From IMG/VR virus record IMGVR_UViG_3300027675_000030, positions 1 through 22,131 of that record: 22,131 bases of DNA; one strand, 5' to 3'. The stretch is from a virus. Shown here in pieces: positions 1 to 22,131 of the stretch. The notes under the pieces are model-generated. The model did no database searches, was not told the DNA's origin, and saw nothing but the letters and a program-made list of their open reading frames with translations. Made by a program: the position numbers and the translations under genes. Numbering within the stretch: position 1 is the stretch's first letter; every line of letters starts with the position of its first letter.

Positions 1-108
1 GTAATCTTCTGGATAGTCATCCATTAAATCCTTTAGAGAAGATAATGTATAACAGTGTTCAGTAGGTACTACTGTTCCATTATGTACATCAAATAGTTTT
101 ACTAACAT
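1..108 (-). CDS. Partial small phage protein, N-terminal 36 codons
   Basis: This is an open frame from an ATG at 106-108 that runs off the left edge of the window without a stop. It begins MLVKLFDVHNGTVVPTEHCY and continues with an acidic stretch (LKDLMDDYPEDY). The start overlaps the last seven bases of the preceding gene, the tight packing seen throughout this block. I recall similar N-termini in small conserved proteins of other Bacteroidota phages, but this is memory and not a search. No function is assigned. The frame is open for all 36 visible codons and its composition is protein-like, so I consider it a real gene. Confidence 0.7.
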   Translation of the reverse strand, partial: MLVKLFDVHNGTVVPTEHCYTLSSLKDLMDDYPEDY

Positions 109-365
109 ACATTTAAAAGTTTTTTGTAATAATCATATGTACCTTTTGTTGTAAAGATGTCCCCGCTCTTCAAATATAATAACACCTCATCATCAACTAA
201 TTCCATATCTTCATTGTACACATTTCTTACTCCTTCAATACTATCCAAACATAATATCATTTTACCAGTAAACTCATCAGTAATACCTAAGTCTTTTAAC
301 ATAGCATTTTCTAATATAAGTTCAATCTCTATGTAGTTGCTATTTTCTTTTCTTTGTGATTTCAT
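102..365 (-). CDS. Hypothetical phage protein, 87 aa
   Basis: No family is recognised. With the start at 365 the product is 87 residues, begins MKSQRKENSNYIEIEL, and is acidic and probably mixed alpha/beta with no membrane segment. An upstream ATG at 401 would add 12 residues (MKYYQYYIIFKI), but those codons lie inside the 3' end of the nuclease gene. The shorter form overlaps that gene by 26 bases instead of 62, so I prefer it. The gene is the next-to-last visible member of the leftmost minus-strand operon and overlaps the start of the following gene by 7 bases, which suggests translational coupling. Confidence 0.6.
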   Translation of the reverse strand: MKSQRKENSNYIEIELILENAMLKDLGITDEFTGKMILCLDSIEGVRNVYNEDMELVDDEVLLYLKSGDIFTTKGTYDYYKKLLNVC

Positions 366-1176
366 GATCTTGAATATAATGTAATATTGATAATACTTCA
401 TCTACTAAATAAGGAATTGCAATTGGAATAACTTCTTTCACAATTGGTTCATTATTACTATTTCTTTTTACTATTGGATAACCATATGAATCTTCTCCTT
501 CTATATCAAATGATACATGATGGATAAACATCTTTCCTGGTTTTAATTTAGGATTATGCTTTAGTATAATATACATATAAATACTAAGTTGTAAAGCATA
601 GTGATTAAAATTACAATCATCTAGATTAGAAAGAGGTTCTGTTAATTTATCAGATACCCCTTCCCAATCTACATAAGATTCTTTCTTAATCTCTTTGTTT
701 GTCTTGTAGTCAATTATATTTACTTTACCATTTACTACTTCTACTAAATCTGATTGACCACATATGCCTGCTGATTTAAGAAACACCATATGCTCAGGAT
801 ACACACCTGCTTCTAGTTTTTGATTTGGTGCTACTCTTACTCCATTTGTTTCACCAGATGGTGGAAACACAGGAACTGTAATACCTTCTCTTTCAATAGA
901 GGCTAATGAACATAAATCTGCTTCTCTTTGATTATGATAATAGGTACCAAGTGTTAGAGCTCTGTTAGATTCATTATCCCAAATTTCTTGGATAACTTTT
1001 GGATCAAGACCAAACCACTTTGATCTTTTATTTTTAGTTACCTTCTCTGCTACTTTTTTAGCATCAAATGGTTTTTTAAAATGAGAGATTAAAGTAGTAA
1101 CACTAATCCAATTGATATTATCTTCAGAACTTAAACTTTTGTAACTATGATCTGCAGCATTAAATATTATGCTCAT
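340..1176 (-). CDS. PD-(D/E)XK superfamily nuclease (Cas4/RecB-like)
   Basis: This 278-residue protein carries the motif set of the RecB/Cas4 branch of PD-(D/E)XK nucleases. These are a histidine in GTYYH (H81), an aspartate in GICGQSDLVE (D143), the core DYKT (D156, K158) that binds metal and completes the active site, and a downstream QLSIY (Q196-Y200) typical of the helix after the core. No cysteine cluster for a Cas4-type iron-sulfur centre is evident. Phage enzymes of this type act on DNA in recombination, replication or packaging-related trimming, and the substrate cannot be told from sequence. It starts 2 bases after the stop of the upstream gene and overlaps the downstream one. The superfamily is clear; the exact role is inference. 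Confidence 0.88.
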   Translation of the reverse strand: MSIIFNAADHSYKSLSSEDNINWISVTTLISHFKKPFDAKKVAEKVTKNKRSKWFGLDPKVIQEIWDNESNRALTLGTYYHNQREADLCSLASIEREGITVPVFPPSGETNGVRVAPNQKLEAGVYPEHMVFLKSAGICGQSDLVEVVNGKVNIIDYKTNKEIKKESYVDWEGVSDKLTEPLSNLDDCNFNHYALQLSIYMYIILKHNPKLKPGKMFIHHVSFDIEGEDSYGYPIVKRNSNNEPIVKEVIPIAIPYLVDEVLSILHYIQDHEITKKRK

Positions 1177-1178
1177 GA

Positions 1179-1469
1179 TTATGCATTTTTAATAATATGT
1201 TTAGCAAGTTGTACTGATGCTGGATCAACTGATCTCAACATACACTTTAAATTTTCAACTTCCTTATTATTAAATACAGCTTCTAATTTAAGAAGTCTTA
1301 ATTTTAATAATAGGTTTTCACTTTCCAGCATTTCAATTCTTTCAGAATTTGTAGCATGTGTTTCACTTAATTCTGTTAAACTATTCATGATACTAGTTTG
1401 ACCACCATTAAATGTTATTGATAGATCAACTTCTTCTGTTACATTTGATGTCCATGTTTGATTTTTCAT
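1179..1469 (-). CDS. Hypothetical coiled-coil protein, 96 aa
   Basis: No family is recognised. Residues about 35-70 form a strongly predicted coiled coil with regular leucines (ERIEMLESENLLLKLRLLKL). The N-terminus is polar, and the C-terminus ends in a short basic helix (AKHIIKNA). There is no signal peptide or membrane segment. Its start overlaps the stop of the upstream Cys-rich gene by four bases (ATGA type), and the nuclease gene follows after 2 bases, so the three are probably translated as a coupled set. A structural, scaffolding or oligomerising role would fit a coiled coil, but this is only a guess. Confidence 0.65.
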   Translation of the reverse strand: MKNQTWTSNVTEEVDLSITFNGGQTSIMNSLTELSETHATNSERIEMLESENLLLKLRLLKLEAVFNNKEVENLKCMLRSVDPASVQLAKHIIKNA

Positions 1470-1768
1470 AGTTCATTAAGTTTATCTTCTACTTCTTCTG
1501 ATACAATTGCTTTCCATCTTAGATCTGGACAATCAGATGACAATGATCTAAGTTTAAAAGATAAAGAACAACCACATAGATTACAACAAGGTTGAGTTCC
1601 GGGCATTACACATGAGCCACCTTCATCATCTTTTCTTACACATACATTACAGATCTCTGATCTTTCAGCAGCAATCTGTTCTACAAATGCATCTCTCATA
1701 ACAGAATTCTTTATACCTTCTATTATTTGTTTTCTATTTTTCCAGATTTCTTTAAGATTTGGTTTCAT
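1466..1768 (-). CDS. Cys-rich, probable zinc-binding phage protein
   Basis: The 100-residue product has a basic helical N-terminus (about residues 1-35) followed by a cysteine cluster at residues 40, 43, 53, 61, 62, 65, 67 and 80 (CNVC, then CCNLCGC, then a final CP). Paired CxxC motifs of this kind usually bind one or two zinc ions. Similar small proteins, with a helical N-terminus and a C-terminal CxxCxC plus a late CP, are common in phages, but I know no established function. It overlaps the end of the HU/IHF-like gene by 17 bases and the start of the coiled-coil gene by 4, so it is part of the same operon. Nucleic-acid or protein binding is plausible but unproven. Confidence 0.7.
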   Translation of the reverse strand: MKPNLKEIWKNRKQIIEGIKNSVMRDAFVEQIAAERSEICNVCVRKDDEGGSCVMPGTQPCCNLCGCSLSFKLRSLSSDCPDLRWKAIVSEEVEDKLNEL

Positions 1769-2123
1769 CTTTTTTCTTTTTAAATTGATCCTTTTTTAAT
1801 TTTTGCTGTGTTATTTCTGCCTCTAATTTAATCAAGCTAGCTAATTTACTTTCTAGAGTCTTCTTATTAAAGTAGGCACTAAAAGTATAAGTATCATGAT
1901 TTAATAAGTTAGTAGTAATTCTTTCTATTGATTTATTTACTGCTTTTGTTTTAACAACAAACTGACCTAAACCATCAAGATTAATTCTTGGATGAGTTAA
2001 GTTACTTAAATTTTTTCTTAAGTTTTTATACATGAAGTCTACTAGATCTTCTACTAAAGATTCTTCTATGTTTAGATCTTCAGCAACTGACTTATATAAC
2101 TCATTTGCTTTCTTCGGTATCAT
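1752..2123 (-). CDS. HU/IHF-like DNA-binding protein
   Basis: The first 85 or so of 123 residues match the HU/IHF fold. There is a helical N-terminal half (ELYKSVAEDLNIEESLVEDL), a helix KNLRKNL, then the strand-turn INLDGLGQFVVK, which corresponds to the conserved 'I.G.G.F' region before the DNA-binding arms. The usual arm sequence (RNP) is replaced by an asparagine- and threonine-rich segment, so DNA intercalation may differ. The C-terminus is a highly charged lysine-rich tail (residues about 100-123) absent from bacterial HU. IHF-like proteins are typical of crAss-like and related Bacteroidota phages, where they are thought to bend DNA. The gene overlaps both neighbours by about 20 bases. 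Confidence 0.75.
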   Translation of the reverse strand: MIPKKANELYKSVAEDLNIEESLVEDLVDFMYKNLRKNLSNLTHPRINLDGLGQFVVKTKAVNKSIERITTNLLNHDTYTFSAYFNKKTLESKLASLIKLEAEITQQKLKKDQFKKKKDETKS

Positions 2124-2481
2124 GGCCTAAAAATTTATAGTCTAATAATACAGTTCCTTTAATTTGAATTTTTAAATCTGGATTTAGCATAATCAATTTC
2201 TTATTAGCTGTATCCTTAATTACTAAGTTGTTTTTTTCTGCTTTATTAATACAGTTTCTAACAGTCTGTGGAGATTTAAAAATCCATCCTTCTTCAGCAG
2301 ATGCATCATAACAAAAATCAGTTAACTCAAGTGGTTCATTAAAACTAAGTAAAGTAAGACAGTTTAAATCAGATTCACTCATTGCTATGTGATTAATATA
2401 GCAATGAGTTAATATTTGAAATTTTACTACATCCCATTTGGGCATCTTAACACGCTTCTGTACTTGATTTACTAAAGCCAT
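2101..2481 (-). CDS. Hypothetical protein, possible winged-helix fold
   Basis: The 126-residue product has no clear catalytic motif. Its middle (SPQTVRNCINKAEKNNLVIK, about residues 70-89) reads like a recognition helix followed by the start of a wing, and the adjoining KKLIMLNPDL resembles the beta-wing of replication-initiator or MarR-type winged helices. The family appears, from memory, in several Bacteroidota phages next to IHF-like genes. It overlaps the HU/IHF-like gene by 23 bases and follows the first gene of this unit after 3 bases. DNA binding is therefore plausible from both fold and position, but no function is established. Confidence 0.65.
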   Translation of the reverse strand: MALVNQVQKRVKMPKWDVVKFQILTHCYINHIAMSESDLNCLTLLSFNEPLELTDFCYDASAEEGWIFKSPQTVRNCINKAEKNNLVIKDTANKKLIMLNPDLKIQIKGTVLLDYKFLGHDTEESK

Positions 2482-2484
2482 GTC

Positions 2485-2760
2485 TTATGATTTTTTTAAT
2501 TTTCTTTCTTTAGGAGATTCATTATCTGATGATTCATTTTCAGCACCTTCTTCTGGAGTTGAATTTTGCATCATACTAGCCCATTGATATTGTAGAGTTG
2601 CTCTTTTAAATCTAGCATTCTCAATCTCTGTAAGTAAATGCTCATACTTTAATTGTGATTCTAAATATGGAACAGATTCATCATAGAATTGTTTCATTTC
2701 TTCTTTTCTAGCAAGTAGTTCTTCTGGACTCAATTGCTCTTCTGTAGTTTGATTTTTCAT
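2485..2760 (-). CDS. Hypothetical acidic protein, first gene of left operon
   Basis: The start is set at 2760 (MKNQTTEEQLSPEEL, 91 residues). An in-frame ATG further up at 2856 would run the frame back through an intrinsic terminator and a promoter-like -7 box, so it is rejected. The protein is highly charged and helical, with Glu/Ser-rich ends (EEGAENESSDNESPKE) and a central helix around residues 20-60. There are no membrane segments or recognised motifs. It is the first gene after the terminator at 2829-2851 and the promoter candidate at 2783-2790, and so is the promoter-proximal gene of the leftmost unit. Function unknown. Confidence 0.7.
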   Translation of the reverse strand: MKNQTTEEQLSPEELLARKEEMKQFYDESVPYLESQLKYEHLLTEIENARFKRATLQYQWASMMQNSTPEEGAENESSDNESPKERKLKKS

Positions 2761-2782
2761 TTTTATACATTTTAAGTTTAAA

Positions 2783-2790
2783 CAAATATA
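2783..2790 (-). promoter_or_regulatory. Bacteroidota-type -7 promoter box
   Basis: On the minus strand this reads TATATTTG, an exact match to the Bacteroidota -7 consensus TAnnTTTG. It sits about 22 bases before the start codon at 2760 and just after the terminator that closes the lysis unit, where a new promoter would be expected. A convincing -33 TTTG at the usual 19-21 base spacing is not present. Confidence 0.5.
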
Positions 2791-2821
2791 CAATAAAAGT
2801 TTAAATCTATAATGTGTAAAA

Positions 2822-2851
2822 CAAAAAATCCAGATACTTATGGTACCTGGA
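2822..2851 (-). terminator. Intrinsic terminator of the tail-fibre/lysis unit
   Basis: On the minus strand a 9-bp stem (2843-2851 with 2829-2837, one G-U pair, 5-base loop) is followed by a run of U (complement of 2822-2828). It lies 20 bases after the stop of the 52-residue gene and ends transcription coming from the lysis cassette. Confidence 0.85.
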
Positions 2852-2871
2852 CTCAATTAATCTTTATATTA

Positions 2872-3030
2872 TTATCTATTCTTTACAGTAAAGTTAAGTA
2901 TAGTAAGTAAATAAAAGTTTCTTGTTACATCAATCTCTATAGCAAAAAACTCTAGGTTTGCAAGTTTTAGTTTTATCAACACCTTGTCCCATTGTTTTTT
3001 TGGAGATTCCCAATTGTTTCTAAATTTCAT
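2872..3030 (-). CDS. Small basic hypothetical protein, 52 aa, end of lysis unit
   Basis: A short frame starts at an ATG (3028-3030) that overlaps the stop of the lysis enzyme in the ATGA fashion, a classic sign of translational coupling. It stops 20 bases before the terminator. The product begins MKFRNNWESPKKQWDKVLIK and continues with alternating hydrophobic residues (LEFFAIEIDVTRNFYLLTIL), suggesting two beta strands after a basic amphipathic helix. It has no clear membrane anchor. Its position as last gene of the lysis cassette makes a lysis-associated role possible, but the protein is not recognised. Confidence 0.72.
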   Translation of the reverse strand: MKFRNNWESPKKQWDKVLIKLKLANLEFFAIEIDVTRNFYLLTILNFTVKNR

Positions 3031-3623
3031 ACATCAAATTCTTTTAATAAAACATAACTGATTTTTTTCTGTGCTTTTATTAGAGCTATGATTTCTAAAT
3101 GCTTTTTCTTATCATTAACTACTTGACAACCTGCAGACCATCCACCAATGTTTTCTTGTAATCCTTTAAAGGATTCATCATAAGTAGCAGCATGAAAATT
3201 AATACCAAAGTATCCAGTTTCTAATTTACCTTGTTCTTCTGTTTTACCATCTTGATCACCATCTCTATATACAGTTATAGGACCTGTTTGTAATAAGGCT
3301 GGCATTTTACTCATATGTTTTCCATATGACCATACATCATAATACCAAGAATCAGATTTAACTACAGCTGCACCATTCTTATTATACTTAAGAAATCCAC
3401 CAGTTAAAACAGGTTTACCAGGATTGGTAGTTCCTGTTGTCATTGTTACAAACTCTTTATCTCTAAAGATGTAAAACTTATCATCAAACTTATCTGTATC
3501 ATCTTCAGTACTTCTTATACCTACTATATAGTATTCTTTAGGAAGAGCTTTGAATGTACTAAGTTTTTGTATTCTATCTAATATTTGAGAATCAGTATAG
3601 ATTCTAACATTATTTTTGCTCAT
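3027..3623 (-). CDS. L,D-transpeptidase-fold lysis enzyme (candidate endolysin)
   Basis: The 198-residue protein contains the signature of the YkuD/L,D-transpeptidase-like fold: a histidine in FGINFH (H144) and, about 20 residues on, GGWSAGCQVV with the presumed catalytic cysteine C166. In L,D-transpeptidases the H...[ST]xGC pair attacks peptidoglycan stem peptides. Here the SHGC motif is WSAGC, a variant I recall from Bacteroidota phage and bacterial proteins. There is no signal peptide, so export to the wall would need the adjacent holin. The N-terminal 100 residues are not recognised. The gene overlaps the holin candidate by 14 bases and the 52-residue gene by 4. Endolysin is inferred from fold and context; cleavage itself is not shown. 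Confidence 0.72.
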   Translation of the reverse strand: MSKNNVRIYTDSQILDRIQKLSTFKALPKEYYIVGIRSTEDDTDKFDDKFYIFRDKEFVTMTTGTTNPGKPVLTGGFLKYNKNGAAVVKSDSWYYDVWSYGKHMSKMPALLQTGPITVYRDGDQDGKTEEQGKLETGYFGINFHAATYDESFKGLQENIGGWSAGCQVVNDKKKHLEIIALIKAQKKISYVLLKEFDV

Positions 3624-3846
3624 TTACTTCTTCTTTATTAACTTGAGGTTCAACTGTTACTTGACTTACTGCTGCAACTGTAGCTCCAATTGCTGTTAAA
3701 TAACCAGCTAATGTAACTATTCCTGCAGGTAATGAAACAGGTAAAGTTAATAAAGTTCCTCCAATTGCTCCTAAAGCAATACCAAGTTTTTGCATCTTTT
3801 TCCAAAACTTTGGAGTAGGTGCTAAGAATCTTTGTTTTATATTCAT
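3610..3846 (-). CDS. Holin-like small membrane protein
   Basis: The 78-residue product has a positively charged N-terminus (residues 1-20, many K and R), two hydrophobic segments (about 20-37 and 42-62, rich in Gly, Ala, Ile and Leu) separated by a short Pro-containing turn, and a charged C-terminal tail (NKEEVNEQK). This size and topology is typical of two-span phage holins, which permeabilise the inner membrane and release the endolysin. It lies immediately upstream of, and overlaps, the cell-wall enzyme gene, and 4 bases after the membrane-anchored coiled-coil gene. The call rests on topology and context, because holins share little sequence. Confidence 0.65.
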   Translation of the reverse strand: MNIKQRFLAPTPKFWKKMQKLGIALGAIGGTLLTLPVSLPAGIVTLAGYLTAIGATVAAVSQVTVEPQVNKEEVNEQK

Positions 3847-3850
3847 AGTA

Positions 3851-4126
3851 TTAATGTCTTTGGTTTATTTGATATTTTACTAACTCATGAACTGTGTCAG
3901 ACAAATCACCAATTTTTTGAGCCATGTTTTTTAATTCATGCTGAGTGATTTCTTGAATACCTTGGTATTTTAATCTGTTTTCTTGATCAACAAGTTCTAT
4001 CTTACCTTTTAACTTTCCCATATCTTCCGTAGCTCTTCTTACATCAGAATGCACAAGTTTTAAAAAGTATCCTATAATTGTAATTGCAGCTGATATTGCA
4101 ACTAATGTTATTTGACTAAAATCCAT
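3851..4126 (-). CDS. Membrane-anchored coiled-coil protein of the lysis cassette
   Basis: The 91-residue protein has one N-terminal hydrophobic helix (about residues 6-23, ITLVAISAAITIIGYFLKL) and then a long charged helix with heptad spacing (about 30-82). This is the layout of an inner-membrane spanin (i-spanin) or of a one-span accessory holin (BhlA/hemolysin-XhlA-like: a coiled coil plus one membrane helix). XhlA-like proteins usually have the opposite order, with the membrane helix C-terminal. It is first in the gene triplet that continues with the holin candidate and the wall enzyme, supporting a lysis role. No outer-membrane lipoprotein partner (lipobox) is visible nearby. Confidence 0.6.
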   Translation of the reverse strand: MDFSQITLVAISAAITIIGYFLKLVHSDVRRATEDMGKLKGKIELVDQENRLKYQGIQEITQHELKNMAQKIGDLSDTVHELVKYQINQRH

Positions 4127-4280
4127 TATATATATATATTAATATTAATTACTTTACAAAAATGAGTATAATATAATATAATAAAATTTTTTATATAATC
4201 AAAATTAACTGTAAACTAATATTATTAACTTGTATTATAATTCAAACTGTTCTCTTATTTCTATGGCTACATTATCCATT
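4127..4280. other. AT-rich intergenic stretch between fibre and lysis genes
   Basis: This 154-base gap separates the fibre gene from the lysis cassette. I see no terminator hairpin in it, so transcripts may continue from the fibre gene. At 4200-4207 the minus strand reads TAATTTTG, which fits the TAnnTTTG -7 pattern and could give the lysis genes their own promoter, but no -33 box lies at the right distance. A 14-codon minus-strand frame (4235-4279, MDNVAIEIREQFEL) is present; it is too short to call. Confidence 0.4.
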
Positions 4281-6725
4281 TTATGAATATAAAGTACAAG
4301 CGAAGCGAATAGCAGTAGCAGTACCAGTTGGTGTTGAAGGCATAGTTAATATATTTGCTGTATTAATTATTCCAAATGCAGCATCCGAAATCCCTACATC
4401 ATATATTGTTCTCCAACTCGTTCCGTCAGCATAGTAACCTACAACAAGATTTTCTCCAACTGTTAAATTTAAATTTTGTCCTACTTCTGCTACAAGTGTA
4501 ATTTCATTTGCGCCAAGACTGCAAGTCGCAGATCCTTGACCTATTAAAGTCATTGAACCACCCAAAACTCCTCTGTAAATTCCAAATAGAACTAAATCCG
4601 TTCCAGAAAAACCCCATAATTTTACTTTGGAGATAGTTCCTGTAACTTCACTTATTGTTTGATAATAATATTGAGTAGTAGCAGCAGTTGGAGCGGTATC
4701 GCATACTGAAATAGGCATTGGTGAAAATCCAATACCGTTAGTAGGTAACACAGACCAATTTGCCTTACCATCAGAAGTAATACACTTTAAAAATCTACCA
4801 ACTGTTTCAGTACCATCTTGAAGTTGTAATGAGTAATTTGCACTACCGCTTGCTGCACTGAATTGACCTCCTATATTAACAGATAAAGCATTATCAATTT
4901 CTCCTTGAACACCAACATTTAAAGTTGTACTTCCAGTTGAACTACCATAAACACCAACATTTTGGAAAACTCCAACGCCATTTGTTATACCTGCTACACC
5001 GCTAAATCCTTGACCTAATCCTTCACCATAAATAGCATATTGAGCAGCGGTAGAAGTATTAACTCTAAACTTGTAAGGAGTATTTGGAGCAACATTTACA
5101 CCTACATTAGTGCCATTGTCTTGAATAACACCATTGCCTATTGTTGTTGTACCAGTGAATCTTGGTACATAACTTAGAGTTCCGCTACCGCCTATTTTAC
5201 CATTGAATGTACTCCAGTCTGTTGAGCTTAAAGCACCTCTATTTAATGCAGAAGCAGTAGGTACATTTAAAGTAATTACAGGTGTAGTTGTACCAGTTGC
5301 AATTGTAGAAGATAAATCTGTTCCAGTTGTACCTAATGTTAATGCAGATACTGAAGTTACAGTGCCTACACTCCACGTTCTATTTCCAGACAAATTTAAA
5401 GTAAGTCCATTAATTGTAAGAGTTCTACTTTCAGGAGTATATATAGTTGAATCATAAGATATTATTCCTCCTGCAGAGAATACCAATCCTGCACCAATTA
5501 ATGCATTTTGCTTATTATTAAAGGTAGTCCAATTACTACTACTTAAAGCTCCTCTCACTGTACCACTTGCCGTTGGTAAATTGAATACATGTGTATCTAC
5601 TCCACTTGTTCCAATATTAAAATCTGTACCAGTAGTACCTACTGATAAATACTGTGCAGCTGCTGTTAATCCATCTATAGAAGCTACACCTGTAGTAAAG
5701 GTAGTTTGTATACTGCCTAAATGTGAATCTTCAGTATGTAATGTAATAGTGTTTCCACCAAGATTAGTTGGATAAAATCTTATTGCTATTCTATCTACAG
5801 GAATTAAAGGATTATATTCTGGTACAGCACAAGTAAATGTATATAAATGTAGATTTGAACCATCAGTTATAATTTCATTTAAAGATGTAGATATAACAGT
5901 AAATGTACTTCCGTCATAAACCTCAACAGTTGCATAAACTTCAGTTGTATTACTTGTTGAAGTAAAGTAACATTGAAATATCCAAACACCTGAAGGTATA
6001 ACTTCTTGTGTAGGTTTTCCTACATCAGTAATAAAATTAGCAAAAGCAACATTATCTATAGTACCTGATGTAAAATCAACACCAGGAGGAGTAGTAATTG
6101 CAGCTGTACTTAATTGTTCAAAAATATTACCTCCTATTGTTCCTTGTGAAACACTTCCATTTAAATAGTATACTTGTCCACCGCCACCTCCAGATATATC
6201 AGGAAATGAAGCTAAAACACCATCTCCTCTTACATATTGAGAAGGTACACCAGCTGCAGTAACATTAAATGTTGCACTACCAGTTATTGGTGAGTTAGCA
6301 ACATTAAATGCACTTGGCATAGTTAATCCAACACTTGTTACTGTACCTCCACTTGAAGGTTGAGTATTAGTTATAGTGAAATTAGGATATGCACCAGTTG
6401 TTGATATACCTGTTCCACTAGTTAAAGTAACTATTTGGTCTGGAGCAGTATTAGTAATTGTAAAACTTCCACTTGTAGTTATAGGATTTGTACCAGCAAT
6501 ACTTATTCCTGTACCTGCTGTTGCACCTACACTAGTTACAGTACCTGTACCAGTACCACCACCAATTATAGCAGCTAAAGATGCAATGGATATACCAACT
6601 GATAAATAGTTATCATCTCTTCTTGAATCTTTTAATCCTAATGGAATTAAAGTTGTATCTAGATCACTAATTGTAGTAACCAATTTATTTTCTTTTACCC
6701 AACTTATATAATTAAGGATATCCAT
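4281..6725 (-). CDS. Tail fibre / receptor-binding appendage protein, 814 aa
   Basis: The N-terminal 45 or so residues (MDILNYISWVKENKLVTT..., then LIPLGLKDSRRDDNYLSVG) form a module shared with two other proteins in the window and probably dock the fibre to the virion. The rest is Gly/Ser/Thr/Val-rich and repetitive. GTVTSVG recurs around residues 60-130, and there are two copies of a unit with TTGTD, then LPTASGTVRGALSSSNW or NVPTASALNRGALSSTDW. A segment with GVYGSST and TTTIGNGVIQDNGTNVGVN (about 540-640) is typical of beta-stranded fibre shafts. The last 150 residues are less repetitive and may be a beta-sandwich receptor-binding tip. It is the last structural gene before the lysis cassette. 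The exact receptor is unknown. Confidence 0.8.
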   Translation of the reverse strand: MDILNYISWVKENKLVTTISDLDTTLIPLGLKDSRRDDNYLSVGISIASLAAIIGGGTGTGTVTSVGATAGTGISIAGTNPITTSGSFTITNTAPDQIVTLTSGTGISTTGAYPNFTITNTQPSSGGTVTSVGLTMPSAFNVANSPITGSATFNVTAAGVPSQYVRGDGVLASFPDISGGGGGQVYYLNGSVSQGTIGGNIFEQLSTAAITTPPGVDFTSGTIDNVAFANFITDVGKPTQEVIPSGVWIFQCYFTSTSNTTEVYATVEVYDGSTFTVISTSLNEIITDGSNLHLYTFTCAVPEYNPLIPVDRIAIRFYPTNLGGNTITLHTEDSHLGSIQTTFTTGVASIDGLTAAAQYLSVGTTGTDFNIGTSGVDTHVFNLPTASGTVRGALSSSNWTTFNNKQNALIGAGLVFSAGGIISYDSTIYTPESRTLTINGLTLNLSGNRTWSVGTVTSVSALTLGTTGTDLSSTIATGTTTPVITLNVPTASALNRGALSSTDWSTFNGKIGGSGTLSYVPRFTGTTTIGNGVIQDNGTNVGVNVAPNTPYKFRVNTSTAAQYAIYGEGLGQGFSGVAGITNGVGVFQNVGVYGSSTGSTTLNVGVQGEIDNALSVNIGGQFSAASGSANYSLQLQDGTETVGRFLKCITSDGKANWSVLPTNGIGFSPMPISVCDTAPTAATTQYYYQTISEVTGTISKVKLWGFSGTDLVLFGIYRGVLGGSMTLIGQGSATCSLGANEITLVAEVGQNLNLTVGENLVVGYYADGTSWRTIYDVGISDAAFGIINTANILTMPSTPTGTATAIRFACTLYS

Positions 6726-6747
6726 AACTTTTATTATTTTTTATTTT

Positions 6748-8457
6748 TTATGAAAAAGCTGCTAGCTGACCACCTGTTGTATTTACTGTTGAAACATTTT
6801 TTAATCTAATAGCCATAGGATTTGTAGAAGTACTTATAGCATTTAAGAAATCTTCAGCAGTTAATACCGCAGTACCTACTAAGCCATAACCATATTCTAC
6901 TCCTTTATTAACATTAGTTACTGCAGGAATTCTCATTGTTCCATTGTATTCAGTGTTAGTAGGACCATAAGTAGGAGATCCATATCTTACAGTATCTACT
7001 GCAGGATAACCAACACCAGCACCAGTACCGCTATATATAGTTAAATTAGCTCCTGTTTGGTCTTGAAATCTCCATTGAGATATTCCTGTAGGATAGAATT
7101 TTATTCTTTGAGACATAACTCCTACAGTATTATTAGTATTAATAACAGGAGAAAGTAATGTTACTGTGCCACTTCCTTGATTAAATATTCCCATTGCTTG
7201 AGAGGAAGCTTGTACTGTACCTGTTATTACATTTATATTACCTGTGTAAGTAGTCCAAGTTCTTATGCCATAAAAAAGATTGGCAGTAATATTACCTGTT
7301 ATATTTAAAGTAGCATTATTACCTATTAAATAAATAACATCACTCCCAGGACTACCATAAGGAGTAGCTTGTCCAAAAAGATTACCTGTAACATTAACAA
7401 TAGCATTACCAGCAGATCCAAGTACATTAATAGCAGAAGAACCAAAAGCAGCACCAGTATCATTATACTGATAACCAGCTCTTAAAATTCCTGTAACATT
7501 AGCAGTTATTGCCCCCGCAATTCCAAAAGCAGCATTATTTCTTGATGAACCTCCTGTATTTGCAGTATCTCCCTGTAAATTTCCATTTATATTTATAGTA
7601 CAAGTAGCAGTTGGAAGTGCATATATATTATATTGATTTATTACTAAACCTCCACCTCCTACTAAGTTACCTAAAGTAGCGTGATTAATGTTTAAAATAC
7701 CTGATGTTGCTGATATTTGAAGTACATTCACATTACCACCTGTATTTTGTATTCCAGTTGTTGTATCTCTAACTGTTATTGTTCTTGTGGAAGGAGTTGC
7801 AGGTAAAGTTGTTACAGAATATGTACCTCCTGTTTGTATTAATGTAGTAGGAGCTGCTCCAGAACCGTTTGTAACTGCACTGCTTTGCGTCATATCAAAA
7901 TTATATATAACAACAGGGTTAAACCAAATTGCTGTTACATTTAATCTATAAGATGAATAAGCAGTTGGATTTGCTAAAATTGAACTTATATAACAAATAG
8001 TTGCATTAACACTTGTAGTTACTGTATCTAAATTATCCCAAGTGCTTGTAGTTGTATTATATCCTTGAAATGTCCAAGTTTTAGGTGCGTTATTATATGT
8101 AGATACTACTCTATATTTTTTAATTATAACAGGACTTGGAAAATTATATTGTAAAGTAAAAATACTTGTAGCAGGATACCACCCTATACCATTAAAAGCA
8201 TTAAATGCAGTAGTATTATTAGCAGAAGCACTTGCAACACCACTTGGCGTAGTATTACTTGTCATTACTGGAACAATCATATTTGGAAGCTGACCATTAT
8301 TACTGCCATTTCTTAATTGATTTACATCAACCTCTGTATCTATTGTAACTGTATAACCATTAGTAAATACAGTATCAGCACTTGTAGGAGGTAAATTAGT
8401 ATCCCATGTAGAGTTAGAACTCCAGTTGCCGTTTGCTATTGCAAAAACATTTGCCAT
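6748..8457 (-). CDS. Structural protein with F5/8 type C (discoidin-like) domain, paralogue 1
   Basis: The N-terminus (GNWSSNSTWDTNLPPTSADT and TVTIDTEVDVNQL) resembles the opening of Bacteroidota surface proteins. Residues about 65-192 fit an F5/8 type C carbohydrate-binding domain: ASASANNTTAFNAFNG, then a central YNFPSPVIIKKYRVVS, then WTFQGYNTTTSTWDNLDTV and a closing SSYRLNVTA strand. The region 230-450 has short repeated strands with ITGN and VTGN motifs and looks like a parallel beta-helix. The C-terminal 35 residues (TAEDFLNAISTSTNPMAIRL..NVSTVNTTGGQ) are shared with the next gene. Binding of capsule or surface glycans is the likely job. The 569-residue protein is encoded 22 bases before the large fibre gene. 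Confidence 0.8.
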   Translation of the reverse strand: MANVFAIANGNWSSNSTWDTNLPPTSADTVFTNGYTVTIDTEVDVNQLRNGSNNGQLPNMIVPVMTSNTTPSGVASASANNTTAFNAFNGIGWYPATSIFTLQYNFPSPVIIKKYRVVSTYNNAPKTWTFQGYNTTTSTWDNLDTVTTSVNATICYISSILANPTAYSSYRLNVTAIWFNPVVIYNFDMTQSSAVTNGSGAAPTTLIQTGGTYSVTTLPATPSTRTITVRDTTTGIQNTGGNVNVLQISATSGILNINHATLGNLVGGGGLVINQYNIYALPTATCTININGNLQGDTANTGGSSRNNAAFGIAGAITANVTGILRAGYQYNDTGAAFGSSAINVLGSAGNAIVNVTGNLFGQATPYGSPGSDVIYLIGNNATLNITGNITANLFYGIRTWTTYTGNINVITGTVQASSQAMGIFNQGSGTVTLLSPVINTNNTVGVMSQRIKFYPTGISQWRFQDQTGANLTIYSGTGAGVGYPAVDTVRYGSPTYGPTNTEYNGTMRIPAVTNVNKGVEYGYGLVGTAVLTAEDFLNAISTSTNPMAIRLKNVSTVNTTGGQLAAFS

Positions 8458-8475
8458 ATTTTATATCTTTTATAA

Positions 8476-10302
8476 TTAACTTAAAGCTGTAACTTGATCT
8501 CCTGTAGTTTGTACTGTAGAAACATTTCTTAATCTTTCTGCTACTAGATTAGGGCTTACTGCAATAGCATTAAGTAAATCTTCTCCTGTTAATTGTAAAG
8601 TACCTACAATTATAGGAACTGCAGTATCCACAGGAGTAATAGCTGATACAGGTATTCCAACTCCTACAGCACTTGCAGGTGGAATAACACATGCTCCTAT
8701 AAGCTCATCATTAGGTCCATATGTTTGCCCAATTTTAACATCAACAAAAGAAGGTAAACCAAAAGAACCAGTTGCATTTCTTAATATTTTAACTCCACCA
8801 GTAGATGTTTGATATGTCCACTCTACTTGTGCTCCTGTATAAAATCTTATTTTTGGCGCATAAACAGCCATTAAGCCATTAGTATTTATTAACGGACTAT
8901 TACCTACTGTTACTAAAGTTGAATTTGGTGCTGATATTCCTACTGCGTTTGTACCTGCTGTTACTATTCCTGTTGGTACATTTATTGTTACCGCACCTGT
9001 TTGACAATTTATTGCAGTAGCATTAGGAGGAGCAGTAACCGCACCTGTTATATTTATAATAGAAGCCGCAGTAACAACAATAGGAGTAATACTACTTGCA
9101 TTAGTATATGATACAGCCCCCGTTATGTTTAAATACAAAATAGTAGTGGCACTTATTGCATAACCTTGTGTTGCTGTTATATTACCTATAAGATTAACTG
9201 TGTTAATTCCATTTAAGTATAACGCATAAGTAGTAATTTGTAATCCAGAAACAATATTCCCATTAATATTTAATATTGCATTGTTTGATGTTGTTACAGC
9301 AGATTGTATTAAATAATTTGGATAAGATAATGAGGTTGTTGTTGCGGCAATTACATTTCCGTTTATTGTTACTGTGGCGGCTGCATTTATATATATATTT
9401 CCACTTGCCCCATCATTATAAAAACCTAATGTGCTTCCTACAATATCTCCATTAAAAACAACTGCACAATTTCCAGTAATAAAAACTCCTCTACCATTTG
9501 TACTTGTGGCAGAAAGCCAATTACCTTTAAAAAAAGAACCTCCATTGATTGTTTTAAAATTAACAGTATTTCCTGATAATGAAGCAATATTAATACAAGT
9601 AGTGGATGATAAAAGTTTAATACCATCTCCAGAAAATTCAATATTCCTTGTTCCTACTAATGTTGAAGGCACTGTGAATGAACCTCCTGCTACTGATCCG
9701 TAAGACGTAGAAGAAGATTCTGTCATTTCAAAACTATTTATATTTAAATAATTACTGATAATACCTACCTTTGTGCAATTTAATCTATAATAAAAATAAG
9801 GAGTTGTATTTGAAGGTATATTTCTTAATAAAAAACTTGCTCCACTTCCTGTAACTGTATCTAAAGTTATCCAAGTAGTTCCATCGTTACTTCCTTGAAA
9901 TGTATAATTGTCAGGATATGAATTTACATTAGATACCCACCTATAACTTTTGATAATTTTTTGTGTTGGAAATTGATAACTAACCCAACCACTATTAACA
10001 GTTAAACTTGCCCAAGCAGTAGCAGAATTTTGGTCAAATGCTACCCAAGCATTTGCCGAGTTTCCAGCATTTGCATTTGCTACTCCATCAGGCTGAGTAT
10101 TACTTGTCATAGGAGGAATAGCCATATTAGGCAAGTAAACAGCACTAATATTATTATTCAATGAAGCAACACTTATATCAGTATCAATAGTAACTGTATA
10201 TCCATTAGGGTAAACTGTATCTCCTGCCAAAGGTACTGCACCATTATCCCAAGTAGAAGGAGTATTCCAAGCTGTTGGTGAAACTGCAAATCTTGTTGCC
10301 AT
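8476..10302 (-). CDS. Structural protein with F5/8 type C (discoidin-like) domain, paralogue 2
   Basis: This 608-residue protein has the same architecture as its downstream neighbour: the same opening (PSTWDNGAVPLAGDTVYPNG, TVTIDT), an F5/8 type C domain at about 65-196 (WVAFDQNSATAWAS, SYQFPTQKIIKSYRWVS, YTFQGSNDGTTWITLDTV, YYRLNCTKVG), a beta-helix-like middle with repeats such as LNINGNI and LNITGAV, and the common C-terminal block (GEDLLNAIAVSPNLVAERLR, NVSTVQTTGDQ). The two genes are an ancient tandem duplication; the middles differ much more than the ends. It may be the glycan-binding partner of, or an alternative to, its paralogue on the virion. It follows the 60-residue gene after 2 bases. 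Confidence 0.8.
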   Translation of the reverse strand: MATRFAVSPTAWNTPSTWDNGAVPLAGDTVYPNGYTVTIDTDISVASLNNNISAVYLPNMAIPPMTSNTQPDGVANANAGNSANAWVAFDQNSATAWASLTVNSGWVSYQFPTQKIIKSYRWVSNVNSYPDNYTFQGSNDGTTWITLDTVTGSGASFLLRNIPSNTTPYFYYRLNCTKVGIISNYLNINSFEMTESSSTSYGSVAGGSFTVPSTLVGTRNIEFSGDGIKLLSSTTCINIASLSGNTVNFKTINGGSFFKGNWLSATSTNGRGVFITGNCAVVFNGDIVGSTLGFYNDGASGNIYINAAATVTINGNVIAATTTSLSYPNYLIQSAVTTSNNAILNINGNIVSGLQITTYALYLNGINTVNLIGNITATQGYAISATTILYLNITGAVSYTNASSITPIVVTAASIINITGAVTAPPNATAINCQTGAVTINVPTGIVTAGTNAVGISAPNSTLVTVGNSPLINTNGLMAVYAPKIRFYTGAQVEWTYQTSTGGVKILRNATGSFGLPSFVDVKIGQTYGPNDELIGACVIPPASAVGVGIPVSAITPVDTAVPIIVGTLQLTGEDLLNAIAVSPNLVAERLRNVSTVQTTGDQVTALS

Positions 10303-10304
10303 AA

Positions 10305-10487
10305 TTATTCAGGTATTACAAATGCTTGAGCTAGGTCAAAACATTCTTGTAAGGTTAAATTTAATTTTGTTTCAGACTTAACATCTACTCTATTACCTTC
10401 TTCATCTATATACCAGCAAGACATTACTAATGCATATAAATTATTAGTTATCTCATTACAAACAAAAGCATATTTATAATCTATCAT
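10305..10487 (-). CDS. Hypothetical protein, 60 aa
   Basis: This short acidic protein (MIDYKYAFVCNEITNNLYAL...) is encoded inside the appendage operon, 2 bases before the F5/8C paralogue and 18 bases after the preceding gene. Alternating hydrophobic residues in the first half suggest two strands (YKYAFVCN and LYALVMSCWYID), and the end (LTLQECFDLAQAFVIPE) suggests one helix. It has no transmembrane segment or known motif. It may be a small assembly or virion accessory protein because of its place among structural genes, but its function is unknown. Confidence 0.6.
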   Translation of the reverse strand: MIDYKYAFVCNEITNNLYALVMSCWYIDEEGNRVDVKSETKLNLTLQECFDLAQAFVIPE

Positions 10488-10505
10488 TTTATTAAGTTTT
10501 AATTG

Positions 10506-10727
10506 TTATACATAAATTAAAGTATATCTCTGATCCCAAGCTCCTGTAGCAGTTTTACTACTAAGTATTGTACCATCTTGATTTATTACCAATTGAGTAC
10601 ATGTCCAAAATGGCGAAGAATCAGGAGTGCCAAAGTTTGCTAGACCTAGGTAATCAATTGGAAGCTGGGTACCATCATGTCTTTTCTCTTTTGAAATAGA
10701 CCCCGCAATTGAAATTCTTGTGCTCAT
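10506..10727 (-). CDS. Hypothetical small structural-operon protein, 73 aa
   Basis: The product (MSTRISIAGSISKEKRHDGT...) is a small beta-rich polypeptide. Its opening [M-S-T-x-I-x-I-x-G-x-I] resembles that of the next protein upstream in the operon (MSTIIGISGVITD), which suggests a shared short N-terminal element. The C-terminus ends in aromatic and hydrophobic residues (QRYTLIYV), like other virion proteins of this phage that end in short strands. It lies 10 bases after the 417-residue gene. A minor appendage or decoration protein is possible; no family is recognised. Confidence 0.6.
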   Translation of the reverse strand: MSTRISIAGSISKEKRHDGTQLPIDYLGLANFGTPDSSPFWTCTQLVINQDGTILSSKTATGAWDQRYTLIYV

Positions 10728-10737
10728 AGTTTAATTA

Positions 10738-11991
10738 TTAATATATTTCTCTCCATTGCATTGATGCTCCTGCTGTAGTACTTGTTGTTCCAAGATTAGT
10801 TACAGCAATGATATAAATTTCTGAATCACTAGAATCATAATTTTGAACAATATAATTTTGTCTTGCATCTGATGCACTAGGATCAGAATTTACACTACCT
10901 CTATTACCAACAGCAGCAGATACATAACCTGTAGCAAATACTAAACCATCAGTATATGCAGTTGCTGTAATATTTACACTAACACCAGATCTTGCATCAA
11001 CAGGATTCCATGTTGATCCTGTTAAATAAGATTGATTTGGAAGTTTAATTACTTTATATACTAAAGGTTCTTTTAATGAATATAAACTAAATTCTTGTAA
11101 TTTTACAACTAATCTATTTGGATATGTTTGAAAGGTATTTGATAATCTGATTGCAATCAAAGGAATAGTTGCACCTGCAGCAACTGTTCTTAGTGTTTCA
11201 TTTACTGTTGACCAATCTTGACCAGCATCAGCATCTCCGCCTTCACTAATAACAGTAGAACAAATCTGATTAAAAGAACCACCTGTTGTTGCTCCTGTGT
11301 TAAATATTTCACATCTTACAGGTAAATTTGGATTAGCCATGTAGGGTACATCAATAGTATTTGATGTTCTAAACTCATGAGCAATAATGTATGTACCGTT
11401 AACTAAAAATCCACATCTTACTTTTCCTAATCCTAACCATGTAAAATCAATAAAGAAAAATTGAGTTTTAGTTATATCAAGGTTATAACCTGAAGGTCCT
11501 GTTCCATTACACTTATCTACATTCCAATTAGATTGAACTACTCTAGTACCAATAGGAGACCCACTTGTGTTAGTTCTTAAATTAAATGATAGTGTACCAT
11601 CTCCAACTTGCTCAAAAAAGATACCGTCATTATCATCAAAATAACCAGTTCTTTTTGTTACATTAACAACTGCTGATTTAAAGCAGATTGTTGAAAATAT
11701 TAATTGGCTTTTACCAGGTACATAATTATGATAAATTTTTGTTTGATGAATTGCACTACTTAATGGATTTGATGTTGTAGATAATAAAGCACTGGATTGA
11801 TCTGGTAAAAAAGATACTGCACCACCATTACTTATCTTATCTAGAAAATTTATATTTAATCCATATATATGTTTATAGTCACCAATAGTATAAGGAATAC
11901 TAACTCTATCTCTGCCAAAAGCATCAACAGACATCGGATACTCTGCTATAAGATCCGTTATTACTCCTGAGATTCCTATAATTGTACTCAT
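10738..11991 (-). CDS. Phage virion/appendage protein, 417 aa, known family of unknown role
   Basis: The central part (about residues 86-240) is a pattern I recognise from many environmental tailed phages: YHNYVPGKSQLIFSTICF, then GYFDDNDGIFFEQ (117-129), then QSNWNVDKCNGTGPSGYN (153-170), then FFFIDFTWLGLGKVRCGFLV (178-197), then a segment ending in VPYMANPNLPVRCEIFNTG. It probably forms a lectin-like beta-sandwich and has been seen near tail and appendage genes, but I know of no experimental role. The C-terminal 100 residues (GSTWNPVDARSGVSVNITA...) look like a second beta domain. The start codon overlaps the stop of the 119-residue gene, so they are coupled. Confidence 0.75.
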   Translation of the reverse strand: MSTIIGISGVITDLIAEYPMSVDAFGRDRVSIPYTIGDYKHIYGLNINFLDKISNGGAVSFLPDQSSALLSTTSNPLSSAIHQTKIYHNYVPGKSQLIFSTICFKSAVVNVTKRTGYFDDNDGIFFEQVGDGTLSFNLRTNTSGSPIGTRVVQSNWNVDKCNGTGPSGYNLDITKTQFFFIDFTWLGLGKVRCGFLVNGTYIIAHEFRTSNTIDVPYMANPNLPVRCEIFNTGATTGGSFNQICSTVISEGGDADAGQDWSTVNETLRTVAAGATIPLIAIRLSNTFQTYPNRLVVKLQEFSLYSLKEPLVYKVIKLPNQSYLTGSTWNPVDARSGVSVNITATAYTDGLVFATGYVSAAVGNRGSVNSDPSASDARQNYIVQNYDSSDSEIYIIAVTNLGTTSTTAGASMQWREIY

Positions 11992-12350
11992 TATTGTATA
12001 TATATTATTAAAAAGTCAGTACCAGTTGCATCATAACTAAATGATGTACTTAATGTATTGTTCAATACACCTGCATCAAAGTTGATTGTTTCTCCTGGTT
12101 TAAAAGTAGCACCTCCAACTGTTCCATTAGCTGAACCAACATTAGCAAATGATATACTATATACACCACTAGGAACTGTTCCTGAAGTTGATACTCTACT
12201 TATAACAGGAGTTCTTTCTTGAGGTGCTAGATATGATGTAGTACTTCCACTCAAAGCAGAGAATATTTTATCTAAACCTAACAATACTTTAAATTGCCAA
12301 GGATAGTTATTACCCTGATTACCACTATCTTTTAAATTTCCTATTGACAT
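11991..12350 (-). CDS. Small conserved phage structural protein, 119 aa
   Basis: The start (MSIGNLKDSGNQGNNYPWQF) and the later blocks (GVYSISFANVGSANGTV, FKPGETINFDAG, YDATGTDFLIIYI) match, from memory, a widespread family in Bacteroidota and environmental phages, always near appendage genes. The second half (about 45-119) reads as a compact beta domain that ends in a hydrophobic strand. It is the first gene of the long appendage and lysis unit, lying 58 bases past the terminator at 12408-12434, and it overlaps the start of the 417-residue gene. It is probably a virion or assembly component. No promoter with the TAnnTTTG box is evident upstream. Confidence 0.7.
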   Translation of the reverse strand: MSIGNLKDSGNQGNNYPWQFKVLLGLDKIFSALSGSTTSYLAPQERTPVISRVSTSGTVPSGVYSISFANVGSANGTVGGATFKPGETINFDAGVLNNTLSTSFSYDATGTDFLIIYIQ

Positions 12351-12407
12351 AATATAATTATTTTAATATAGATTATATAGTAATATAGTAAAAAAACTTC
12401 ATATAAA

Positions 12408-12434
12408 CAAAAAACCCCGGAAGATTTCCAGGGT
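12408..12434 (-). terminator. Intrinsic terminator after the 53-residue gene
   Basis: On the minus strand a 9-bp stem (12426-12434 with 12414-12422, one G-U pair, 3-base loop) is followed by a run of six U. It lies 23 bases after the stop at 12457 and separates the YadA-like unit from the long appendage and lysis unit. Confidence 0.85.
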
Positions 12435-12456
12435 ATTTGCAACATCTTTAATACTA

Positions 12457-12618
12457 CTACTCAGCAGATATTATAGTAGGATTACTTTCTTGTACCAAAG
12501 AATGTAAAGCTTGTAGTGCTGCTAGTATTTGATTAGCATCAGCCAAACTATAAACACCTTCTTTAGTAGCTACATTTAAAGCTTGTTCAATTACTTTGAT
12601 TGCATCTTCTGTTTTCAT
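12457..12618 (-). CDS. Small helical protein, 53 aa
   Basis: A 53-codon frame starts at 12616-12618 and stops just upstream of a strong terminator. The product begins MKTEDAIKVIEQALNVATKE and continues GVYSLADANQILAALQALHS. Both stretches have the heptad spacing of amphipathic helices, giving a helix-turn-helix hairpin with a polar tail. The opening MKTEDAIKVIEQAL followed by GVYSLADA is, to my memory, frequent among small Bacteroidota phage proteins, but no function is known. It follows the 80-residue gene after a 53-base gap and is the last gene of its unit. Confidence 0.72.
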   Translation of the reverse strand: MKTEDAIKVIEQALNVATKEGVYSLADANQILAALQALHSLVQESNPTIISAE

Positions 12619-12671
12619 GTTTTAAATTTTTTAAATTTACACTGTAAATATATAAAATTTATAAATACAAA

Positions 12672-12914
12672 TTATGCATTGATAGCTACTAATTCAGCTT
12701 TTTGTTTTGCAGTTAAAGCTTTAGCAAACCATTCTTTACCTAACATAATCTCAATATGTTTTTTGTTTCTTTCTAGTCTGTCTACTTCTTCTTCTGTTAA
12801 ACTTTCTTTAGCTTTTAATTCAACTATAAGGTTAACACTATCATAAGCGGCAGATACTGATTTTGCTGCTTGTTCTGCTGTAATAGCAGGTTCTTTAATT
12901 TCTGGAGTACTCAT
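12672..12914 (-). CDS. Hypothetical helical protein, 80 aa
   Basis: The 80-residue protein is highly charged and almost entirely helical (ITAEQAAKSVSAAYDSVNLI and SLTEEEVDRLERNKKHIEIM). The region at about 60-75 (GKEWFAKALTAKQKAELVAI) is an amphipathic helix. It has no motifs, cysteines or membrane spans. It lies between the large YadA-head-like gene and the 53-residue gene, 32 bases after the former. A chaperone or assembly partner for the neighbouring fibre is a reasonable guess from its position, not from its sequence. The plus-strand frame that covers it is a shadow. Confidence 0.65.
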   Translation of the reverse strand: MSTPEIKEPAITAEQAAKSVSAAYDSVNLIVELKAKESLTEEEVDRLERNKKHIEIMLGKEWFAKALTAKQKAELVAINA

Positions 12915-12946
12915 TGTTTTTAGTTTTTATAAAGTTAATATATTTA

Positions 12947-14005
12947 TTAAGCTAGTTGTAATGGAATTTTATAATCAACACCATTGATTTTTACTTTCCA
13001 AGATGTTGTAAGAGTTAATGCTTCAGTAGCAATTGCACCAGCATTGTAAGTTGTAGAACCTACAACAAATTGATTTGATGCTGTAGCTGTTGCACTTCTT
13101 CCAAGTATAACAGAATTACTAAAGTTTCCAGACTCCGTTTCATAACCTAATGCAGAGTTTCCTATTCCAGTAGTGTTATCATCTAAAGAATATCCACCAA
13201 CTGCTGTATTTCTAGTAGAAATTGTATTGTTATACAAGGCAAAATTACCTACAGCAGTATTAAAAAACCCAGTAGTGTTACCGCGCAAAGAATTATAACC
13301 TGTAGCAGTATTAAACTGCCCACTAGTATTAGAATATAAAGACTCATAACCTACAGCAACATTAAAAACTCCACCATCATTAAAGTTTAATGAACTATCA
13401 CCAATAGCTGTATTTGCGTTTCCTGTTGTATTTTGTCTTAATGATTGAACACCAAATGCTGTATTAAATTCACCTGTAGTATTAAATGTTAATGACTCAG
13501 ATCCAACTGCAACATTTCTAAATCCAATTGTATTTCTTTGTAAAGCATAGTTTCCAATAGCTATATTTGGTCCATTTTCAGTTTCTTTTAATGTATCAAT
13601 ACCAATACCAATGCAAGCTTGCCCATTAACATTATTCTTCTGTGATCCATAACCTATAGCAATATTATAAAGGTTAGCTGTATTTTTTAATGTATCTTCA
13701 CCTATTGCAATATTTGCAAATGGATTACTAGTTGTATTTGCCATAGAATTACATCCTATAGCAATATTTGAAGTTCCAGTGCCTGAAGATATATTACTTA
13801 ATGCATTTTCACCAAATGCAATATTACAATTTGTAAATGTTGGAACAATAGCACTTGCAAAATCAGCTACTGATATAGCACCAGCCAAATAACCATCATC
13901 TCTTTTAGGATCTTTAAGTCCTACAGGTAATAGTGTTCTAGAAGCATCAACAGTTGTTACAACTCTGCTTCCTTTAATCCATGAAATAAAATTTAAGATA
14001 TCCAT
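12947..14005 (-). CDS. Appendage protein with YadA/Hep_Hag-like head repeats, 352 aa
   Basis: Residues 1-55 are the shared docking module (MDILNFISWIKGSRVVTTVD, then LLPVGLKDPKRDDGYLAG). Residues about 60-310 are tandem 24-residue repeats built on NTAIGYxSLxxNTTG (for example FNTATGYNSLRGNTTG and RNTAVGGYSLDDNTTG), which resemble the left-handed beta-roll of YadA-type trimeric autotransporter heads (Hep_Hag). The C-terminal 35 residues (SATATASNQFVVGSTTYNAG... and VKINGVDYKIPL) are nearly the same as in the next protein. The likely role is a trimeric tail fibre or spike. It follows the 298-residue gene after 20 bases. Confidence 0.8.
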   Translation of the reverse strand: MDILNFISWIKGSRVVTTVDASRTLLPVGLKDPKRDDGYLAGAISVADFASAIVPTFTNCNIAFGENALSNISSGTGTSNIAIGCNSMANTTSNPFANIAIGEDTLKNTANLYNIAIGYGSQKNNVNGQACIGIGIDTLKETENGPNIAIGNYALQRNTIGFRNVAVGSESLTFNTTGEFNTAFGVQSLRQNTTGNANTAIGDSSLNFNDGGVFNVAVGYESLYSNTSGQFNTATGYNSLRGNTTGFFNTAVGNFALYNNTISTRNTAVGGYSLDDNTTGIGNSALGYETESGNFSNSVILGRSATATASNQFVVGSTTYNAGAIATEALTLTTSWKVKINGVDYKIPLQLA

Positions 14006-14025
14006 TTTGTTTTTTGTTTTTTAGT

Positions 14026-14922
14026 TTATGCTAGTAATATTTTTCTTGCTACACCATTAATTATAACATTCCATACTTGAGTAGAACTGTTAACTTCTGT
14101 AGTTACAGATCCTGCATTATAACTAGAACTGCCTACTACAAATTGATTACTAGCTGTAGCAGTAGCACCGTGTCCTAAAATTAAAGAGTTTGAATAACCA
14201 TTAATTTTTGTAGTAGCACCAATTGCAATACTAAAAGTTGCTACACCAGCATTTTCTCCAGAATTCCCACCAACTGCAATATTATTTTGTCCAGTTAAAT
14301 CAGTACTTCCTTCAAAACTTCTATAACCAATTCCAATATTATAACTACCAGTTGTTAACTTTACACCAGAATTTACACCAATACCTACATTGAATTCTCC
14401 TGTAGTTTGATACTGTAAAGCATCTTGACCTAATCCAGTATTTAAATTACCAGTTGTATTATCTCGTAATGAATTTGCGCCTACAGCAACATTGTTATAA
14501 CCATTAGTATTAAATCGTAATGCATTTAATCCAACAGCACTATTAGAAGTACCATTATAATTGTTATATAATGCAGTTGCTCCAATTGCAGTGTTATTAG
14601 AACTTCTATTAGTAAATAAAGCTTGCATTCCTACTGCTGTATTGTTACTTCCAGCATTTGTATAATACATGCTTTCACAACCAATAGCAACATTATTAGT
14701 ACCCGTAGTAATGCTAAATAAAGCATCTGTACCATAAGGTATATTACAGTTATTAAATGAAGGTACTATAGAAGATTTAAAATCTCCAACAGTGATACCT
14801 AATACATTACCTTTTTTACTATCTACTACTGAAGCTGGTATAACTGCATTATCAGGTAGTACATCAACTATGTTGATTGCTGTTACTGGTATACCATATG
14901 TAAATTGTCCTTTAAATGCCAT
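14026..14922 (-). CDS. Appendage protein with YadA/Hep_Hag-like head repeats, 298 aa
   Basis: This is a shorter relative of the neighbouring 352-residue protein. The N-terminal 60 residues diverge (MAFKGQFTYGIPVTAINIVD) but keep a recognisable counterpart of the docking module (DFKSSIVPSFNNCNIPYGTD matches DFASAIVPTFTNCNIAFGEN). The middle is made of NxAVGxxALxxNTTG repeats. The end (GATATASNQFVVGSSSYNAG... then INGVARKILLA) matches the partner. It is probably a second fibre or spike with the same beta-roll shaft, perhaps co-assembled or exchanged with it. The gap of 19 bases after the 181-residue gene suggests co-transcription. Confidence 0.78.
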   Translation of the reverse strand: MAFKGQFTYGIPVTAINIVDVLPDNAVIPASVVDSKKGNVLGITVGDFKSSIVPSFNNCNIPYGTDALFSITTGTNNVAIGCESMYYTNAGSNNTAVGMQALFTNRSSNNTAIGATALYNNYNGTSNSAVGLNALRFNTNGYNNVAVGANSLRDNTTGNLNTGLGQDALQYQTTGEFNVGIGVNSGVKLTTGSYNIGIGYRSFEGSTDLTGQNNIAVGGNSGENAGVATFSIAIGATTKINGYSNSLILGHGATATASNQFVVGSSSYNAGSVTTEVNSSTQVWNVIINGVARKILLA

Positions 14923-14941
14923 GTTATTTTTTATTTATTTA

Positions 14942-15487
14942 TTAATTAATTGTGTATAATTCATAGTATACATACAACTCACCATTCCAGTTATTAGCAC
15001 CAGCTAATGTAGGATTAGCATTATAAAGATTAAACCCTAATCCAGCTGAAACTCCTGTCGCAATTAAATATGGAATAGCATTATCAGTTATAGTATTGCT
15101 GTAATATACAGAGTATTGTACATATATGTTATCTTTATTACCTACGGTAAGATCTAGATCTGGATTATTAATAATAAAAGATACTGAATTAGCATAAGCT
15201 GGATCAGGAGTTAAAGGAACAGATGAGCCCATACCAAGGATATCAATAATACCACGAGGAGTATCTACTGTTACAACAGGAGTAGCTGTAATATCTAACT
15301 CATAATGTTTAGTATTACCAACATTACCTGATTGTACTGCATTAGTTAATGTCATTGCACCAGCAAGATAGTCATCATCTCTTCTGCCATCTTTTTGTCC
15401 TACAGGTAATAAAGCTTTAGTAGGATCTACTGAGGTTACAAACCTTTTACCATTTTTAAGCCAAGAAATAAAATTAAGTATATCCAT
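14942..15487 (-). CDS. Short appendage protein with shared docking module, 181 aa
   Basis: The first 45 residues (MDILNFISWLKNGKRFVTSV, then LLPVGQKDGRRDDDYLAGA) are the same module as in the 814- and 352-residue proteins. The remainder (about 60-181) is a compact beta-rich domain with hydrophobic strands (VTVDTPRGIIDILGMG, IYVQYSVYYSN, ELYVYYELYTIN) and no repeats. It may be a stub fibre or a spike tip carried on the same attachment. It is the first gene after the terminator at 15532-15569 and so begins its transcription unit, although no TAnnTTTG box is apparent upstream. Confidence 0.75.
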   Translation of the reverse strand: MDILNFISWLKNGKRFVTSVDPTKALLPVGQKDGRRDDDYLAGAMTLTNAVQSGNVGNTKHYELDITATPVVTVDTPRGIIDILGMGSSVPLTPDPAYANSVSFIINNPDLDLTVGNKDNIYVQYSVYYSNTITDNAIPYLIATGVSAGLGFNLYNANPTLAGANNWNGELYVYYELYTIN

Positions 15488-15531
15488 TTTAATATGTAGT
15501 TTTTATATACTATAATATACAAAAATTTCAT

Positions 15532-15569
15532 GAATAAAAAAAATCCCCAGAACAAAAGTTCCAGGGATT
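15532..15569 (-). terminator. Intrinsic terminator after the DUF3310 gene
   Basis: On the minus strand a 12-bp stem (15558-15569 with 15542-15553, including two G-U pairs, UUUU loop) is followed by eight U. It lies 28 bases after the stop at 15597 and ends the co-chaperonin/DUF3310 unit. Confidence 0.9.
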
Positions 15570-15596
15570 CCCAATTAACCATTTAAAACACGCAGA

Positions 15597-15929
15597 CTAT
15601 AAAGAATCAATTCTTCTTTGCAAATATACTAAAGCTTTTTGTAAATCCTCCTTTTCTTTAGATTTATTTTTCTTTCCAGCTCTAGCTACATACTTAATAA
15701 CATTACCTAGATAGAAATCTTTATCTAATTCCCAAGCTTCTAATACATTAAAGACTTCATATATATTATCTTTCCCACCATAATGAGCAGGTCTAACAGC
15801 ACTATGCTTCTTACAAAACAACTCTTCAGCTTCTACTTTAAGAGGAGATTGATATCTAAGTTCTTCCTCATGCCATTCTCTTGTTGCACTTCCCATAGTC
15901 TCATATATATATTCTTCCTGCGGTGACAT
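15597..15929 (-). CDS. DUF3310 family protein
   Basis: The C-terminal two thirds of this 110-residue protein (about 46-108) match DUF3310: RPAHYGGKDNIYEVFNVLEA, then GNVIKYVARAGKK (75-87), then a closing helix LQKALVYLQRRIDSL. The conserved H49, Y50 and the GNxxKYxxRxGxK block are all present. DUF3310 proteins are widespread in phages, sometimes labelled nucleotide kinase without evidence, and I do not repeat that claim. The N-terminal 45 residues are acidic and helical. The gene is last in its unit and begins 5 bases after the co-chaperonin gene. Confidence 0.85.
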   Translation of the reverse strand: MSPQEEYIYETMGSATREWHEEELRYQSPLKVEAEELFCKKHSAVRPAHYGGKDNIYEVFNVLEAWELDKDFYLGNVIKYVARAGKKNKSKEKEDLQKALVYLQRRIDSL

Positions 15930-15934
15930 ATTAA

Positions 15935-16213
15935 TTAATATTTAAAAGCAATATCAAATTCTTTTACCATCAATTTCATTGCGCCATCAATTTCAACTTT
16001 CTCTGCACCTTCTAATCCGTAACCTTGTACATATACCTTGTCACCAACTTGTACTTTCTCTACTTCATCACCAACAGCAAATACTTCTAACTGAGACCAT
16101 TTCTTAATAGCTTCTTTCTGTAGTAATTCTTTGTCAGAATCATTCAACTGAATAGTTGATTCTTTCATTTCTGGTATGTTTATCAACACCCTTTTTCCAA
16201 ATAATTTTTCCAT
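15935..16213 (-). CDS. GroES-like co-chaperonin
   Basis: The 92-residue product has the GroES beta-barrel pattern: an N-terminal strand KRVLINIPE, a helix-loop region with LLQKEAIKKWSQLEVFAVGD where the G[DE]xVxxxxVGDxVYV core follows (VGDEVEKVQVGDKVYVQGYG), and a closing strand with MLMVKE-type hydrophobics (MKLMVKEFDIAFKY). In bacterial GroES the mobile loop between the first strands contacts GroEL through a hydrophobic tripeptide; here the equivalent is not obvious, and the polar NDSDKELLQKE segment replaces it. Phages such as T4 (gp31) encode their own co-chaperonin so that host GroEL folds the capsid protein. It lies 5 bases after the upstream gene. Confidence 0.75.
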   Translation of the reverse strand: MEKLFGKRVLINIPEMKESTIQLNDSDKELLQKEAIKKWSQLEVFAVGDEVEKVQVGDKVYVQGYGLEGAEKVEIDGAMKLMVKEFDIAFKY

Positions 16214-16218
16214 GATAT

Positions 16219-16491
16219 TTATTTATTAAAATTAATTACTTTTTCTACTGCTGTTTGAGCACCAACTAATTCTCCTATTGCATGATCAAATAACAAACTC
16301 TTTACTGGAGATTTATAAGCTGTATTATAATCATCCTTAAGTATGTTAGCAATCTCAGCAATCATTCTCCTTACTTTACTTACTGTATCATCATTAGCAT
16401 TACTGAACTCAGTCTCTGCTAATATCTCACCAAATGACTTTATCTTAGTTTCATTCAGTTCCATTTCCATTCCTTTAGTTTCTGTTTCCAT
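16219..16491 (-). CDS. Small helical phage protein, 90 aa
   Basis: The N-terminus is polar and Met/Glu-rich. Two amphipathic helices follow, VSKVRRMIAEIANILKDDYN and SLLFDHAIGELVGAQTAVEK. Similar two-helix proteins with an [AxxELxxAQxxxxK] ending occur in many phages. Their helix pattern reminds me of the small oligomeric Acb2/DUF7681-type anti-CBASS proteins, but I cannot show homology, so no function is assigned. It follows the PGDYG-like gene after 9 bases and precedes the co-chaperonin after 5. Alternative internal starts (Met8 or Met10) are possible. Confidence 0.65.
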   Translation of the reverse strand: METETKGMEMELNETKIKSFGEILAETEFSNANDDTVSKVRRMIAEIANILKDDYNTAYKSPVKSLLFDHAIGELVGAQTAVEKVINFNK

Positions 16492-16500
16492 ATATTTAAT

Positions 16501-16767
16501 TTATTTTATTACACTATCATAAGTCAACATGAACACATCCGGTTTACATGCATAGAACTCACCTTTAATTCCTTTAATAACATAATCTCCTACACTAGAT
16601 CTCATAGGCCCTTCCAAAGTATCTATAACCAATTGCACATTTGCTGAATCTTTAGACACAACAAAGCTAGCATAGTCACCAACAAACTCAAAGATCTCAG
16701 ATCTATTATCTCCATTCCATTTAACTGCGTAAACCTCAATAGGTTTTTTTACATATCTCTTTACCAT
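16501..16767 (-). CDS. Widespread phage protein of unknown function, 88 aa
   Basis: The protein matches a common small phage family: an opening VKKPIEVYAVKW (residues 6-17), a middle LVIDTLEGPMRSSVGDYVIK, and a close GIKGEFYACKPDVFMLTYD (66-84). The GDYVIKGIKGEFYxCKPDxF block is characteristic and is usually found in dsDNA phages outside structural modules. No enzymatic activity is known to me. The start overlaps the stop of the upstream 68-residue gene by one base, so the two are translationally coupled. Confidence 0.82.
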   Translation of the reverse strand: MVKRYVKKPIEVYAVKWNGDNRSEIFEFVGDYASFVVSKDSANVQLVIDTLEGPMRSSVGDYVIKGIKGEFYACKPDVFMLTYDSVIK

Positions 16768-16973
16768 TATGCTAGAAATCTTTTATCAGTTAATAATATA
16801 GGAAGTACAGGTTCTTCATCCTGTGACAACAATTGAAACTTTAACTGTTCCAGTATACCTATCAAAGTTGGTTTGGATTCCTCAGATACTTGTGCCATCT
16901 GAATCTCTATTTCTCCATCTGATTTAGAGACAATAGACAAAATAGTCTTAGACTCATTAATAATACTTTTCAT
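16767..16973 (-). CDS. Hypothetical protein, 68 aa, first gene of its unit
   Basis: The product (MKSIINESKTILSIVSKSDG, later GILEQLKFQLLSQDEEPVLP) is acidic, with an alternating hydrophobic N-terminal half and a helical second half. No motif is recognised. It starts 20 bases after a perfect TATATTTG box and directly after an inverted repeat (16980-16996), so it is the promoter-proximal gene of the unit that goes on to the PGDYG-like, helical, co-chaperonin and DUF3310 proteins. Confidence 0.6.
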   Translation of the reverse strand: MKSIINESKTILSIVSKSDGEIEIQMAQVSEESKPTLIGILEQLKFQLLSQDEEPVLPILLTDKRFLA

Positions 16974-16979
16974 ATACAG

Positions 16980-17000
16980 TTTGTTGGTACAACAAATATA
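16980..17000 (-). promoter_or_regulatory. -7 promoter box overlapping an inverted repeat (operator candidate)
   Basis: On the minus strand TATATTTG (16993-17000) matches TAnnTTTG, and the bases that follow form an inverted repeat (TTTGTTG-tac-CAACAAA, 7-bp arms) that would cover the transcription start. A repressor bound there would block the unit starting at 16973. No good -33 box is seen. Confidence 0.5.
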
Positions 17001-17030
17001 AAAATATTTTTGTAACCATAACTAAACTCC

Positions 17031-17061
17031 ATAAAAAAAACCCTAGGTTTTAACTAGGGTT
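17031..17061 (-). terminator. Intrinsic terminator/attenuator upstream of the co-chaperonin unit
   Basis: On the minus strand an 8-bp stem (17054-17061 with 17039-17046, 7-base loop) is followed by eight U. No gene ends just before it, so it must act on a leader transcript coming from 17100 or above. Confidence 0.8.
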
Positions 17062-17106
17062 AGTTTCAATAAATAATTATTGGAGAATATATAAAAAGTA
17101 GCACAA

Positions 17107-17136
17107 CAAATGTAGCACTATTTCCGGATATACAAA
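17107..17136 (-). promoter_or_regulatory. Bacteroidota-type promoter, minus strand
   Basis: On the minus strand TTTG (17133-17136) is followed by an 18-base spacer and TACATTTG (17107-17114), matching TAnnTTTG. It would start a leader of about 65 bases that meets the terminator at 17031-17061, so only a short RNA or read-through into the unit at 16973 would result. Confidence 0.55.
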
Positions 17137-17160
17137 AAATTTTTTATAATAATTTTCTCC

Positions 17161-17330
17161 CCTACCTCAGACTCCGGGTACACTTAACCAAGGTTACTAC
17201 CCCCCGGCCTTACTACCACCGTATATAAGAGATGGAGATGGAGCCCCAATGAAAGCACCCCGGCCCAAGCTGCAGCTAGGGGTACCCCCTATCTTTGCTG
17301 GCAGGGCACTTCATTTCAGCCAACCACACC
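17161..17330. other. GC-rich non-coding island between the diverging blocks
   Basis: By hand count 95 of 170 bases are G or C (about 56%), against roughly 30% around it. It holds two 10-bp palindromes (AGCTGCAGCT at 17269-17278 and GGGGTACCCC at 17279-17288), the small inverted repeat TAACC-aa-GGTTA (17195-17206), and the short repeat CCCCGGCC twice. No credible gene exists on either strand. It may be a structured RNA, a DNA site (for example packaging, replication or recombination), or DNA of foreign origin. Confidence 0.6.
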
Positions 17331-17378
17331 AAACTTTTTTCCTTCGGAGAAAAAGTGTTGTAGTGTGTCTGTCTGGCT
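17318..17378 (+). other. Long imperfect hairpin with UUCG tetraloop
   Basis: Nested arms AGCCA/TGGCT (17318-17322, 17374-17378), CACAC/GTGTG (17325-17329, 17363-17367) and an inner stem (17333-17342 with 17347-17356, one mismatch) close on a C(TTCG)G tetraloop, which is unusually stable as RNA on the plus strand. No U-run follows, so it is not a typical terminator. It directly abuts the first copy of the 17-bp repeat. Confidence 0.6.
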
Positions 17379-17393
17379 AACCCTGAACTGAAT
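17377..17393 (+). repeat. 17-bp promoter-like repeat, copy 1
   Basis: CTAACCCTGAACTGAAT. It differs from the consensus CTAACCCTTWACTGAAT at one base and lacks the pyrimidine tract seen before copies 3 to 6. It lies 20 bases before the start codon at 17414. A 6-bp inverted repeat CTAAAT/ATTTAG (17394-17410) follows and would sit in the 5' leader. Confidence 0.75.
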
Positions 17394-17413
17394 CTAAATT
17401 AAATATTTAGACT

Positions 17414-17650
17414 ATGAAAACTTCCACTACCGTTCCAGATTTCAAGACAACACAAATAAAACTTTGCAAAAGCAAGTTTGATTGGTGTTATGCCGGTTTT
17501 GATATAATCAACAAAACCTGGCATACCTTTGGCAAGGCCTATTGTGCAAAAATAGGCTTGCAAGAGGGCAACGTTTACACTGTTGACCTCTTCACAAAGG
17601 TATACAATGGCCGCACTGAGTGGGCCATTGGCAAAGTATATGGCATATAG
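17414..17650 (+). CDS. Hypothetical protein, 78 aa, first plus-strand cassette
   Basis: This is a small protein with aromatic and basic residues (MKTSTTVPDFKTTQIKLCKS, then FDWCYAGFDIINKTWHTFGK) and a C-terminal half of strand-like segments (GNVYTVDLFTKVYNGR, AIGKVYGI). It contains three cysteines with no CxxC pair. It probably folds as a small beta domain. No family is recognised. It stands alone: a promoter-like repeat upstream, and a terminator whose stem begins inside the last codons and has the stop codon in its loop. The isolated one-gene cassette is typical of phage early genes that act on the host, but that is inference. Confidence 0.7.
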   Translation: MKTSTTVPDFKTTQIKLCKSKFDWCYAGFDIINKTWHTFGKAYCAKIGLQEGNVYTVDLFTKVYNGRTEWAIGKVYGI

Positions 17651-17667
17651 CCATATACTTTTTTTTT
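17633..17667 (+). terminator. Intrinsic terminator overlapping the stop codon
   Basis: A perfect 12-bp stem (17633-17644 with 17650-17661, 5-base loop) is followed by a T-run (17659-17667). The stop codon TAG at 17648-17650 lies in the loop and edge of the hairpin, so the 3' end of the gene doubles as the terminator. Confidence 0.9.
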
Positions 17668-17707
17668 CAGTGAGTGATTCCTGTAGATTATTACAGTATA
17701 GTTTTCT

Positions 17708-17724
17708 CTAACCCTTAACTGAAT
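17708..17724 (+). repeat. 17-bp promoter-like repeat, copy 2
   Basis: CTAACCCTTAACTGAAT, an exact match to the consensus. It lies 41 bases after the previous terminator and 19 bases before the start codon at 17744. Confidence 0.8.
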
Positions 17725-17743
17725 ACAAATAAAACTTACAGTT

Positions 17744-17908
17744 ATGGATAATAGAATACTAAAGATGATACAGGAATCTATTGATGCTATCTATGAGAGA
17801 ATAGGTAAAGACCTAGAGGCAGATGTTATACCAGATCCTTATGATATTGGTGCATTTGATGCACTAGCTGCATTAAGAGAAAAGATAGAGAAACAAGCAG
17901 AGCAATAG
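17744..17908 (+). CDS. Small acidic helical protein, 54 aa
   Basis: A 54-codon frame runs from the ATG at 17744 to TAG at 17906-17908. The product begins MDNRILKMIQESIDAIYERI and continues with an acidic stretch (GKDLEADVIPDPYDIGAFDA), then a charged helix (LAALREKIEKQAEQ). It looks like a two-helix protein. It is preceded by an exact copy of the 17-bp repeat and ends within a terminator stem, giving the same cassette form as its neighbours. No family is recognised. The reading frame and its fit with the cassette borders make it convincing despite its size. Confidence 0.75.
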   Translation: MDNRILKMIQESIDAIYERIGKDLEADVIPDPYDIGAFDALAALREKIEKQAEQ

Positions 17909-17925
17909 CTCTGTTTAGTTTTCCT
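17895..17925 (+). terminator. Intrinsic terminator overlapping the stop codon
   Basis: The stem CAGAGC/GCTCTG (17898-17903 with 17908-17913, AATA loop) extends by further A-U and G-U pairs and is followed by a T-rich tail. The stop codon of the 54-residue gene is in the hairpin. Confidence 0.75.
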
Positions 17926-17939
17926 ATTCCCTCTTCTTT

Positions 17940-17956
17940 CTAACCCTTAACTAAAC
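17940..17956 (+). repeat. 17-bp promoter-like repeat, copy 3
   Basis: CTAACCCTTAACTAAAC, preceded by the pyrimidine tract CCCTCTTCTTT. It lies 15 bases after the previous terminator's T-rich tail and 30 bases before the start at 17987. Confidence 0.75.
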
Positions 17957-17986
17957 TCAAAATAATTATAAACCAATTAAATATAT

Positions 17987-18421
17987 ATGTATATGAAAAC
18001 AGTATTAGAAATTGCATTGAGTACTAAGTTCAATGCAGAACAAGTTCCTGCAATAATAGAGATACTAGGTAATACACCGAATACAGATGTTGCTGCAGAG
18101 ATAATATTAGGCGTCTATACAGAGCCTACTATCAGTGAGCAGTCTGTACTAGATAACAAACTATGTACATTTGTAATCTACAACAAATGGACTAAAGATG
18201 TAACCTATACATATAATACTGTAAAGAAGAAACAGATATATGTAAACAAAGATGCTGATGAAGACAGTATCACAGTAGAGAACTATGAAGAGCATGTGGT
18301 CAGTAGAAATGGTAAGTATATTACTTTAACATTTCCAAATGAAACAGAAACTGCAAGATCATGGACCCAATTAAGTAGTTGGGAAAATTGTGCATCCAAA
18401 GTAGGACAAATGCAACCATAA
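17987..18421 (+). CDS. Hypothetical protein, 144 aa
   Basis: The N-terminal 45 residues form helices (ALSTKFNAEQVPAIIEILGN, TDVAAEIILGVY). The rest is beta-rich with aromatic and basic strands (CTFVIYNKWTKDVTYTYNTV, then QIYVNKDADEDSITVENYEE), ending in GQMQP. No transmembrane segment, signal peptide or active site is visible. A second ATG two codons on (17993) is equally possible as the start. It is a single-gene cassette, with repeat copy 3 upstream and a terminator beginning in the stop codon. Function unknown. Confidence 0.75.
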   Translation: MYMKTVLEIALSTKFNAEQVPAIIEILGNTPNTDVAAEIILGVYTEPTISEQSVLDNKLCTFVIYNKWTKDVTYTYNTVKKKQIYVNKDADEDSITVENYEEHVVSRNGKYITLTFPNETETARSWTQLSSWENCASKVGQMQP

Positions 18422-18446
18422 AAGGCTTCGGCCTTTTTTGTTTTTA
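18420..18446 (+). terminator. Intrinsic terminator with UUCG tetraloop
   Basis: The stem AAAAGGC/GCCTTTT (18420-18426 with 18431-18437) closes on a TTCG tetraloop and is followed by a T-rich run. It begins inside the stop codon of the 144-residue gene. Confidence 0.9.
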
Positions 18447-18462
18447 GTATTCCCTCTTTCTT

Positions 18463-18479
18463 CTAACCCTTTACTGAAT
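18463..18479 (+). repeat. 17-bp promoter-like repeat, copy 4
   Basis: CTAACCCTTTACTGAAT, preceded by CCCTCTTTCTT. It stands in front of a stretch with no reading frame that ends in its own terminator, so this cassette seems to encode an RNA. Confidence 0.8.
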
Positions 18480-18637
18480 TTGTATTACAATTGTATCTGA
18501 ACTAATGATGATACTATATATGTAATACATATGATGTAACCCAACTATAGGGCATCACCTTATGACTTTGGTGTATAAGACCCAAACAAGGATTAGTCAT
18601 CCAGCAAACAGAACAGGTGCATCCTGTTTTGTTTTTT
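18480..18637 (+). ncRNA. Candidate small RNA in its own promoter-terminator cassette
   Basis: About 155 bases lie between repeat copy 4 and a terminator, with no frame longer than a few codons that could be a gene. The 5' half folds into nested arms: TGTATTAC/GTAATACA (18481-18488, 18522-18529) around GTATC/GATAC (18493-18497, 18510-18514). The middle has a CCC/GGG/CCC arrangement in which GGG (about 18550) could pair with either side, giving two alternative hairpins. The 3' end is a strong terminator. It lies in series with four protein-coding cassettes of the same form. Confidence 0.6.
18606..18637 (+). terminator. Intrinsic terminator of the candidate small RNA
   Basis: A 12-bp stem (18606-18617 with 18623-18634, one G-U pair, TGCAT loop) runs into a T-rich tail (18632-18637). 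Confidence 0.85.
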
Positions 18638-18655
18638 CCAACAACCCTCTTTTTT

Positions 18656-18672
18656 CTAACCCTTAACTTATT
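18656..18672 (+). repeat. 17-bp promoter-like repeat, copy 5
   Basis: CTAACCCTTAACTTATT, preceded by CCCTCTTTTTT. The last five bases differ from the consensus. It lies 38 bases before the start codon at 18711. Confidence 0.75.
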
Positions 18673-18710
18673 TTGATAACAATTTTATAAACCAATAAAC
18701 AACTACAGCT

Positions 18711-19139
18711 ATGAAAGCAATTTATGAATCAAATTATGTGCAAGTGAAAGAAGGACCAGGAAAAGGTAAAGTATTTCATGTGTACAGTATTGTGGGCAGT
18801 AAAGATGAACTGAAAGAGTTCACATCATCACCACAGTTTAAGAAGTACCCGAGAACCAATAAGGTTACAGGTGCACCACAATTGGTTACCATGTACATGG
18901 ACCCATTGAGAGATGAACTGCCATTGTACAAGAAAGACTCTGGTGATTTCACCCTAGACGGTAGTGAGACAAGAAAAGATGTGGGCAGATTAGAAGCACT
19001 GGGTAAGATAAGCCCTGCAATGGAATCTGCATTTGCTACCACATTAGTAGCAAGAATGGAAAGACCAAAAGGGTTAATGGAGAGAATGAAAGCAGAGGAG
19101 ACTGCAGAGAGTACACCTGCAGAGCTAGACAAGATCTAG
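18711..19139 (+). CDS. Hypothetical protein, 142 aa
   Basis: The first part is beta-like and Gly/Lys-rich (NYVQVKEGPGKGKVFHVYSI), followed by a segment with charged turns (SSPQFKKYPRTNKVTGAPQL). The second half is acidic then helical (LYKKDSGDFTLDGSETRK, later LVARMERPKGLMERMKAEET). The C-terminal tail is acidic, which is often seen in single-stranded DNA-binding proteins; I note this only as a possibility, because the fold is not evident. Its codons use somewhat more G and C than the neighbouring genes. The gene is a single-gene cassette with repeat copy 5 upstream and a terminator downstream. The minus-strand frame over it is a shadow. Confidence 0.75.
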   Translation: MKAIYESNYVQVKEGPGKGKVFHVYSIVGSKDELKEFTSSPQFKKYPRTNKVTGAPQLVTMYMDPLRDELPLYKKDSGDFTLDGSETRKDVGRLEALGKISPAMESAFATTLVARMERPKGLMERMKAEETAESTPAELDKI

Positions 19140-19148
19140 TGTACCAAG

Positions 19149-19178
19149 AACAAATAGGCTTAGGCCTATTTGTTTTTT
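19149..19178 (+). terminator. Intrinsic terminator after the 142-residue gene
   Basis: A perfect 11-bp stem (19149-19159 with 19164-19174, TTAG loop) is followed by a T-run. It begins 9 bases after the stop codon. Confidence 0.92.
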
Positions 19179-19200
19179 AGTAACTATACCCTCTTTTTTT

Positions 19201-19217
19201 CTAACCCTTTACTGAGT
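19201..19217 (+). repeat. 17-bp promoter-like repeat, copy 6
   Basis: CTAACCCTTTACTGAGT, preceded by CCCTCTTTTTTT. No gene follows; a terminator hairpin begins 6 bases later. Confidence 0.75.
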
Positions 19218-19223
19218 AAGTGT

Positions 19224-19253
19224 GACATAATGCTAAAGCATTATGTCTTTTTT
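19224..19253 (+). terminator. Terminator directly after repeat copy 6
   Basis: A perfect 10-bp stem (GACATAATGC/GCATTATGTC, 19224-19233 with 19238-19247, TAAA loop) is followed by six T. A transcript started at copy 6 would be only about 30 to 50 bases. Confidence 0.85.
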
Positions 19254-19256
19254 GCA

Positions 19257-19372
19257 TAGTATATAGTATATATGTATATAGTATATAGAAGACAGTGTAT
19301 ATATAATGTATACAGTATATAGTATATAGAGTATATATATAGTATATAGTATATATACAGTATACTTATTAC
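19257..19372. repeat. TA-step-rich repeat tract
   Basis: About 115 bases consist of imperfect repeats of units such as AGTATATAGTATATA, with almost no G or C except the regular G of the AGTATA unit. Such tracts melt easily and are typical of DNA-unwinding elements at origins, but could also be a simple slippage-prone repeat. No gene lies on either strand. Confidence 0.55.
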
Positions 19373-19440
19373 TTAATACTAAATACTCAGTAGTAGTTAA
19401 TGATCATACTGTATGTTGATTACTGTAATGATGATATGTC

Positions 19441-19491
19441 AGATCAAATAGAGTTAGTACACTGTACTTAGTACTAAAAGCTAATTGATCT
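19441..19491. other. Long hairpin with nested perfect arms
   Basis: The outer arms AGATCAA/TTGATCT (19441-19447, 19485-19491) enclose TAG/CTA and then the inner arms TTAGTAC/GTACTAA (19454-19460, 19471-19477) with a 10-base loop, giving about 17 base pairs in all. No T-run follows. It could be a structured RNA element or a protein-binding cruciform. Confidence 0.6.
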
Positions 19492-19544
19492 ACAGTGAGT
19501 GCAATAGTTATTTTATAGGCTATTGAAGCTGACATAGCACCATT

Positions 19545-19637
19545 AGAGTAAAATAAAGCTAATGAAGATATGTGAGAGCGATTAGAGCATGATGATGGGT
19601 GAAATTGGGTGTAAACCTCTCACACATACTTTACTCT
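19545..19637. other. Long-range stem-loop element
   Basis: AGAGTAAA (19545-19552) is complementary to TTTACTCT (19630-19637), and further in GTGAGAG (19572-19578) is complementary to CTCTCAC (19617-19623). The two stems are separated by a one-sided bulge, with a loop of about 38 bases. The paired spacing suggests selection on structure. Confidence 0.55.
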
Positions 19638-19777
19638 ATCTTATCAACTCACAATCCCTACACTTGCTTAGTTATTATTAGATATAGCTAGATACAGAAT
19701 TACATACATCTATCTTGTGTATTTGTATATATACTTGTATCTTCTATAGGGAGAGAGTTGTAGTTGCCGGAGATTTG

Positions 19778-19785
19778 TATATTTG
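19778..19785 (+). promoter_or_regulatory. -7 promoter box within the non-coding region
   Basis: TATATTTG matches TAnnTTTG exactly, with TTG at 19758-19760 17 bases upstream (slightly short for the usual 19-21). It points at the folded stretch 19795-20070, which has no gene. Confidence 0.4.
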
Positions 19786-19847
19786 ACTATGGTTTATCAG
19801 TATAACCAAGTATTACAGTACTTAAATAACTGTTGAGTGGCTACCTC

Positions 19848-20022
19848 TTGTAGTTGATACCCTGAACTTCCTGGTTCATAGGGATTAAATGTATATTAGA
19901 ACCAGGTTTCTGTTGAGCTACAGATACAGCTCTTCAGAGTGGCAAGTATTGCTACTGTAATGGCAGATAAATGTTACTTTGTAACGGCCTATTAGTGGAG
20001 TCAGTGCTGGGTAGTAATACCA
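19848..20022 (+). ncRNA. Possible structured RNA (several hairpins)
   Basis: A run of inverted repeats lies close together. CCTGGTTC pairs with GAACCAGG over about 20 bases (about 19870-19906), or alternatively CCCTGAAC pairs locally with GTTC and AGGG. GAGCT/AGCTC follows (about 19915-19932), then GTTAC-ttt-GTAAC (about 19973-19985), then GGTA-gtaa-TACC (about 20010-20021). The competing pairings are like those of regulatory RNAs. A -7 box is upstream, but no terminator was found downstream, so the extent is uncertain. Confidence 0.35.
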
Positions 20023-20165
20023 AATCGGCATTTACTATGAAGCTATAGGTAAGGTATATAATATTTCATTATTATATTATAGTGCTATTGTATCTCACTG
20101 TAAACTTAGTATGTTATTGGAGTTTAGAGTCAAGATTTGCTTTTACCAATAATCCCTTCTTTGGA

Positions 20166-20292
20166 CTTTCTGAGGGTAATCAGAAAGGAGTAATGCATCA
20201 ATCTAGTTTCCCAAGGACTAGCAGTTGTAATCAAGAGAACAGTATCCTTAGTAGAAATACAAGATAGGACAGTATTCCAAGTATTACAACTG
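20166..20292. other. Two inverted repeats before the next gene
   Basis: CTTTCTG/CAGAAAG (20166-20172, 20181-20187) forms a 7-bp hairpin. A perfect 10-bp inverted repeat CAGTTGTAAT/ATTACAACTG (20222-20231, 20283-20292) encloses 51 bases that contain the near-direct repeats ACAGTATCC and ACAGTATTCC. There is no T-run, so this is not a terminator. Confidence 0.5.
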
Positions 20293-20344
20293 AGTGCAGA
20301 GGGATCAACCAATTATACTTAAAACTAAACTTAAAACTAAACTT

Positions 20345-20668
20345 ATGACAAAGAAACTAGAACAATTTAAAGAACTATTTCCTGATCTATTCATGGAAGT
20401 ATATAACTTAGGTTATACACATGGTGTACAACATGATGAGTTATGGACTATGAGAAATGGTGATATGGTATCAGTAGATGATATGGATGCTGATCATCTC
20501 CGCAATACTTTAAAAATGATTATTAGAAATAATCATAAGAAAGTAACCAAACCTAAGTTTGAGGTTAATGGAGAATTAGCATCAGAAGATGCATTTAGAG
20601 CAGAATTCTGTACATGTGATGATCTCGGTCCTTGTAATTTATGTTATGAACTTGAAAATTATCATTGA
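20345..20668 (+). CDS. Conserved-looking hypothetical protein, 107 aa, Cys-containing tail
   Basis: The start is set at the ATG at 20345 after an A-rich leader; an upstream in-frame ATG at 20294 would lie in a repeat-rich non-coding stretch and is rejected. The N-terminal two thirds (LEQFKELFPDLFMEVYNLGY, then DELWTMRNGDMVSVDDMD, then HLRNTLKMIIRNN) resemble, from memory, small proteins of Bacteroidota phages with a conserved 'W.M.(D/N)G' and 'M...HL.NT...' pattern. The C-terminus has C89, C91, C97 and C100, a possible zinc site (CTCDDLGPCNLC). No activity is known. It begins a small plus-strand unit. Confidence 0.75.
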   Translation: MTKKLEQFKELFPDLFMEVYNLGYTHGVQHDELWTMRNGDMVSVDDMDADHLRNTLKMIIRNNHKKVTKPKFEVNGELASEDAFRAEFCTCDDLGPCNLCYELENYH

Positions 20669-20669
20669 T

Positions 20670-20822
20670 ATGAAACTACCTGAAGAAGAAAGAACTACAA
20701 TCTCATTTATAAATGGGCTTGGTCTTGGTGTTTTTATAGAAAAAAAAGTATGGTATATTATCATACTCTGTCTTATAATAGAAATTAAACCTAAAACTAA
20801 AAATCATGCAAAAAGATATTGA
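20670..20822 (+). CDS. Small single-span membrane protein, 50 aa
   Basis: The start is set at 20670, one base after the previous stop, in place of an upstream frame that runs inside the preceding gene. The product (MKLPEEERTTISFINGLGLG...) has one hydrophobic helix at about residues 27-39 (VWYIIILCLIIEI) between an acidic N-terminus and a basic C-terminus (KPKTKNHAKRY). This suggests the C-terminus stays in the cytoplasm. It overlaps the next gene by 17 bases. Its role is unknown. Confidence 0.6.
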   Translation: MKLPEEERTTISFINGLGLGVFIEKKVWYIIILCLIIEIKPKTKNHAKRY

Positions 20823-21021
20823 TTTCAGCTTGTTCACATCTGATGAACTTAACAACCACTTATTCAAAATTGTAACTATGAGAAGAAATCTTATAGATCA
20901 AGATATGATACAATGGTCAAGATTAAACAATGTAGTTAACCTCATAGAAGATGAAGTAAGGGTAAGAGCTAGGAAAAATCCTATCTTTAACTCAGAATTC
21001 TTGGAGTTAATAGCAAAATAA
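20806..21021 (+). CDS. Hypothetical protein, 71 aa
   Basis: The product starts MQKDIDFSLFTSDELNNHLF and continues with two charged helices (RRNLIDQDMIQWSRLNNVVN, LIEDEVRVRARKN). It is basic to neutral, with no cysteines or membrane segment. It overlaps the membrane-protein gene by 17 bases, so translation is probably coupled. The helix pattern would suit a small DNA- or protein-binding factor, but nothing identifies it. It is the last gene before the promoter candidate at 21023-21052. Confidence 0.65.
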   Translation: MQKDIDFSLFTSDELNNHLFKIVTMRRNLIDQDMIQWSRLNNVVNLIEDEVRVRARKNPIFNSEFLELIAK

Positions 21022-21022
21022 C

Positions 21023-21062
21023 TTGCACAAATAGTTTTAAAATGTATATTTGTACACAAATA
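21023..21062 (+). promoter_or_regulatory. Bacteroidota-type promoter with overlapping operator
   Basis: TTG (21023-21025), a 19-base spacer and TATATTTG (21045-21052) give the best full match to the Bacteroidota -33/-7 promoter in the window. A 7-2-7 inverted repeat TATTTGT-ac-ACAAATA (21047-21062) covers the -7 box and start point, suggesting repression. Confidence 0.7.
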
Positions 21063-21153
21063 TGACATACTAAGATTATGTGCAGGTATTAGTTATTCTA
21101 ATTAATATTCTGTGTATACAGGAGCCCGGGTGAAAGCGGGCTTCTCTTATTTT
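21059..21153 (+). ncRNA. Candidate short RNA or attenuated leader
   Basis: From the predicted start near 21059 to the hairpin at 21123-21142 (AGCCCG/CGGGCT, followed by a T-rich tail) there is no reading frame beyond a few codons. This would give an RNA of about 85 to 95 bases. Alternatively it is the leader of the gene at 21179, with the hairpin acting as an attenuator. Confidence 0.45.
21123..21153 (+). terminator. Probable intrinsic terminator
   Basis: The stem AGCCCG/CGGGCT (21123-21128 with 21137-21142, 8-base loop) is GC-rich and strong, but the following T-rich tail (TCTCTTATTTTAT) is interrupted, so termination may be partial. Confidence 0.55.
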
Positions 21154-21178
21154 ATCTAAATCCTAAACTCAAAATCCT

Positions 21179-21475
21179 ATGCTAAATCTATTCAGAAACA
21201 AAGAACATGAACTAGAAGATCAATATCTCTATGAACAATTAATGAATCTTAGAGGATATCTACATGAAATAGAACATTCAGAGATGCATGATCCTTATAG
21301 AAAAGAAGAACTAATAGCAGAAATTACTATTGATATTATTAATCTAGAAGAATATATAATAGAAAAACATCATCTTAGAGATATGAAGCCTTTTATATAT
21401 ACATTCTATGGAGTTTTAATATTATGTGCTATGAGTGCTATATTTATTGTTATTTATGAATCTATTAAACATTAA
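21179..21475 (+). CDS. Tail-anchored membrane protein, 98 aa
   Basis: Residues about 1-68 are helical and strongly charged (NKEHELEDQYLYEQLMNLRG, HEIEHSEMHDPYRKEELIAE). One hydrophobic helix near the C-terminus follows (about 75-93, FYGVLILCAMSAIFIVIY), with a short basic tail ESIKH. This places a cytoplasmic coiled-coil domain on the membrane. A host-interaction or immunity role is possible, since small tail-anchored phage proteins often act there, but nothing in the sequence proves it. The next gene begins after 4 bases. Confidence 0.7.
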   Translation: MLNLFRNKEHELEDQYLYEQLMNLRGYLHEIEHSEMHDPYRKEELIAEITIDIINLEEYIIEKHHLRDMKPFIYTFYGVLILCAMSAIFIVIYESIKH

Positions 21476-21479
21476 TTAT

Positions 21480-21680
21480 ATGGATAAGACAGTAATTGCA
21501 TCAGTAATAGGATTAAATCTTAATTCTGATATAGAAGGTGTTACACCTGGTGTAAGAAGTACTCATATACCAGCCACCAGAGAGTATGTAAAAGCCAAAA
21601 TGGTTGATAAGAAATGGTTCACAACTTATAATGATGATTTGTTGGCCAAAATTAGAGACCATAGAGGATTAAATGATTAG
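21480..21680 (+). CDS. Hypothetical protein, 66 aa
   Basis: The start is set at 21480, just after the previous stop, in place of an ATG at 21435 within the upstream gene. The product (MDKTVIASVIGLNLNSDIEG..., then HIPATREYVKAKMVDKKWFT, then a charged end KIRDHRGLND) is small, basic and soluble. It is followed after 2 bases by the gene at 21683. No family is recognised. Confidence 0.6.
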   Translation: MDKTVIASVIGLNLNSDIEGVTPGVRSTHIPATREYVKAKMVDKKWFTTYNDDLLAKIRDHRGLND

Positions 21681-21682
21681 TT

Positions 21683-22114
21683 ATGGAAAAAACATTTCAA
21701 GTAACATTGAATGACACAGATTTAAACAAGGTACTTGAGGATATTATCCAGCATAAAAATAAAAAGGAGATAGCAAAACTGTTATCTCCTTTGTTGTTAG
21801 ATAATCTTGAGGTTTGTGATTGGTTATTCAAACTAATATTAGGTGGTAATCTACCTGATGTTATACCTGATAATACTTTATGCTTAGTAGATATCAGTAG
21901 GTTAAATTATACTGTTGATAAATCTTTATTGTTAGGTTCAAAATTGGACAATGGTGAAGGTCAAATAGTATGTACTATAGAAAAATTCCGTGGTTTTCAC
22001 AGTAATTTCTATACTTATGATATTAAACATAAAGTAATTTTAGAATCCGGTGAAATAAAATATTCAATTTCAGGCACTTCTTATAAATCATTAACAGTAA
22101 TAGAAGAATTTTAA
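21683..22114 (+). CDS. Hypothetical protein, 143 aa
   Basis: The N-terminal half is helical and acidic (LNKVLEDIIQHKNKKEIAKL, LSPLLLDNLEVCDWLFKLIL). The second half is beta-rich (NTLCLVDISRLNYTVDKSLL, EGQIVCTIEKFRGFHSNFYT, ILESGEIKYSISGTSYKSLT) and ends TVIEEF, suggesting a small barrel. There are no catalytic motifs or membrane spans. It is the last complete gene in the window. A further ATG stands at 22129-22131 at the very edge and may begin the next gene. Confidence 0.7.
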   Translation: MEKTFQVTLNDTDLNKVLEDIIQHKNKKEIAKLLSPLLLDNLEVCDWLFKLILGGNLPDVIPDNTLCLVDISRLNYTVDKSLLLGSKLDNGEGQIVCTIEKFRGFHSNFYTYDIKHKVILESGEIKYSISGTSYKSLTVIEEF

Positions 22115-22131
22115 GATATTGTGTATCTATG

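Follow-up and report, generated by a model that had tools for sequence, protein, structure and literature searches.

Short structured phage RNAs are, to our knowledge, rarely annotated, and few of them have a known role. The phi29 pRNA, for instance, is small and makes a loop-loop interaction of 4 bp, and phage base-pairing sRNAs and solitary-repeat RNA anti-CRISPRs are short, independently transcribed RNAs that act on host systems. In type III toxin-antitoxin systems, the antitoxin is a structured RNA found beside a small gene. GOLLD RNA (RF02032), which is phage-encoded and strongly folded, forms loop-loop contacts and has no known function (PMC12286853).

The RNA described here is encoded on the right arm of a 22.1-kb virus record, analysed over its full length of 22,131 nucleotides (the window), and resembles these systems in part. 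With GOLLD it shares phage origin, strong folding and loop-loop contacts, but GOLLD is several times longer. With the phi29 pRNA it has in common a small size and a 4-bp loop-loop helix; however, it has no Rfam match and is accessory and exchangeable. Unlike phage sRNAs and RNA anti-CRISPRs, it displays no target complementarity within the window, and its conserved part is a multi-hairpin tertiary fold, whereas a solitary-repeat anti-CRISPR consists of a single repeat hairpin. A type III antitoxin was considered and rejected, given that the RNA contains no tandem repeat array, that the flanking genes D and E have no Pfam or PHROG match, and that no shared neighbour could act as the toxin. Rfam 15 searched at the gathering score returned no match over the RNA in the window or in 14 member or relative loci, and with permissive settings the only scores were sub-threshold chance ones of snoRNA-like or tRNA-like type; the Rfam CRISPR repeat families did not match the window's RNA either. 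A literature search found no paper describing the family. Judged by sequence, therefore, this is a new and unstudied RNA family, the same RNA recurring in many otherwise unlike phages with no match in the public family library.

The right arm of the window is organized as a row of short cassettes, each opened by the element CTAACCCTKWACT. A window scan located six exact copies on the + strand (starts 17377, 17708, 17940, 18463, 18656 and 19201) and none on the opposite strand, and a reversed-pattern control also gave none. Cassettes 1, 2, 3 and 5 carry small genes of unknown function (starts 17414, 17744, 17987 and 18711). The shared element is presumed to be the phage early promoter; a sigma-70 promoter scan gave a site count not above that of shuffles. 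Promoter-terminator cassettes among small phage genes near the divergence of two arms are usually expressed early.

The fourth element opens a cassette of 193 bases (18463-18655) that extends until the next element. The first-pass annotation, made from the sequence of the window, had credited this cassette with the shared upstream element, a strong 12-bp terminator and no reading frame, and all three features hold (Table 1). There is no usable frame: the longest one starting with ATG has 34 codons, reads through the terminator and is not kept in the close relatives, being shortened to 16 aa in L014, while the longest frame of the L002 cassette is a 19-aa GTG frame at another place. The cassette had also been taken as the only gene-less one of the six, but there are two, since the sixth element opens another. 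At 19201-19252 the element leads straight into a perfect hairpin of 10 bp (GACATAATGC/GCATTATGTC) with a T run behind it and no gene, and an arrangement of element plus hairpin (mostly AAATAATGC/GCATTATTT) is kept after gene E in about 20 relatives, bordering a long AT-rich repeat region. On its 3' side, this second cassette borders a non-coding AT-rich repeat region of 0.9 kb, which begins about 0.6 kb past the RNA cassette and may be a replication origin.

Table 1. Features of the gene-less cassette at 18463 and of its two neighbouring genes (window coordinates).
Feature	Position	Strand	Remarks
Gene D, upstream neighbour, 144 aa, unknown function	17987..18421	+	own terminator at 18420-18437
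Pyrimidine tract and shared cassette element CTAACCCTTTACTGAA	18450..18478	+	one of six same-strand copies; presumed phage early promoter
P1 stem, 9 bp	18481-18489 (TGTATTACA) with 18521-18529 (TGTAATACA)	+	folds in 3/3 distinct close sequences
P2 hairpin GTATC/GATAC, 5 bp	18493-18497 with 18510-18514	+	conserved loop TGAACTAATGAT, 18498-18509
Conserved core	18544..18605	+	covariance model R1, 61.9 bits
P3 hairpin CACC/GGTG, loop TTATGACTTT	18556-18559 with 18570-18573	+	covariation
Kissing helix, P3-loop GACT with P4-loop AGTC	18564-18567 with 18595-18598	+	covariation
P4 hairpin GGAT/ATCC, loop TAGTC	18590-18593 with 18599-18602	+	covariation
Intrinsic terminator, 12-bp stem and T run	18606..18637	+	18606-18617 with 18623-18634, z = -4.7; presumed RNA 3' end
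Gene E, downstream neighbour, 142 aa, unknown function	18711..19139	+	own element at 18656

Two further structural proposals stood in part. The nested perfect arms reported for the 5' half exist, the inner one with 5 bp as described, but the outer arm (P1) measures 9 bp and not 8; P1 is specific to the close relatives, and the wider family differs in both its length and sequence. The CCC/GGG/CCC segments (18540-42, 18550-52 and 18581-83) do allow two exclusive hairpins on paper, but the switch is not conserved, because the upstream CCC-GGG hairpin is broken in L002 and the wider family lacks it. The transcript-sized piece of the window folds better than dinucleotide shuffles (z = -2.65, with 3 of 200 shuffles as good), as does that of L002 (z = -2.9). 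The plain folding energy of the core alone is no better than that of shuffles, so that the case for the fold rests on covariation and not on stability.

Among the close relatives, L001 is 99.9% identical to the window over the region, and L002 about 91% identical over the region and 96% over the cassette. In L014 the RNA body is unchanged, but the terminator has been swapped for a different, longer hairpin terminator that also closes another RNA cassette, found in L030. The breakpoint coincides with the 3' end of the structured body, where it would be expected if this body were the functional unit. The RNA body is thus almost constant while the coding genes around it change. The 3' hairpin module concerned, TTAATAGGTAAGGAC...GGAGNACTGCC, serves as terminator of two different RNA families, and it was found only in L014 and in the L030/L031/L041 group.

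More distant members were sought with the motif CCTTAN{3,4}CTTTGGN{3,6}TAAGWMC, built from the window, L035 and L013, which revealed the RNA in unrelated contigs. With the covariance model R1 (64 positions, 9 pairs), about 18 distinct members from uncultured environmental phages score 55-87 bits, and other pattern matches reach at most 24 bits; the use of two motif patterns makes this number a lower bound. L120 and L126, which came from the second pattern and stood outside model building, score 73 and 75 bits. One credible R1 match each was found in 11 of 14 larger records, the second match of G013 scoring 16 bits. In named phages, blastn gave no match to the RNA. A strict pattern search of bacterial genomes from around 85,000 species gave R1 scores that were uniformly weak, at about 20 bits or below, and no copy was found in 198 bacterial genomes of one class, in a search run without a positive control. 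Matches of 18-23 bits in the Cellulophaga phages phi4:1 and phi17:2 were dropped as chance, because they are antisense and lie inside coding genes. The capsid protein of the member genome G001 shares 28% identity with that of Leptolyngbya phage Lbo-JY46 and 25%, over part of its length, with those of phi4:1 and phi17:2; together with several open frames of more than 2400 aa, these values place G001 in a large-phage lineage that has no close relatives in culture.

The genomic setting of the RNA is that of a free-standing gene. The best-sampled members, those of the window-like genomes and of the L049/L060/L074 group, each lie behind the repeated cassette element of their own genome, and this element differs in sequence between the two sets. 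In the second set it is ACCATTTTWTAACT, of which L074 has 12 same-strand copies and no opposite-strand copy. The same repeat test gave no clear cassette element in L084, L093, L120, L126, L149 and L062. Most members have a terminator at the RNA end, and no neighbour gene common to different phage groups was found. The relatives thus point to an independent RNA gene of about 155 nt, in agreement with the small RNA of about 155 bases originally proposed.

The family fold comprises the P2 hairpin with its loop TGAACWAATGAT, the P3 and P4 hairpins, and a loop-loop (kissing) helix joining P3 and P4. It was evaluated on an alignment of 16 members, made by hand and verified against every source sequence letter by letter, using our own script (not R-scape) with a null in which substitutions are permuted along the tree; 21 pairs were tested, and the covarying positions had been left unconstrained by the search pattern. 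Values of E < 0.05 were reached by two P3 pairs (E = 0.0004 and 0.009), one P4 pair and one kissing pair (E = 0.037). The third P3 pair occurs as all four Watson-Crick types over the 16 members with no mismatch, and the same four types, again without mismatch, are found at the second P4 pair (E = 0.002). Moreover, the top two of all 3741 column pairs are one P3 pair and one P4 pair. P3 and P4 therefore covary beyond a phylogeny-aware null in related phages, the check the first-pass annotation had called for. The evidence for the other two elements is supportive: the first kissing pair is mismatched in 2 of the 16 members (L049 and L098), and the best two P2 pairs have structure-set E values of about 0.05-0.07. 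The P2 loop is kept and four inner pairs covary in 11 members, P2 being not alignable in L062, L067, L070, L120 and L126.

The variants themselves illustrate how the pairs are maintained. For P3, the window has CACC/GGTG, L035 has TTGCC/GGCAA, the L049 and L013 groups have TCTCC/GGAGA and L084 has TTCCC/GGGAA. P4 reads GGAT/ATCC in the window, GAGT/ACTC in L013, GTCT/AGAC in L084, and GCT/AGC or GCT/GGC elsewhere. The kissing helix is UGCU/AGCA in most members, GGCU/AGCC in L013, L044 and L053, and GACU/AGUC in the window and L002. A conserved reading frame is ruled out because the core carries one-base indels. A short peptide starting from an ATG that lies ahead of the core in several members was likewise rejected, as the frames differ between members in addition to carrying such indels; the window and four other members have the start-stop ATGTAA.

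GOLLD deserves separate treatment, being present in two member phages. An Rfam match to it in L070 (1223-1616), outside the window-family RNA, raised the possibility that the window's RNA is the 5' domain of GOLLD. This was rejected, since the two are separate conserved blocks in L070 and L149: they adjoin each other in one genome, and in L149 about 1 kb lies between them, containing a terminator hairpin and open frames. The window contains no GOLLD match, and R1 found nothing in the GOLLD loci of Acinetobacter phages. A sub-threshold GOLLD match (121.6 bits, cut-off 150) was also observed on the - strand of G007 (38708-39103), the record of L046, a 115-kb relative.

A survey of phages sharing the cassette element and the downstream gene E showed that the position occupied by the RNA is variable. 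In L017, L032, L034, L042 and L046, the slot ahead of gene E contains either a small gene or nothing additional. It holds the window's RNA family in L035, and the same family lies before gene D in L013, L044 and L053. A second family precedes gene E in L012 and L030, a third in L029, L036, L045, L047 and L157, and yet another gene-less cassette in L040; no Rfam family covers any of these. Of the 48 pairs predicted for the third family (about 230 nt), 15 show compensatory double changes, and two of its hairpin loops are able to pair as UGCAGG/CCUGCA or UACAGG/CCUGUA. The second (L012 5771-5958 and L030 5281-5523) likely forms an H-type pseudoknot, with TTGCCA/TGGCAA in L012 and TTGTCA/TGACAA in L030. 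The cassette of L040 (5378-5582 as oriented) is gene-less and 205 bases long, has long predicted stems, and is unlike the other three families.

Given its anatomy, its covarying base pairs, its single copy per genome and its conservation across unlike phages independently of neighbour genes, the existence of this RNA gene and of its fold is highly probable. In the explanation we favour, and which we regard as somewhat probable when taken as a whole, the locus is an independent RNA gene of a new family whose product is an early effector binding a protein in trans. A single transcript of about 155 nt would start just past the shared element and end at the terminator, being transcribed early from the phage cassette promoter. 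Its core consists of P3 and P4 locked by the 4-bp loop-loop helix, with P2 and its conserved loop lying 5'. This compact folded RNA has no linked gene and would accordingly act in trans. In the weakest step of the scheme, the conserved loops TTATTGCTTT, TGTAAGTACC and TGAACWAATGAT would bind a protein belonging to the host or to a host defence, as suggested by the conserved unpaired letters in loops fixed by tertiary contact and by the fact that no antisense target stood out in the window. Taken by itself, this protein-binding role in trans is plausible and put forward with reserve. The RNA could then work as an accessory takeover or counter-defence factor, which suits it better than a function in core replication or packaging because it undergoes non-orthologous exchange with other RNAs and small genes.

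The strongest competing idea, although an unlikely one, is that of a base-pairing sRNA regulating host or phage mRNAs through the P2 loop or the single-stranded linkers. The conserved loop TGAACWAATGAT and the linkers are indeed exposed, and both size and terminator are typical of bacterial sRNAs; however, the P3 and P4 loops are engaged in the kissing helix, and shuffled RNA is as complementary to the 34 start regions in the window as the loops and linkers are (p 0.24-0.88). Pairing with start regions in the window, one version of the regulator role suggested by the first-pass annotation, is thereby removed.

Improbable, in turn, is a structural or packaging RNA forming oligomers through intermolecular contacts, as in the phi29 pRNA or GOLLD. 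The covarying 4-bp loop-loop helix could equally form between molecules, and GOLLD does co-occur in member phages, but no Rfam family of this kind matches the RNA, and close relatives (L017, L032 and others) lack it or have something else in its place, as would not be the case for a packaging RNA. A cis element, either a leader or attenuator of the next gene or a part of the adjoining replication origin region, has slightly less still to commend it. The proximity of the AT-rich repeat region speaks for such a role, but no long non-coding region of this sort adjoins the RNA in other genomes. A regulatory leader or riboswitch was discarded, given that the RNA has its own terminator, that the next gene has its own element and that the downstream genes are unrelated between phage groups. 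A decayed protein gene that retained promoter and terminator, suggested by the small genes in all other cassettes except the last, is very improbable, as relatives carry the same fold and lack a longer frame, substitutions preserve base pairs and indels are one base long. A degraded, frameshifted gene was seen in none of the relatives examined, and the proposal of a functional RNA instead of a lost gene is strongly supported by the covarying P3 and P4 stems.

In addition to the protein-binding effector reading of the window's RNA, a broader and rather doubtful proposal treats the slot upstream of gene E as an exchangeable site for RNA effectors. Unrelated pseudoknotted families (that of the window, family B in L012 and L030, and family C in L029, L036, L045, L047 and L157) would take each other's place there, next to small early genes, and each would bind a protein of host defence or machinery; if true, they would constitute a new class of phage RNA effectors. 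The window's RNA marks a genomic slot that houses other unlisted RNA families, and it is small enough to be synthesized and tested, with base pairs that can be broken and restored. The effect of early phage RNAs on their hosts thereby becomes a directly testable question.
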